This document shows, piece by piece, positions 1 through 64,000 of a stretch of 64,000 nt of DNA. Each line of letters begins with the position of its first letter. Positions within the stretch are counted from its first letter, which is position 1. The stretch is from Methanocaldococcus lauensis (GTDB lineage Archaea > AGJL01 > Methanococci > Methanococcales > Methanocaldococcaceae), in the NCBI RefSeq assembly GCF_902827225.1, contig NZ_LR792632.1:453030-517029 (forward strand). The letters are read 5' to 3'. Made by a program: the position numbers and the translations under genes. Below the pieces are notes generated by a model. The model ran no database searches, was not told the origin of the DNA, and saw only the letters and a program-made list of their open reading frames with translations.

Positions 1-1
1 A

Positions 2-1591
2 ACCTTTGTAGAGAAAGTTAGAAAAGCTTATGAGAAGATGCTTGAAGAAGGTTATGCTGAGGAGTATGCAAAGGCGGTTTTAAGTTATTTGGGAATTAGC
101 ATAAATAACTTAGCAGAAAAAAATAATAATGTAAGTAGATGGGCTAATACTAAAGAAACTATTGCAGGTTCATTTAGTAGACAGGCTTTACCAATGGTAT
201 GGGATTATTTCGAATCAAATGTATTCAGTGGTTCCACAGGAGATTGGTTAAACTCAATAGAATATAATTTAAATGTCCTTTCCCACATCACCCAAATCCC
301 ACCAGTAGAAAGCAATGGCAAAAAAATCATTCCAACAGTTATGCAAGCCTCAGCTACAGAACTCCCATTCCCAGACAATTATTTTGATGCAGTCATTACT
401 GATCCTCCTTACTACGACAACGTTCCCTACTCTTATCTTTCAGACTTCTTCTATGTATGGCTTAAAAGAAGTATTGGAGATTTATATCCTGAACTTTTTA
501 TAACCCCTCTCACACCGAAGAGTAAAGAGTTAGTTGCTTACACTCACGACAAAGATTGGGAATCTGCAAAAAAATATTTTGAAGAAGGAATGAAGCAGGC
601 TCTCAAAGAAATCCACAGAGTTCTCAAACCAAACGGCATTCTTGTGCTTGTATATGCTCATAAAACAACTGAAGGTTGGGAAACATTAATAAACTCTCTA
701 CTTGATTCTGGATTGGTTGTAACTGCTTCTTGGCCAATCCACACAGAGATGAAAAATAGATTGAGAGCAAAAGAATCAGCGGCTTTAGCATCATCTATCT
801 ACATTGTTGCAAGAAAGATTGAAAAGCAAGGTATTGGATGGTTTGATGAAGTTAAGAGAGAATTAAAAGAAAATCTTGAAAAGAAACTTAATGCATTGTG
901 GAAAGAGGGTATAAGTGGAGCAGACTTCTTTATCTCAGCAATTGGCTCAGCAATTGAAGTTTTTGGTAAATATGAGAAAGTGTTAGATTATGAAGGTAAT
1001 GAAATTAGAGGAGATAAGTTACTCCAAATGGTTAGGGATATTGTTAGCAACTATGCAATAAGACAGGTCTTGCATGAGGATATATCCTCTGAATTATCTC
1101 CACTTACAAAATTCTATGTGCTTTGGAGATGGGCTTATGGTGAGGCAAAGGTTCCTTTTGATGAGGCAAGAAAACTTGCAACATCTGTTGGTTTAGACCT
1201 TGAAAAAGAATGGAACAAAGGATTTATAAAAAAGGATAAAGAATTCATTAAAGTTTTAGGTCCAGAAGAAAGAAAAATTAAGGATATATCAAATAATGAC
1301 TTAATAGATGTCCTCCATAAAGCACTGTTACTCTGGAAGTCAAATAAAAAGAGTGAAATGATCCAACTATTGGCAGAAACTGGCTGGGGAGAAAAAGAGA
1401 TATTCTACAAAGTAGCCCAAGTAATTAGTGAAATATTACCAACAGATAGCAAAGAGAAAAAACTACTTGATGGATTCCTAACTGGAAAAGAGCATATAAA
1501 AAGAGCAATTGCAGAGGGAACTTATCAAATATATGAAGATGAAGAAAAAGAGAAATCAAAAGTTAAGACACTTGATGAATTTATTAAATAA
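2..1591 (+). CDS. DUF1156-family adenine-specific DNA methylase, C-terminal part (5' end outside window)
   Basis: The reading frame is open from base 2, upstream of the first internal ATG at 38, so the gene begins left of the window. The SAM-dependent methylase motif IV DPPYYDN is followed by a YSYLSDFFYVWLKR-like block characteristic of DUF1156 methylases. Next come a 'VLKPNG' strand and a conserved block around TASWPIHTEMKNR. About 530 residues are visible; family members are usually around 900. In this family the enzyme is thought to methylate adenine in host DNA and to work with a DUF499 ATPase and a helicase in antiviral loci. The DUF499 partner lies at 6955, separated by inserted genes. 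Family call is firm; the defence role is inferred from gene context. Confidence 0.85.
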   Translation, partial: TFVEKVRKAYEKMLEEGYAEEYAKAVLSYLGISINNLAEKNNNVSRWANTKETIAGSFSRQALPMVWDYFESNVFSGSTGDWLNSIEYNLNVLSHITQIPPVESNGKKIIPTVMQASATELPFPDNYFDAVITDPPYYDNVPYSYLSDFFYVWLKRSIGDLYPELFITPLTPKSKELVAYTHDKDWESAKKYFEEGMKQALKEIHRVLKPNGILVLVYAHKTTEGWETLINSLLDSGLVVTASWPIHTEMKNRLRAKESAALASSIYIVARKIEKQGIGWFDEVKRELKENLEKKLNALWKEGISGADFFISAIGSAIEVFGKYEKVLDYEGNEIRGDKLLQMVRDIVSNYAIRQVLHEDISSELSPLTKFYVLWRWAYGEAKVPFDEARKLATSVGLDLEKEWNKGFIKKDKEFIKVLGPEERKIKDISNNDLIDVLHKALLLWKSNKKSEMIQLLAETGWGEKEIFYKVAQVISEILPTDSKEKKLLDGFLTGKEHIKRAIAEGTYQIYEDEEKEKSKVKTLDEFIK

Positions 1592-1685
1592 AATTAATTT
1601 TAATTTTTTAATTTTATTTTAAATTTAAATTTTAAGATTGTAATATTAGAGTATATGCAATAACCTAAAAATATGGTGAATTCTT

Positions 1686-4274
1686 ATGAAGATTAAAGCT
1701 ATTGAAGTTAATAACTTATTTTCCTATGATAATTTTAAGATTGAATTTAATAAATGGAATATCGCAGTTATAGTAGGTCCAAATAATGCTGGAAAGACGA
1801 ATTTATTTAGAGTTTTAGGGTTTTTGAAGGATGTAATAAATGATAAAATAAAAGCCGAAGATGTTCCAAATTATTTACATGATAGGAATATAAGATATGC
1901 TAAAATTGTTGTAGATATTGAATTTGATGATTTAGAAAAAGATATGTTAAAAAATTATTTTGAATGTTTTTTAAAATCTAATCATCCAGAATTTAAAAAA
2001 ATATGTGATGAATTAGGTTTTAATATTGAGGAAAAATTAGTAGAGTTGTTTTCTAAGGGAAAATTTATTTGGGAGTTTAGGGGAGAACCTTCTGGGAGAG
2101 TAACCCCTTATTATAAAATCCCAATAAAAATGTTAAAAGATGAAAAATTAAAAGAAGTACTTAAGAAATTATCTATATTTGACCCTGAGGTTCTTAAATC
2201 TAATAAGGAAGAATTGTATAAATTTTGTAGTTTTATATTCGATATAAGTGATGCGTCAGAGGAGGATATTAAAAAATTTTTAGAGGATTATGGCTATTAT
2301 TTCACAGATTTGATTTATATTATACACTATTTACTAAATTTACTAAAGATATTAATAAATGATGATATATACTTCAATACAGATGAAAAAAATAGGATTC
2401 TTCTATATAATTCTCAAAATGAGCCTATCTTTGAAGTTAAAGATTTAAAAAGTTGGGATACACATATAGGAGGAATTTATAACTTCCTTAAAAAATATTC
2501 ACTAAAGGCAAAAGACATTATATTTTTAACATTACTTTTAGCATGGCTAGCTAGTCTCAAAAATGATGATTTATACTATGGTAAAATTTTAGATCTTTGT
2601 AAAAATAACCCTTTAGATAATATACTATCTGAAAAAGCAAAAAATCTTTTTGAATATACATATAAACAATTTAATGTTAATCAAAACTTATTATTCCGTC
2701 ATTTTATACAAAAACTCTTTGATAAAGCTATTATAAAATTTGAAGAAGTTAGAGGGAGTCCTGATAGTTTTATTAAATATATTAAAGTTCCAATAGATTT
2801 ATGGATAAAGTCCATATCATCATCCATTATATATGACATACCTAGAACTGGAGAACGACTTAAAAAAGAATTTGAATCAAAATATAAAATACCAGAGTAT
2901 GGTTTTGATTCTAACGATTATTATGGTAATGGAGAAGATTTGGCAAAATACTTATTTTATTTAAAGAATGCTCATGAGATAGATATTAGAAGTAAATACA
3001 AGGAATTTAGAAAATCTTTTAAAGAGATATTTAAAACTGAAAAAATAGATTTCGATGTAGTTAATCATAATGGTTATCCAGAAATTTATATTATATTTGA
3101 GAAAGATAATGGAGATATTGATTATCAGTTACCTATAAATAGAGTAGGTTCTGGAATCTTTGAAGTTTTAAATATATTGGCTGTGGTTATTGGGAACAAA
3201 AATAAAGTTATCTTATTAGATGAACCTGCACTTCATTTACATCCTGTTTATCAGAAAAAATTGTTGAAAGTATTTGAAGATTTGGGTAAAGATAAAGATA
3301 ATCAAAATAGGAAAAAAAGTAATCAAATTATAATTGTAACACATTCTCCTTATTTTGTATCAGCTGAGTTCTTAAATAATACTTTTAGATTTTATAAAGA
3401 GAATGAAGCTACAAAATGGATAAATGTAGGAGAAATTATTAAGCAACAATATAAAAAAGACATTACAAAAAAATTTGAAGAAAATGATATAAAAAAGAGG
3501 ATATTATTTGCTAATGGAGTATTATTAGTTGAGGGTGATTGCGAATATTATACCTTACCTATACTACTCGAAAAAATAGGATATTCTATTGAAGATTACA
3601 ATATTGAAATTATAAATGTAAGAGGAAAAGGAGGTTTTAAGGAATATATTGCATTACTGAATGAATTAAAAATACCTTTTGGAATTGTATGTGATGGAGA
3701 TACGGCATTTAATATTTATAAACATAATCGTATTAATGAAGAGAAAGCAGAGAAGATTATAAAAAAATTAAATGATATTTTAGACAGTGAAGGACTTACT
3801 GAAGAAACTATAAAATCTGAAATCAATGAAATCATTAAAAAATATAATACAGATTACACATTAAAAAATGAAAATGATTATTCTACACTTATAAATGCAT
3901 TTAAAGATGTATTTAATAATGAAAAATACCCTTTCTGGTTAAAACCAAATGAATATCAAGAAATACTAAAAAATATTACAGAAAATATGGAAAAATTGCG
4001 AAATGACTTAAAAAAGAAGGGGATGGACAGATTAGAATCATCCAAAGATATAGAAAATTACTGTATTGAACCATTATATAATAACCTAAATGAGAATTTT
4101 AAGAAATTAAATGTTTTTGCTTGTAAAGAGTATGATTGGCATATGTTTTTGGGAAGTAATAATAAAAATATTGAAAATTGCATTAAAAAAACTTATGAAT
4201 TTAATGATGAAGAAAAACTAAATGAGTTGAAACAATTCATCCAAAACTTCATAAATAAATGCATTAGCCCCTAA
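1686..4274 (+). CDS. OLD-family ATP-dependent nuclease (AAA ATPase plus TOPRIM domain)
   Basis: This 862-residue protein starts at an ATG preceded by GGTGAATT. The N-terminus has a Walker A motif GPNNAGKT at residues 31-38. A long helical insertion follows, then Walker B 'VILLDEPALHLHP' and an H-switch 'IIIVTHSPYFVS'. The C-terminal TOPRIM domain shows 'LLVEGDCEYYTLP', a 'VRGKGGF' turn and the acidic pair 'VCDGDTAF'. This order matches OLD (overcoming lysogenization defect) nucleases, which use ATP and cleave DNA. It is longer than typical OLD proteins, because of the middle insertion and a charged region after the TOPRIM. It sits 94 bases after the methylase in the same direction, so the two could be co-transcribed. 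An antiviral role is inferred. Confidence 0.82.
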   Translation: MKIKAIEVNNLFSYDNFKIEFNKWNIAVIVGPNNAGKTNLFRVLGFLKDVINDKIKAEDVPNYLHDRNIRYAKIVVDIEFDDLEKDMLKNYFECFLKSNHPEFKKICDELGFNIEEKLVELFSKGKFIWEFRGEPSGRVTPYYKIPIKMLKDEKLKEVLKKLSIFDPEVLKSNKEELYKFCSFIFDISDASEEDIKKFLEDYGYYFTDLIYIIHYLLNLLKILINDDIYFNTDEKNRILLYNSQNEPIFEVKDLKSWDTHIGGIYNFLKKYSLKAKDIIFLTLLLAWLASLKNDDLYYGKILDLCKNNPLDNILSEKAKNLFEYTYKQFNVNQNLLFRHFIQKLFDKAIIKFEEVRGSPDSFIKYIKVPIDLWIKSISSSIIYDIPRTGERLKKEFESKYKIPEYGFDSNDYYGNGEDLAKYLFYLKNAHEIDIRSKYKEFRKSFKEIFKTEKIDFDVVNHNGYPEIYIIFEKDNGDIDYQLPINRVGSGIFEVLNILAVVIGNKNKVILLDEPALHLHPVYQKKLLKVFEDLGKDKDNQNRKKSNQIIIVTHSPYFVSAEFLNNTFRFYKENEATKWINVGEIIKQQYKKDITKKFEENDIKKRILFANGVLLVEGDCEYYTLPILLEKIGYSIEDYNIEIINVRGKGGFKEYIALLNELKIPFGIVCDGDTAFNIYKHNRINEEKAEKIIKKLNDILDSEGLTEETIKSEINEIIKKYNTDYTLKNENDYSTLINAFKDVFNNEKYPFWLKPNEYQEILKNITENMEKLRNDLKKKGMDRLESSKDIENYCIEPLYNNLNENFKKLNVFACKEYDWHMFLGSNNKNIENCIKKTYEFNDEEKLNELKQFIQNFINKCISP

Positions 4275-4307
4275 ACCTAATTATTACATAAGGTTAATTC
4301 AATGTTT

Positions 4308-4550
4308 TTATATCTCTGTAATTAACATATAATCTTCCTCTGGAATATCTCTCATAGCTTTACACATTAAATGCCCACGACACTTATTTTTATTCGTAAT
4401 GAACTTTAATTTTAGAATTAAATCTTAATTTCTTTAGGTTTAACTTTATATGGAAATTTTTCGTTAGGATTTTTAAGTTAAATGCTAAATTCCTGAACCT
4501 TAAACTCCTTATTTTGCAATAATCTCAATATAAATTCTTATAGCACAACT
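4308..4550 (-). pseudogene. Decayed coding remnant downstream of the TOPRIM gene
   Basis: Reading the minus strand between the two convergent genes gives protein-like stretches in changing frames. One is '[17 protein letters not shown]'; after a stop and shift comes '[17 protein letters not shown]', continuing to a stop at 4308. An upstream piece reads 'LLQNKEFKVQEF'. The amino-acid composition resembles real coding sequence, unlike the AT-rich spacers nearby, but stops and shifts break it. I do not recognise the family. It may be the end of another accessory gene lost from the island. Boundaries are approximate. Confidence 0.4.
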
Positions 4551-4554
4551 TACA

Positions 4555-5345
4555 TTATAAGGTGTTTTTAAAATATTCTAAAAACTTTTTCAACTCATTA
4601 AGTTCTTCTGATTCAAAGTTCCAATATCCTTTTTTTGCTCCTTCCCCTACAGACTTAACAATTATGGGCATAACTGATAAGTATGCTTGTGCTTTTGCCT
4701 TTGCAATGTTTTTAATTTTACCATTAGATTCTGAAAAAATTTTTCTATAAAATTCCTTATTTTTAAAATATTCATATTTTTCAAAATATTTCTTTACTTC
4801 ACCATTTTCATACATTTGATTAGCACACTCAAATAATCTATCAACGCATTTGATTAATGGACTGTCTTTAACAGATTTTAAGCATAAATCTTCCAACATT
4901 CCCTTGTCTTTATTATTGGGCATTATATAAATTCCAATCCTTATGAATCCATTGGAAAAAGTATTCGGTTCTTTTGGAAGTATTTCTTCTAAATTTGAAC
5001 AACTGTGTTTTTTAATTTCTTCTTTATATATGGATTATTTTTTAAGACATTTTTTAAAGTGTCTCTAACACTTTGAAACGCCCCTCTTACATCCTCATCA
5101 GCATCTCTAACAATTCCAAAGATCTGCACTTTTGAAAAACCCGGTGTTTTAGTTATTGCTTCTAATTTATTTTTTAGATTATCTTTACCCTCATAAGATA
5201 TTATTTGAACATCAGTTATCCCCATATAATTCAAAAGTTCTTCAAAAAAATTTTCTTCATCTTTTCCTTCAACAAAAAGAACTTTCTCTGATTCAATTTT
5301 TTCATTTTCTGACTTTACTTTGATTGTTTTATTTTCACTGGGCAT
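4555..5345 (-). pseudogene. DUF3226-type TOPRIM protein, split by a frameshift
   Basis: Two frames join to make one DUF3226-like protein. The first carries 'VLFVEGKDEENFFEELL' and the acidic 'GIVRDADED', both TOPRIM signatures. It ends at a stop near 4989. The second continues through 'FIRIGIYIMPNNKDKGMLEDL' (written across the junction) to a stop at 4555. The frame change maps to a run of six A on the coding strand around 5005-5010; a seventh A would restore a protein of about 264 residues. The likely start is the ATG at 5345, whose A overlaps the TAATG of the ATPase stop, with GGAG just upstream; a GTG at 5360 is an alternative. It is translationally coupled to the ATPase, suggesting a split OLD-like pair. 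True decay, slippage or a sequencing error cannot be told apart here. Confidence 0.75.
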
Positions 5346-6454
5346 TATCTCATCTCCCACTTCTCCTCAAGAGCCACTTTCATACTCTCTTCATCGTAAT
5401 CTATAACTATAAAATCATCATCTTCTTTTTCAATTCTATATAGTCTAATTCCATCCATTTCATTTACATATTCATCATAAACTTTTCTATATGCAGCAAT
5501 GCACTCCCATGAGTGAGTTGTAGCAAACACCTGCACATTAAATTCTTTTGATGCTTCAAATATTCCCTTCCACAATACTTCCAATGAAGAGTAATGCAAA
5601 CCATTCTCAATTTCATCAATAAACACGTAACCATCTTTTGCATTATACATTACTAATAATATAGATAGCATTCTTAAGAGTCCATCTCCCATTACATTTA
5701 TTGGCATAAGTTTTTCAGCCCCAGTATCACAATATATATTATCATATGCTCCTATTCTCAAATCCTTTATAGAGGGTTCTATTTTTTGTAATGTTTTAAT
5801 TATATTACCTATTTCTTTTGAAATTTGAAGGTTATCCATTAGTTTTATCATATCCTTTAAATTTATTTTTGGAGATAAATATTTTGATTTTCCCACACCA
5901 TACACTTCCGAATATTTTTTAAATCCTGCACGTAAAGGGAGAATCGGTATTCTTAACCCCATACGTAGTGGTATTATGGACTTTTTTGATTTATTCTCAC
6001 TAATTATTAATTTTCTTTCATTAACCAATATATTAAAACAATTTTCATCAAGATTTGAATTTCCATTTATTATGTATTTTATTTTTAATCCTATAGGTAA
6101 ATCACCTTCGAATTCCTCATATTGAATAATAAAATCAGTATCATACTCTATTTCAATCTTCTTTTTTATATTGGTGTCAAAATCCCCTTCAATCTCAATA
6201 GGAATATCCACATCCATATTTCTAAACATTGACAATATTAAGTTGCTAATGGTTTCAAAATCATACTTTTCCCCAAAATTTCTAATATTAACTAAATTTA
6301 GAATGGAGAGTGGGTTGCTTAATAAATAAATTCCTTCAAGAACGGAAGTTTTACCACAGTTATTTTTACCAACAAATAAATTAACTCTTTTTAAATCGTC
6401 AATTTCAAGGGTGGATATACTCCTAAATGAGTTGATTTTAACTCTTTTAAACAT
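5345..6454 (-). CDS. AAA ATPase of the ABC/OLD type, partner of the DUF3226 TOPRIM gene
   Basis: This 369-residue protein starts at ATG after GGTGAT. Walker A is GKNNCGKT at residues 29-36. Near the C-terminus, 'YVFIDEIENGLH' is Walker B with the D-loop and 'VFATTHSWECI' is the H-switch. The overall plan is an SMC/ABC-like ATPase with no nuclease domain of its own. The TOPRIM domain is supplied by the next gene, which overlaps it at TAATG. Split ATPase plus TOPRIM pairs are common in archaeal and bacterial defence islands (compare Gabija and PARIS logic), though this exact pair is not assigned to either. If the partner is really broken, this ATPase may be an orphan. Confidence 0.8.
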   Translation of the reverse strand: MFKRVKINSFRSISTLEIDDLKRVNLFVGKNNCGKTSVLEGIYLLSNPLSILNLVNIRNFGEKYDFETISNLILSMFRNMDVDIPIEIEGDFDTNIKKKIEIEYDTDFIIQYEEFEGDLPIGLKIKYIINGNSNLDENCFNILVNERKLIISENKSKKSIIPLRMGLRIPILPLRAGFKKYSEVYGVGKSKYLSPKINLKDMIKLMDNLQISKEIGNIIKTLQKIEPSIKDLRIGAYDNIYCDTGAEKLMPINVMGDGLLRMLSILLVMYNAKDGYVFIDEIENGLHYSSLEVLWKGIFEASKEFNVQVFATTHSWECIAAYRKVYDEYVNEMDGIRLYRIEKEDDDFIVIDYDEESMKVALEEKWEMR

Positions 6455-6487
6455 TTAAATCACCAGATATAATTATATAATTTATAG

Positions 6488-6814
6488 TTACAATAATGTC
6501 TCAGCCATTTCAAATAGTTTTGTGAATGGATATGGATTTAAATAATCTTTTTTTTATTAAATCTTCATATTAGTTTTTTATAATTGCATCAACATACATA
6601 TTAAAATATGGTCTTGAATTTCTTGTGTATCCTCCTGAAAAAACAGTGGATATATATTTTAAATGCTCAACTCTATATTTATATCGTTTAACTTCTAAAT
6701 ATTTTCTTTTAACTAATCTTCCCTAACTTTAATAAAATTCTTTATTGCTTCTGCCTTTTCTTTTATACCTAATAAATCATTATCTAAATTAGGCATTGGC
6801 TTGTCAGGATACAT
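6488..6814 (-). pseudogene. Unrecognised small gene broken by frameshifts and a stop
   Basis: An ATG at 6814 follows a good GGTGAGATT site and opens a frame starting MYPDKPMPNLDNDLLG. It stops after 33 codons. Moving one base gives 'LVKRKYLEVKRYKYRVEHL' and then 'FSGGYTRNSRPYFNMYVDA' to a stop at 6570. The frame then reads 'YEDLIKK', and after another shift 'YLNPYPFTKLFEMAETLL' to a stop at 6488. Joined, it would be about 108 residues, basic and helical. I do not recognise it. It precedes the ATPase-TOPRIM pair on the same strand and probably belonged to that unit. The region 6815-6954 beyond it has only AT-rich promoter-like sequence. Confidence 0.6.
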
Positions 6815-6954
6815 AATCTCACCACAAATTATAAGATAGGAATAAAAGACATTGTCAAGAAATTTGTGGGACAAAATACATAATTCATAAATTTATAAAT
6901 ATGGTATATATTATTATCTAAAATAGTTGATAACAAAATATAAGCGTGATAATC

Positions 6955-9591
6955 ATGGTTATGAAACCATTCTACCAAATAGCAATACCACATGATGACA
7001 TAAAGGAGGGAAAATTTACATTGGATACATTTGCCGCAGATTTATGGAGTGTATATCAAAATAGAGGGCCTGAAGAATATAGAAATCCTGAACTTTTTTG
7101 GGAGAGGACTTATGAGACAAATGGTCTAAAAAATCTCTTAGAAATTGCGAGAAAGAGATTGATTGATGGTGTTGGAGATGCTATAATCCAATTACAAACA
7201 CCATTTGGAGGAGGGAAAACACACTCTTTAATAGCCCTATATCACAAAGCCCGAGAATGGAATGCGAAAGTTGTAGTCCTCGATGGAACTGTATTTGATG
7301 CTAAAGAAACAAAATTATGGGAAGAGATGGAAAAACAACTTACTAATAAAGTAGAGATAACAAAAGGAGACACATCTCCAGGAAAGGCAAAGATTATGAA
7401 ATTACTTGAAGAGAACAAGCCAGTAATGATACTTGTAGATGAGTTGCTTGAATATATGGTTAAAGCTTCAGGAGTTAAAGTAGGAGAAACAACACTTGCA
7501 GATCAAACACTTGCATTTATACATGAGCTAACAGAGGCAGTTAAAGCAACTGATAAAGTAATATTGGTTATGACATTACCATCAAGTATCTTAGAGCATT
7601 ACTCAGAAAAGGCTGAAGAATATTTCCAAAAACTACAAAAGATTGCTGGAAGATCTCAAAGAGTATTTACACCAGTGCAAGAGGATGAGGTTACTGATGT
7701 TATAAGAAGGAGATTATTCAAAAGAGTTGATGAAGATGAAATAAAAAACATCGTAGATGAAATTGTAAAGTATCTTGATAAGGAAAATCTAATCCCAGAA
7801 GGTCTCAACGCTTACCAATACAAACAAAAATTCTTAAAGAGTTATCCATTCCAGCCAGAAGTTATTGATGTCCTATATCACAGATGGGGGAGTTTGCCAA
7901 AATTCCAAAGAACAAGAGGAGTTTTAAGATTACTTTCACTTGTAATATACACATTGATGGGTAAGGAAATTCCATTTATTAGACTTGCAGATTTTGATTT
8001 AAGTGTTAAAGATATTAGAGATGAACTTATTGATATAATAGGAGAGAGTAGATACTACTCAGTTATTGATGCTGATATAACATCTCAAAATTCTGGTGCA
8101 AAGAAAGTAGATAAGATGCTTGGAGAATCTTATGAAAATTATAAAATAGGTACTAAGGCATCAACAGTTATATTCATGTATTCATTTAGCGGAAGTCATA
8201 CAAAAGGAGCTACAACTAAAGAAATTAAACTTTCCTGTGCAGATTTAAGATACTCAAGTAGTATCGTTGGAGAGGCTATTTTACACTTAGAAAATAATCT
8301 ACTATACCTTCATAAAAAGAATGGAAAATACTTCTTCAGCACTAAGCCAAATATAAGAAAGCTTGTAATTGATGAGATGAGTAACATAGGAGATGAAGAA
8401 ATAAAAGACATAGAGGCTAAACTCTTAAAACATCAATTGAAAAAATTATTCAATACTTACCTATGGCCAGAAAAATCAAAGGATATTCCTGACAATGAAA
8501 AATTAAAACTTGTTATTTTAAGAGAGCATGATAAAGATAAAATCTTACAGATAATTCAATCATATGGAGATGGAGAGAGAGTTTATAAGAATACGTTAAT
8601 CTTCCTTGTTCCACGCGAAAGTGAAAGAACAACATTCAACAGGTTAGTTAGAGAATACCTTGCATGGAACAAAATATACAATAGAGCAAAAAAAGGATCT
8701 CTTGAAGTTACAAGTGATGAAAAAGAGGAGATTAGAAACAATATAAAAAGGTTAGAAGAAGATTTAAAACAAAAAATAGTAGAACTTTATAGAATTGTAA
8801 TTACTCCAAAGAAAGACGGTTATGATGAGATAGATTTGGGTATAAGACCAATAGGCGTAAAAAAGACAATTGATGAAATTATCCATGAAAAATTAAAAGA
8901 AGAAAATAAACTTTTAGAAAAAATGGATCCAAGAGTTATTGAACTAAAATATCTCAATGGAAAGGATTACATATTTACAAAATTGCTATATGAAAGCCAT
9001 TTAAAAACACCAGGCATGTCCATGTTAAAAGATAAGTCAGTTATTGTAAGTGCCATTCAACAAGGAGTAGAGGAAGGAAGATTTGGTTTAGGTTATATAA
9101 ATGAAGAAATATGTTGCAAGTATCTTGGTGAAAAGGCAAAGGTAACTCTTGATGATAATGAAATTATTATAAGAAAAGATTTCTGCGAAATATTAAAAGA
9201 TAAAGAAAAAGAAAGAGAGAGTGGTAAGCAATATACACAAGAAGTCATTTATGATGAAAAAGTATCAAACAAAATAATTCAAACGGAAACTACAACTCCA
9301 TCAATATCAATAGAAGAAACTAAAGAAAGAGATAAAAAAGAAAAAGAAAGTGAAACTATTGAAGAAAGCATAGATAAAAATATAAACTCTATTCACTTGC
9401 AATTAACCTTAGAGCCTGGGATTGGTGGATTAAGAGAAATTATAAGTATATTGAAATTATTAACATCACGTTTTAAAAAAGTTACTTTAGATATCAAGGC
9501 TGAAGAAGGTAGTATTAGTCAAATAGAGTATGAAAACATTCTTGAAACTTTCAGACAGTCAAATATTATTGCTAAAGAAAAACATTCATAA
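6955..9591 (+). CDS. DUF499-family AAA+ ATPase of a methylase-associated defence locus
   Basis: The chosen start is the ATG at 6955, because the upstream GTGATAATC supplies the GTGAT ribosome binding site; a GTG at 6946 is less likely. The protein is about 878 residues. 'LQTPFGGGKTHSL' near residues 80-92 is the DUF499 Walker A with its typical GGGKTH. 'PVMILVDELLEYM' is Walker B. The C-terminus is highly charged and ends in a small domain around 'LEPGIGGLREIISILKLL'. DUF499 ATPases co-occur with DUF1156 methylases and helicases in putative antiviral (Hma-type) operons, and are related to the large ATPases of BREX. Here the methylase ends 5.3 kb upstream with other accessory genes between. 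Family call is firm; function is inferred. Confidence 0.85.
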   Translation: MVMKPFYQIAIPHDDIKEGKFTLDTFAADLWSVYQNRGPEEYRNPELFWERTYETNGLKNLLEIARKRLIDGVGDAIIQLQTPFGGGKTHSLIALYHKAREWNAKVVVLDGTVFDAKETKLWEEMEKQLTNKVEITKGDTSPGKAKIMKLLEENKPVMILVDELLEYMVKASGVKVGETTLADQTLAFIHELTEAVKATDKVILVMTLPSSILEHYSEKAEEYFQKLQKIAGRSQRVFTPVQEDEVTDVIRRRLFKRVDEDEIKNIVDEIVKYLDKENLIPEGLNAYQYKQKFLKSYPFQPEVIDVLYHRWGSLPKFQRTRGVLRLLSLVIYTLMGKEIPFIRLADFDLSVKDIRDELIDIIGESRYYSVIDADITSQNSGAKKVDKMLGESYENYKIGTKASTVIFMYSFSGSHTKGATTKEIKLSCADLRYSSSIVGEAILHLENNLLYLHKKNGKYFFSTKPNIRKLVIDEMSNIGDEEIKDIEAKLLKHQLKKLFNTYLWPEKSKDIPDNEKLKLVILREHDKDKILQIIQSYGDGERVYKNTLIFLVPRESERTTFNRLVREYLAWNKIYNRAKKGSLEVTSDEKEEIRNNIKRLEEDLKQKIVELYRIVITPKKDGYDEIDLGIRPIGVKKTIDEIIHEKLKEENKLLEKMDPRVIELKYLNGKDYIFTKLLYESHLKTPGMSMLKDKSVIVSAIQQGVEEGRFGLGYINEEICCKYLGEKAKVTLDDNEIIIRKDFCEILKDKEKERESGKQYTQEVIYDEKVSNKIIQTETTTPSISIEETKERDKKEKESETIEESIDKNINSIHLQLTLEPGIGGLREIISILKLLTSRFKKVTLDIKAEEGSISQIEYENILETFRQSNIIAKEKHS

Positions 9592-9609
9592 AAAAATTAA
9601 AATAAAATT

Positions 9610-10632
9610 TTATAATTTCTCATTTCTTAAATCAATTGTTTGATGCATTTCTGGACCTGTAGAAATTATAGTCACTGGAACTCCAGTAGCTTCTTCAATC
9701 TTGTTTATAAATTCTTTAGCTTTTTCACTAAGCTTTTCATATTCTGTTACTCCATAACACTCTTTATCATATTTATCTAATCCAGTTAAGGCTATTTGTG
9801 TAGCTCCATTCAACCTGCAAGCTTTTCTTGCTAATTCAAAGTCAAAATACCCTACTCTTCTCCTTCTTCCAGTAACTGTTCCATATTCAACAATTCCTAA
9901 ATCTTCAGCCTCTTCTAATGACATTTCAGTTGGAAATGGGCCAGAACCAACTCTTGTAGGATAACTTTTGAATACAACAATAACCTCATCAACTCTTGTA
10001 GGACCTATTCCAACATCAGCGGCAAATGATGATGCAGTTGTATCCTTAGAAGTTACATAAGGATAGGTTCCATAATATAATGATAATAAAGTCCCTTGTG
10101 TTCCTTCAATTAAAACATTTTCATCCCTATCTAAAGCATCATTTACTTCCTCAGAAACATCTCCTAAAAATTCTTTTAACTCTTCAATATCTTTCGCCTG
10201 TTTTAAAATCCTTAATACTCTATCAACATTTGCAGGACCGCAACCACTTCCTGTAGTTCCAATCTCTTTAGCTAAGTGTTCATCCTTTCTATCCATAATT
10301 TTGTGTTTTTCTTCAATAATTCCACATCTATAATCTACGATTAATCTTTCTCTAACATTAAAATCTTTGAGCATTTCAACCTCTCTTAACAAAACTTCAG
10401 GATCTACCAAAACACCAGCCCCTATTGCTAATTTTGCCTCTTTGTATGGAAATCCTGTTGGTATCATTCTAATTCCATAAGATTTTTCTCCAATAGTTAC
10501 TGTATGTCCTGCATTAGGTCCTACTCCACCTCTCGCAATAATTGATGGCTTGTCTTTATCACAAATATAGCTTATTATCTTTCCTTTTCCTTCGTCTCCC
10601 CATTGTCCACCAACTATTATAGTGCAAGTCAA
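9610..10632 (-). CDS. purA: Adenylosuccinate synthetase
   Basis: PurA joins IMP and aspartate using GTP, the first committed step to AMP. The phosphate loop [11 protein letters not shown] lies at the N-terminus, followed by 'GPNAGHTV', '[10 protein letters not shown]', 'EGTQGTLLS' and '[11 protein letters not shown]'. At about 340 residues it matches the short archaeal form. I place the start at a TTG (10632) giving a protein beginning M-TCTIIVGG, behind the GGTGG element; a GTG at 10641 is possible. It converges with the accessory island, and marks where core genome resumes. Short T-rich sequence separates it from surE. Confidence 0.95.
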
Positions 10633-10740
10633 TAAAACCACCTTTTTTCTTATTCAAAACCTTATATTTTTTTGTAATTGTAATATTTAAAATTAATCAA
10701 TATTAAACAATAAAGATAAATAAATTTAATAAATTTAACA

Positions 10741-11547
10741 TTATTTTTTAATTTCACATAAAATTTTTCCATATTTCTTTTTAAATTCCTCTAAATTTTT
10801 AATAGTAGTATCTAATGTTAGGGGAGTTATTGAAATATGTCCTTTTTTTCTCAAAACATAAACATCAGTATCTTCCTCATCTTCGTATATTGGATATCCA
10901 TCAATCCAGTAATAGCTTCTACCTCTTGGATCTATTCTCTCCTCTACATGAGTAGAATACATCCTCTTAGCCAATCTTGTAATCTCTATTGGTGTCTCTA
11001 AGTTGGCTTTTTCTGGAATATTTACATTTAAAACATCGCAGGGCATATCATAATCTAAATATTTTTTAGCAATTTTTGTGGTAATCTTTGCAGGAATTTC
11101 AAAATTTATAGGAATTTCTAACTCTCTGAATTTTAAATGGTCTGATGTTATCTGTAAAGATGATGCTATTGCCTTAGATCCATGGTGGGCAGCTTCAAAT
11201 GCCGCTCCCAAGGTTCCAGAGGTCATTATTTCAGTTCCAAGATTTTCTCCAATATTTATTCCTGATATAACTAAATCAGGAACTTTTTTTAATATTTGAT
11301 ATATTCCCAAAATTACACAATCAGTTGGAGTTCCTGAAACAGCATAGCCAACAATATCTTTAGTTAATTTAACTTTAGTCATTCTTAAAGGTTCAAATAA
11401 ACTTATTGCTCTTCCAATACCACTCTGCTGATTTGTTGGGGCTACTATGGTTATATTAGCATCAGGAAACTCTTCTTTTAAAGATTTATATAATGCTATC
11501 AATGAGGGAGAATAAATACCATCATCATTTACTAATAATATATCCAT
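10741..11547 (-). CDS. surE: 5'/3'-nucleotidase SurE
   Basis: SurE is a divalent-metal nucleoside monophosphatase thought to recycle nucleotides during stress. The N-terminus 'MDILLVNDDGIYSPS' carries the metal-binding Asp pair. Further family signatures are 'TNQQSGIGRAIS' and 'SGINIGENLG' followed by 'SGTLGAAFEA'. The 268-residue length is normal for the family. It lies on the same strand as purA with a 100-base gap, so both may serve purine metabolism, though the spacing leaves room for separate promoters. Confidence 0.95.
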   Translation of the reverse strand: MDILLVNDDGIYSPSLIALYKSLKEEFPDANITIVAPTNQQSGIGRAISLFEPLRMTKVKLTKDIVGYAVSGTPTDCVILGIYQILKKVPDLVISGINIGENLGTEIMTSGTLGAAFEAAHHGSKAIASSLQITSDHLKFRELEIPINFEIPAKITTKIAKKYLDYDMPCDVLNVNIPEKANLETPIEITRLAKRMYSTHVEERIDPRGRSYYWIDGYPIYEDEEDTDVYVLRKKGHISITPLTLDTTIKNLEEFKKKYGKILCEIKK

Positions 11548-11693
11548 ATGGTATCACCTATAATCTATAATTCGGTATTTAGATACATTATAATAATCTT
11601 ATAATCTATTAATTAAAGTAATCTTTAACATTTAAATACTGAGTGATATATAAGTTATAATATATCCAAATTAAAATTTATGAGGGAGTTTAT

Positions 11694-12482
11694 ATGAAGA
11701 AGAGAAGTATAACTGAATTTCAAGTTTTGTCTGAAATTATAAGAAAACAGCCACATATAAAACAAAAAGACATTGCTGAAAATTTAGGAATAACGGTTCA
11801 GGCAGTTTCAGAGCACATAAGGAATTTAGTTAAGGAGGGTTATGTTAAGTCAAGAGGTAGAGGTGAGTATGTAGTTACTGAAAAAGGTTTAAGAAAGTTG
11901 AAAAATTGGATATCTGAATTTAGAGAATACTTAGATGAAATTAATTCTGCAGTTTATAGATATAAAGATATATGGCCAGCAATTGCAGATGAGGATGTTA
12001 AAGATGGAGAAACTGTATATTTATATATGAAAGAAGGTTTATTGTATGCTTCAAAGAAACCTAAAGGAGAGGCAAAGGCTAAAGTATTGTATGGAGGAAA
12101 AAAGGGAGAAGATATTTCTATCTGTGAAATTAAAGGAATTATAGATGTTCCAAAGGGAAGGGTTATAGTATTCAAAATCCCACCAGAAGTTATTGGGGGT
12201 TCAAGGGCTGTCAATTTTGATTTAATTAAAGATTATCTTAATAAGACCGATAATTATGTTGTAGCCACAATGGGAACTGTTGCCTACGTTGTAGCGAGAA
12301 AGTTAAATATTAAACCAGATATAAGATTTGCTGTTCCAGAAGGTATAGTAAATGCTTGCAATAGAGGTTCTAATGTTATCGCTTTAATAACTGGAAAAAT
12401 GGCTGAGAAAGTTATTAAAAGATTGGATAATGCAAAAATTAGTTATACAGTGTTAGATGCTACTAAAGAACATAGAAATTAA
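11694..12482 (+). CDS. Winged-helix protein with C-terminal archaeal domain (MJ0558-like)
   Basis: Residues 1-70 form a MarR/LysR-like winged helix: 'KQKDIAENLGITVQAVSEHIRNL' is split here as helix 'IAENLGITVQAVSEHI' followed by wing 'GRGEYVVTEKGL'. The remaining 190 residues form an alpha/beta domain with 'VVATMGTVAYVVARKL' and 'RFAVPEGIVNACNRG', of unknown ligand. It starts at ATG after GAGGGAG. It is the first gene of a two-gene run with nep1 (31-base gap), and divergent from surE. It could be a transcriptional regulator or a nucleotide-sensing protein; I cannot name the signal. Confidence 0.7.
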   Translation: MKKRSITEFQVLSEIIRKQPHIKQKDIAENLGITVQAVSEHIRNLVKEGYVKSRGRGEYVVTEKGLRKLKNWISEFREYLDEINSAVYRYKDIWPAIADEDVKDGETVYLYMKEGLLYASKKPKGEAKAKVLYGGKKGEDISICEIKGIIDVPKGRVIVFKIPPEVIGGSRAVNFDLIKDYLNKTDNYVVATMGTVAYVVARKLNIKPDIRFAVPEGIVNACNRGSNVIALITGKMAEKVIKRLDNAKISYTVLDATKEHRN

Positions 12483-12509
12483 ATATACTTAAATATAGAT
12501 GAGGAATAA

Positions 12510-13127
<618 letters not shown>

Positions 13128-13132
13128 AATTT

Positions 13133-14188
<1,056 letters not shown>

Positions 14189-14215
14189 TCACCTTATTTT
14201 TAATAGCATTAAAAA

Positions 14216-15409
14216 TTATTTTTTAAACCTTTTTTTAACTAACTCGTATAACATTGCCTGCAATCCATGATATTTAACCATTCCTGCAAGTTCTTTTTGG
14301 TCAATCTCCTTTTCATCAAACGAAACCATCTCTTTGCTATACAATGCATAATCACTGTATCTACCAACAACTCTTGCAGTTCCTCCAAATAATTTAACTT
14401 TCACAGTTCCAGTAACTCTTTCTTGAGTTTTATCTATAAATGCATCTAAATCTTCCCTTAATGGGTCAAACCACAATCCTTTATAAATCAATTCTCCGTA
14501 TAAGCTATCAACTATCTCTTTAAATCTAAGTTCATCTCTTGTTAAAACTAACTGCTCTAAAGCTTTGTGAGCTGTTAATAATAAAACAGCCCCTGGACAT
14601 TCATAGTTTTCTCTTGATTTTAATCCAATAATTCTATCTTCCATAATGTCTATTCTTCCAACTCCATGTTTTCCGGCAATCTCATTAGCCTTCTTTATCA
14701 ACTCAACTGGTTCTAATTTCTCTCCATTTATAGCTATTGGAATTCCTTCTTTAAATTCAATCTCAACAATCTCTTCTTCTTTATCTTCTACTGGGTTTTT
14801 AGTCCATGCATATATCTCTTCTGGTGGAACAAAGTTAGGATTCTCTAATTCACTACCTTCAATACTTCTTCCCCATAAGTTTTCGTCTATACTATATTTT
14901 TTGCTCTCTGTAGGGATTGGAATTCCTTTTTCTTTTGCATACTCAATTTCTTCAACTCTCGTTAAGTTTAAATCTCTAATAGGAGCAATAATTTTTAAAT
15001 GTGGTGCTTTGATTCTTATAGTTGTCTCAAATCTGAATTGATCATTACCCTTTCCTGTGCATCCATGAGCTACTGCCTCAGCATTCTCTTTTAAAGCAAC
15101 TTCAACAACTTTATAAGCTATTAGAGGTCTTGCCAATGCTGTTGATAATGGATAACCTTCATAAACCGCATTTGCCTTTATAGCCCTATATATATAATCT
15201 TTGACAAACTCTTCTTTTGCATCTATTGTATAGTGCTTTAAAACTCCAAGTTTTTTGGCTTTCTCTTCCACCTCCTTTATTTCTTCTTCTGGCTGTCCAA
15301 CATCTACACAGACAGAAATTACCTTATACCCATACTTATCTTCCAATAACTTTAAACAACAGCTTGTATCTAATCCTCCAGAATATGCCAATACTGCTAT
15401 TTTTTCCAT
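14216..15409 (-). CDS. argG: Argininosuccinate synthase
   Basis: ArgG condenses citrulline and aspartate with ATP in arginine synthesis. The N-type ATP pyrophosphatase loop '[12 protein letters not shown]' is at the start, followed by '[15 protein letters not shown]' and '[13 protein letters not shown]', which bind citrulline and aspartate. '[16 protein letters not shown]' lies in the multimerisation part. Length 397 residues is typical. It is followed downstream by the peptidase gene on the same strand with a 30-base gap. Confidence 0.97.
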
Positions 15410-15551
15410 AATCTTACCTCCAATAGTTTTTTAAATATATACTAATATGAAATTGGGTTATAAATATATTTTAACAAACAAACATTATAAAAATACTAAT
15501 GTGAAACTATTGTAAAACACAAATTTTTGTTATATTCTTTTTATTCTAATT

Positions 15552-15617
15552 CAAAATTAAACAAAAAAGGCAAATATTTGGAAGTATCTTGAACCATAGG
15601 GGGTGAATCCCCTATGG
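15552..15617 (+). repeat. Dispersed GC-rich hairpin repeat, copy A
   Basis: This 66-base block between argG and the suf genes shares almost the whole sequence of copy C at 58705-58771. The shared parts are a leader with AACAAAAAAGGCAAATATTT, then TTGGARGTAT, then CGAACCATAG or TGAACCATAG. It ends in a hairpin with stem ATAGGGG / CCCCTAT. It is much richer in GC than the surrounding spacer. Being present in distant spacers, it is a dispersed element and not a gene-specific site. It overlaps no gene but ends 5 bases from the SufB-like stop codon, so it could act as a terminator there. Confidence 0.75.
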
Positions 15618-15621
15618 ATGG

Positions 15622-16569
15622 CTATAAATCCCCAATCATACCTTTAACTATTATTTCTGTAGCTTCATCCTCATCTAATCCCTTAGCCATCAATGTCTCT
15701 AACTGTTTTTTATCAACGCTACCTATTGCCGCTTCATGGGTAATTCTCGCTCTGTCATCTCTAACAACGAGTATTGGAATTGATTCAACTTCTGCATTTC
15801 CTTTTGTAATCTCTGCACAGTCAATATGTCCTTTACAGTATGGAGCATTTCCTTCAATTTTTAATTTTAAGGATATCTTAGAGTTATCCATCGCCGCTCC
15901 TCTACTTTTTATAATACACTTTGCATTCTCTCCATTTAATTTAACTATTTCATCAACTTTAACCACATCATCTTTTATAGCATAAGTTCTCGTCATTATA
16001 TCAATTATAGCATCCTTCTTAGCATCAATTTCTTGATAAATATCCAATGTACCAATTCTACCTTTTGTTAGGGTAAAGTTTGAAGTATATATTCCCCCTT
16101 CGTCAATTTCTACTTTTACTGTTGGTTTTACTAAAATGTCTCCTTCCATACCGTGATAGTGATACTCATTATAAGAAAATCTTGCATTTTTTCCAATTTT
16201 TATAACTCCATTCATAATATGTTTAATTCCCTTACCCTTTAAAAATGAACAGTGAGACATTAATGATATAGCACTATTCTCCTCTAATACAATTTCTACA
16301 TCTATAATTTGAGATACATTTTCCTTAGTAATACCAAAACACATATGTATTGGTTCTTTAAATTTATAACCTTTCTTTACGACCATCTTTACTTTTAACC
16401 TATCTCCTTCTTCTTTTCCATCCAATATTATTCCCTCAGATTTTTCAATATTTATTATTTTATTTTCTTTAACTATAATTCTTGGACCTATTCCATGAAC
16501 AACTTTTTCAGGATTATCTGATGTATATTTTAATGCCTCCATTATTTCCATCAATTCTTCTTTAACCAT
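15622..16569 (-). CDS. SufB/SufD-like Fe-S cluster assembly scaffold protein
   Basis: The protein has the right-handed beta-helix pattern of the SufB/SufD family, with repeating beta-strand segments and a C-terminal 'HEAAIGSVDKKQLETLMAKGLDE' region (conserved 'ARITHEAAIGSV'). At 315 residues it is shorter than bacterial SufB, which is usual for methanogens that have a minimal SufBC. It follows sufC by a 25-base gap on the same strand, so the pair forms an operon that assembles Fe-S clusters for the many Fe-S enzymes of methanogenesis. Confidence 0.9.
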   Translation of the reverse strand: MVKEELMEIMEALKYTSDNPEKVVHGIGPRIIVKENKIINIEKSEGIILDGKEEGDRLKVKMVVKKGYKFKEPIHMCFGITKENVSQIIDVEIVLEENSAISLMSHCSFLKGKGIKHIMNGVIKIGKNARFSYNEYHYHGMEGDILVKPTVKVEIDEGGIYTSNFTLTKGRIGTLDIYQEIDAKKDAIIDIMTRTYAIKDDVVKVDEIVKLNGENAKCIIKSRGAAMDNSKISLKLKIEGNAPYCKGHIDCAEITKGNAEVESIPILVVRDDRARITHEAAIGSVDKKQLETLMAKGLDEDEATEIIVKGMIGDL

Positions 16570-16594
16570 ATTAATCCCCCATACACTTTAAATT

Positions 16595-17329
16595 TTAATC
16601 TCTTTGAAACTTGTAACATTTTCCACAATTTTTCTTGTAAAATTCTCCAACTTCCTTTGGATCTCCACTTTTTATAACTTCTCCATTGCAAATTAAAGAA
16701 ACAACATCAGCACTCTCTGCAAGTTCCTCTCTATGGGTAACAACCAATAAAGAGCATCCTTTTTCTTTTAAATAATCAAAAATTCTTTTTATTTCGTCAA
16801 ATGATACAATGTCAATTCCACTATCTGGCTCATCAAGAATAGCTAAATCTGGTTCCATACATATTATGGATGCCAATTCAACCCTCTTTCTTTCTCCTCC
16901 ACTTAATGTTTCATCAACATATCTATCTAAATACTTATCAGGGTCTAATTTAACCAACTCCAGAGATTCCCTAATTTTTTGCTCCATAGTTTCTTTATCT
17001 TTTTTATATTTCTCATTCATACCTAAGGTTAAATATGTTTTAACCTTAATTCCTTCAAATCTCGCGGGCTCTTGCCACGCTAAGGTTAATCCCATTCTCG
17101 CTCTTTCAGTAATGCTCTTATTTGTTATATCAACTCCTTTAAAAATAATTCTTCCTTTACTTGGTTTGTAACCAGAAACTCCCATTATTGTGTATGCCAA
17201 TGTGGATTTACCCGCTCCATTAGGTCCAATTATTGCGTGTATCTCATTCTCCTTTACCTCTAAATTTATTCCCTTTAATATTTCCCTGTTACCTCTATGA
17301 ACATGCAAATCTTCAACTTTTAATAACAT
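16595..17329 (-). CDS. sufC: SufC-type ATPase of Fe-S cluster assembly
   Basis: ABC-type ATPase with Walker A 'GPNGAGKSTLAYTIMG', signature 'ETLSGGERKRVEL' and Walker B 'LAILDEPDSGIDI', plus the H-loop 'LLVVTHREEL'. The 'AWQEPARFEGIKV' stretch is the SufC-type Q-loop region. I use the ATG at 17329, because GGTGA lies directly ahead. It drives the SufB-like scaffold encoded next. Confidence 0.95.
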   Translation of the reverse strand: MLLKVEDLHVHRGNREILKGINLEVKENEIHAIIGPNGAGKSTLAYTIMGVSGYKPSKGRIIFKGVDITNKSITERARMGLTLAWQEPARFEGIKVKTYLTLGMNEKYKKDKETMEQKIRESLELVKLDPDKYLDRYVDETLSGGERKRVELASIICMEPDLAILDEPDSGIDIVSFDEIKRIFDYLKEKGCSLLVVTHREELAESADVVSLICNGEVIKSGDPKEVGEFYKKNCGKCYKFQRD

Positions 17330-17468
17330 GGTATTCACCAAAAATTATAAATAGGTCTTTTATAGATTTTCATTAAAAACTACAAAAGTTAAAATATAAA
17401 TTTTGACAACATAAATAAAAACATTTCTATTCCTATAGAAAATAAGAAAAAAATAAAAAGTTAAAAAA

Positions 17469-17491
17469 CGCCAGGTCTCTTTGGACTGGCG
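17469..17491 (+). promoter_or_regulatory. Hairpin immediately upstream of the uS15 start
   Basis: CGCCAG and CTGGCG form a perfect 6-bp stem with an 11-base loop, ending 11 bases before the GGTGAT ribosome binding site of the uS15 gene. It stands out as GC-rich in an AT-rich spacer. It may control translation of uS15, which autoregulates through a 5' leader structure in bacteria. That mechanism in this archaeon is an inference. Confidence 0.45.
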
Positions 17492-17508
17492 ACCATCGGG
17501 TGATAATA

Positions 17509-17970
17509 ATGGCAAGAATGCACGCAAGAAAAAGAGGTCGCTCCGGTTCAAAGAGACCCTTCAGGAAAGAACCTCCTGAATGGGTCCAATATACACCGGA
17601 GCAAGTAGAAGAGTTAGTAGTAGAGTTAGCTAAGAAAGGTTATCAGTCAGCACAGATTGGTTTAATATTGAGAGACACTTATGGAATACCAGATGTTAAA
17701 TTAATTACTGGTAAAAAAATAAGTAAAATTATGAAAGAACATGGCTTATATCCAAAAGTTCCAGAAGATTTATTAAACTTAATGAGAAGAGCAGTCAATT
17801 TAAGAAAACACTTAGAACAGCATCCAAAGGATTTACACTCAAAGAGAGGATTACAATTAATAGAATCAAAAATTAGAAGATTAGTAAAATACTACAAGTC
17901 AAGAGGAGTTTTGCCACCAGATTGGAGATACACTCCAGAAACTGCAAGATTGTTGGTCGAGCAGGCATAA
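17509..17970 (+). CDS. rps15: 30S ribosomal protein uS15
   Basis: The archaeal form carries a basic N-terminal extension '[17 protein letters not shown]' and then '[17 protein letters not shown]'. The core includes '[20 protein letters not shown]' and '[17 protein letters not shown]', which bind the central domain of 16S rRNA. The ATG at 17509 is chosen because the preceding GGTGATAAT is a strong binding site. 153 residues is typical for archaeal uS15. It is transcribed divergently from sufC. Confidence 0.97.
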
Positions 17971-18015
17971 AGCTAATGATTTATTCTCTTATTTTAATTT
18001 TTTAAGAGTGGTTTT

Positions 18016-18732
18016 ATGGAGGATAAACTTAAAATTAATGATTTCTATATAACAATTGATAGATGCTTGATTTATAAAGATTATGGAATTATTTCAGATA
18101 CACATATAGGTTTTGACATATTTTTCAACGAGGGAGGAGCTAATTTTCCACTGTTACAAAAGGATATTGTTGTAAAAAATATATTATCAATAATTGAAAA
18201 ATATAAAATTAACAATTTAATAATTAATGGAGATATAAAGCATAATTTTAAGCCCTATCCAAGAGAAATTAAATTATTGAAAGAGTTTATTGATTTTGTT
18301 AAAGAATATGTTAATGTTATTTTAATTAAAGGAAATCATGACACATTTATATCTTCTACTGGTTATGAAGTTTATGATTATTTTATATTAGATAATTATT
18401 TAATTTTTCATGGAGATAAAAATCTAAAAGTTTCTAAGGATTTGTTAGAGAAAAAATATTGGATTTTGGGGCATGAGCATCCTTCAATAAAACTTAGAGA
18501 TGAAGTAGGAGCAATTATAAAATTTCCAATTTATTTATTAAATAAAAAATATATTGTTTTACCAGCATTTAATCCATTGTCTCCGGGAAATGATCTAATT
18601 AACAATCCTCCTTCATCAAAAGTTATAAAAAAAGATTATCTAAATTCTGAAGTTATTGGAATAACTGATATTGGATTGTTGAATTTTGGAACTCTTAAAA
18701 AACTACAAGAGTTTGCAAAAACACATTTGTAG
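18016..18732 (+). CDS. Metallophosphoesterase (MJ0037-like)
   Basis: The calcineurin-like phosphoesterase motifs are present: '[11 protein letters not shown]' (D-x-H), '[11 protein letters not shown]' (G-D), '[13 protein letters not shown]' (GNHD) and 'LIFHGDKN' with 'WILGHEHP' (GHxH). These build a two-metal site. The protein belongs to the archaeal phosphoesterase group often placed next to helicase or repair genes, but its substrate is unknown. It follows uS15 with a 45-base gap. Confidence 0.88.
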
Positions 18733-18837
18733 ATTATTTACATAAATTGTTGCTAAGAATCTCTGTTATCTTTCAGATTTCATTACTCTCCTTGCGAAGC
18801 AAGGAGATAGGGTTTGTAGCAGCTTCTAAATATCAGT

Positions 18838-19072
18838 GAGACAATATTGTTATATAGCCGATGAGAGGGCTCTGCCTTCGAGGCTAATGTATTGCTTCGA
18901 TTGTGGTTTCTATGCAGATAGAGATACTATTGCTGTCTTTAATCTGATAAAAAGATTTCTGGGGCTGTTTCCGTTCAGCCCGGAAGTCCAATGAACCTAT
19001 GGCAGAGAGAATTGTATTCCCAATGAAACTTGGGTTGAAGATAACCCATTTCCATAGCTATCGGTTTGTATG
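18838..19072 (+). pseudogene. TnpB (IS605 OrfB) C-terminal remnant
   Basis: The frame reading 'MYCFDCGFYADRDTIAVFNL' is the second half of the TnpB zinc finger joined to the last RuvC aspartate block (C-x2-C-GF-x-A-DRD). It runs to 'FPFSPEV' and a TGA. Shifting one base gives 'EPMAERIVFPMKLGLK' and 'THFHSYRFV' to a stop at 19072, the usual C-terminal tail of archaeal TnpB proteins. The N-terminal three quarters are missing. TnpB is the RNA-guided nuclease ancestor of Cas12. This copy cannot make a working nuclease. Confidence 0.8.
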
Positions 19073-19084
19073 ATATATTGTTAA

Positions 19085-19288
19085 ATACTACGATATGCTA
19101 TGGAAATGGGAAACGGGAGGGGATTAGGATTTATTTTATGTATATTGTTCTATATGTAGTCCCGAATTCCGAGAGGGATTAAACGAAATCCTTACAGATT
19201 TCGTAGCCCTCGCTTTGCTACGGTAAGGATAGTGGGCTTAGCAACCCATAAGCTCCTCTCCTAAAGCCTCTACTTTAGGCGGAGAGTT
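19085..19288 (+). ncRNA. Candidate omegaRNA-like right-end RNA region
   Basis: In IS605 elements the guide (omega) RNA spans the end of tnpB and runs to the right end. Here the region downstream of the tnpB remnant holds nested inverted repeats. ATCCTTAC (19188) pairs with GTAAGGAT (ending 19230), enclosing CGTAGC / GCTACG. A final imperfect stem CTCTCCTAAAG / CTTTAGGCGGAGAG lies at 19256-19286. The GC-rich composition fits structured RNA in an AT-rich hyperthermophile. Strand and ends are inferred; expression is unknown. Confidence 0.45.
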
Positions 19289-19305
19289 GTCATAAAATAG
19301 AATTT

Positions 19306-20382
19306 TTAAATTCTTCTATACTTATAAAATATTCTACAAGTTCCTTCATCTGAAACCATACAACTACCTACTGGATTTAATGGATTACATACTTTCCCAA
19401 ATAATGGACAATCCGTTGGTAGTTTTTCTCCTCTTAATATTTTATCACATATACAACCTTTTGGGATTTTTTCTTTAATCTCTGGAATATCTTCATGCTC
19501 ATAAATGTCAAACTTTTTATATTTCTCTCTTAATCCAAACCCACCATTTTTTATAATTGGAAACCCTCTCCAAGGCACATCTATACTTTCAAAAACTTCG
19601 TTTATTATCTTTTGAGCCAATACATTCCCTTCTGGTTTTACAGCCCTTATATATTCATTTTCAACCTTTATATTTTCAGTTATTACTTGCTTTAATATCA
19701 TAATTATAGCCATTAATACATCTATTGGTTCAAATCCAGCAACGACCATTGGAACCTTATATTTTTCGCATGGCTTATAATATGGCTTTAATCCAGTTAT
19801 CGTTGAAACATGTCCGGGGCAAATAAATGCATCTATGTATGTTTTTTCACTTAGCAAAAATTCCATAATTGGAGGGGTTTGCCTATGACAGTTTAAAATA
19901 AAAAAGTTATCAATATCTTTATCTTTTAAACTAATTAACTCTGCTCCTGTTGTTGGAGCAGTTGTTTCAAAGCCAATTGCCACAAAAACAAATTTTTTAT
20001 CTCTTTCTTTCTTAGCCATTTTTACAGCTTCACTAATACTATAAACAATTCTAACATCACAACCCTCTGCCTGTTTTTCCATCAACGATTTTTCACTTCC
20101 CGGAACTCTATACATATCTCCAAGTGTTGTAATAACATATCCATTATCAGCCAAATAAATTGCTGTATCAATCTCTTTTTGTGTAGTAACGCATACAGGA
20201 CAACCTGGGCCAGGAATTACAGTAATATTTTCAGGAAGAATGTCTCTAATTCCATATTTACAGATTGTATGTTCATGACTACCACATACGTGCATTATTT
20301 TCAACTTATCAACTTTTTCAGACAGTTTGTTTATTTTTTCAATGGCTTTTTTTATTAAATTTCTATCATTTACATTTATCAT
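19306..20382 (-). CDS. hypD: [NiFe] hydrogenase maturation protein HypD
   Basis: HypD is the Fe-S scaffold on which the Fe(CN)2CO group of NiFe hydrogenases is built with HypC. Visible motifs are 'MHVCGSHEHTI' with the catalytic Cys, 'PGPGCPVCVT', 'FICPGHVSTI', and a Cys-rich C-terminus ('GCICDKILRG', 'TDCPLFGKVC', 'GSCMVSDEGTC') that binds a [4Fe-4S] cluster. Length 358 matches the family. It supports the hydrogenases essential in methanogens and is followed on the same strand by no coupled gene. Confidence 0.96.
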   Translation of the reverse strand: MINVNDRNLIKKAIEKINKLSEKVDKLKIMHVCGSHEHTICKYGIRDILPENITVIPGPGCPVCVTTQKEIDTAIYLADNGYVITTLGDMYRVPGSEKSLMEKQAEGCDVRIVYSISEAVKMAKKERDKKFVFVAIGFETTAPTTGAELISLKDKDIDNFFILNCHRQTPPIMEFLLSEKTYIDAFICPGHVSTITGLKPYYKPCEKYKVPMVVAGFEPIDVLMAIIMILKQVITENIKVENEYIRAVKPEGNVLAQKIINEVFESIDVPWRGFPIIKNGGFGLREKYKKFDIYEHEDIPEIKEKIPKGCICDKILRGEKLPTDCPLFGKVCNPLNPVGSCMVSDEGTCRIFYKYRRI

Positions 20383-20411
20383 CTATAAAACCCCACCACA
20401 CTCTTTGTAAT

Positions 20412-21128
20412 TTATTTAATATTTTTTATAACTTCCATAATTCCCTCAATAGTGTATATTTTAGGTAGTAAAGGTTTAAATCCAAATTCTTCAATAACTT
20501 TTCCAGTTATTGGACCTATTGCCACAATATAGTTTTTCTCTATAATCTTGGAAAATTCGTTATTAACATATTTAAAAAAGTTTTTAGCAGTTAATCCACT
20601 TGTAAATGTTAAAATAAATTTTTCATCTTTTAATTCTTTTTTTAATTTTTCAATCTTTTCTTTTAAATTTTTTGGTTCAACAGAGTTATAAACAAACAAT
20701 AAATCTGCATTTAAATTATTTTTTAAAATGTCTCTTGTTGAGGGAGTCGTGGGAATTAAAAATCTTTCATTTCCATTAATAACTTTTTTTAATTCTTCCA
20801 ATAATTTTTCAGCAGTGTATTCCTTTGGAATTATATCTGGAGATTTACCAAAATATTTTTTAAAAGTTTTTGCAGTTTTTTCTCCAATGACAGCAATTTT
20901 TTTATCTTTAACCCTATCTTTTTTTCTATCGTCCAATATGTTGTATAATCCAATAACGCCACTCGGAGATGTAAAAATAATCCAATCATATTTATTTAAA
21001 TCAACATTAACATCTTTGTTATAAACTATCTCCAGAGTAGGAAATAATATTGGCTCAAAACCTTCTTTTTTTAATAGTTTAGCAAATACCTCAGATCTTT
21101 CCTTAGGTCTTGTAATAACAACTTTCAT
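20412..21128 (-). CDS. hemD: Uroporphyrinogen-III synthase
   Basis: HemD closes and inverts the linear tetrapyrrole to uroporphyrinogen III, feeding cobamide, F430 and siroheme synthesis. The fold signatures are weakly conserved but visible: 'VVITRPKERSEVFAKLL' at the start, 'IIFTSPSGVIGL' and 'FILTFTSGLTAKNFF' in the two domains, and 'VAIGPITGKVIEEFG' near the end. Length 238 is usual. It lies 29 bases upstream of hypD in the same direction. Confidence 0.88.
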   Translation of the reverse strand: MKVVITRPKERSEVFAKLLKKEGFEPILFPTLEIVYNKDVNVDLNKYDWIIFTSPSGVIGLYNILDDRKKDRVKDKKIAVIGEKTAKTFKKYFGKSPDIIPKEYTAEKLLEELKKVINGNERFLIPTTPSTRDILKNNLNADLLFVYNSVEPKNLKEKIEKLKKELKDEKFILTFTSGLTAKNFFKYVNNEFSKIIEKNYIVAIGPITGKVIEEFGFKPLLPKIYTIEGIMEVIKNIK

Positions 21129-21150
21129 TTTATCCCATTTTTATTCTATT

Positions 21151-21795
21151 TTATGTTAATTTGTTTAATTCTAAATAATGTCCTCTATATCTAAGATATA
21201 CATAAAATTTATCTTTAAAATCAATAACTTTATATTCAATTAAATCTGGATTATGTTTTTTTATATTCTCAAAATATAATTTTATCGTTTCTGCGGTAAT
21301 ATTTCCTTTCTTCCTGAAAACCCACACATATACAGTTTCGTTATTAGTAATTACCCCAGCTATAACGCTATCTCTATTATAAATAACAATGTCCTTAAAG
21401 TTTTGAGGAATTAAAACTGTTAAATCATTTGGTGTTGCTTTCCCTAAATTACCATTACCTTTTATAATACAACCGTTGTAATACTTATAATCATCAATTT
21501 TTATATATTTAAATATAAATGCCATAGGAACTTTTATTCCAACAGTATTACCATCACTACTAATATAAACTCCATTAATAAATATTAAAAGGTCTTTGTA
21601 AATTCCATTTATATTCCTTATATTTTCTTTGTTATTCATAATAACATCGTGGTCAATGTATGTAAATTCTTTAAATGGAGAGTTTTCTATAACTTCATTT
21701 AATGATTCTGCTCCTCCAATATTTTCATACAAATACCATCCAATTATAGCTATTGGAAGAACATTTATTAATACAAATAGAATAAATTTTTTCAT
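21151..21795 (-). CDS. Uncharacterised membrane-anchored protein
   Basis: A single N-terminal hydrophobic segment, roughly residues 4-23 ('FILFVLINVLPIAIIGWYLY'), is followed by an extracytoplasmic-looking domain of about 190 residues rich in beta strands, Asn and Tyr. No motif is recognised. It starts at ATG after GGTGGGATT and precedes hemD with a 22-base gap, so they may be co-transcribed. A similar hypothetical gene stands between hemD and tldD in M. jannaschii, as I recall. Function unknown. Confidence 0.7.
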   Translation of the reverse strand: MKKFILFVLINVLPIAIIGWYLYENIGGAESLNEVIENSPFKEFTYIDHDVIMNNKENIRNINGIYKDLLIFINGVYISSDGNTVGIKVPMAFIFKYIKIDDYKYYNGCIIKGNGNLGKATPNDLTVLIPQNFKDIVIYNRDSVIAGVITNNETVYVWVFRKKGNITAETIKLYFENIKKHNPDLIEYKVIDFKDKFYVYLRYRGHYLELNKLT

Positions 21796-21890
21796 AATCC
21801 CACCTAAATTTTTTTATAGATAGATTGTGAGTTATAATGACAAATAAAATATTAACATGAAGAGAATATATAAAATGTGATGGTGATTTT

Positions 21891-23255
21891 ATGATTAACA
21901 GTATCAATATAGAAAAATTGGAAAAACTCTTAGAAGTAGGAGATTATGCAGATTTAAGAATACATTCTGGGCAAACCAACTCCATAATATTAAAGGATGG
22001 AAAAATAGAAGAGATATCTTCTGGATTAGGACAAGGAGTTGCTGTTAGGATTTTATATAAAAATGGTTGGGGATTTGCTTCATCAAATATTATAAATGAA
22101 AAAGAAATTGAAAACTTAATAAATAAGGCATATAAAATGGCTAAAATTTCAAATGAATATTCAGTAAAAGAAGTATCTCTAAAAGATTATAAGGCGATAG
22201 TAGATAATTACCAAATGATTGGAAAAATAAATCCTGTCGAAGTGGATATTGATGAAAAGAAAGATATAATAATAGATGCCTACAAAAATATGATGGATGA
22301 AAAAATTAAAAGTATATCTGTTAGCTATTCTGATGTATTGGGTAAAAAACTATTTATAAATAGTGAAGGTTCAAGAATTGAAGGAGAAATAACAAGATGC
22401 ATAATGTATATGAATTGCGTTGCTAAAGAAAATGGAAATTTGCAATATGGTGCTGAAAGAACTGGGGGTTTTGGATTTGAGAAAATATTGGATAATTATT
22501 TAAATTTATCTATAGAGGCAAAAAATAGAGCTTTAAGATTACTTAAAGCAAAAAATTGCCCAAAAGGAAAATTTAAAGTGATATTAGATCCAGAGTTGGC
22601 TGGAGTTTTTATACATGAAGCTGTTGGACATGCTTCAGAGGCTGATTTAGTTTTACAAAATGATAGTGTATTTAAAGACAAGTTAGGAGAGAGAGTTGGG
22701 AGTGAATATGTAACAGTTATAGATGACGCTACGGTTAAAGATGCCTTTGGTTCTTACAAATATGATGATGAAGGAGTTGAAGGAAAAAAGACAGTTATTA
22801 TTGAAAATGGAATTTTAAAAACTTATCTACATTCAAGAGAAACCGCTGGTAGAATGAATGCTGAATTAACAGGAAATGGTAGATCAGAGGGATTAAATAA
22901 GCCAATTGTAAGACTGAGTAATACTTATATAAAACCAGGAGATTGGTCATTTGAAGAACTCTTAGAGGATACAAAAGAAGGAATATTTTTAAAAGGTTCA
23001 AGGGGAGGACAGGTTGATACTGGTAAAGGTTTATTCCAGTTTAGTGCAGTTGAAGCATATTTAATTGAAAATGGAGAATTAACTCAAGTTTTAAAAGATG
23101 CTGGATTAAGTGGAGAAATCTTGGATATATTATTTAAGGTAGATGCCGTTACAAAAGATTTTAAACTAAGTGTAGGTTACTGTGGAAAATACGGACAGAG
23201 CGTTCCAGTAGGGGATGGGGGAGGCTTTGTAAGAACTATTGCAACTATTTCCTAA
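21891..23255 (+). CDS. tldD: TldD-family metalloprotease
   Basis: The zinc motif 'IHEAVGHASEADLV' (HExxxH) is present, preceded by 'VILDPELAGVF', and followed by 'GRMNAELTGNGRSEG'. 'KGSRGGQVDTGKGLFQF' and the glycine-rich C-terminus 'YCGKYGQSVPVGDGGGFV' are typical. TldD works with TldE to cleave unfolded peptides inside the complex; no tldE gene is in the window. The gene is divergent from the membrane-protein gene; a TATA-like box lies in the shared spacer. Confidence 0.95.
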   Translation: MINSINIEKLEKLLEVGDYADLRIHSGQTNSIILKDGKIEEISSGLGQGVAVRILYKNGWGFASSNIINEKEIENLINKAYKMAKISNEYSVKEVSLKDYKAIVDNYQMIGKINPVEVDIDEKKDIIIDAYKNMMDEKIKSISVSYSDVLGKKLFINSEGSRIEGEITRCIMYMNCVAKENGNLQYGAERTGGFGFEKILDNYLNLSIEAKNRALRLLKAKNCPKGKFKVILDPELAGVFIHEAVGHASEADLVLQNDSVFKDKLGERVGSEYVTVIDDATVKDAFGSYKYDDEGVEGKKTVIIENGILKTYLHSRETAGRMNAELTGNGRSEGLNKPIVRLSNTYIKPGDWSFEELLEDTKEGIFLKGSRGGQVDTGKGLFQFSAVEAYLIENGELTQVLKDAGLSGEILDILFKVDAVTKDFKLSVGYCGKYGQSVPVGDGGGFVRTIATIS

Positions 23256-23265
23256 GTATAAGGTT

Positions 23266-26200
23266 TTATTCCACTGTAACACTCTTAGCTAAACCTCTTG
23301 GTTTATCAACATCTCTTCCAAGTTCAACAGCTTTATAATATGCTAACAATTGAAAGGCAGGAGCATAGACAATTGGAGAAATCTCTTCAATAACTTCTGG
23401 AACTAATATGTTATATGTGTTATCAATCTCAATTGGAGTTATAGCCACTACCTTTCCTCCTCTTGCTAAAACTTCTTCAATATTTGATAATAATGACTCA
23501 TACACTGATGAACTTCTTGGTGGCACTATTGCTATAGTATCAATATTTTCATCTATTAGTGATATTGTCCCATGCTTTAACATACCTCCACTCATTCCCT
23601 CTGCATGTAAGTAGGTAATTTCTTTAAACTTCAAAGCCCCTTCTAATGCACTAACAATATTTATCCCCTTAGATATAAATATGTAGTTATTTACCTTTAG
23701 ATTTTGAGAAATATTTTTAATTATATCTTTTTTATTTAAAACCTCTCTTACATAGTCAGGGATTTTTTCAATTTCATTTTCATATTTACTCATATCCCTA
23801 CCAATAAGTTTTCCATACTCTATAAACAGTCTGTAAATTATCATTAATTGAGAAGTGTAAGTTTTAGTAGCACAAACAGCAATCTCAATTCCTGCACCCA
23901 TCATAATGGTTATATCCGCCTCTCTTGTTGCAGAACTTCCAATAACATTTACTATAACTCCTGTTTTAGCTTTATTTTTCTTAGCGAATCTTAAAGCCTT
24001 TAAAGTATCATAAGTTTCTCCACTTTGAGTAATTCCTATAACCAATGTTTTTTCATCTACCACCCCTTTATTTAAAAACTCTGATGCATCACAGGCAATA
24101 ACAACTTTTCCTAACTTTGAAAATAGATACTCAGCAACCATTGCCGCATGTAGTGATGTTCCCATAGCAACAAAATAAACCCTTTCATAATCTTTGATGC
24201 ATTTAGCTAATTTTCTAATTTCCTCAGAGGATATTTTAGCAGAGATTTTTAAAACTTCTGGCTGTTCCATAATCTCCTTTAACATAAAGTGAGGATATCC
24301 CATCTTTTCAGCAGAGCTTATGTCCCAATCAATTTTTATTACGTCTCTTTTTACAATTTTTCCATCATTCTCTATAACAACTTTATAATTATCATTTTCT
24401 TTTTTAATTATGACAATATCGCCATCTTCTAAAGGAATCGCCTTATTTGTATAATCTAAAAATGCTGTAACATCGCTACCTAAATAATAACTATTATTTC
24501 CAACTCCTAAAATTAGGGGACTTTCATTTCTTGCTCCAATTAATAGGTTTGGAAAGTTTTTATTTATTATGGCTAATGCATAAGTTCCTTTTAGTTTTTT
24601 AATTGCATTTTTAACAGCTTTTATGTAATTCTCTTCATTTATATATTCAAATTTCTTTAATTCTTCTTCAATTAAATGAGAAATAACCTCTGTATCTGTA
24701 TCTGATTTAAACTTATGCCCTTTTTTAATTAACTCCTCCTTTAATACTTTATAGTTAGAAATTATTCCATTATGAACCACTGCTATTTCATCATTGCAAT
24801 CAGTGTGTGGATGAGCGTTTTCTTTACTTACATTACCATGCGTTGCCCATCTTGAGTTATGATTAATTATTAGGTTTCCAATAAAGTTGTGATAATCTTC
24901 AACCTCTAAATCATAAACATACTCAACATCTGACTCAATCTTTTCAATCTCAAATTTTGACCAAACTACATCTCCATTTAAAAATTTTTTTAGGTAGTTT
25001 GCTTTGTCATATAATCCTCTACTATTTAATTCTTTAATAATCTTTTCTATTGTGTAATCAGTGCAATAGTTATCTTCATTTTTTATTGTTTTTAATGAAA
25101 CGCCTACAAATTCTATTATTTCTTTTTTAGTCATTGGAACTGAAATATATCTAAAGTTAAGTCCTTTCATTTTGTTTAATATATTAATTAATTTCTCTAT
25201 TTTGTCCTTTGCAGTAAAGCCAATGTATTTCTTAAATAATTCAAAGGATTTTTTATCACTTATAAGAAGTTTATATACATTAGTATAATATTTCTCTTCT
25301 CTCTCCATTTTTGAATATGATGCTAAAATTCCAAATCTCAACAACAAGAACTGAATTTCTTTTATAAGACATTCAGAAGTCATTCCTATACCAATTTGCT
25401 TAGCATCAACTCCTATATAACCTTCTGCATCAAATATTCCCCTTAAATATGATGCAACTAAATCATTATTTAATCTAAATACAAATTCTGGAGTTCTTTT
25501 ATTTAACAACTCTGGAATGTTCTTTTTAAACCAATCCACCAAGTATTTGTTGTTTATCTCCAATATGTAATAACCATTATCTTTTTTGATATTTCCTTCT
25601 AAGTTAAAAACATTATTAAATAGTTTATTGTAATATTCCAAGACATCTTTTCTTTCATCTTTTAATCTCAACATTCTATTTGAAGAAAAATAACCTTTTC
25701 CAATAATATAACCAACAATTTGCATTAATTCGGGAGTAGGGGTTTTTGGGAATTTGATTGGATTTGTATTTTTTATTGTCTTAAACTCAACTTTATCATT
25801 AAAATTATAATTTAACTTCCTTACTATACCAATTAACTCACTACCATTCAAATCCTCAACACATTTCTCAACTATCTTTCCATTTTCTACCACAAACAGT
25901 TTATGTTCTCCAGTTGTGATAAGTTCAGAAAAAGGTGTTTTTATCTTATATAATACCTTTGGTGCTTTATGTTTAAACTTTTTGATTTTTTTGTTATATA
26001 GTTTCAAATCTTCAAAATTAACTGATAAAACCTCATTTTTATCATCAATTTCAGAAATCTTTTTTATCCTTCCATCTGATAGAATAATATAAGTGTCTGG
26101 ATGAAGACAATGTCCTACTCCTATATTACCCTCAACACTTAAAAAATCCTCTTTTTTAGATACTTCATCAACTTTTCCAACATCCTTTTTAATAATTAAT

Positions 26201-26322
26201 CTGTCTTTATTAATAATACCAATCCCACAACTGTCATATCCTCTATATTCCAATCTTTTTAAACCATTTAATAATACCTTTGATGCCTTTTCATCTCCAA
26301 TATATCCAATAATTCCACACAT
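23266..26322 (-). CDS. glmS: Glutamine--fructose-6-phosphate aminotransferase (isomerising), intein-containing precursor
   Basis: GlmS makes glucosamine-6-phosphate from fructose-6-phosphate and glutamine. The mature protein is about 600 residues: class-II glutaminase with Cys2 ('MCGIIGYIGD'), then two SIS domains with 'YFVAMGTSLHAAMVAEYL', 'GITQSGETYDTL' and the C-terminal 'PRGLAKSVTVE'. Residues 72-489 are an intein inserted after 'GNIGVGH' and before 'SRWATHGN', next to the glutaminase active-site loop. Splicing is required for activity, since the insertion breaks the glutaminase domain. It converges with tldD (10-base gap). Confidence 0.97.
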   Translation of the reverse strand: MCGIIGYIGDEKASKVLLNGLKRLEYRGYDSCGIGIINKDRLIIKKDVGKVDEVSKKEDFLSVEGNIGVGHCLHPDTYIILSDGRIKKISEIDDKNEVLSVNFEDLKLYNKKIKKFKHKAPKVLYKIKTPFSELITTGEHKLFVVENGKIVEKCVEDLNGSELIGIVRKLNYNFNDKVEFKTIKNTNPIKFPKTPTPELMQIVGYIIGKGYFSSNRMLRLKDERKDVLEYYNKLFNNVFNLEGNIKKDNGYYILEINNKYLVDWFKKNIPELLNKRTPEFVFRLNNDLVASYLRGIFDAEGYIGVDAKQIGIGMTSECLIKEIQFLLLRFGILASYSKMEREEKYYTNVYKLLISDKKSFELFKKYIGFTAKDKIEKLINILNKMKGLNFRYISVPMTKKEIIEFVGVSLKTIKNEDNYCTDYTIEKIIKELNSRGLYDKANYLKKFLNGDVVWSKFEIEKIESDVEYVYDLEVEDYHNFIGNLIINHNSRWATHGNVSKENAHPHTDCNDEIAVVHNGIISNYKVLKEELIKKGHKFKSDTDTEVISHLIEEELKKFEYINEENYIKAVKNAIKKLKGTYALAIINKNFPNLLIGARNESPLILGVGNNSYYLGSDVTAFLDYTNKAIPLEDGDIVIIKKENDNYKVVIENDGKIVKRDVIKIDWDISSAEKMGYPHFMLKEIMEQPEVLKISAKISSEEIRKLAKCIKDYERVYFVAMGTSLHAAMVAEYLFSKLGKVVIACDASEFLNKGVVDEKTLVIGITQSGETYDTLKALRFAKKNKAKTGVIVNVIGSSATREADITIMMGAGIEIAVCATKTYTSQLMIIYRLFIEYGKLIGRDMSKYENEIEKIPDYVREVLNKKDIIKNISQNLKVNNYIFISKGINIVSALEGALKFKEITYLHAEGMSGGMLKHGTISLIDENIDTIAIVPPRSSSVYESLLSNIEEVLARGGKVVAITPIEIDNTYNILVPEVIEEISPIVYAPAFQLLAYYKAVELGRDVDKPRGLAKSVTVE
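24856..26109 (-). other. Intein in GlmS with LAGLIDADG homing-endonuclease domain
   Basis: The 418-residue intein begins with Cys ('CLHPDTYIILSDG') and ends 'NLIINHN', with Ser as the next extein residue. Block B 'TTGEHKLFV' supplies the T-x-x-H pair, so the splicing machinery looks intact. Two LAGLIDADG motifs are recognisable: 'IVGYIIGKG' (residues 202-210) and 'LRGIFDAEG' (293-301). In the first, the catalytic acid is Lys209; the second retains Glu300. The endonuclease is therefore probably inactive or crippled. The GlmS site is a known intein location in M. jannaschii, where I recall a longer intein. Confidence 0.93.
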
Positions 26323-26490
26323 ATCATTTCACCGATAAGCCTAAATATTTCTTAACAATAATAAATAATAATTTAGATAATAGTAGTTTGGTATATATAT
26401 TATTTGATTTAATTTATTTCATATTAAAGTTCTTTTAAGTAATGAAATTAATATAATTAATACTATAAAATATCTTATGAGGTGAGAGTT

Positions 26491-26772
26491 ATGGTGTTTG
26501 GTAGTGCGGCAAGGGAAAAAACTCCTGAAGAGATATTAAAAGATGTTGCATTAATGTTAGATGAGATAATTAATGATACTACTGTTCCAAGAAACATTAG
26601 AGCAGCTGCAGAAAAGGCTAAAGAAACTATTTTAAAAGAGGACGAAGAACCAATTGTAAGGAGTGCTACGGCAATTCACATATTGGATGAAATTAGTAAC
26701 GACCCTAATATGCCACTACATACAAGGACACAGATATGGAGCATAGTTAGTGAGTTAGAGAGAGTTAAATAA
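26491..26772 (+). CDS. UPF0147 family protein
   Basis: A small all-helical protein of 93 residues with the conserved 'ALMLDEIINDTTVPRNIRAA' and 'ILDEISNDPNMPLHTRTQIW' segments typical of archaeal UPF0147. I choose the ATG at 26491 with GAGGTGA just upstream; the GTG at 26482 is inside that site. Function unknown. It is divergent from glmS and converges with the aldolase gene. Confidence 0.88.
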   Translation: MVFGSAAREKTPEEILKDVALMLDEIINDTTVPRNIRAAAEKAKETILKEDEEPIVRSATAIHILDEISNDPNMPLHTRTQIWSIVSELERVK

Positions 26773-26782
26773 TCAAAAAAAT

Positions 26783-27328
26783 TTATTTATTTACAAGAAG
26801 TTTTAAAAGAGTTAGTTTAGCCTGCTCTTCTAAAGTTTCCACTTTTACATAGGCATCAATTAAATCCTTTCCTAAGCAAACTACACCATGATTTTTTAAT
26901 ATTATCACATCTTCATCTCTTTTTGCAGTTTCTTCTGCCAATTTTACACTCCCTGCCTCATAATAATCAACATATCCAATTTTCTTTAAAAATACTTTTC
27001 CATCTGCTGTTAATATTTCTATTTCTTTGTCTATTATTGATAAAAAAGTAGAGACAATTGAATGAGTATGGATTATAGCATTTACATCCTTCCTTTTCCT
27101 ATAAATCATTAAATGGAGATTTCTTTCAGATGTAGGATTTCCTTTTATAATATTTCCATCTAAATCCATTATAGCAATATCATCTTCTTTTAAAAACCCT
27201 AAAATAGAGCCAGTTGGCGTTAAATAAACTATATTTTTATCTCTAACTGAAACATTCCCTCCACTACCTACTACATACTTTCTATCATATAATCTTTTAC
27301 AGATTTCAATAAATAGAGATTTATTCAT
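26783..27328 (-). CDS. Class II aldolase (L-fuculose-1-phosphate aldolase-like)
   Basis: The zinc ligands sit in '[14 protein letters not shown]' and '[14 protein letters not shown]', with '[10 protein letters not shown]' near the start that binds the phosphate of the substrate. Length 181 residues from the ATG at 27328 fits the family. The M. jannaschii homologue has been reported to act on lactaldehyde and dihydroxyacetone phosphate, linked to lactaldehyde made for coenzyme F420. A GTG start at 27340 is an alternative. The start and leader lie in a 98-bp tandem duplication. Confidence 0.9.
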
Positions 27329-27503
27329 AGTTTCACTCAAAATATCTTTAATATTAATATTATAACGGCAATGTATAGAAAGATAATTAAAAGTTCTAAG
27401 AGTATAATAAATAGAGATTTATTCATAGTTTCACTCAAAATATCTTTAATATTAATATTATAACGGCAATGTATAGAAAGATAATTAAAAGTTCTAAGAG
27501 TAT
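27308..27503 (-). repeat. 98-bp tandem duplication spanning an operon junction
   Basis: Bases 27308-27405 and 27406-27503 are essentially identical head-to-tail copies. Each copy holds the end of the coiled-coil membrane-protein gene, the spacer, and the ribosome binding site plus first seven codons of the aldolase. The duplication leaves both flanking genes intact. Absence of drift between the copies indicates a recent event or ongoing correction. Confidence 0.93.
27337..27426 (-). CDS. 29-codon chimeric membrane micro-ORF created by the duplication
   Basis: The upstream copy retains the aldolase start signal (GTGAAACT then ATG at 27426). Its first seven codons (MNKSLFI) run in frame into the transmembrane end of the membrane-protein gene supplied by the second copy ('[20 protein letters not shown]'). 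It stops at the copied TGA. The product would be a single transmembrane helix. It has a usable start site and sits inside the operon, so translation is possible; any function is unknown. Confidence 0.5.
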
Positions 27504-27719
27504 TATGTTAATACGAATAATTTTTAAATTTTTTTTAATATCGTCCATAATTTTTAAGTATAATCCTAAAATTAAAATAGTTTCTTGACTTAGTATTTTA
27601 TTAGTTTTCTCATCTATCTTTTTCTCGTTTTCTTTTAGTTTAGCATCTACTCTCTTCTCTAATTCTAAAATTTTTTTATTTAATACTCTAAAATTTTCTT
27701 CTATTTCTCTCTCGTCCAT
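27435..27719 (-). CDS. Small coiled-coil protein with C-terminal transmembrane helix
   Basis: The 94-residue protein has a highly charged heptad-like N-terminal 50 residues ('NKKILELEKRVDAKLKENEK') and a hydrophobic C-terminus ('[19 protein letters not shown]') that should span the membrane. It resembles short tail-anchored coiled-coil proteins; I do not recognise a family. It lies 18 bases downstream of lonB and upstream of the aldolase, on the same strand. LonB is also membrane-bound, so a link is possible but unproven. Confidence 0.7.
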   Translation of the reverse strand: MDEREIEENFRVLNKKILELEKRVDAKLKENEKKIDEKTNKILSQETILILGLYLKIMDDIKKNLKIIRINIILLELLIIFLYIAVIILILKIF

Positions 27720-27737
27720 AATAGCACTTCTTATTAT

Positions 27738-29696
27738 TTATTTGGAAATCTTAGATGTTTCAGTATTTTTTATAGATTCTAAGTCAAACACCAATGGAAT
27801 AATTTCATCCAATGTCTTTACTGGAATAATTTCTATTCCTTCACTTTCTATAACATCTATTTTATTAGCCTCTGGAATTATAACCCTCTTGAACCCATAT
27901 TTCTTTGCCGCCTCTATTTTTTCATTAACTCCTCCAATTGCCAAAACATTTCCATTTAAATCTAAACTTCCAGTTATTGCAAAGTCTTGTTTTAATGGGA
28001 TGTTTAATAAGGCAGATATTATTGCTAAACATACTGCCGCTGTAGCACTATCTCCATCTATTTTTGAGTATGACTGACTAAATTGGATATAAATCTCTTT
28101 ATTATTTAGATCTATATCTTTCTTAGGTAGTGGAAGTTTTCCTTCGCTAACCAGTTTTTTTGATAATGCAGATGCCAATGTTATAGAATGCTTTGCAATA
28201 TCTCCAGAGATGTTTAATAAGTGAGTTCCTGGATTCTTTGAGTCTAATATTTGGACTATAATTTTGGTTACATCTCCAATTCCTCCAACTCCTATAACTG
28301 CCAATCCATATACTACCCCAACTTTTGGTGTATCGTTGGGAACTATATGCTTATATCTCTTAAAGTTTTTAATATAGTTTAAAGCTACTTGTTTCTCCAT
28401 ACTGTAAATTCCAGATTCAAACACCTTTCTAATATGCTCGGCAGTAATGTAAACTTTTTTATTATCATCTTTTTTAGTTTCTGGATTGTAATTACCTTTT
28501 TCATCAAAGTTTCCTAATAATTCTTCAATTTCTTTACCCATCGCTATATCGTTTGCCATTTTTATAATGTTAGCAAGTAATCTTAATCTCAATGTTAATT
28601 TATCCTTGGATCCAGCTAAGTATTGAGCAATTTTAACTACTTCACAACATCCGTCATAAGTCATTGGATTTAAATTGTTATTTTTTATTTCTTGAACAAT
28701 GAACTGTAAAATCTTATCTCTATTTTCTAAGGTATTATCCATTTTGTTCTTTAAAACAATTTTATAGTCAATTCTATCCAATAGAGGGGCTCTTAAATTA
28801 TAGACATCATCCATATTTCCAGACATTATTAAAATAAAATCACATGGAATTGGATTAGTTTCTACAGTAGCCCCACTTGAGTTTGGATTTCTTCCACTAA
28901 TTGGGAGACATTTATCTTGTAATGCAGTTAATATATAATCTTGAACTTCTAAGGGCATTGTTTTTATTTCATCGACATACAAAATTCCTCTATGAGCCTC
29001 GTGAATAGCCCCCAATATAATTCTCTTATGTGGAGGAGTTCCTAATGGTGGTCTTCCACCTAATGGACAGTGCTTAATATCCCCCAATAATCTCGTTACA
29101 TTGTATGCACTCGCTCTAACAAGAGGTCTCTTTTTGCATTCATATAATAGAACTGGCTTTAAATCCATTGGACTTAAAGAGTTGCTCATTGAAGCTCTTG
29201 AAGCTCCCATTATACTTGTTAATATTATAATGAACCCAAATACTAATACAATTAAAGCTGTTATTGTCACTGACGCTAATAGATACTTTTCAGGTATGCT
29301 TCTTAAAAAATACTGTGACAAAATTATCGCTCCAACCATTATTAAAATTAAAGTTAATGGATTAGGAGATTTTAAATCTAACTTTGGAATCTCTTTTAAA
29401 TCTTCTTTGTACTCCCCATCTATAACTTCAACTATTGGTCTCTCCATATTCTTTAAATTAGGTTTTGCAATTACATAGTAAGGGGTAAAATCTCCAAAAT
29501 CTTGTAAAATTTCTCCTACTGCTTTTACAATCATTGATTTTCCAACGCCAGGATCCCCTAATAAAATAACATTTCTTTTGTTTTTTACTGCTGATAAAAT
29601 AATTTTAACTGCTTCATCTTGTCCAATAACTTGGTCAATTAATCTTGGAGAAGGTTCGGGCAATTCTTCGGTAGTTTTAAATTTTATTGAAAACAT
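27738..29696 (-). CDS. lonB: Archaeal membrane-anchored Lon protease (LonB)
   Basis: AAA+ protease with Walker A 'GDPGVGKS' (residues 47-54). Two transmembrane segments, about 113-131 and 139-161, are inserted in the ATPase domain. The C-terminal peptidase domain has the Ser-Lys dyad: Ser in 'KIDGDSATAAVCLAI' and Lys in 'GGVNEKIEAAKKYGF'. 'LYVDEIKTMPLEVQDY' is Walker B and sensor region. 652 residues is typical. LonB degrades damaged and membrane proteins on the cytoplasmic side in archaea, which lack FtsH. Confidence 0.95.
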   Translation of the reverse strand: MFSIKFKTTEELPEPSPRLIDQVIGQDEAVKIILSAVKNKRNVILLGDPGVGKSMIVKAVGEILQDFGDFTPYYVIAKPNLKNMERPIVEVIDGEYKEDLKEIPKLDLKSPNPLTLILIMVGAIILSQYFLRSIPEKYLLASVTITALIVLVFGFIIILTSIMGASRASMSNSLSPMDLKPVLLYECKKRPLVRASAYNVTRLLGDIKHCPLGGRPPLGTPPHKRIILGAIHEAHRGILYVDEIKTMPLEVQDYILTALQDKCLPISGRNPNSSGATVETNPIPCDFILIMSGNMDDVYNLRAPLLDRIDYKIVLKNKMDNTLENRDKILQFIVQEIKNNNLNPMTYDGCCEVVKIAQYLAGSKDKLTLRLRLLANIIKMANDIAMGKEIEELLGNFDEKGNYNPETKKDDNKKVYITAEHIRKVFESGIYSMEKQVALNYIKNFKRYKHIVPNDTPKVGVVYGLAVIGVGGIGDVTKIIVQILDSKNPGTHLLNISGDIAKHSITLASALSKKLVSEGKLPLPKKDIDLNNKEIYIQFSQSYSKIDGDSATAAVCLAIISALLNIPLKQDFAITGSLDLNGNVLAIGGVNEKIEAAKKYGFKRVIIPEANKIDVIESEGIEIIPVKTLDEIIPLVFDLESIKNTETSKISK

Positions 29697-29951
29697 ACTA
29701 ACACCTTTTTAAACTGAATCTTAAACTAAAAATTATCTATAGAATGAAACATTTAAAATTAAATAATATTGATTTTTAACTTTTATATTAGATAAATATA
29801 GAATTAATCTTTAAATTTTTGAATATATAAATATATACTAAAAATGGTAATATATAATCAATTGTATGAAATACTAATGCTAATATTTAAACATTTTTGC
29901 TATTTACAATAAAATTAATAGCTAATGCTGAATATCAAACTTGGTGAAAAA

Positions 29952-31316
29952 ATGGATTTAGAAGGATATATTAGAAGATGTTTAAGAAAAAAGATTCCTG
30001 AAAATAAGATTATTGAGGATGGTTTTAAAAGAATATTGGAAATTAAAGAAGATATTGATGAAGAATTTGCAAAAAAATTTATAAAGGCTATACTGGAAGA
30101 GGTAAAAACTACTGAAAAATTTAAAGAAATTAAGGATGAAAATCTAAAAAATTTATTGAAATATCCAGAGTCAAAGGTTACAATGGGAAAAATGGGAGTT
30201 GGTAGTAGAGGAGAAGGAGATTTTTTTGTTCATAGGGAAATAGCAAGAATAGTTAAAAGCACAAATGTTAAGGCATATGTTTCAACAGAGGAGCAAGATG
30301 ATGCTGGAATAGTTAAAGTTGATAACGCTAAATATATAGTTGCGGCAATAGATGGAACTCATTCGAGATTAAGTGATTTCCCTTTCTTAGGAGGTTTTCA
30401 TGTAACGAGAGCGGCTTTAAGAGATGTTTATGTTATGGGAGCAGAGGCTGTTGCTCTAATTAGTGATATTCATTTGGCAGATGACGGAGATGTTGGAAAA
30501 ATATTTGATTTCACTGCAGGAATATGTGCTGTATCTGAAGCGGTCAATGTTCCTTTGATAGGAGGGAGTACTTTAAGAGTTGGAGGAGATATGGTTATTG
30601 GGGAAAGATTAGTTAGTGCTGTTGGTGCAATAGGAGTTATAAAAGAAGGAAAACCCACAGCCAGAAGAAATGCAGAGGTTGGAGACATTATATTGATGAC
30701 TGAGGGTAGTGGAGGGGGGACAATAACTACAACTGCCTTATATTACGGATGGTTTGATGTTATTTACGAAACACTAAATGTAGATTTTATAAAATCTTGC
30801 CAAAACTTGATTAGAAGTGGTTTAATTAAAAATATTCATGCAATGACTGATGTAACTAATGGTGGTTTAAGAGGAGATGCCTATGAAATTTCAAAAACTG
30901 CAAAAGTTTCGTTAGTATTTGATAAAGAGAAAGTTTATAAAACAATAAATCCAAAGGTCTTGGAAATGCTTGAGGCATTGGATATAGACCCATTAGGAGT
31001 TTCTACTGACTCATTAATGATTATTTGCCCAGAAGAATATGCCAATGAGATAAAAAAGGTTACTGGAGCTATAGAGGTTGGATATGTTGAAGAGGGGAAT
31101 GAGAGTTATTTAATTGAAGATAATAAAAGAATTCCTTTGAAGCCAATGTTTAGAGAATCCGCCTATACTCCAGTTAAGAAGGTAGTTGGAGAAAAACCTC
31201 CAGAAAACTTAGAAGAAATGAAAGAAAAAGTTAGAAAAGCGTGTGATGAGGCAATTAAAAAGAAGGATTTCGTAGTAGAATTATTAAATAAGAAGAATAA
31301 ATATTTAAAGTTTTAA
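29952..31316 (+). CDS. AIR synthase-related (PurM/SelD/HypE superfamily) protein
   Basis: The PurM-like ATP-binding domain is recognisable by '[17 protein letters not shown]', '[18 protein letters not shown]' and '[20 protein letters not shown]', with the C-terminal half holding '[16 protein letters not shown]' and 'GVSTDSLMI'. An N-terminal helical extension of about 85 residues marks a methanogen-specific group. The ATG at 29952 follows GGTGA; an in-frame ATG at 29925 lacks a site. The substrate is unknown. It is not SelD or HypE, because their active-site Cys/C-terminal signatures are missing. A 255-base AT-rich spacer upstream has only promoter-like sequence. Confidence 0.8.
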
Positions 31317-31654
31317 ACGGCTGTAGGAATCATTTTTTGAATTTTTTCCTGTAATTCTTTTAATCTTGTTTGTAATTTTTCAGACTGTTTTTCTAAAGTT
31401 TTTACTCTTAGTTCTAAAGTTTCTATTTTCTCTTCTAACTCTTTTTTAACATCGTCTTTTTTTCTTTTTATAAATAATCCACCTACTAACTTATAAACTT
31501 CCTCACTTGTGGATTTTTCTAATTCTTCCAATGCTTTTTTACATTCATTTAATTCAGATTCAACATTTTGTTTTTGTAACATAATCATTTGTAATTGTTG
31601 CTGCAATTGTTGTAATTGCATTAATTGAGCTTGAATTTGTTGGGGAATTTCCAT
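31313..31654 (-). CDS. pfdB: Prefoldin beta subunit
   Basis: Archaeal prefoldin beta: two long helices flanking a short beta hairpin. The start is '[20 protein letters not shown]' and the central hairpin is '[19 protein letters not shown]'. 113 residues is typical. The ATG at 31654 follows GGTGATT; the longer frame from 31684 adds a non-family N-terminus. Its stop overlaps the stop of the convergent AIR-synthase-like gene in a shared TTTAAA. Prefoldin hands unfolded proteins to the thermosome. Confidence 0.93.
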
Positions 31655-31800
31655 AAAAATCACCTCATTTTTAGGAATAACCAAAATAAATTAATATGAA
31701 ATTACTATAAAAATCTTTTCATTAAATAAAATTTTAAAAATCTATGATATTAAACCGTTAAGTTAATATAGTAGTTACTATTAGTTAATAACTCTAAAAG

Positions 31801-31809
31801 TTTTATATA
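31801..31809 (+). promoter_or_regulatory. TATA box of the eL15 gene
   Basis: TTTTATATA, preceded by an A-rich BRE-like stretch, stands about 48 bases before the eL15 start codon, a normal distance for an archaeal promoter with a short leader. Assignment is by motif and position only. Confidence 0.5.
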
Positions 31810-31856
31810 CAAAAAGGGGATGTGGCTAAATGCTGAACCCTTAAGAGAGGGATAGT

Positions 31857-32441
31857 ATGGGAATATATAAATATATAAGAGAAGCGTGGAAAAGACCAAA
31901 AGATACATATGTTAGAGAATTATTATGGGAAAGATTAATACAGTGGAGAAGAGAACCAGCAGTAGTTAGAATAGAAAGACCTACAAGATTAGATAGAGCA
32001 AGAGCTTTAGGATACAAACCTAAACAGGGAATTATCGTTGTTAGAGTGAGAGTTAGAAGAGGAGGGTTAAGAAAACCAAGACCAAAGAATTCAAAAAAGC
32101 CAGCAACATTAGGGGTTAATAAAATAACAATGGGTAAATCAATTCAAAGAATCGCCGAAGAGAGAGCAGCAAGAAAATATCCAAACATGGAAGTTTTAAA
32201 CAGTTACTGGGTAGGAGAAGATGGAAAATATAAGTGGTATGAGGTTATTCTTGTAGATCCTTACCACCCAGTTATTCAGGCAGATCCTCAACTCAACTGG
32301 TTATGCTCTGGAAAACACAGAGGAAGAGCATTTAGAGGTTTAACATCAGCAGGTAAGAAAGGTAGAGGATTAAGAAATAAGGGAATTGGTGCTGAAAAGG
32401 TAAGACCAAGTATAAGGGCTCATGGAAGAAGAGGTAAGTAA
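31857..32441 (+). CDS. rpl15e: 50S ribosomal protein eL15
   Basis: Highly basic 194-residue protein with eL15 signatures: '[20 protein letters not shown]' near the start, '[20 protein letters not shown]', '[19 protein letters not shown]' and '[20 protein letters not shown]'. It starts at ATG after GAGAGGGATA. It binds the large-subunit rRNA near the exit-tunnel side. It is upstream of uS2 with its own promoter region between. Confidence 0.97.
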
Positions 32442-32476
32442 ATCATTAAAAATATAGCTATTAACTATAAGAAACA

Positions 32477-32484
32477 TTTATATA
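32477..32484 (+). promoter_or_regulatory. TATA box of the uS2 gene
   Basis: TTTATATA lies about 120 bases before the uS2 start codon, after an A-rich BRE-like stretch. This implies a leader of some 90 bases if used. The leader contains a GGGGATAACAA stretch but no clear hairpin. Confidence 0.4.
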
Positions 32485-32597
32485 CATCCTTTAATTACAT
32501 TTTATTAAATTTCCAATTTCTTGGGGATAACAACTACTAATTTTTAAAGCCCCGAATCTTTAAATAAATAAAAACCACTATTTTGAGGGTGGAAAAT

Positions 32598-33263
32598 ATG
32601 AGTGAAGAGCTGTTAGTACCATTAGATACATACTTAGCTTCAGGAATTCACATAGGTACTCAGCAAAAAACAAAAGATATGGAGAAATTTATATATAGAG
32701 TTAGAAGTGATGGATTGTATGTTTTAGATGTTAGAAAAACAGATGAAAGATTAAGAATTGCCGCTAAGTTTTTAGCAAGATATGAGCCAGAGGATATATT
32801 GGCTGTTTCAAGAAGAATTTATACAATGGGTCCATTAGAAGAATTTGGTAAATACACAGGAGTTAGAACTATTGCAGGAAGATTTGTTCCTGGAACTTTA
32901 ACAAACCCTTCATACAAAGGCTTTATAGAACCAGAGGTAGTATTTATCAGTGATCCAAGAGTAGATAGACAGGCTTTGAAAGAGGCTATAGAAATAGGAG
33001 TTCCAATAGTTAGTTTATGTGATACTGAACACTTAACTTCATTCATAGACTTGGTTATTCCAACAAACAATAAAGGTAAAAAGGCTGTAGCATTAATTTA
33101 CTACTTGCTAACAAGAGAGTTCCTCAAAAATAAGGGAGTTATATCTGACGATACTAACTTACCATTTACATATGAAGAATTCTTAGAGAGAGCAGCAAAT
33201 CCAAAATATAGAATAATAATTCAGCCAAAAGATAAGAGAAGAAGAAGGAGAAGAAAAAAATAA
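32598..33263 (+). CDS. rps2: 30S ribosomal protein uS2
   Basis: Archaeal uS2 of 221 residues with '[20 protein letters not shown]', '[20 protein letters not shown]', '[20 protein letters not shown]' and '[17 protein letters not shown]'. The C-terminus is a run of Arg and Lys. I choose the ATG at 32598 behind GAGGGTGG; a TTG at 32583 lies within that site. It is followed 20 bases on by the zinc-finger gene. Confidence 0.96.
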
Positions 33264-33283
33264 ATTGAGAGAGGTTTTTAAAA

Positions 33284-33892
33284 ATGCCTGAAAAAATATA
33301 TATGGTTTGCGAGAATTGTGGATGTGAAGAGATGGACGTATTAAAAAAGAAAATTTATGATAAATCTGCCTATTATTTAGTTAAGTGCCCAAACTGTGGA
33401 ACTGTTAAAGAAGTTATTGATAAAGTTAAATTAAACCAGGCAAAATTAATTATAAGCAGATATGATATTTCAGAGTCTAAGGTAATCAATATTCCAGAAG
33501 ATGAAACCTATAAAGTTGGTGACATTATAAATATTGATGGAGAAGATATTGAAATAACTAAAATCGAAACTCCTGAACCTGTAAAATCTGCATTAGGTAG
33601 AGATATTAAATATATTTGGGGTAAATCTTTATCTATTCCTAAAAAATTAGGAATTTCAATAAATGATAAAAGTAAAACTTATGGAATATATATTTATGTT
33701 CCAAACGATTTCGAATTTGAATTAGATAAAGTTTATAAAATAAACGATGGATTCTTTAAACTAAAGAAAATAAAAGCTGAGAAAGGTTTTCCTAAAAAAG
33801 CAAAGGCTAAAGATATAAAAAGGTTGTATGGGGAAGTTGTAAAACCTGTAAGGAATTATATTGACATATCTGAGTACTATAGAGAAGAATAA
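33284..33892 (+). CDS. HVO_0476-type archaeal zinc-finger protein
   Basis: A 202-residue protein with an N-terminal zinc ribbon built from 'VCENCGCEE' and 'VKCPNCGTVKE'. The rest is mostly beta strands ('YKVGDIINIDGEDIEITKIE') and resembles the widespread archaeal HVO_0476 family. It sits between uS2 and eS1, suggesting a role in translation or ribosome assembly, but no function is known. Confidence 0.8.
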   Translation: MPEKIYMVCENCGCEEMDVLKKKIYDKSAYYLVKCPNCGTVKEVIDKVKLNQAKLIISRYDISESKVINIPEDETYKVGDIINIDGEDIEITKIETPEPVKSALGRDIKYIWGKSLSIPKKLGISINDKSKTYGIYIYVPNDFEFELDKVYKINDGFFKLKKIKAEKGFPKKAKAKDIKRLYGEVVKPVRNYIDISEYYREE

Positions 33893-33923
33893 AAAATAAT
33901 AATTAAATTTTTAAGGTGAAAAA

Positions 33924-34607
33924 ATGGCTGTTGCAAGAACTGCAAGATCAAGAAGAAAAGTAAGAAAAGTGAGAGATAAGTGGAAAGAAAAAGTATGGTA
34001 TGAAATTTATGCAACTCCTGAATTTGGTGGAGTTTTTATTGGATATACCCCAGCAAACGATCCAAGTTTAGTTTTAGGTAGAGTAGCAGAAACCTGTTTA
34101 AGAGACCTAACTGGGGATCCTACAAAGCACATGCATAGAGTATATTTCAAAATCTTTGGAATTACCGGAAATAAAGCAATAGCACAATTTTATGGACATG
34201 ATACTACAAGAGAGTATATGAAATCACAAATTAGAAGAAGGAGAAGTAGAATTGACGCCATCCTCGATGTAACTACGCAGGATGGATATAAAATAAGAAC
34301 AAAGGCTATGGTTTTAACAGCATATAGGGCGAACGCTAAACAAAAATCAGACATCAGAAAGAAAATGGAAGAAATTATAAGAAATATGGCTAAAGAAAAA
34401 ACATTCCCAATGTATGTTCAGGCAATGTTGTTTGGAGAAATGGCTGAGAAAATAAGAGATGAGTGTAAGAAGATATTCCCAATAAAGAATGTTATTATAT
34501 ACAAATCTGAAGTTTTATCCTTAGCTAAAAAAGAAGAAAATGAAGGATTTATAAAAGAAAAAGAAGAGACTGAAGAAAATGTTACAGAGGCCCAATCTCA
34601 AGAGTAA
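33924..34607 (+). CDS. rps3ae: 30S ribosomal protein eS1 (S3Ae)
   Basis: The N-terminus is strongly basic ('ARTARSRRKVRKVRDKWKEK'), followed by 'YATPEFGGVFIGYTPANDPS' and 'KIFGITGNKAIAQFYGHDTT', the hallmarks of the eS1/S3Ae family. The C-terminus is acidic. Length 227 matches archaeal members. It lies 31 bases after the zinc-finger gene in the same orientation and starts at ATG after AAGGTGAAA. Confidence 0.95.
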   Translation: MAVARTARSRRKVRKVRDKWKEKVWYEIYATPEFGGVFIGYTPANDPSLVLGRVAETCLRDLTGDPTKHMHRVYFKIFGITGNKAIAQFYGHDTTREYMKSQIRRRRSRIDAILDVTTQDGYKIRTKAMVLTAYRANAKQKSDIRKKMEEIIRNMAKEKTFPMYVQAMLFGEMAEKIRDECKKIFPIKNVIIYKSEVLSLAKKEENEGFIKEKEETEENVTEAQSQE

Positions 34608-34648
34608 ACACTATTAATTTATAATTAATTTATTTACTCTTTTTGTAA

Positions 34649-35293
34649 TTATTTATTTTTATTCTTTTCTTTTTCTATAGCTTTTAAAACTTCCAAACCA
34701 AATAATCTTGCATAATCTGGAGATTTTGCAGTTATTACATTTCCATCAACAACTACCCCTTTATCTTCATAAATAGCCCCATATTTTTTTAACTCCTCTA
34801 TAGCCTCTGGTGCAGGAAATACAGTTGCATTTTTACCTTTTAAAACTCCTGCTCTTGCTAAAACTACAGGAGATAAACATATTGCTGCTACTACCTTATC
34901 TTTATCATAAAATTCTTTAACTAATTCTATCAACTTTGTATTGTTCCATAAATATTCTTTTGACCCTATTCCCCCTACTATAACTATCGCATCGTAATCA
35001 TTTACATTATTTATATCATATATGGTTTTTTTAACCTCAATTTTATTTCCTAACATTCCAACACATTCTCCCTTTTTAGTAGAAACTACATCAACCTTTA
35101 AACCATTAGATTCAAATACAGCCATTGGCTCAAAAAGTTCTTCATCTCTAAAGTCCTTTGGAGCGATAACCATTAAAACCTTTCCATTAACAGTTTCATT
35201 TTCCATATAGTTCCCCTCCTCTTTATAAATACACATTGAAGACATCACAGTTAATATTATGGTGGTTATTATTAATACTATTCTTTTTCTCAT
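34649..35293 (-). CDS. DJ-1/PfpI-family protein with N-terminal export signal
   Basis: Residues 1-21 form a basic then hydrophobic segment ending 'TVMSSMC', which looks like a signal peptide with a lipobox-type Cys. The remainder is a DJ-1/PfpI domain with 'VLMVIAPKDFRDEELFEPM' and the nucleophile elbow 'VAAICLSPVVLARAG', where Cys is the likely active residue. Relatives are peptidases, deglycases or chaperones. An exported or membrane-anchored member is unusual. It converges with eS1. Confidence 0.85.
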   Translation of the reverse strand: MRKRIVLIITTIILTVMSSMCIYKEEGNYMENETVNGKVLMVIAPKDFRDEELFEPMAVFESNGLKVDVVSTKKGECVGMLGNKIEVKKTIYDINNVNDYDAIVIVGGIGSKEYLWNNTKLIELVKEFYDKDKVVAAICLSPVVLARAGVLKGKNATVFPAPEAIEELKKYGAIYEDKGVVVDGNVITAKSPDYARLFGLEVLKAIEKEKNKNK

Positions 35294-35367
35294 ACTATCA
35301 CACTTTTTTATTTATACCTTTAATTACATAATTTATTATATGTTAAGATTATTTAAATGGGATTGTT

Positions 35368-36174
35368 ATGAAAGTAGCAGTTGTTTTCGATAGTGCTGGA
35401 ACTCTTGTAAAAATTATGAGAGTTATTAAAGATTTGAGAAAAAATAAATTTATATGTAATGTCCAAACTGTAGATATTGTAGATGAAAAAAAAGGTAGAG
35501 CATTAGTTATAATTAAAGAGGACCCATTAAAAGTAGTAGATAACAGAGATCCAGAAATGTTAATCTCTGATTTATTGAAAGAGGTTGATATTGGAATATC
35601 CTATTGTAATCCTCCAATAAATAAAGAAGGAATTTACAAAGATAGAAAAACCAAAGTTAAAGATTTGCAGGAACCATTGAACATTTTAAAAAAATATGAT
35701 ATAGAGACAGGATATGGTAGTGCTTTAATAATTGATACATATCTTGGAGAGGTTGAATATACAATAGCAACTGCTGGATGTTTGTTTAAGGAAGTTAAAG
35801 ATACAATTAAAAAATTAAAAGAAATGGGTATTAAAGTATTTATTGCCTCAGGAGATAGGAAAGGTTTTTTAAAAAAATTGGCTGAAATTATTAATCTTGA
35901 CGAAAAATACATTATGGCAGAGGCTCATCAGAAACAAAAAAGAGATTTAATAGTAAATTTAAAAAAAGAAGGTTACTTTACAATAATGGTTGGAGATGGG
36001 GCTAATGATGTTCCTGCAATGATTGAGAGTGATTTGGCAGTGGTAACCTTACAAAATGGAAATGTGTCAAAAAAAGCTCTCGAAGTAGCAGATATAAAAA
36101 TTTATAATATAAGTGAAATCGTAGATGTTTGTAAAAAGGTAATAAATGGAGAAATTCAGGGTAGAAGAAAATGA
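35368..36174 (+). CDS. Soluble P-type-ATPase-like HAD phosphatase (MJ0968-like)
   Basis: The protein resembles the catalytic P and N parts of a P-type ATPase without membrane segments. The nucleophile motif is 'VVFDSAGTLVKI', in place of DKTGT. 'KVFIASGDRKGFLKKLA' and 'YFTIMVGDGANDVPAMIES' are motifs II and III. The M. jannaschii homologue is known as an independent phosphatase. The physiological substrate is unknown. Its last four bases overlap the next gene (ATGA), implying translational coupling. Confidence 0.88.
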   Translation: MKVAVVFDSAGTLVKIMRVIKDLRKNKFICNVQTVDIVDEKKGRALVIIKEDPLKVVDNRDPEMLISDLLKEVDIGISYCNPPINKEGIYKDRKTKVKDLQEPLNILKKYDIETGYGSALIIDTYLGEVEYTIATAGCLFKEVKDTIKKLKEMGIKVFIASGDRKGFLKKLAEIINLDEKYIMAEAHQKQKRDLIVNLKKEGYFTIMVGDGANDVPAMIESDLAVVTLQNGNVSKKALEVADIKIYNISEIVDVCKKVINGEIQGRRK

Positions 36175-36767
36175 TCGTAAATATAGAAGGAATTAAAATA
36201 AAACTACATCCAGAAGTTTATGAACCATCTGAAGATTCTATATTATTATTAAAAAATCTTGTAGATGTTAAAAATAAGGAAGTTTTAGAGATTGGAGTAG
36301 GCACTGGATTGATATCTATAGCCTGTGCAAAAAGAGGGGCTAAAAAAGTTGTTGGCGTTGATATAAATCCTTACGCCATAGAAATAGCGAAAGAAAATGC
36401 TAAACTAAATAATGTTGATATTATAGTTTTTAAAAGTGATTTATTTGAAAATGTCAAAGGAAAGTTTGATGTAATAATTTTTAATCCTCCATATTTACCA
36501 ACATCCGAAGATGATAAGATAGACAGTTATTTAAATTATGCATTTGATGGAGGAAAAAGTGGAAGAGAAATTTTAGATAGATTTATTGATGAATTGCCAA
36601 ACTACATAAAGAAAAATGGTGTAGTCCAAATACTTCAAAGTTCATTAACTGGTGAAAAAGAAACAGTTGATAAATTAAAATCTCTTGGTTTTTATGTTAA
36701 AAAAGTAGATACTTTAAAAGTACCTTTTGAGGAACTTATGGTTATAAATGGAATTTATAAGGGTTAA
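36171..36767 (+). CDS. HemK/PrmC-type N5-glutamine or related methyltransferase
   Basis: A class-I methyltransferase with the SAM-binding 'VLEIGVGTGLISIACAKRGA' and the catalytic 'IIFNPPYLPTSEDD' (NPPY). The short length (198 residues) and the 'PSEDSILLL' start match the archaeal/eukaryotic Mtq2-HEN group. These methylate the GGQ glutamine of release factor aRF1. It is coupled to the HAD phosphatase gene through the ATGA overlap. Confidence 0.85.
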   Translation: MIVNIEGIKIKLHPEVYEPSEDSILLLKNLVDVKNKEVLEIGVGTGLISIACAKRGAKKVVGVDINPYAIEIAKENAKLNNVDIIVFKSDLFENVKGKFDVIIFNPPYLPTSEDDKIDSYLNYAFDGGKSGREILDRFIDELPNYIKKNGVVQILQSSLTGEKETVDKLKSLGFYVKKVDTLKVPFEELMVINGIYKG

Positions 36768-36770
36768 TTT

Positions 36771-37703
36771 TTAATTTAAAAGATCTTTACATATATTTAC
36801 TATTGTATCTTTACTTAAATCATCTATTTTGTAATATTTAAAGCCAAATCTATCTGCAAGTTCTTTACCAATACCAATTTTTATAAATGACTGTGGTTCA
36901 GTATCAATTAATACAACATTAATTTCTCTTTCAGCAATTTTTTCACAAGCATCAAAAACTTCTTTAATGTAATCTTTACTTATAGCAACATTTGGCTTAA
37001 AGTCACTTATTACTATCATAATTGGAATAATATTTGGATTTTTTCTTAGTTCTCTATCAAAAACTTCATAACTCTTAACAAATGCATCAGCTAATGGTGT
37101 TTTTCCACCAGTAGGGAGATCCTTTAATAGTTTTTCTCCAAGTTCCACAGAAGATGTAAATGGTAAAATCAATTCTGCTTTATCCTTTCTAAATGCAATC
37201 ATTCCTATTTTATTTCTCTTTTGATAGGCATCTAAGAGTAAAGAAACTATTGCCCCTTTTGCCGCCTCCATTCTTCTCATTGCTCCCATAGAGCCACTGG
37301 CATCAACAACAAATAATATATATGATGAAATCTTTTTCTCTCTAACCTTTTCCATTAAATCCTCTTTCTCTAAATATATAGCCAATTTTTTCTTAGATTT
37401 TTTTCTTCTCTCTTTCTGTTTTATAGATGCCTTTCTAAATGTAGCATCAAATGCAATATCAGTAACTTTTCCTTTTGGATATTTAAATTTAATATATCTT
37501 CCTCTCTTACTGTAACTTTTTATATGTCTTCCAGAGCCATATCTGTAAATGTTATCTCTAACTTTAAATTTTATTATATTTGGATTAATTTTAGTGTTGT
37601 AATCTATGTTAAAAGTTTCTTCAAATTCTCCATTATCATTGTTATTTTCATTATTACTTTCTGAACCTTCAGAATCTTCTATATCATCATTTACATCATG
37701 TTT
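36771..37703 (-). CDS. chlD: Chelatase ChlD-type C-terminal half (linker and vWA domain), entered by -1 frameshift
   Basis: An open frame of 310 codons starts just inside the A run at 37701-37709. It has an acidic Asp/Glu/Asn linker, a basic region, and a von Willebrand A domain with MIDAS motif '[14 protein letters not shown]' and '[11 protein letters not shown]'. No ATG or GTG is in frame before the vWA domain; only a TTG at 37385, which would cut through conserved-looking sequence. Joined to the upstream ChlI frame it gives about 669 residues, the size of ChlD. So this is best read as the second half of a chlI/chlD gene made by frameshifting. Confidence 0.82.
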
Positions 37704-38779
37704 TTTTTTAAGTCATCTTCATTATTTTTTTCATTATTTTTATTTTCATTATTATTTAGTTGTTCTTTAAATTCGTTAATCATCTGTTCTAATTTTTCTT
37801 TATTTAATTGTGGTGGCTCAAATGGTTTTCTTCTCATTCTATGTGGCAATGCTAACTCCATAGCCTCTTTAACATCATCTAAATTAACTTTTGTCCTACC
37901 ATTGTATGCCGCTATTGCCTTAGCAGTTCTAACTACTGTAATATCTGCCCTGTTAGTTTGAATCCCCAACTCAATACAAACCTTAGATATAAATTCCAAA
38001 AGTTCATCACTAATTTCAACATCCTTTAAAATCTCTCTGGCTTTGATTATTTTTTCCCTAAGTTTTCTTTGCTCTTCTTCAAATTTTTTATAAAACTCTT
38101 CAGGATTGTTATTAAATTCTTCCACTCTCTTTATAACCTCTACCCTATCTTTAACATTGTTTAATCCTTCAACATCAACCATTAGTCCAAATCTATCTAA
38201 TATTTGTGGCCTTAACTCTCCCTCTTCGGGATTCATAGTTCCAACGAGTATAAACCTCGAAGGATGTTTTATTTTAACTCCTTCTCTTTCTATTATGTTC
38301 CAACCCATTGCCGCCGCGTCTAATAAAACATCTATTATATGATCATCGAGTAAATTAACCTCATCAATATATAGAATATTTCTATTTGCCTCTGCTAAAA
38401 TTCCTGGCTCTAATGCTTTAATACCTTCTTTTATTGCCTTTTCAATATCAAGAGTACCAATAACTCTATCTTCTGTTGCCCCTATTGGTAAATTTACAAC
38501 TTTCATTTTCTTTTTTGTTATTTTTAATTCTCCTTTTTCTTTCTTTTCTTTGCAAATGTCACATAGTTCTCCATTAGGATCACAGTTAAAGGGACAACCT
38601 TCAACAACTTCAATCTCTGGAAGTAAATCAGCCAATGCTCTAACGGCAGTTGATTTTGCAGTCCCCTTTTCTCCTCTAATTAACACTCCTCCAATTTTTG
38701 GATTTATCGCATTCAAAATTAAAGCTTTTTTCATCTTTTCCTGTCCTACAATTGCTGTAAATGGATAAATATATTGCAT
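37691..38779 (-). CDS. chlI: Chelatase AAA+ subunit (ChlI-like) and 5' part of chlI/chlD
   Basis: AAA+ ATPase of the Mg/Co-chelatase type. Walker A is '[20 protein letters not shown]', with a Cys-rich '[19 protein letters not shown]' insert, Walker B '[16 protein letters not shown]' and '[19 protein letters not shown]'. Zero-frame reading ends after an Asn/Glu linker at TAA, giving 362 residues, the size of ChlI. I choose the ATG at 38779 behind GTGATAATT. In methanogens the partner of the large CobN subunit inserts cobalt or nickel into tetrapyrroles. Both small and medium subunits may come from this one gene. Confidence 0.9.
37701..37709 (-). promoter_or_regulatory. A9 slippery site for -1 frameshifting between chlI and chlD frames
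   Basis: On the coding strand the zero frame reads GAC TTA AAA AAA AAC ATG ATG TAA, so A_AAA_AAA forms a classic -1 slippery heptamer three codons before the ChlI stop. Slipping back one base continues AAA CAT GAT GTA into the long vWA frame. Such signals in chlD genes of bacteria and archaea have been described. No strong downstream stem was seen. Confidence 0.75.
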
Positions 38780-38935
38780 AATTATCACACTTTTTAATAC
38801 TATTTTGAAATTTTGTAATATGGTAATACTATTTATTTAATTTATGTAATAGTAAATGATTATAACCTATTTAAACATTACTAATATTAATGTTAAAAAT
38901 AACTTTAATAATAACAAATTTAAAAGTGATTCCTA

Positions 38936-39655
38936 ATGATAGCAATAATTAGCGACATACATTCTAACTTAGAGGCACTAACTGCAGTTTTGGAAGATAT
39001 AAAAAATAGAAAAATTAAAAAAATTGTATGTTTAGGAGACATTGTAGGTTATGGAGCTAATCCAAATGAGTGCGTTGAAATTATAAGAAAACTTAAATGT
39101 AAATGCGTGGCTGGAAATCATGACTATTATGTTTTAGGTAAAGAAAGTTTAGATGCTTTAAATACTTATGGAGTTATAGCAATATTATGGACTAAAAATA
39201 TTATAACTGAGGAAAATCTTTCATTTTTGGATTCTCTCCCATTAATTATTGAGGATAAAATAAAAAATAAAAAAGTTGTTTTTTCTCACGCTAATCCTAA
39301 GTATCCAAAACTTTGGGAATATCTTTTTCCAGATTATGTTGATGATGTATTTGACTGTGGAGATTTAATTTTTGTTGGTCATTCTCATATTCCTTTTGTT
39401 AATTCTGAAACTGAAAACATATTATTGCATAGGGGAGTGGTATATTTAGAGGATGATAAAAAGTATTTAATAAACCCAGGTAGCGTAGGACAGCCAAGAG
39501 ATAGAATAAATAAGGCGAGTTATTGCATATTTGATACAAAGAATTTTAAAATAGAAATTGTAAGAGTTGAATATGATATTAAGAAAGCATATGAAAAAAT
39601 TGTTAAAAGTGGATTACCAGAATTTTTAGGAGAAAGATTATTCTTAGGAATTTAA
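38936..39655 (+). CDS. YfcE/MJ0936-like calcineurin-family phosphodiesterase
   Basis: Phosphoesterase motifs are complete: 'IAIISDIHSNLEALTAVLED', 'KIVCLGDIVGYGANPNECVE', 'CVAGNHDYYVLG', 'VFSHANP' and 'FVGHSHIPF', with 'LINPGSVGQPRD' near the end. These bind two metal ions; relatives cleave cyclic nucleotides or phosphodiesters. 239 residues. The substrate in this organism is unknown. It is divergent from chlI. Confidence 0.88.
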   Translation: MIAIISDIHSNLEALTAVLEDIKNRKIKKIVCLGDIVGYGANPNECVEIIRKLKCKCVAGNHDYYVLGKESLDALNTYGVIAILWTKNIITEENLSFLDSLPLIIEDKIKNKKVVFSHANPKYPKLWEYLFPDYVDDVFDCGDLIFVGHSHIPFVNSETENILLHRGVVYLEDDKKYLINPGSVGQPRDRINKASYCIFDTKNFKIEIVRVEYDIKKAYEKIVKSGLPEFLGERLFLGI

Positions 39656-39773
39656 AATAAAAAAGTTTGATTGGTGAATAGAAAGTAATAAATATTAGTA
39701 ATTATAAAAATTGTAATTAAGATGGAATTTAGGTTAATTTTGAATTGATGGTTTATTGCTAAGTGGTGGAAAT

Positions 39774-41174
39774 ATGGATCCTGAAAATATGGCTTTAATT
39801 TTTTCAAAATTTATTTTAAATCCTCTGGTAAAAAGTCAAATCTTAGATTTATTTAAAAAAGATTCTAATGGCAAATTAATCATTGAAAATTATATAGATG
39901 CATACATTAATGGAGAGGATATTTGTTCAATTAAGTATAAGGTTTTTAAAAGTTTAGTAGATAAAGGTTTAAAGACATTTGCTGGAGAAAAATATATCGA
40001 AGAATTCAAAAATTATTTAAAAGATCCTTATTTTAAAAAAGGATTAATAAGTGTGATAAGAGGATTAGCATATTTTGGCGTAAAAAAGCCATTTGTTTCA
40101 GGAGCTCCATTTTTAGTAGTTTGGGATGTAACATATAGATGTAATCTTAAATGTAAGCATTGCTATGCAAATGCTGGAAAGCCACTAAAAGATGAGTTAA
40201 ATAGTGAAGAGGCTAAGAAAGTTGTTGATATTTTTGGTAATGCTGGAATAGTAGCTATTGCATTTTCTGGGGGAGAGCCATTAATGAGAAAAGATTTATT
40301 TGAATTAATAGATAGAGCTAAAAGTTATGAAATGCAGGTTTCTATAGCTACAAATGGAACACTATTAAATAAAGAAAATGTGAAAAAATTAAAAGAGCAT
40401 AATGTTGATTTTGTTCAAATTAGTTTAGATGGTACTAAAGAAACCCATGAAAAATTTAGGGGAATTAAAGGCATTTATAATAAAACTATTGAGGGAATAA
40501 AAAATGTTATAGAGGAAGGAATCTGCTGTGGAATATCAATGACTGCTACTAAATTAAACTATAAGGATGTTCCAAATGTTATTGATTTATCTGAAGAGTT
40601 AGGAGTAAATTACTTTATACTATATAACTACATTCCTGTAGGTGTGGGGGATTTTGATATAGATTTATCTGCCGAAGAAAGGGAAGAATTACTTAATCTA
40701 TTATGGGATAAGTTAATGAATGAAACTAATAAAAAATGTAAAACTGCCTTTTTATCCACTGCTCCATATTATTCAAGAACAGCGTTAGAGCATAACAAAT
40801 ATTATCTTGCTACGCACTTTGCAAATGTTGATTTAGATGAAGATAACAGATTAAAGAGTTTAGCAAACTTTATTGGTGGCTGTGGATGTGGTAGATTTTA
40901 TTTAAGTTTAAGAGCTAATGGGGATATTCAGCCATGTGTGTTTTTCCCATTAAAATTAGGAAACTTTAAAGAATTTAATGATGAAGAAGATTTTTTAGAA
41001 TTTTGGAGAAATAATAAGGTTTTAAATGATTTAAGAGATAGAGAAAAATTAGCTATCTGTGGTAAATGTAAATATAAATATGTATGTGGGGGTTGTAGAG
41101 CAAGAGCTTACGCATACTTTAAAGACTATTTAAGAGAAGACCCCGGATGCATACTAACTAAAAGAGTTTATTAA
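39774..41174 (+). CDS. Radical SAM protein with SPASM domain (MJ0907-like)
   Basis: An N-terminal helical region of about 110 residues leads to the radical SAM core with '[15 protein letters not shown]' (CxxxCxxC) and '[15 protein letters not shown]'. The C-terminal SPASM region has Cys in '[10 protein letters not shown]', '[17 protein letters not shown]' and '[20 protein letters not shown]', plus 'DPGC', to bind auxiliary [4Fe-4S] clusters. It resembles heme-d1/AHb and peptide-modifying enzymes. I choose ATG 39774, behind GGTGGAAAT. No precursor peptide gene is evident beside it. Confidence 0.87.
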
Positions 41175-41610
41175 TTAGTTTAATTCTTAATTTTTTATTA
41201 GTAGAATTTAAATATTTAAATAAATATAAAAATAATTTTTATAATTGGTAAAATAATGAATCAGAAATGTTAATGAAAATGATGAACTCGTATTTGGAAA
41301 TACATTAAAATAAAAATAATATAAGATGCTAAAATAAAAGTAGATGAAGCTGTCGAAAAATCTTTTGAAAGTAATATTTTAAATATTTAATCTAATTATA
41401 ACTGAATAAAGAAGAATTAAAAAATTGTTATAAATGACTCTAAAAAGTGTCTAATTAGTGGTTCCTTGAGATGTGAAATTAAGAAGAATATTATTTTGAA
41501 GAATGAAAATTTGTGTGAGGACATATAAATATATAGAAAAATATGCCTTTCGAAACTGTTAAATAATAGTGTATGCAACTAATAATATCTTAAAAATGGA
41601 TCTGTTCTCT
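41175..41610. other. 436-base gap with no intact gene
   Basis: The spacer between the radical SAM gene and the end of cdhC is AT-rich with short stretches that look like worn coding sequence on the plus strand, for example 'NESEMLMKMMNSYLEI' near 41255 and 'VDEAVEKSFESNILNI' near 41342. None has a ribosome binding site with a long frame. I see no hairpins, repeats or RNA gene. It may be a decayed small gene. Confidence 0.4.
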
Positions 41611-43830
41611 CTATGGTTTTTTAACATTTAGATTTATAATAATCTTTACATTCTTCATAATTATTTGAATACCTCTTTCTTTTGCAATGTCTAATATAGC
41701 CTCTCCAATATCTATACCCTCTTTTTCTTCCTTAACTTTTTTTACTTTTTCTATCTCTTCTTTAGTTTTTTCAATTTCTTCAGTCTCTTCTTTTTTCATT
41801 ACTGGATGACCTTTCTTTTTTAGGAAATTAATCAACTCATCAGTATTAGAGACATCCTCTTCTGTGGCTATTTTATCATACAAATCTTTTGGTATAGCAT
41901 CTTTTACTCTTTCCTTTAACTCTTTTGGTAACCACACTATTCTCTCCCACCCTCCATCTCCTTGCAAAAATTTAGGGGATCTCATATACTCTATGGCAAT
42001 TCCAACGAATCCGGGAACTTGCTTACCTCCACTACATTGCCCTGCAAGAGATGAGAATGGCAAACCATAAGGAGTTTCTCCTCTAAAGTTTCTATGAACT
42101 ACACCAAATCCGTCCACTTCTGGAATGTAAAATACGATTGCCTCGAAACAACCACAGGATGTGCAAGGATTAACTAAGGCACTATGTAGAGATACTTCCT
42201 CAATAGCTCCTTGTGATTTTTCCTTAACAACATCATTTACTCCTGAATAAATCCCTAATTTTTCATCTATTAACTCTCCCTTAGGAACTTCAAATATTGG
42301 TCCGTTAGGATCTATCTTCGCCGCTGCCCTTGCGTCTAAATAACTTATACTACCACATAAGGATGGCCTATCAGGGGTTATAATACAAACATGAGTTGGG
42401 GCGAAACTCTGACACATTACACAGCCATAAAATACATCTACATCCTCATCTCTCAACTTTCTGGCTTTGGCATCTCTTTCAGCATATATCTTTCTTGCCT
42501 CTTCGAGGATTTCTTTAACTTTATTTTCGTCAGTTACTATTGTAACTTTGCATTTTTCAATTATTGGGAAATGTTCTTTAAACAATTTTTGAATAACATA
42601 TCCTATATGTTTTAATCTTAAACCTTTATTGAATGAATTTTTATTTATTCTAATCCAAATTTGATCTCTTTGATTTAAGTGCATAACTCCCTCTATGTAG
42701 TTTAAAAATTCATGAACTCTCCTTTCTAAAACCCCCTCTAAATCCTTTTCCAATTTTTCTCCAGATACTTCAACAATTATTGCAAATGGATATCTACCTT
42801 TCTCTTCCATCTCATCCAAATCTTTTCCTATAATCTCAACACCATCTTCAACATTATCTTTAACTAAAACTACCTCACATCCATAACTCTTTGGTCCTGC
42901 TAACTCAACATACATATCTGGGCCTCTAACTCTCTCTCCTTCGTTCATCGGACCTACGGATACTGGAATATCAAATTCAGTAACCTTAACTTCAATACCT
43001 TTCATTTTTAAAGCATTTTCAACAATATTTTCAATGTCTGAACTTTCTAAGGCTCCTTCAATAGTTGGAACTGGATTGTTTGTTATAACAGGAATTCCTG
43101 CCTTTATACATCCAGCCCCTGCAGAAAGTGTTATGTCATCAATATCTCCTAATGCGATAACAACTGCTGGAACTCTATTCTTTATATAATCAATTATTTC
43201 CTCTGTTTTTCCTGGTTCAATACCTCCAAAAATTAAAGGGGCTCTTATAGCAAGATTTGCCGCATGAGCGGCTGAGGTTATAGTTTCTCCAAGAGGAATT
43301 AGTAATTTATCAAATCCGTATTCTATTCCCGCCTCGTCCATTTCCTTAATTATTTCTCCAACGAATAATGTTAAAATATTTCTTTTTCTAATGTCATTAA
43401 TTAATTTCTTTAATTTTTCTTTATCTCCAACCTTTCCAATAACAACTAAAATTGCTGGTATTTTTCCCTCTACGAGTGGAACTCCTAAACTTCTTAAAGT
43501 TTCATCTGGAATAAATCCAACATAAGGTTCTTTATAAGGCTGTTCTTCTGTTGCATATTTTAATGCCTCTAACGCCTCAGCACATATTAAAGTTACTACT
43601 CCAGCATCGAGAGCGTTTTCCAATGTCTTTTCTTCTTTAATTTCAAGAGAATTAATTAACTCTCTCAACTCGTTAATATCTTTGACTTTTTTTCCTAAGA
43701 GTCCATATATTAAAGGAAGATTATAGTTAGTTCCTTTATAACCAACTTCCTTATTTTCCACATTTTTTAAAGATTCTTTTGTTAAATTCAATACTTTTTT
43801 TGCTCCTTCAATTATATTTTCAACAACCAT
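41611..43830 (-). CDS. cdhC: Acetyl-CoA synthase/decarbonylase complex beta subunit (CdhC)
   Basis: CdhC holds the Ni-Ni-[4Fe-4S] A-cluster where acetyl-CoA is made from CO, a methyl group and CoA. The cluster Cys residues are seen in 'FYGCVMCQSFAPTHVC', 'RPSLCGS' and 'NPCTSCGCFEAI'. Other signatures are 'GFGVVHRNFRGETPYGLPFS' and the C-terminal 'SPKFLQGDGGWERIVWLP'. I choose ATG 43830 behind GGTGAAATTA. At 739 residues it is complete, with a Lys/Glu-rich tail. It is the key autotrophic carbon-fixation enzyme; the other cdh genes are not in the window. Confidence 0.96.
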   Translation of the reverse strand: MVVENIIEGAKKVLNLTKESLKNVENKEVGYKGTNYNLPLIYGLLGKKVKDINELRELINSLEIKEEKTLENALDAGVVTLICAEALEALKYATEEQPYKEPYVGFIPDETLRSLGVPLVEGKIPAILVVIGKVGDKEKLKKLINDIRKRNILTLFVGEIIKEMDEAGIEYGFDKLLIPLGETITSAAHAANLAIRAPLIFGGIEPGKTEEIIDYIKNRVPAVVIALGDIDDITLSAGAGCIKAGIPVITNNPVPTIEGALESSDIENIVENALKMKGIEVKVTEFDIPVSVGPMNEGERVRGPDMYVELAGPKSYGCEVVLVKDNVEDGVEIIGKDLDEMEEKGRYPFAIIVEVSGEKLEKDLEGVLERRVHEFLNYIEGVMHLNQRDQIWIRINKNSFNKGLRLKHIGYVIQKLFKEHFPIIEKCKVTIVTDENKVKEILEEARKIYAERDAKARKLRDEDVDVFYGCVMCQSFAPTHVCIITPDRPSLCGSISYLDARAAAKIDPNGPIFEVPKGELIDEKLGIYSGVNDVVKEKSQGAIEEVSLHSALVNPCTSCGCFEAIVFYIPEVDGFGVVHRNFRGETPYGLPFSSLAGQCSGGKQVPGFVGIAIEYMRSPKFLQGDGGWERIVWLPKELKERVKDAIPKDLYDKIATEEDVSNTDELINFLKKKGHPVMKKEETEEIEKTKEEIEKVKKVKEEKEGIDIGEAILDIAKERGIQIIMKNVKIIINLNVKKP

Positions 43831-43843
43831 TAATTTCACCATA

Positions 43844-43869
43844 ATTTATAATGATTAATCATTATAAAT
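43844..43869 (-). promoter_or_regulatory. 26-bp perfect palindrome in the cdhC promoter/leader
   Basis: The half site ATTTATAATGATT is followed by its exact reverse complement AATCATTATAAAT, ending 14 bases from the cdhC start codon. It overlaps the place for the TATA box or transcription start. Such a long perfect dyad is unlikely by chance even in AT-rich DNA and is likely an operator. A closely related copy lies upstream of a small membrane-protein gene near 58905. Confidence 0.65.
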
Positions 43870-43904
43870 ATATTTTAAACTACAAACTATATATTATAGC
43901 AAAT

Positions 43905-43917
43905 TACGCAATGCGTA
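43905..43917 (-). promoter_or_regulatory. TACGCA-A-TGCGTA dyad upstream of cdhC
   Basis: A perfect 6+1+6 inverted repeat with GC content well above the spacer. A matching half, TTGCGTA, occurs at 44005-44011. The spacing and form resemble Lrp/AsnC-type operators, and an Lrp/AsnC-family gene ends 177 bases upstream on the same strand. Assignment to that regulator is an inference. Confidence 0.5.
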
Positions 43918-44093
43918 GGATTGTTAATTATTATTTATTAAAAAAGTAAAAATTTGCAAAAAATTATTTGTAAAACTGGAACTTCTTTAATAAATTATAT
44001 AGAATTGCGTATTAAAAAAGAAGGGTTTTTAAAACTTTCTATTTTAAATTTTGAGTAATATTTTTTTACTTTTTTTAATATTTTAAACATAAT

Positions 44094-44543
44094 TTATATT
44101 GGAATTTTGTGACCCTCTTTTACCACATTCAGGACAAGAGTAACCTTACAGCCATTTACATTAACAAGAGGGTATATTTTTTCACTTAAAAAATTTCCTA
44201 ATTCTTCCATATCTTCAAGAACAGCCAAACATACAGCGTCATATTCCCCAGTAGTTTGATAAATTTGAACTATTTCATCATAACCTTTTAAAATTTCAAG
44301 GGTTTTTTTAACTTCGCAAGGTTTTAAATAAAGTCCTAAAATTGCTATAATATCTTTTCCTAATTTATGTGGATTTATGGATACATAAAATCCATTTATT
44401 ATTCCTTTTTCTTTCATCTTTTTTATTCTCGTTCTAACTGTTCCCTCACTAATTTTTAACTGTCTTCCTATTTCTCTATATGATTTTCTTCCATCTTCTT
44501 GCAAAATCTTTAAAATTTTTAAATCAATTTCGTCAAGATTCAT
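44094..44543 (-). CDS. Lrp/AsnC-family transcription regulator (Ptr1-like)
   Basis: N-terminal helix-turn-helix 'LDEIDLKILKILQEDGRKSY' and 'REIGRQLKISEGTVRTRIKK', followed by the RAM effector domain ('VQIYQTTGEYDAVCLAVLED'). About 149 residues from the ATG at 44543 (after GGTGGAATA). From memory its M. jannaschii counterpart is Ptr1 (MJ0151), which is adjacent to cdhC there too. Lrp/AsnC members commonly control their own and neighbouring genes, so cdhC is a natural target. Confidence 0.85.
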   Translation of the reverse strand: MNLDEIDLKILKILQEDGRKSYREIGRQLKISEGTVRTRIKKMKEKGIINGFYVSINPHKLGKDIIAILGLYLKPCEVKKTLEILKGYDEIVQIYQTTGEYDAVCLAVLEDMEELGNFLSEKIYPLVNVNGCKVTLVLNVVKEGHKIPI

Positions 44544-44561
44544 TATTCCACCACTATGCAT

Positions 44562-45083
44562 TTACCAATAAATTTTTTCTCCAATTTTTACATAAAATTC
44601 ACAATATTCATCCCCCTTTCCACAACACTTCGTTTCAATAACTTTAACTTTTCTTTTTAATAACTTCTCTAAGGTTCCACTAATTAATCCTGCCTCAAAA
44701 TGACACAGTGTAGTTCCAACATTTGGGGCATTGTAGCAAGAAACACACTCCTTCAATATTAAAATTATTTCATTTTCTTTTTCATTTATTTTTTCAATTT
44801 CTAATTTTCCAATCTTTGCCTTTTTTAAGATTTCAGCAAAATCTTTTAATATTTCATTTAAACTATTTCCATTAATATAATTTGATATTACATTCTTTCC
44901 AATATCTTTACCTATGTTGTATATAATTGCCTCAATACCACAGCCAGTAGTTAAAATACCTATTCTAACCGCTTGAAATATTGATAATGGAATTAAGTCC
45001 CCTAAACTTCTCTTTGGAGGATTGTTTTGTATTAAATTATCTATATTTTCCCCAATTTTTTTCATCAATAAATTCTTATTCAT
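44562..45083 (-). CDS. V4R-domain protein
   Basis: The C-terminal half has the V4R small-molecule-binding pattern with conserved Cys and acidic residues: 'ECVSCYNAPNVGTTLCHFEA' and 'VIETKCCGKGDEYCEFYVKI'. The N-terminal half is helical. V4R domains bind hydrocarbons, tetrapyrrole intermediates or metals and are common in methanogens. It lies 18 bases upstream of the Lrp/AsnC gene on the same strand, so it may sense a ligand for the same regulatory unit. Confidence 0.82.
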   Translation of the reverse strand: MNKNLLMKKIGENIDNLIQNNPPKRSLGDLIPLSIFQAVRIGILTTGCGIEAIIYNIGKDIGKNVISNYINGNSLNEILKDFAEILKKAKIGKLEIEKINEKENEIILILKECVSCYNAPNVGTTLCHFEAGLISGTLEKLLKRKVKVIETKCCGKGDEYCEFYVKIGEKIYW

Positions 45084-45150
45084 AGTTACACCACCAATAA
45101 AAAATGCTAATTATTAATAATCAAAATAAAAATAAATATAACTGATGACT

Positions 45151-45324
45151 ATGAAGTTTAGAGACATTGCCTTTGAATTTGTCTTTTGTATTGTTATGGG
45201 TATTATGGTTGGTTATATTATAGGGAAAGATACTAACAATATGGTTTATGTGGTTATAGGTTTATTTGTTGGTGTCTTAGTAGGATTTGTAAGGTTTTTT
45301 AAATTTGTAAAGAGTTATAAGTAG
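45151..45324 (+). CDS. Small two-helix membrane protein (57 aa)
   Basis: An ORF too short for usual cut-offs. ATG at 45151 follows TGATGACT. It encodes two glycine-rich transmembrane helices ('FEFVFCIVMGIMVGYIIG' and 'MVYVVIGLFVGVLVGFVRF') separated by a short polar loop KDTNN. This GxxxGxxxG pattern resembles AtpI/AtpZ-type ATP-synthase assembly proteins. It ends 10 bases ahead of the truB start and probably forms an operon with it. Confidence 0.78.
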   Translation: MKFRDIAFEFVFCIVMGIMVGYIIGKDTNNMVYVVIGLFVGVLVGFVRFFKFVKSYK

Positions 45325-45334
45325 TGGTGAGATT

Positions 45335-46324
45335 TTGTGTAAAAAAACAAAGGTTGAGGATGAATTAATAGTAAGAGAAGAATCAGAAACTAATTGGGAG
45401 TATGGTTCTAATCCATACGAGAGAAAGATAGAAGATTTAATAAAGTATGGCGTTGTAGTTATAGATAAACCGAGGGGCCCAACATCTCACGAGGTTTCTA
45501 CTTGGGTAAAAAAAATATTGAATTTAAATAAGGCAGGACACGGTGGGACATTAGATCCAAAGGTTACTGGTGTTTTGCCAGTGGCATTAGAGAGAGCGAC
45601 AAAAACAATTCCTATGTGGCATTTACCTCCAAAGGAGTATGTTTGTTTGATGCATTTACATAGGGATGCTTCAGAAGATGATATATTAAGAGTATTTAAA
45701 GAATTCACTGGCAAAATTTATCAAAGACCTCCATTAAAGGCGGCAGTTAAAAGAAGATTAAGGATAAGAAAGATTTATGAATTAGAATTATTAGATAAAG
45801 AGGGGAGAGATGTATTATTTAGAGTTAAATGCCAATCTGGGACTTATATAAGAAAGCTATGTGAAGATCTTGGAGAGGCTTTAGGGACATCTGCACATAT
45901 GCAAGAACTAAGGAGAACTAAAAGTGGATGTTTTGAAGAAAAAGATGCTGTATATTTACATGATCTATTAGATGCTTATCATTTTTGGAAGGAAGATGGT
46001 GATGAGGAAGAGTTAAGGAAAATAATTAAACCAATGGAGTATGGTTTAAGGCATTTAAAGAAGGTTGTTGTTAAAGATTCAGCAGTAGATGCAATATGCC
46101 ATGGAGCAGATGTTTATGTTAGAGGAATCTCTAAGTTAAGTAAAGGTATTGGGAAGGGAGAGACAGTTTTAGTTGAAACTCTAAAAGGGGAAGCTATTGG
46201 CGTAGGAAAAGCTTTAATGAGCACAAAAGAAATAGTAAAGGCAGAAAAAGGTGTTGCTGTAGATATGGAAAGAGTTTATATGGATAGAGGAACTTACCCA
46301 AGAATGTGGAAGAGGAAGAAGTAA
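45335..46324 (+). CDS. truB: tRNA/rRNA pseudouridine synthase TruB/Cbf5
   Basis: Archaeal Cbf5, the catalytic part of H/ACA RNPs and of tRNA Psi55 synthesis. 'GVVVIDKPRGPTSHEVSTWV' leads the catalytic domain and 'KAGHGGTLDPKVTGVLPVAL' has the catalytic Asp. 'SGTYIRKLCEDLGEALG' is the third motif, and a C-terminal PUA domain ('VVVKDSAVDAICHGADVYVR') follows. The start is a TTG at 45335, with GGTGAG four bases ahead; no ATG is suitably placed. 329 residues. Confidence 0.95.
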   Translation: MCKKTKVEDELIVREESETNWEYGSNPYERKIEDLIKYGVVVIDKPRGPTSHEVSTWVKKILNLNKAGHGGTLDPKVTGVLPVALERATKTIPMWHLPPKEYVCLMHLHRDASEDDILRVFKEFTGKIYQRPPLKAAVKRRLRIRKIYELELLDKEGRDVLFRVKCQSGTYIRKLCEDLGEALGTSAHMQELRRTKSGCFEEKDAVYLHDLLDAYHFWKEDGDEEELRKIIKPMEYGLRHLKKVVVKDSAVDAICHGADVYVRGISKLSKGIGKGETVLVETLKGEAIGVGKALMSTKEIVKAEKGVAVDMERVYMDRGTYPRMWKRKK

Positions 46325-46538
46325 CTTATTATTTTTATTTCTAATTTGTCTATTTTTTATTATTTTTTTATTTTATTTCTTTTCATTAGTATATTTCTAT
46401 AATCATATTTTACATTTAAAGAAAAGTTTTTATAGTATTAGCAACATAAATATATTTAATAAATAATTAAAAATAAGCTATATTATAATAAATTTTAAAA
46501 CGCTATTTTAAGTAAATTTAAAAAATTAAGGTGAAATG

Positions 46539-48257
46539 ATGTTTTTAAAGAAGAGACATCTCGAAATTTTAAGAGAAATGAAAAAAACAGATGTTCAAGA
46601 GGAAATTAGAAAGAAATTACCAGAAGACTTTAAAAGTAGAATCCTTGAATTGTTTATCTTAGGATTTGTAGAATTAGAAGATGGAAAAATAACATTTACA
46701 GATGCTGGAAAAAAGCTTATGGAAATCGTTGATAAATTAAACATTGAAGAATTGCCAGATGTTTTCGTCGATACTGAGATAATAAAGATATTACAACTAT
46801 CTGAGGAAACTAATTACATTCCAGAAAATTGGAAAGTTTTACTTAAAGAGAGACAGATGTTAGATGAAAATGAAAATTTAAATGAAATTGGAAAAGAAAT
46901 ACTAAAAATATTTACAGAAACACATCCAGTTCTATACTTAACAAAAGAAATTATTGACTTTATAAACAAAATCCCTAAAATTAGTACATTAGAAGATTTG
47001 ATTACTCACAAAAACACTGTAGAGTATGGAGATAATATTGTTAATGCACTCCAAGCAATGAGAATGCTTTATATATCTCCAAGAACTGAAAGAGGACAGG
47101 CATATACAACAACAAAAACAGCAGATTTAGCATTAAAAATATTGTCTTATGTTAAAGTATTTAATAGACCATTAATTTTAAAGGGTAGTGATATTGAATT
47201 ACTAAAATCAGGAGGAACTTCAAAAGAACTTGATGAAATGGGCTTTCACGATGAGAAAGGAGTTACAGAGTTAGGTAATGCAATGATAGATACTTATGAG
47301 TCTATGGGAATCGTTGAAGAAAAAACTTTGCCAATTTATGTATTGGATGATGAGATAAAGGTTTTAGAAGGATTACTTAAATTAGAAGAAATTAATAAAC
47401 ACACACCAGATATTTTACCAACATACAGTGAAATTCAGAGAAGAGTAGATGTTGAAGACCTTGGAGAAATTTTGCACACTCTTGAATCTAAAGAACTAAT
47501 AGAAAGAAAGTTTATGAAAAATAAAGATACATACTGGGTTACAAACTGGGGTAGAACAATAGTAGAGTTAGGAGTCGTTACAACTGAGGGTATGAAGGCA
47601 ATAACTTACTCTTTAAGTGGAGATGTCCCTATAGCTGAGTGGGTTTTAGCAGGTAAGGAAGAAGGTTTAATAAAAAAAGGAGTTACTCAAAAAGGACATA
47701 CAATGATTAAATTCTCAAAGAGTATTAAGAGAAAGCCCTATTTAACTAAATATGATATTGCAATACTTTTAAAGGTTCCAAAGGGGAAATATATACATAA
47801 AGATGAAGTTATAAAATTAGTCCAAGATCTTGTAGGAGGAGATGAAAAGGCTATAATTAAGGCTATTGGAGAAGCAGAATCTAAAGGATTCATTGTAGAA
47901 TTACAAAATAAAATTATAAAACTTACAGACCTTGGAACAGATGTTAAAACAGCAATAGAATATGCAAAAATTGATGAACTTCTATCAACAAAGTTTGGTA
48001 TTACTCCAACAACATTTAACATATTAAAAGTAATTTACAATAATTTAGATAAATTTAATAAAATTTGGAAGGAAAGTAGAGAAGAGAGAGGTTATAAGGA
48101 GGATGAAATAAAACTCATTAAAAAGAATCTTAGTTTAAGTGAAGAAGAAATTCATAAAGCTCTTGTTATTTTAAGAGCTTTAGGATTCCTTGGTAAAAAA
48201 AGTATTACAAAAGCAGGAGAAATCTTAGTTAAGGCTTATGAAAAATTATATGCTTAG
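46539..48257 (+). CDS. Large archaeal protein, DUF505-like
   Basis: A 572-residue soluble protein built of repeated winged-helix-like units, seen in patterns such as 'ELFILGFVELEDGKITFTDAG', 'KTADLALKILSYVKVF' and 'ALVILRALGFLGKKSI' with 'TKAGEILVKAYEKL'. It resembles the DUF505 family found in methanogens; I am not certain of the assignment. It could bind nucleic acids. Of two adjacent ATGs, 46539 has better spacing from GGTGA. It converges with the phosphoglycerate mutase, ends abutting without a gap. Confidence 0.6.
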   Translation: MFLKKRHLEILREMKKTDVQEEIRKKLPEDFKSRILELFILGFVELEDGKITFTDAGKKLMEIVDKLNIEELPDVFVDTEIIKILQLSEETNYIPENWKVLLKERQMLDENENLNEIGKEILKIFTETHPVLYLTKEIIDFINKIPKISTLEDLITHKNTVEYGDNIVNALQAMRMLYISPRTERGQAYTTTKTADLALKILSYVKVFNRPLILKGSDIELLKSGGTSKELDEMGFHDEKGVTELGNAMIDTYESMGIVEEKTLPIYVLDDEIKVLEGLLKLEEINKHTPDILPTYSEIQRRVDVEDLGEILHTLESKELIERKFMKNKDTYWVTNWGRTIVELGVVTTEGMKAITYSLSGDVPIAEWVLAGKEEGLIKKGVTQKGHTMIKFSKSIKRKPYLTKYDIAILLKVPKGKYIHKDEVIKLVQDLVGGDEKAIIKAIGEAESKGFIVELQNKIIKLTDLGTDVKTAIEYAKIDELLSTKFGITPTTFNILKVIYNNLDKFNKIWKESREERGYKEDEIKLIKKNLSLSEEEIHKALVILRALGFLGKKSITKAGEILVKAYEKLYA

Positions 48258-49493
48258 TTATGCTCCAAACTTTTCATTTCTTCCAGTTAAATCTAACAAT
48301 ATCTTCATTACATGCTCTCCTTTAATCCAATGCAATGCTCCTTTTGCACAACTAAATTCATTGAATTCTTTAACATCGTCAGTTCTAACACTTTTACCCC
48401 AAATAACTATTGGAACTGGATCGGCTGAGTGATCTTTCATCTCTATAGGTGTGGAGTGATCCCCAGTTAATACAAAATAAACCTCATCCTTATTAATATG
48501 CTCTAATACATAAGATAGCATTTTGTCTATTTTTTCTATAACTTCTTTTTTAAGATTGTAATTACCATCATGACTTGCCTCATCAGCTCCTTTAACATTT
48601 ACCAAAACAAAATCATATTCTTTTAATGCCTCTACTAACGCCTTAGCCTTGCCCATAAAATTAGTGTTAGGAGTTCCAGTAGCTCCTTCAACTTCTATAC
48701 AATCTAAGCCAATCATTTTAGCTATTCCTTTTATAAGACCAGTTCCGCAGATACAGGCTCCTCTCATATTATATTTTTCAGAAAACTTCTCTATTTTTGG
48801 AACTATTCCAGCACCTCTTGGTAGTATTATATTAGCAGGAGGCAATCCTTTTTTTCTTCTTTCTATGTTTATTGGATGATTATTTAATCTTTCATAAACA
48901 ATTTTCAATAACTTATTTAAAATTTCCGCTGTTTTTTTAGCCTCTTCAGAATCATCCAACGGTTTTATTTCATTAACTTTGACTCCCTCTTCGTGAGGAT
49001 CTCCGTCACTTACTTTATATGACAATCCCTCTCCTCTTAAAATTAAAGCCCCTCTATATCCCTTAGATGATTTAAAAATAACCTTAACTCCATCAATTTC
49101 TAAGCCATCAATTTCTTTTTCTAATTCTTCAGCCTCTTCTGGACTAATTCTTCCAGCTCTTCTATCTAAAACAACAAAATTTTCATCAACCGTGGCAAAA
49201 TTGCATCTAAAAGCAATATCTCCCTCTTTTAAATTTAGACCAACGCCATAAGCTTCTAATGGGCCCCTTCCAGTATAAACTTCGTAAGGATTATAACCCA
49301 AAATAGATAAGTGAGCAGTATCACTTCCAGGTCTTATTCCAATATCAATAGCGTTCATTAACCCACAAATTCCCTCCTTAGCCATTCTATCCATTGTTGG
49401 AGTTTTAGCCTCCTTTAAAGGAGTTAATCCTTTTTCATTTGGTCTATCTCCAAGTCCATCTATAATAAATATAACGCACTTCTCTTTCATCAT
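48258..49493 (-). CDS. apgM: 2,3-bisphosphoglycerate-independent phosphoglycerate mutase, archaeal type
   Basis: ApgM interconverts 3- and 2-phosphoglycerate in glycolysis and gluconeogenesis. It belongs to the alkaline phosphatase superfamily: 'VIFIIDGLGDRPNEKGLTPL', the nucleophile Ser region 'IRPGSDTAHLSILGY', 'PRGAGIVPKIE' and 'YFVLTGDHSTPIEMKDHSADP' with metal ligands. 411 residues is typical. Two adjacent ATGs follow GGGAGAA. It starts 8 bases after the GH57 gene ends, in a glycogen and glycolysis unit. Confidence 0.95.
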   Translation of the reverse strand: MMKEKCVIFIIDGLGDRPNEKGLTPLKEAKTPTMDRMAKEGICGLMNAIDIGIRPGSDTAHLSILGYNPYEVYTGRGPLEAYGVGLNLKEGDIAFRCNFATVDENFVVLDRRAGRISPEEAEELEKEIDGLEIDGVKVIFKSSKGYRGALILRGEGLSYKVSDGDPHEEGVKVNEIKPLDDSEEAKKTAEILNKLLKIVYERLNNHPINIERRKKGLPPANIILPRGAGIVPKIEKFSEKYNMRGACICGTGLIKGIAKMIGLDCIEVEGATGTPNTNFMGKAKALVEALKEYDFVLVNVKGADEASHDGNYNLKKEVIEKIDKMLSYVLEHINKDEVYFVLTGDHSTPIEMKDHSADPVPIVIWGKSVRTDDVKEFNEFSCAKGALHWIKGEHVMKILLDLTGRNEKFGA

Positions 49494-49500
49494 TTCTCCC

Positions 49501-50859
49501 TCACGCTATTATAAATTTATCGTTTTCATCTTTAGGCTCTTCATTCTTTTCAATACATTCTTTGCTATTGTTATCATTTATGTTTTTTATTTCTATATCA
49601 TTATTTACAATTAATTTTTCTTTACTATCATAATCACTTCTATTATTTAACTTTTTCATCTCATCTTTTATGTAGTAGTATTCAAAGTCATACAAAATGT
49701 TCAAATAAGAGGCATAGGCGTCAAATGGTGAGTCAAAATGACTAAAATACATATGAACATCCATATCTCCAAAGCCCTTGGTGCATTGATAATAGAAGTT
49801 ATCACTTGTCTGCAAAATTTTATATATTTTATAGATTTCATCAAATTTTTCTGATTTTTTTAATTTATCTTTATTTTCTTTTATAAATTCTCCAATTTCT
49901 TTCAATTTTTCAAAGGATATTTTTTGCATTTTATTTCCTAACCACGCACTAACATCTCTTTCAGTGTCTGCCCACGATATTGTAGCAAATTCATGCACAT
50001 AAATTTCTCCTCTTGGTTTTAATTTTTTAACGACTTCATTTACATTAACAACCTCTAAGTGTTCATGTTTTGAAATTTCAATAGGTAAGTATCTTAAAAA
50101 TTCAAATATTCCAGATTCTTTCCAATGATGCTCTCCAAAAGTTTCATAATCCATATAGATATTTATAACCTCTCCGGGTGTCGATGCTAACCATAATGCA
50201 TATTTGTCCGCGGTTAATGGATATTGATCCCAATCCCTTGCTGAAAATCTAAAACCAATGTCATCGCTCAACCTATAATTTCTCAACAGAATTTTCATAC
50301 CATCAGGAGATTGATACAAATAATTTGGACTTCTCCAACTTAATATTTTCTCAGTACCTTCTGTAAATATTGCCTCAAAACCTAAATCCTTAGATATTTT
50401 TGCAATTCTGTTGTTGTAGATTAATTCAGTATTTCTAAATATTTTTGGCTTTACTCCAAACACATCCTTATATAATTTTTTATGTAATTCTATATCTTCA
50501 ATAAACTCCTCCTCATTTTCATACAAACTTGATAAAGAGTGATGATATGTCTCAGCAATCAACTCAACATTTCCAGTCTTAACTAAATCCTTAAATAAAT
50601 CCAAAACATACTCATTAAACTCTAAACATTGCTCTATAAAACAGCCAGTAATAGAATAATTTACTTTAAAGTCATATTCATCAATAAGTTCTAAAATTAA
50701 CTCATTTGCAGGAATGTAGCATTTATTTGCAACTTTATTAAAAACCTCCTTATTTAGATTTGTATCAACATATCTTTCCCATAAATTATTTCCTTTTTTA
50801 TTAATATTCTTATATAATCTGTGTGGCTGATGAACTTCGAAAGTGAATGTTATTAACAT
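49501..50859 (-). CDS. GH57-family alpha-amylase
   Basis: GH57 enzymes hydrolyse or transfer alpha-glucans. Motifs include 'FTFEVHQPHRLYKN' at the start, 'GNVELIAETYHHSLSSL' and 'FRNTELIYNNRIAKI', with nucleophile 'GFEAIFTEG' and acid 'VINIYMDYETFGEHHW' regions. The ATG at 50859 follows GAGTTGAT; a TTG at 50868 overlaps that site. The last 45 residues are Asn/Glu-rich and variable. It lies between the GH15 gene and apgM on the same strand, fitting cytoplasmic glycogen degradation. Confidence 0.9.
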   Translation of the reverse strand: MLITFTFEVHQPHRLYKNINKKGNNLWERYVDTNLNKEVFNKVANKCYIPANELILELIDEYDFKVNYSITGCFIEQCLEFNEYVLDLFKDLVKTGNVELIAETYHHSLSSLYENEEEFIEDIELHKKLYKDVFGVKPKIFRNTELIYNNRIAKISKDLGFEAIFTEGTEKILSWRSPNYLYQSPDGMKILLRNYRLSDDIGFRFSARDWDQYPLTADKYALWLASTPGEVINIYMDYETFGEHHWKESGIFEFLRYLPIEISKHEHLEVVNVNEVVKKLKPRGEIYVHEFATISWADTERDVSAWLGNKMQKISFEKLKEIGEFIKENKDKLKKSEKFDEIYKIYKILQTSDNFYYQCTKGFGDMDVHMYFSHFDSPFDAYASYLNILYDFEYYYIKDEMKKLNNRSDYDSKEKLIVNNDIEIKNINDNNSKECIEKNEEPKDENDKFIIA

Positions 50860-50893
50860 ATCTATCAACTCAAAAATTTATTTTTATTTTAGA

Positions 50894-52735
50894 TTATGGA
50901 ATTATAATATTGTCATTTTCGTATATTGAGATAAGAAACATTGCATTACTCCAACCTAATGGCATAGCAGACATTGGAATTCCTAAATCTTTATGTATCT
51001 GTTCTGGAAACATACCTCCAAAACTATATTTTACTACCCAATCAAATAATTTTTTTGATTTTTGTAAGAAATAATTATATCTTTCATCATTTTTTTCTTT
51101 TAAAATTCCTGATAATCTTTTATAGTATAAACTCAACCATAATGTAGATATTATCCAAGGATTTCCTCCAAAGTATATATCACTCGGATATCTTCCAATT
51201 CCTCCAACTTTGTAATTAAAAGATTTTTCAATATCTTCTGCTGTCTTTATCATTCTTTCATCATCTACATCTATTAAATTGAATGGATAACTTAAACCTA
51301 ATATACTTATATCAACCTCTTTATTTAGAGGATTTATAGATTTAGCAAATCTACCTTCCTCTTTTAAATAAAATCTCTTAGGAACTTCCTTTTTTAAAAA
51401 TTCAATGGTTTTTTCCCAATGTCTAACTTCCCCTCTTTTATCAACCGCCTTACTCATACTGTATGCACACTTTAAGCCAGCATATATTGCCCCCATTGTA
51501 TATGCAAAAACTCCAAACTTCTCTTCCCATAAATCATAGCACTGAGTAAAGTTTAAACCAGCACAATTTAAATAATTTCCAGCCTTTTCTATTGTATCCC
51601 AATATCTTTTAACGAATCTCCTATCTCCACTTAATCTATAATGCACATCCATAGCCCACAATACAGAGCCAACTTGATCAATCTGTAATGCCGTTAATCT
51701 TGGATTACCATTAACATAATAGTTTTGGAGCCAAGAGCCATCATCATTCTGAACTTTGGACATAAATTCAAAAAATCTATTTGGAATTCCTCTAATTCCA
51801 TATAAATCTAAGGCTATCGCTATATAACTTCCATCCCTACCCCACACATATCTATAATCAGGATGTAATGAAGGAGAGGCAATAATACCCCCATCTTTAT
51901 CGCAAAGCATCAATAGAATCATCAACGCTCTTTTAGCAATAGAGCAAATATTACTATTTGAAACTAATTCAGGATTTATATATTTCCTAATATCTCCTAT
52001 ATAGTTTCTCCAGTAGTTTAATGAAAGATTCTTAATATTTTCACTGTTATTTTTAATTATATTCAACTGTTCAGTAATTATTGATAAATCACCATCAAAT
52101 TTTTGTGGAATTATATAAATATTAAATGCTAAACTTCTTTTTTCATCAATTTCTATATTCCAACAGATTGCACTATCTGTCATTAATCCAGAACTTTCTT
52201 TATTTTCTTTTAATATACCATTTTCAACATCTATATAGGCACTATTTTTACTATATCTATTACCGCACTGAAATGAGTCAATTTTTTTATCACTACCTAT
52301 GCAGAAGATATACTTTTTATCGAACTTTACAATACACTCTTCATCATCTAAGAATTTTACAGTGTTTTCAGTAGGATTTTCACCGATTCTTAAACTTTCA
52401 TAAAAAAACAATTTAAAGGATATTTTTTTATCCAATTTATTTTTTATATACAATCTTCTAATTAACACATTGTGAGACACTGGAACTAAATCTTTAATTG
52501 TTAATATAATCTTATCATCTTCTAAGATAGTTTTAAAGATATTTGTCTCAGGAATATAATTTTGGTATATATTCCAATCATCATCCCAATGCCATTTTAT
52601 TTTTTTGTCGTATATTGCCAATGCTGAATCAAATATATGAGTTTCATACCCAACATGAGGATAAAATAAATAGTTGATTTCTCCATAATCTCCAATTTTA
52701 ACTAATAAACTGCTATTTCCTACAATACCGCTCAT
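50894..52735 (-). CDS. GH15-family glucoamylase (glucodextranase-like)
   Basis: The N-terminal half is a beta-sandwich domain ('SLLVKIGDYGEINYLFYPHV'). The C-terminal (alpha/alpha)6 barrel has 'YRYVWGRDGSYIAIALDLYG', the general acid region 'CYDLWEEKFGVFAYTMGAIY', and 'SDIYFGGNPWIISTLWLSLY'. GH15 enzymes release glucose from glucan ends. The start ATG at 52735 has AGTGATC ahead; 613 residues. No signal peptide, so the substrate is intracellular glycogen. Confidence 0.92.
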   Translation of the reverse strand: MSGIVGNSSLLVKIGDYGEINYLFYPHVGYETHIFDSALAIYDKKIKWHWDDDWNIYQNYIPETNIFKTILEDDKIILTIKDLVPVSHNVLIRRLYIKNKLDKKISFKLFFYESLRIGENPTENTVKFLDDEECIVKFDKKYIFCIGSDKKIDSFQCGNRYSKNSAYIDVENGILKENKESSGLMTDSAICWNIEIDEKRSLAFNIYIIPQKFDGDLSIITEQLNIIKNNSENIKNLSLNYWRNYIGDIRKYINPELVSNSNICSIAKRALMILLMLCDKDGGIIASPSLHPDYRYVWGRDGSYIAIALDLYGIRGIPNRFFEFMSKVQNDDGSWLQNYYVNGNPRLTALQIDQVGSVLWAMDVHYRLSGDRRFVKRYWDTIEKAGNYLNCAGLNFTQCYDLWEEKFGVFAYTMGAIYAGLKCAYSMSKAVDKRGEVRHWEKTIEFLKKEVPKRFYLKEEGRFAKSINPLNKEVDISILGLSYPFNLIDVDDERMIKTAEDIEKSFNYKVGGIGRYPSDIYFGGNPWIISTLWLSLYYKRLSGILKEKNDERYNYFLQKSKKLFDWVVKYSFGGMFPEQIHKDLGIPMSAMPLGWSNAMFLISIYENDNIIIP

Positions 52736-52816
52736 ATAGATCACTTAAAACTATTTTATCACAAATATAAAAATAAAAAATAAAATAAAAAATAAATTTC
52801 AATGATTTTTATTTAT

Positions 52817-53029
52817 TTATTTTAATTTGATAATCCACTTATTTCCATCTTTTAGCACAAATATCTTATCTTCTCTGGCTAACCATCCAATTGCCATTTT
52901 TACAATATTTGTATTGTATCCTTCTTTTCTTAAACTTCTTTCTATATTAGACAAGCTCTTTTCTCCTTCTTCTAATAGGTGATAAACTCTTCCAGCAGTT
53001 TCTCCAATTTTTCCCCACATATCTTCCAT
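52817..53029 (-). CDS. Small winged-helix protein
   Basis: About 70 residues with a helical N-terminus 'MWGKIGETAGRVYHLLEEGE' and a winged helix ending 'AREDKIFVLKDGNKWIIKL'. It resembles DUF2582-type archaeal winged-helix proteins. The ATG at 53029 has GGTGAT in front, which itself overlaps the stop of the GT4 gene. Given its place among glycogen genes, it may regulate them, but its own position in the middle of the operon is the only evidence. Confidence 0.7.
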   Translation of the reverse strand: MEDMWGKIGETAGRVYHLLEEGEKSLSNIERSLRKEGYNTNIVKMAIGWLAREDKIFVLKDGNKWIIKLK

Positions 53030-53034
53030 ATCAA

Positions 53035-54204
53035 TCACCTCATCATTTCAATGGCTATTTTATAAACATTAACTGTTTCTTTTGCTATATTGTCCCAACT
53101 GTATTTTTCATAGACATCTTTTTTTGCATTATTTACAATATAATCCCTAAAATTTGGATCAGATAAAACTCTATCTACACCCCAAGCAATTGAATCTGGA
53201 TTCTTAGGATAAACCCAAACTCCGTTATATTCATGGGTTATAATCTCTCTCAAACCTCCTACCGAACTAACAACCACTGGTGTCCCAGAAGCCATTGCCT
53301 CCAATGCAACGATTCCAAAAGGCTCATAGACAGAGGGAATAACTACAATATCAGCAGATTTATAGAGTTTCTTTAACATTTCTTTACTGACAAAACCTAA
53401 AAAAATTACTTTGTGTCTTATATTTAATTGATAGCATAAATCTTCCAAATAGTTTCTCATATCTCCACTTCCAGCAATAACTAATTTTGCATTATGTTTT
53501 TCAAGAATTTTAGGCATTGCCCTTATTAAATACTCAACTCCTTTTTGATATGTCAGTCTTCCAACAAATAGAATCATCTTTTCGTCATCATGAACACCAA
53601 TACTTCTTCTAAAATTTAAAATCTCTTCCCAACTCATATTAATATCGAATTCCCATGGATTTATTCCATTGTAGATAACTTTAACTTTATCTTCAGGAGT
53701 TTTAAATATAGAACAAATTTCTTCCTTTAAAGAATAACTTACAGTTATCACTTGACAGGATTCGTATGTAGATAAATACTCCATCGTATGTATAGCCCTT
53801 GAATCGTCAGAATATAATCCCCCACATCTGCCAATTTCAGTACTATGTATTGACTGAACATAGGGCATTTTACATGCATGCTTTAAATTAGCCCCTACAA
53901 AGTGTGTCATCCAATCGTGGCAATGAATAACATCGTAATTATCAATTCCTAAAATACCCAATTTCTTTTCCATTTCTTCAGCCATAAACAAAGTCCAAGT
54001 TAAAAAATTTGGATGAGTTATGGGTTTAACTCTATATACATTTACTCCATTTATATTTTCATACTCTGGTAAATCGTAGCCAACTGTTATAACATCTACT
54101 CTGTGTCCATTTCTAACCAAACCCTCTGCCAAACCTTTACAGTGAATAGCCAAACCCCCCACAATCCTTGGAGGATACTCCCAAGCTATCATTGCTATTC
54201 TCAT
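53035..54204 (-). CDS. GT4-family glycosyltransferase (glycogen/starch synthase-like)
   Basis: GT-B fold enzyme. The N-terminus is 'MIAWEYPPRIVGGLAIHCKG'; 'YDVIHCHDWMTHFVGANL' follows. The C-terminal nucleotide-sugar domain has 'MILFVGRLTYQKGVEYLIRA' and the E-x7-E motif in 'PSVYEPFGIVALEAMASGTP'. The product could be a glycogen synthase of the GT4 type or a branching/trehalose-related transferase. It is divergent from glgA and heads the minus-strand glycogen-degradation unit. Confidence 0.88.
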   Translation of the reverse strand: MRIAMIAWEYPPRIVGGLAIHCKGLAEGLVRNGHRVDVITVGYDLPEYENINGVNVYRVKPITHPNFLTWTLFMAEEMEKKLGILGIDNYDVIHCHDWMTHFVGANLKHACKMPYVQSIHSTEIGRCGGLYSDDSRAIHTMEYLSTYESCQVITVSYSLKEEICSIFKTPEDKVKVIYNGINPWEFDINMSWEEILNFRRSIGVHDDEKMILFVGRLTYQKGVEYLIRAMPKILEKHNAKLVIAGSGDMRNYLEDLCYQLNIRHKVIFLGFVSKEMLKKLYKSADIVVIPSVYEPFGIVALEAMASGTPVVVSSVGGLREIITHEYNGVWVYPKNPDSIAWGVDRVLSDPNFRDYIVNNAKKDVYEKYSWDNIAKETVNVYKIAIEMMR

Positions 54205-54323
54205 TTTCTCACTAAGTAGTAATCTTTATATAATCTACAATTTAAAGATTAATATTGAATATTGGATATTTAATAAACATTATAAGTGTTAATAATGTAT
54301 GGTATAAAAAGGTTGTGATAACT

Positions 54324-55892
54324 ATGAAACTCGCTATTCTTTCTCCAACAATGACTCCTATAGTATCTTATGGTGGTTTAGGAGATGTAATGAAAGATTT
54401 ACCCAAATTTTTAAAAAATTTTAATAATGAAGTACTTGTATTAACTTTAAACCATTATAACAGATACTATAACTATCCCTATGAAGTTATTAAAAAAATT
54501 AATATTGTTTATAAAGGAGCAAAAATTTCTTTTGATGTTTTAAAAACAAAGCATCCCACAACTGGAGTAGATATTATAGTATTTAGCAATGAAAAAATAA
54601 ACAATTTAGACATTTGGGACCCTATTAAATATGAAATATTTGCCGACTTAGTAGTTATCTATTTGGGTGATATTAAAGATGTTGATGTAGTTTCTGGACA
54701 CGATTGGATGTGCGGTTTAGCTATAGCAAAATGTAGTGATGTTTTAGATCTTCCTACCACATTAACTATTCATAATGAGGCGTTTAAAGGAGCAATTGTT
54801 GAATATAAAGGAGAAGTTATGACTTTTTTAGAGTTTGGAATAAAATATGCCGATGCTGTTAATACTGTAAGCCCTACACACGCTGAAGAAATAAAAAACT
54901 GTCCATATATAAAGAAATATATAAACAATAAGCCATTTGTTGGAATATTAAATGGAATAGATATTGATGAATACGACCCAATAAAAATTATAGATAGGAT
55001 GGTTACCCTTTCAAATAACAAACTTAATCCAAAGGATTATGCTTATATATCACCATATACCGCAGAAGATGCTAAAAATATAAAACCAAAAATAAAATAT
55101 TCTTGGTTTTATAGGGGAGGAATTTATGAATATGTTGAAGATTGGAATAAAATAGGAGATAAAGGAATTTCAGCCACTGATGTAGAAGTTTATGGAGAGT
55201 TAAAAGGAGATATAGAAACTCCTTTAATTGGATTTGTTGGTAGAGCCACATATCAAAAAGGATTTAATACAATGTTTGAGGCAATTCCTGAACTTTTAGA
55301 AAAGCATGATATAAGATTTGTATTTTTAACAAAAGGGGAAAAAGAAATTGAAGATAGATTAAAAAATCTTGCTAAAGAATATGATGATAAGATTTTAGCT
55401 TTAATAGGATATTGCCTTCCATTATCTTCATTAGTATTTGCAGGAAGTGATTGGACAGTTATGCCATCATATTGGGAACCTTGTGGTTTAGTACAAATGG
55501 AGTCTATGGCATATTGCACTCCTGTAATTGCTACAGAAACTGGAGGGTTAAAGGATACAATAATTCCTTTACATTATAACCCTTATGAGCATGCAAATTT
55601 TGATAAGGCAACAGGAGTTTTATTTAAAGTTCCAGATAAAATTGGCTTTATTTGGGGGGTAGAACATGCACTAAATTGGACATTTTACAAACTTAATGAG
55701 ATCTGCATGTTTATGCAGTATGTTAGATACAAATGTCCAAAGCATCCATACGATGAAAACTCCCCATTATCTATGATGATGAAAAATTGCTATTATCATG
55801 TTCTTAGAAACCTAAGTTGGCAGAATTCTCCATCTATAAGAAAATATAAAGGATTGTTTGGCGGAGCTCTTTATAATCACTACTTAAAATAA
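54324..55892 (+). CDS. glgA: Glycogen synthase, GT5 family
   Basis: GT5 signatures are present: 'PTMTPIVSYGGLGDVMKDLP' (variant of the KxGGL sugar-nucleotide loop), 'VVSGHDWMCGLAIAK', 'GILNGIDIDEYDP', 'GFVGRATYQKGFNTMFEAIP' and 'PSYWEPCGLVQMESMAYCTP' with 'TGGLKDT'. I choose ATG 54324, because GTGATAACT lies ahead and the next 23 codons upstream do not resemble the family. 522 residues. It is followed 32 bases later by pgi. Confidence 0.92.
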   Translation: MKLAILSPTMTPIVSYGGLGDVMKDLPKFLKNFNNEVLVLTLNHYNRYYNYPYEVIKKINIVYKGAKISFDVLKTKHPTTGVDIIVFSNEKINNLDIWDPIKYEIFADLVVIYLGDIKDVDVVSGHDWMCGLAIAKCSDVLDLPTTLTIHNEAFKGAIVEYKGEVMTFLEFGIKYADAVNTVSPTHAEEIKNCPYIKKYINNKPFVGILNGIDIDEYDPIKIIDRMVTLSNNKLNPKDYAYISPYTAEDAKNIKPKIKYSWFYRGGIYEYVEDWNKIGDKGISATDVEVYGELKGDIETPLIGFVGRATYQKGFNTMFEAIPELLEKHDIRFVFLTKGEKEIEDRLKNLAKEYDDKILALIGYCLPLSSLVFAGSDWTVMPSYWEPCGLVQMESMAYCTPVIATETGGLKDTIIPLHYNPYEHANFDKATGVLFKVPDKIGFIWGVEHALNWTFYKLNEICMFMQYVRYKCPKHPYDENSPLSMMMKNCYYHVLRNLSWQNSPSIRKYKGLFGGALYNHYLK

Positions 55893-55924
55893 AAAATATA
55901 AATAAAACAATATAGCGGGAGATT

Positions 55925-57157
55925 ATGTTGAAGTATGATTACAAAAACGCTGTTAATATTGGAGATGTTAGTTTAGAGGACTTTGAAAAAGTAGATTTTA
56001 ATGGAGCATATTCAAATTTAATGGAAAAGTTAAATAAAGGAGTTATAGGATTTAGAGAAATTATATACGATGATTTAAATAAATACAACGATTTTAAAAA
56101 TGAAGATGGAATAAATGTTGTAGTTGTAGGAATGGGTGGATCTATATTGGGAACAATGGCAATATATTATGGACTTTCATTATATAATTATAATAACGCC
56201 TATTTTATAGACAACAGCGATCCAGAAAAAACTCTTTCAATATTAAAAAAAGTAGATTTAAATAATTCGATAATTTACATTATTAGCAAATCAGGTAATA
56301 CTTTAGAAACCTTAGTTAATTACTATTTAATAAAAAGAAAAATTGAGAAGTTAGATTCATTTAAAGGGGATATTATTTTTATTACTAACGGTGGTAAATT
56401 AAAAAGAGAAGCGGAAAAAAATAATTATAAAGTATATTCAATCCCTGAAAATGTTCCTGGTAGATTTTCTGTTTTTACAGTGGTTGGTTTGGCTCCATTA
56501 TACTCATTAGGCATTGATATATCAAAAATTTTAGAAGGAGCAAAGTATATGGATAAACTTTGTCAAAATAAAAATATTTTTAAAAATCCTGCCTTGTTGA
56601 ATGGAGTAATACACTATCTACACGAGAAAAAAGGTAGAAGTATATCTGTAGTTATGAGTTATATTGAAAGATTAAAATATTTTGGGGAGTGGTATAAACA
56701 ACTCTTTGGAGAAAGTTTAGGTAAAAATAACAATGGTTTAACTCCTATACTTTCAATAGGTGCTAAGGATCAACATTCTCTTTTACAACTATATATGGAT
56801 GGAAAAAAAGATAAAGTTATTACATTCATTACTACAGAAAAGTATGATTTAGATGAAGAGATAACATTTGAAGATATAAATGACGAAAAAATTTCTTGTA
56901 ATCTTTCAAATATTATTAAATGTGAGCAAATAGCTACTGAAATGGCTTTAACACAGCGTGGAGTACCTAATGTGAGAATAACATTAGATGAAATTGATGA
57001 GTTTTCTTTGGGGGCAATGATGTATATGTATGAAATGCAAGTTGGCTTTATGGGAGAGTTATATAATATTGATGCATACAACCAGCCAGCAGTTGAAGAA
57101 GAGAAGAGAATATGTTGGAAATTAATAAAAGAATGTGGGAATTATGGTGATAGATAG
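55925..57157 (+). CDS. pgi: Glucose-6-phosphate isomerase
   Basis: Pgi interconverts glucose-6-phosphate and fructose-6-phosphate. It is a SIS-fold enzyme with 'VVVVGMGGSILGTMAIYYGL', 'IIYIISKSGNTLETLVNYYL', 'GRFSVFTVVGLAPLYSLGID', 'WYKQLFGESLGKNNNG' and catalytic 'QHSLLQLYMDGKKDKV' regions. 410 residues, as in other methanogens. Start is ATG with GGGAG ahead. It lies between glgA and the ADP-dependent kinase, so the order follows the pathway. Confidence 0.95.
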   Translation: MLKYDYKNAVNIGDVSLEDFEKVDFNGAYSNLMEKLNKGVIGFREIIYDDLNKYNDFKNEDGINVVVVGMGGSILGTMAIYYGLSLYNYNNAYFIDNSDPEKTLSILKKVDLNNSIIYIISKSGNTLETLVNYYLIKRKIEKLDSFKGDIIFITNGGKLKREAEKNNYKVYSIPENVPGRFSVFTVVGLAPLYSLGIDISKILEGAKYMDKLCQNKNIFKNPALLNGVIHYLHEKKGRSISVVMSYIERLKYFGEWYKQLFGESLGKNNNGLTPILSIGAKDQHSLLQLYMDGKKDKVITFITTEKYDLDEEITFEDINDEKISCNLSNIIKCEQIATEMALTQRGVPNVRITLDEIDEFSLGAMMYMYEMQVGFMGELYNIDAYNQPAVEEEKRICWKLIKECGNYGDR

Positions 57158-57189
57158 CCTCTTATTATTAAACTAATACAAGATTATGG

Positions 57190-57237
57190 GGGAGTATCCC
57201 AATAGAGGGGGCGTAGCCCCCTCTATGGTTCGGGAAC
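57190..57237 (-). repeat. Dispersed GC-rich hairpin repeat, copy D (inverted)
   Basis: An 11-bp perfect stem ATAGAGGGGGC / GCCCCCTCTAT with a three-base loop. Its flanks read on the minus strand as TTCCCGAACCATAG on one side and CTATTGGGATAC on the other, matching copy B at 58666-58704. It fills most of the 100-base spacer between pgi and the ADP-dependent kinase gene and could act as a terminator or RNA-stability element there. Confidence 0.75.
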
Positions 57238-57243
57238 TAATAA

Positions 57244-58632
<1,389 letters not shown>

Positions 58633-58665
58633 TAAGCAATAACTCGTAAGAAGCAATGCATCCCA

Positions 58666-58704
58666 GGTATTCCGAACCATAGGGCTTTGCTCTATTGGGA
58701 TACC
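58666..58704 (+). repeat. Dispersed GC-rich hairpin repeat, copy B
   Basis: An outer stem GGTATTCC / GGGATACC encloses GAACCATAG and an inner imperfect stem ATAGGGC / GCTCTAT (one G-T pair). It has the same order of elements as copy D read on the minus strand. It lies just after the ADP-dependent kinase gene, in the 368-base gap 58633-59000, directly followed by copy C. Confidence 0.7.
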
Positions 58705-58771
58705 CAAAACTAAACAAAAAAGGCAAATATTTGGAGGTATCCCGAACCATAGGGGGTTTCACCCCCTATGG
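58705..58771 (+). repeat. Dispersed GC-rich hairpin repeat, copy C
   Basis: Same as copy A over about 66 bases with few differences, ending in an 11-bp perfect stem CCATAGGGGGT / ACCCCCTATGG with a TTC loop. The leader AACAAAAAAGGCAAATATTTGG is shared with copy A (quoted in part). Two units back to back here suggest insertion of one copy into or next to another. Confidence 0.75.
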
Positions 58772-58844
58772 AAATGGAATAAAAATTTTATTAGCGTGAT
58801 GAGAAAATCAACAAGATGATAGTATTATAATTTATTTTATTAAA

Positions 58845-58922
58845 TTTATCATTATTTATCATTATAAATTAAACAAATTTATCATTATTTTTCATTTGAA
58901 ATCATTTATAATGATTTATCAT
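58845..58922 (+). promoter_or_regulatory. Cluster of TTTATCATTAT repeats upstream of a small membrane-protein gene
   Basis: TTTATCATTAT occurs at 58845, 58855 and 58878. The reverse-complement arm TTTATAATGATT, followed by TATCAT, is at 58905-58922. The last element matches the cdhC palindrome over 18 bases with one difference. The cluster ends 78 bases ahead of the start codon at 59001, so it is well placed to be a multi-site operator. The rest of the 368-base gap has hairpin copies B and C. Confidence 0.5.
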
Positions 58923-59000
58923 GAGCAAAAAGGTATAAATATTACTTTTTTCAACAATATAGTTGAACATAATTTAATACAACATAAGGAGGGGATGGTT

Positions 59001-59171
59001 ATGGATGTAAAGTTCCAATATGTAGGTGTTGAGGAAAATAATTTTGATGACATAAAAAATTTAAAAAGAGATTTAACAAGGACATATACTGGTAGTGAAG
59101 TATCAAAAGTTTTAGGATACATATTAGCAGGATTAATAATAGTTTCTGCTGTAGCACCTATTTTATTTTAA
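59001..59171 (+). CDS. Small membrane protein (56 aa) with C-terminal transmembrane helix
   Basis: ATG 59001 lies 8 bases after a strong GGAGGGG; the ATG at 58995 is too close. The product has a polar 35-residue N-terminus ('VGVEENNFDDIKNLKRDLTR') and a C-terminal helix 'VLGYILAGLIIVSAVAPILF'. It is probably tail-anchored. I do not recognise a family, and it is not the usual Sec61-beta. It precedes TusA- and DsrE-like genes but a 200-base AT-rich spacer divides them. Confidence 0.72.
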   Translation: MDVKFQYVGVEENNFDDIKNLKRDLTRTYTGSEVSKVLGYILAGLIIVSAVAPILF

Positions 59172-59372
59172 GATTTAGTTTAAAGAATTTACAGAATATG
59201 TAAATTTACGATTAGTTTGCTATTTTTTAATTAATATTCTTATATATATAGATATTATGTGCTATTTTTGCTCATTAGATTATTTAATAACTAAGATGTG
59301 ATTAATTTTCTTTTAGATTAATTTTTTATATCTATTTTTGGTTAATTTTAGTAAAAACTTTATGGTGATATT

Positions 59373-59588
59373 ATGAAAAAACTTGATGTTACTGGAGACA
59401 TTTGCCCAATTCCTGTTTTAAAGACAAAAAGAGCATTGGAAGAACTAAAAGAAGGAGAGGAATTAGAAGTTGTAGGGGATTATAAACCAGCATTGGAAAA
59501 CATTAAAAGATTTGCTGAAAATAATGGCTATAAAGTAGTTAGTTATGAAGAAACTGAAAATGGATTTAGAATAGTTATAAGAAAATAA
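59373..59588 (+). CDS. TusA/SirA-family sulfur carrier protein
   Basis: A 71-residue protein with the family motif 'DVTGDICPIPVLKTKRALEE' (CPxP) at the N-terminus and the usual two-layer fold. The conserved Cys carries persulfide sulfur in sulfur relay for tRNA thiolation or Fe-S and cofactor synthesis. It starts at ATG after GGTGATATT and is followed by a DsrE-like gene with a 13-base gap. Confidence 0.92.
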   Translation: MKKLDVTGDICPIPVLKTKRALEELKEGEELEVVGDYKPALENIKRFAENNGYKVVSYEETENGFRIVIRK

Positions 59589-59601
59589 ATAAGGTGAGAT
59601 A

Positions 59602-59946
59602 ATGAAATTTACGGTAATTATTACAGAGGCACCTTATGGAAAAGAAAGAGCATATTCCGCTTTAAGATTTGCTTTAACATCTTTGTTGGAGGGTATAGAG
59701 GTAAATATTTTCTTACTTGAAAATGGTGTATATGTTGCTAAAAAAGAGCAAAATCCTTCAGAAGTTCCTAACTATTTAGAATTATTAAAAAATGCCATTG
59801 AACTTGGGGCTGTAGTTAAAGCATGTGGTCCTTGTTCTAAAGCAAGAGGATTAAAAGAAGAGGACTTAATTGAAGGCGTAAAATTAGCAACAATGCATGA
59901 TTTAGTAGCATTTGTTAAAGAAAGTGATAGAGTAATAACATTCTAA
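59602..59946 (+). CDS. DsrE-family sulfur-transfer protein
   Basis: The 114-residue protein starts 'FTVIITEAPYGKERAYSALR' and has the DsrE/TusD pattern with 'GIEVNIFLLENGVYVAKKEQ' and a Cys pair in 'VVKACGPCSKARGL' that is a probable persulfide site. It follows the TusA-like gene in the same transcription unit, so the two probably pass sulfur between each other. Confidence 0.9.
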   Translation: MKFTVIITEAPYGKERAYSALRFALTSLLEGIEVNIFLLENGVYVAKKEQNPSEVPNYLELLKNAIELGAVVKACGPCSKARGLKEEDLIEGVKLATMHDLVAFVKESDRVITF

Positions 59947-59957
59947 GTTTTTATTTT

Positions 59958-60950
59958 TTAATTGATATTCTTAGCTTTTTTGTATTCATCTACAAATCTT
60001 TTATAGCAAAGATTTAAAACTTCTTTTATAACTTTTTCTTTGCTTTTACTTTTATCATAAGGAGCATTTAAACCTCCTGCCTCACTATGTCCTCCTCCAC
60101 TACCTCCTAACTCCTTACCTATTTTTTCCATTAGATTTCCTAAATGCACATACTTAGAAACATGTTTTCTACATCTTGCGCTAACCCTTATTTCCCCTTC
60201 TTTTTTTCTAACTGCTACAACAAAGGCAATATCTGCACCAATACTTACTATGGTTTTAGCACAAGATGCCTCATGAGAACTAACATAAGATAAGGCTATC
60301 TTAATTTTATCAAATTCTTTTATTTCCATTCTACTACACGCCTTTAAATGGGCAGTTCTTTTACTATAATCACTCTCTTGAGATAAAAGAGATAAAATTT
60401 TTTGAAAACTTATATCTTTTATTAAGTAACTTATTAATTCAAATGTTTTTGGATTTGCTAACTTTAAATGTTTAGTATCATAAACTATTCCACATAACAA
60501 GGCTATTCTAACATTTTTTGGAGGAAATATATTTAATTCTCTAAAAATCTCTGCTATAATCTCAGATGTTGAGGGATAATCTTCTTTAATTATGTAGTAT
60601 TTGCAAATATCAGCCAACTCTGTCTTTTTGTGATGGTCAATTAAAATAACATCCTTATTTTTTAGTTCATCAAAATTAACTTTTAATTGATTTATTGAGG
60701 CAGTATCAACTATAAATACAGTTTGTGGAAGTTTGGGATATATTTCTACATCAACTCTTTCACCAATTTCGTTTAAAACATTCCTTGAGATTTTACTAAT
60801 AGAATCTGCTACAATTCTATAATTCCCTTTTGAATTTAGTTGAGATGCTAAATATTTTAATGCCACACAACTCCCAACAGCATCAGGGTCTGCATTATGA
60901 TGACATAAAAAAAGGATCTCATCTCTTTTTAAATATTCTAATAACTCCAT
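59958..60950 (-). CDS. DHH-family phosphoesterase (RecJ/NrnA-like)
   Basis: Contains 'FLCHHNADPDAVGSCVALKY' (metal site), 'VFIVDTASINQL', 'VILIDHHKKTEL' (DHH) and the DHHA1 domain with 'GSGGGHSEAGGLNAPYD' (GGGH). Two metal ions hydrolyse short RNAs, nucleotides or cyclic di-nucleotides in this family. 330 residues. Role in this organism unknown. It converges with the DsrE-like gene. Confidence 0.9.
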   Translation of the reverse strand: MELLEYLKRDEILFLCHHNADPDAVGSCVALKYLASQLNSKGNYRIVADSISKISRNVLNEIGERVDVEIYPKLPQTVFIVDTASINQLKVNFDELKNKDVILIDHHKKTELADICKYYIIKEDYPSTSEIIAEIFRELNIFPPKNVRIALLCGIVYDTKHLKLANPKTFELISYLIKDISFQKILSLLSQESDYSKRTAHLKACSRMEIKEFDKIKIALSYVSSHEASCAKTIVSIGADIAFVVAVRKKEGEIRVSARCRKHVSKYVHLGNLMEKIGKELGGSGGGHSEAGGLNAPYDKSKSKEKVIKEVLNLCYKRFVDEYKKAKNIN

Positions 60951-61032
60951 TAAACTTCACCATACAACTAAAAATAATACAATAAAAAAGTGAAGATATA
61001 ATTAAGAATATCAAACTTACTTAATATTTAAT

Positions 61033-61275
61033 TTATTCCTCCTTTAATAATCCTGCAGCATCTAATGCCAATCTAACTTCTTCTGTTGTAGCTCCTCTTT
61101 CAATATCTACTTTTTTCTCTGTAGGTTCTAAGTGTTTTATGTTACATCTTCTTCTTTTAACTAATCCATCTACAATAACAAAGTTTTTATCTAAAATATC
61201 TACAATAACACAGATTTTTCCTGCTTCTCTTCCTGCGGTTTTTACACAAACTCTTCCTATTTCTATAGCAGCCAT
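61033..61275 (-). CDS. rpl14e: 50S ribosomal protein eL14
   Basis: Short archaeal eL14 of 80 residues: '[20 protein letters not shown]', '[20 protein letters not shown]' and '[20 protein letters not shown]' make an SH3-like beta barrel with a KOW motif. It is downstream of cmk on the same strand, as in other euryarchaeota. A leader with two hairpins lies between. Confidence 0.95.
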
Positions 61276-61283
61276 TCTACCTC

Positions 61284-61358
61284 ACCTCATTTTTGTTGTT
61301 GTGACTCTCGCGAATCACAACTCATCCTCCAATGAGGGAGGTTTAATATCGCCCCCTC
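61284..61358 (-). promoter_or_regulatory. Structured leader between cmk and eL14
   Basis: On the coding strand a CCTCC / GGAGG stem (5 bp) is followed by GTTGTGA / TCACAAC (7 bp, loop rich in CG). It stands out as GC-rich. Both lie 20-80 bases ahead of the eL14 start. They may form a terminator-like or translation-control leader for eL14. No box C/D or tRNA structure was found. Confidence 0.45.
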
Positions 61359-61359
61359 G

Positions 61360-61896
61360 TTATTTTTTTAAGTTATCAATAGCTGAGGAGACAATATTAA
61401 ACACTCCCTCGATATTCCATTTTGATGTATCAATAATCAAATCGTAAATAGATAAATCATCTAAGTCAATATTATAAATTTCTTTATATCTCTTTTTTTC
61501 ACTTTTTTCTCTTTCTAACATTTTTTTTAGAGCCTCTTCTTTACTTATACTTTCTCTCTGGCTAATTCTCTCAGCCCTAACTTCAAGGGGGGCTTTAAAC
61601 CATAATGTTAAATCTGGTTTTATTCCATTCTTTAATAGCATCCACGCCGCCAATCTACCTTCCAACACTACATTACCTTTTTTTGCTATTTCTACCTGCC
61701 TTCTATCAATTTCTTCATCAACTTCTTTATGTTTTTCAGCATACTTACTGAATTCCTGCAAGTCCATTCCCATCTCTTTGGCCATCTCTCTAAATATAAA
61801 TCCTGCACATACATGCTTTAAATTGTATTTCTCTGCTATTAATTTAGCAATTGTTGTTGTTCCCGTCCCTGGTAGCCCCCCAATGGTAATTATCAT
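61360..61896 (-). CDS. cmk: Cytidylate kinase, archaeal type
   Basis: CMP/dCMP kinase with phosphate loop '[20 protein letters not shown]', '[18 protein letters not shown]' and '[13 protein letters not shown]', plus the lid '[18 protein letters not shown]'. 178 residues matches the short archaeal form. It lies between eL34 and eL14, a conserved archaeal order. Confidence 0.95.
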
Positions 61897-61964
61897 CTAT
61901 TCACCCATTTAAAATGGATTGATAAACATAAAATACTTTTGATATATAAACTTTTTGAATGTCT

Positions 61965-62234
61965 TTATAAACTTCTCGCTTTGTTGATCATTAATCTTCT
62001 TAAGCATCTTGGACATAGGTAGCCTCCATAAGGTCTTTCAGGTCTTCTTTGAGATTTTGGTAATTTTCTTATTTCAACTGGTCTCCCTCTTGGAACTCCG
62101 TGCAATTCAGCTCCACATATAGCACATCTTGCTTTATTTGGTTTTCTTCTTTTGTAGTGTATAACTAATCTTCCTCCTGGAGTTCTTCTATATATTCTTC
62201 TGTATGATCTTGATCTGTATCTTGGTGCTGGCAT
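61965..62234 (-). CDS. rpl34e: 50S ribosomal protein eL34
   Basis: Basic 89-residue protein: '[20 protein letters not shown]' then '[20 protein letters not shown]' and '[20 protein letters not shown]'. The two CxxC pairs form a zinc finger. It leads the eL34-cmk-eL14 unit. Confidence 0.97.
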
Positions 62235-62412
62235 AGATATATCACCCTAAGTATTTTTAATTTTAAATTTAAATATAAATTCCCAAAATTAATGTTTGAA
62301 AATATTTTTAAATTTTTCAAAGAAAAGGATATTCAAAGTTATATATGTCATTAAAAATTTAATATCTCTATACCATAACAATTACTATTTAAAACTTTTG
62401 GTTGGTGAATAT

Positions 62413-63321
62413 ATGTTAAAGACAGTAATATGTGGGATAGAATTTAAAAATCCAGTTTTTTTGGCGAGCGGTATTATGGGAGAAACTGGAAGTGCGTTAA
62501 AGAGAACTGCCAAAGGAGGAGCAGGAGCTGTAACAACTAAATCTATTGGAAAAAATCCAAATCCTGGACATAGAAATCCAACTATTGTTGAAGTTGATGG
62601 AGGACTTTTAAATGCTATGGGGCTGCCAAATCCTGGAATTGATGAATATGTAAAGGAATTACAAAAAGTTAGAGAAGATTTAAATAAAATGAATGTTAGG
62701 ATTATTGGCTCTGTTTATGGTAAGGATGAGGAGGAATTTGTTGAAGTTTCTAAAAAGATGGAGAAATATGTAGATATCATTGAATTAAACATATCTTGTC
62801 CTCATGCAAAAGGTTATGGAGCCACAATTGGGCAGAATCCAGAATTATCTTACAGTGTTTGCAAGGCTGTAAAAAAATCAGTAAAAATCCCAGTTTTTGC
62901 TAAATTAACACCTAATGTTACAGATATATTAGAAATAGCCAATGCAGTTGTAGATGCTGGAGTTGATGGATTAGTGGCGATAAACACAGTTAGAGGAATG
63001 GCTATTGATATAAGAGCAAAAAAACCAATTTTAGGAAATAAGTTTGGAGGTTTGAGTGGTAAATGTATAAAACCAATAGGTATAAAAATTGTCTGGGATC
63101 TTTATGAAAACTTTGATGTCCCTATTATTGGCGTAGGTGGAATAGTTAGTGGAGAGGATGCTATAGAATATATGATGGCTGGTGCTTCTGCTGTCCAAAT
63201 AGGAAGTGGAATTTATTATAGAGGATATGATATATTTAAAAAAGTTTGTGATGAAATTGTAGCATTTTTAAAAGAAGAGAACTTAGAATTAAAGGATATT
63301 ATAGGAATTGCTCACGAATAA
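62413..63321 (+). CDS. pyrD: Dihydroorotate dehydrogenase, class 1B catalytic subunit
   Basis: PyrD oxidises dihydroorotate to orotate in pyrimidine synthesis. FMN and substrate motifs: 'NPVFLASGIMGETGSALK', 'NAMGLPNPGIDEYVKEL', the catalytic Cys in 'IIELNISCPHAKGYGATIGQ' and 'NTVRGMAIDIRAKKPILGNK'. 'GVGGIVSGEDAIEYMMAGAS' binds phosphate. I choose ATG 62413 behind GGTGAAT; the 39 in-frame codons before it are AT-rich noise. 302 residues. The electron-transfer subunit PyrK is not in the window. Confidence 0.94.
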   Translation: MLKTVICGIEFKNPVFLASGIMGETGSALKRTAKGGAGAVTTKSIGKNPNPGHRNPTIVEVDGGLLNAMGLPNPGIDEYVKELQKVREDLNKMNVRIIGSVYGKDEEEFVEVSKKMEKYVDIIELNISCPHAKGYGATIGQNPELSYSVCKAVKKSVKIPVFAKLTPNVTDILEIANAVVDAGVDGLVAINTVRGMAIDIRAKKPILGNKFGGLSGKCIKPIGIKIVWDLYENFDVPIIGVGGIVSGEDAIEYMMAGASAVQIGSGIYYRGYDIFKKVCDEIVAFLKEENLELKDIIGIAHE

Positions 63322-63340
63322 ATTTTTATTTTTAATATTT

Positions 63341-63925
63341 TTACTCTTTTTCTTTAAATTCTTCTATACACTCATCACACAAATATCTTCCCTGATATAG
63401 TCTAACTCTCCCTTGATATCCACAGTTTTCACAGATTCCATATATATACTCTTCAGAAAATTCGTCAGTATCTAATGGAATTACCTCTTTCTCATCTTCT
63501 GGCTTTATTGAAGCATATTCAGCAATTATTTCCAACAATTTTGGTGAGACCCTAATAATATCGCTCTCTGTTATTATTCCTACTAATTCCCCATCTTTTA
63601 CAACAGGCAATCTTTTTATCTTATATTTAGCCATGATCTTAGCGGCTTCATTAATTGAAGCAGTTTGAGGAATTGTTATTAATTTTTTACTCATAACTTC
63701 CTCAGCTAATATGTCTTTTGGTTTTAGGTTTTTTGCAACAACTCTTTTTATAATATCTCTCTCTGTAACTATTCCTATAGGCTCCTTGCCTTCTACAATA
63801 ACAACAGCCCCAATATCTTTATCCTTCATTATGTTGGCGATGTCATAAACTGTCATATCTTTTGTAGCTGTAATTACTGGAAAACTCATTACTTCTGAGA
63901 CAGGAATGTCATAAGCTATATCCAT
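63341..63925 (-). CDS. CBS-domain pair protein with C-terminal zinc ribbon
   Basis: Two CBS domains: 'VSEVMSFPVITATKDMTVYD' to 'GIVTERDIIKRVVAK', and 'AEEVMSKKLITIPQTASINE' to 'GIITESDIIRVSPKLLE'. CBS pairs bind adenosine nucleotides and act as energy sensors. The C-terminus has a rubredoxin-like zinc ribbon: 'CENCGYQG' and 'YLCDECIEEF'. 194 residues. It may sense AMP/ATP or SAM; the target is unknown. It converges with pyrD. Confidence 0.9.
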   Translation of the reverse strand: MDIAYDIPVSEVMSFPVITATKDMTVYDIANIMKDKDIGAVVIVEGKEPIGIVTERDIIKRVVAKNLKPKDILAEEVMSKKLITIPQTASINEAAKIMAKYKIKRLPVVKDGELVGIITESDIIRVSPKLLEIIAEYASIKPEDEKEVIPLDTDEFSEEYIYGICENCGYQGRVRLYQGRYLCDECIEEFKEKE

Positions 63926-64000
63926 AAATATCCCTCATAAACTTCTATACAAAAATAACTGGATGTAGTCATTTATATACTTTATACCTTAATTATTAAA

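Follow-up and report, generated by a model that had tools for sequence, protein, structure and literature searches.

A 98-bp Tandem Duplication Across a Stop/Start Junction in Methanocaldococcus Yields a Chimeric ORF and a Putative Duplicated Translational Relay

Introduction

Tandem duplications that ignore gene boundaries are known to create chimeric genes in Drosophila, where one duplication joins the 5' end of a gene to the 3' end of its neighbor, both parents stay intact, and the resulting chimeras are polymorphic within or between close lineages (PMC5460883). Short distances between co-oriented genes have been studied from another side, in translationally coupled pairs (PMC6728339, PMC10666635) and in upstream ORFs that deliver ribosomes (PMC12548453). 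For Haloferax volcanii it has been reported that reinitiation falls to approximately half at gaps of 13–14 nt and to near zero at 22–23 nt (Huber et al., PMC10666635). A third line of work concerns emerging micro-ORFs that encode transmembrane segments, for which a “TM-first” route of gene birth has been described (PMC7005711).

Here we analyze a locus that touches on all three of these systems, in a 64,000-nt stretch of a Methanocaldococcus genome (hereafter referred to as the window). Judged from its letters, the locus is a chimeric ORF produced by a tandem duplication that ignored gene boundaries, in this case at a closely spaced archaeal junction.

Results

The three genes of the presumed operon all lie on the minus strand, in the order lonB, a 94-aa membrane gene, and a fucA-type aldolase. 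The first of these, lonB (27738–29696), encodes the ATP-dependent protease LonB (TIGR00764, 864 bits), while the last (26783–27328), which is the downstream parent of the chimera, encodes an L-fuculose-phosphate aldolase of 181 aa (FucA_Meth NF040649, 316.6 bits vs. a cut-off of 250). The upstream parent (27435–27719) has a charged, coiled-coil-like region and a C-terminal transmembrane segment, and searches of Pfam, NCBIfam, PHROGs, and PDB returned weak sub-threshold matches for it, with no family above cut-off. Among the genomes searched, homologs occur in most of those from Methanocaldococcus and in two from the sister family, and in the relatives they usually adjoin lon and the aldolase. 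Values of dN for this gene lie far below those of dS, with 0 vs. 0.06 against Methanocaldococcus sp. SG1, 0.03 vs. 0.28 against G009, and 0.14–0.20 vs. 1.07–1.49 against other relatives, and the dN/dS of 0.11–0.14 against five species indicates that the gene is under purifying selection.

Two observations on the membrane gene in other genomes may be added. In G011 and G004 it is kept at approximately 60% identity with neither lonB nor the aldolase in flanks of about 1.5 kb, so the gene is not bound to the lonB-aldolase order. The G012 ortholog (G012:C1:603228-603506) has an in-frame TAA (...KILK-stop-EVLL...) with the frame conserved on both sides, which could reflect a recent nonsense mutation or an error in sequencing, or else a gene that is tolerated in two pieces. 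Elsewhere on the minus strand of the window, a GlmS-like ORF of 1018 aa (23266–26322) contains an apparent intein from ...NIGVGH/C... to ...NFIGNLIINHN/S...; an intein in a GlmS-type enzyme is known in Methanocaldococcus.

Window positions 27308–27503 consist of a single 98-bp unit in 2.0 copies with 100% matches, as reported by TRF as well as a second repeat search, and a script comparison found the copy nearer the aldolase (27308–27405) to be letter-for-letter identical to the copy that follows it head to tail, nearer the membrane gene (27406–27503). A perfect tandem repeat of this length is no chance match. The breakpoints, read directly from the letters, are without microhomology, and one falls inside each of the two adjacent genes, with the unit reaching from 22 codons before the membrane-gene stop to 7 codons into the aldolase. 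Since it begins within the final codons of the first gene and extends only slightly beyond the start of the second, the block leaves both parents whole (27719–27435, 94 aa; 27328–26783, 181 aa). A unit length of 2 modulo 3 puts the copied aldolase start in frame with the end of the membrane gene, where the new reading frame closes at that gene's stop. A first-pass annotation of this DNA had described the 98-bp duplication, its position across the gene junction with an in-frame fusion, and the completeness of both parents, all of which agree with the repeat searches and sequence comparisons; the two copies, which it had called nearly identical, are in fact fully identical.

The chimeric ORF created in this way (27337–27426, minus strand; found in the ORF list and by letter comparison) spans 90 nt from the ATG at 27426 to the TGA at 27337, with the fusion point at 27406/27405. 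Its first 21 nt (7 codons) come from the start of the aldolase and the remaining 69 nt (22 codons and the stop) from the end of the membrane gene, such that 29 codons take their start from one parent and their stop from the other while leaving both intact. De novo origin from non-coding DNA can be rejected, since the chimera consists entirely of codons copied from its parents, each in the parental frame. The hydropathy maximum over 19 residues is 3.31, the same as in the 94-aa parent, from which the chimera inherits its transmembrane segment. An in-frame TTG four codons upstream of the chimeric ATG would give a 33-aa variant, which is the less likely of the two forms.

To place the duplication among close strains, we compare the window with its relatives, of which SG1 (LR792634.1) is the nearest named genome at 97.65% identity over 51 kb (1196 mismatches in 50996 positions). 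SG1, G009, and all other relatives in which the gene pair is linked and readable have a single copy, with a stop-to-start gap of 8 nt in SG1, G009, G012, G008, and G001, and 11 nt in G006. In the window, 106 nt separate the first stop from the aldolase ATG, vs. 8 nt in SG1. SG1 DNA matches the window as two abutting pieces from which the extra unit is missing, seen as an insertion in the window in the 51-kb alignment, and over the aligned stretch the window minus one unit aligns to both SG1 and G009 without a further indel. The 51-kb alignment also has insertions of 71 and 70 bp relative to SG1 at window positions 41258 and 58663, neither of which was flagged by the tandem-repeat scan described below.

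It is clear from these alignments that the single-copy gap of 8–11 nt is best taken as ancestral, with SG1, G009, and the other relatives pointing to an ancestor with one copy. Since the duplication is absent in both SG1 and G009, with G009 as the outgroup, the comparison favors a gain in the lineage of the window after its split from SG1; a precise collapse of the tandem repeat in the relatives is a possible and less parsimonious alternative. The first-pass annotation had proposed looking for the event in sister strains and had called it recent. The absence from SG1 and from the relatives with a linked, readable pair supports that dating, but the identity of the copies over 98 bp only bounds their divergence below about 3% (95% bound). 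Two copies that had diverged by 2.35%, as the window and SG1 have, would still show zero differences over 98 bp with a probability of 10%, and copy identity thus dates the event poorly and adds little on its age.

Duplications of this kind are rare in the genomes sampled. The tandem-repeat scan (unit of 25–1500 bp, at least 90% identity) covered 1.2 Mb, comprising 464 kb of the host genome with the window included, 340 kb of SG1, and 400 kb of five further relatives. Positions 27308–27503 were the only match in the 464 kb of host genome, none was found in the 340 kb of SG1, and the 400 kb of relatives gave one, in G008, which, judged by eye, includes a CRISPR-repeat-like sequence and resembles a repeated spacer unit. 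The locus is therefore the sole non-CRISPR tandem duplication in the 1.2 Mb sampled. Its novel junction had no match among IMG/VR viral contigs.

The hybrid ORF is a different matter. We modeled all duplications with units of 40–400 bp, letting one breakpoint fall anywhere in the 94-aa gene and the other anywhere in the first 300 nt of the aldolase, and 32% of them give an ORF from the copied aldolase ATG to the copied upstream stop. With the unit fixed at 98 bp, 82 of 84 placements do so. Given a duplication at the junction, the model would thus make the hybrid ORF itself unremarkable, arising by default in about one third of cases, and the “birth” of a new gene announced by the first-pass annotation is overstated.

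The start region of the chimera is an exact copy of that of the aldolase. The 8-nt gap from the membrane-gene stop to the chimeric ATG (27427–27434, minus strand) reads GTGAAACT, with a weak Shine-Dalgarno motif, GTGA, and the 8-nt gap from the chimeric stop to the aldolase ATG (27329–27336, minus strand) is identical to it. Against the end of the host 16S rRNA, GGATCACCTCCT, the best anti-Shine-Dalgarno pairing upstream of the chimeric ATG is −5.2 kcal/mol, compared with −7.65 kcal/mol for the median window gene; 76% of 34 window genes pair at least as strongly, and 18% of random sites reach this value. The ribosome binding site that had been credited to the new ORF as its own is thus present, but as a weak copy of the aldolase motif. 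The RNA structure of the duplicated region is not unusual (z-score of 0.21 vs. shuffles, folded at 37°C).

Discussion

We consider it reasonably probable (approximately 0.7) that a 98-bp tandem duplication arose after the split from SG1, that it acts as a duplicated translational relay, and that any peptide is most likely a by-product. The proposed event is a duplication, within the cluster of lonB, membrane gene, and fucA-type aldolase, that spans the point where one gene stops and its closely spaced, co-oriented neighbor starts. A ribosome leaving the membrane gene would meet the chimeric ATG 8 nt on, would then make a hydrophobic peptide of 29 residues, and on stopping at the end of the chimera would find the aldolase ATG a further 8 nt on. 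If the membrane gene and the aldolase are coupled, a gap of 106 nt would be expected to break the coupling while two gaps of 8 nt could keep it, because reinitiation in H. volcanii is lost at about 20 nt (PMC10666635). By analogy with that system, 8 nt should lie within the range that keeps part of the coupling, though it is not the typical overlap (PMC10666635). In this reading any peptide that is made would most likely be a by-product, one that leaves the flow of ribosomes to the aldolase unbroken, and not a selected gene. Coupling would be irrelevant if the aldolase initiates on its own, as it may do from the weak Shine-Dalgarno motif that it possesses.

The alternative that survives best, though we regard it as unlikely, is that an assembler left an untrimmed overlap of two contig ends as a false tandem repeat at their seam. 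The exactly 2.00 identical copies and the breakpoints without microhomology are what such an overlap would leave, and a lone seam would be expected to give just one such repeat, as seen in the 464 kb. A length of 98 is also the k − 1 overlap of some de Bruijn assemblers at k = 99. The chromosome contig, however, has its circular seam at another place, inside an IF-2-like gene, where it has been trimmed to the base and where the frame read across the join agrees with both SG1 and G009 over 115 aa (100%) with no repeat or gap, which rules out circularization as the source. Terminal redundancy was found in neither contig, the genome (Methanocaldococcus, 1.54 Mb) is in only two contigs and 98.72% complete, and the block is located in unique sequence, which rarely causes such assemblers to break. 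An artefact, which would then have to be an internal join, is disfavored overall.

Taking the duplication as real, it might instead matter through a change in aldolase expression (by a longer leader, two start sites, or the loss or gain of coupling) with no part played by the peptide, a reading to which we give somewhat less weight than to the artefact. The growth of the distance between membrane-gene stop and aldolase start from 8 to 106 nt invites it, as does the ability of short upstream ORFs to deliver ribosomes to a downstream gene (PMC12548453), but the ordinary RNA structure (z-score of 0.21 vs. shuffles) offers no help, and with the relay spacing kept a neutral outcome is as likely.

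We think it quite improbable that the ORF is a functional micro-gene, with a 29-aa membrane peptide that is both translated and under selection, for example as a dominant competitor of the parental transmembrane segment, a membrane tether, or a regulator. It has an intact frame with a strongly hydrophobic segment, it lies within a presumed operon and took its start site from a conserved gene, and in yeast novel transmembrane peptides can prove adaptive (PMC7005711). Set against this, it occurs in a single genome, about a third of junction duplications make such an ORF by default, copies without divergence hold no signal of selection, and the Shine-Dalgarno pairing is weak. Equally doubtful is the joint claim that stop/start junction duplication is a general route to new small archaeal membrane proteins, copying start site and transmembrane segment together while parents stay whole and the ribosome relay keeps running, with this locus an early stage whose peptide is made and already affects parent or aldolase output.

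Returning to the duplicated relay with its by-product peptide, the locus, if real, offers a clean before/after pair in close strains, one copy in SG1 and two here, for the formation of a hybrid ORF without harm to its parents. The spacing argument predicts that an accidental ORF of this kind keeps the downstream gene supplied with ribosomes, and if that prediction holds, such mutations would be unusually well tolerated in closely packed operons. The chimera itself is most likely an evolutionary by-product rather than a functional gene. No prokaryotic precedent of exactly this event was found in the literature searched, which is weak evidence of novelty and not proof of absence.

Compared with the Drosophila chimeras (PMC5460883), the locus agrees in the joining of two neighbors by one duplication, in the intact parents, and in its presence in one of two close lineages. 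It differs in scale, with a unit of 98 bp that is far below whole exons or genes and a product of only 29 codons, and in setting, which here is prokaryotic and polycistronic, with no new promoter and with putative expression of the chimera. With translationally coupled pairs (PMC6728339, PMC10666635) and ribosome-delivering upstream ORFs (PMC12548453) it shares co-oriented genes on the same strand at very short spacing, the new ORF lying between its neighbors with the same gap of 8 nt on either side. The gaps here are +8 nt, however, rather than the typical 4- or 1-nt overlaps, the coupling is putative, and the coupling element has itself been duplicated. Like the micro-ORFs of “TM-first” gene birth (PMC7005711), the chimera is a very young, small ORF with a transmembrane-like segment, but that segment comes, with its frame unchanged, from a membrane protein already present and not from non-genic DNA. 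The event is a small, tidy, and probably young example, in one strain of a thermophilic methanogenic archaeon, of a type of event that is already known.
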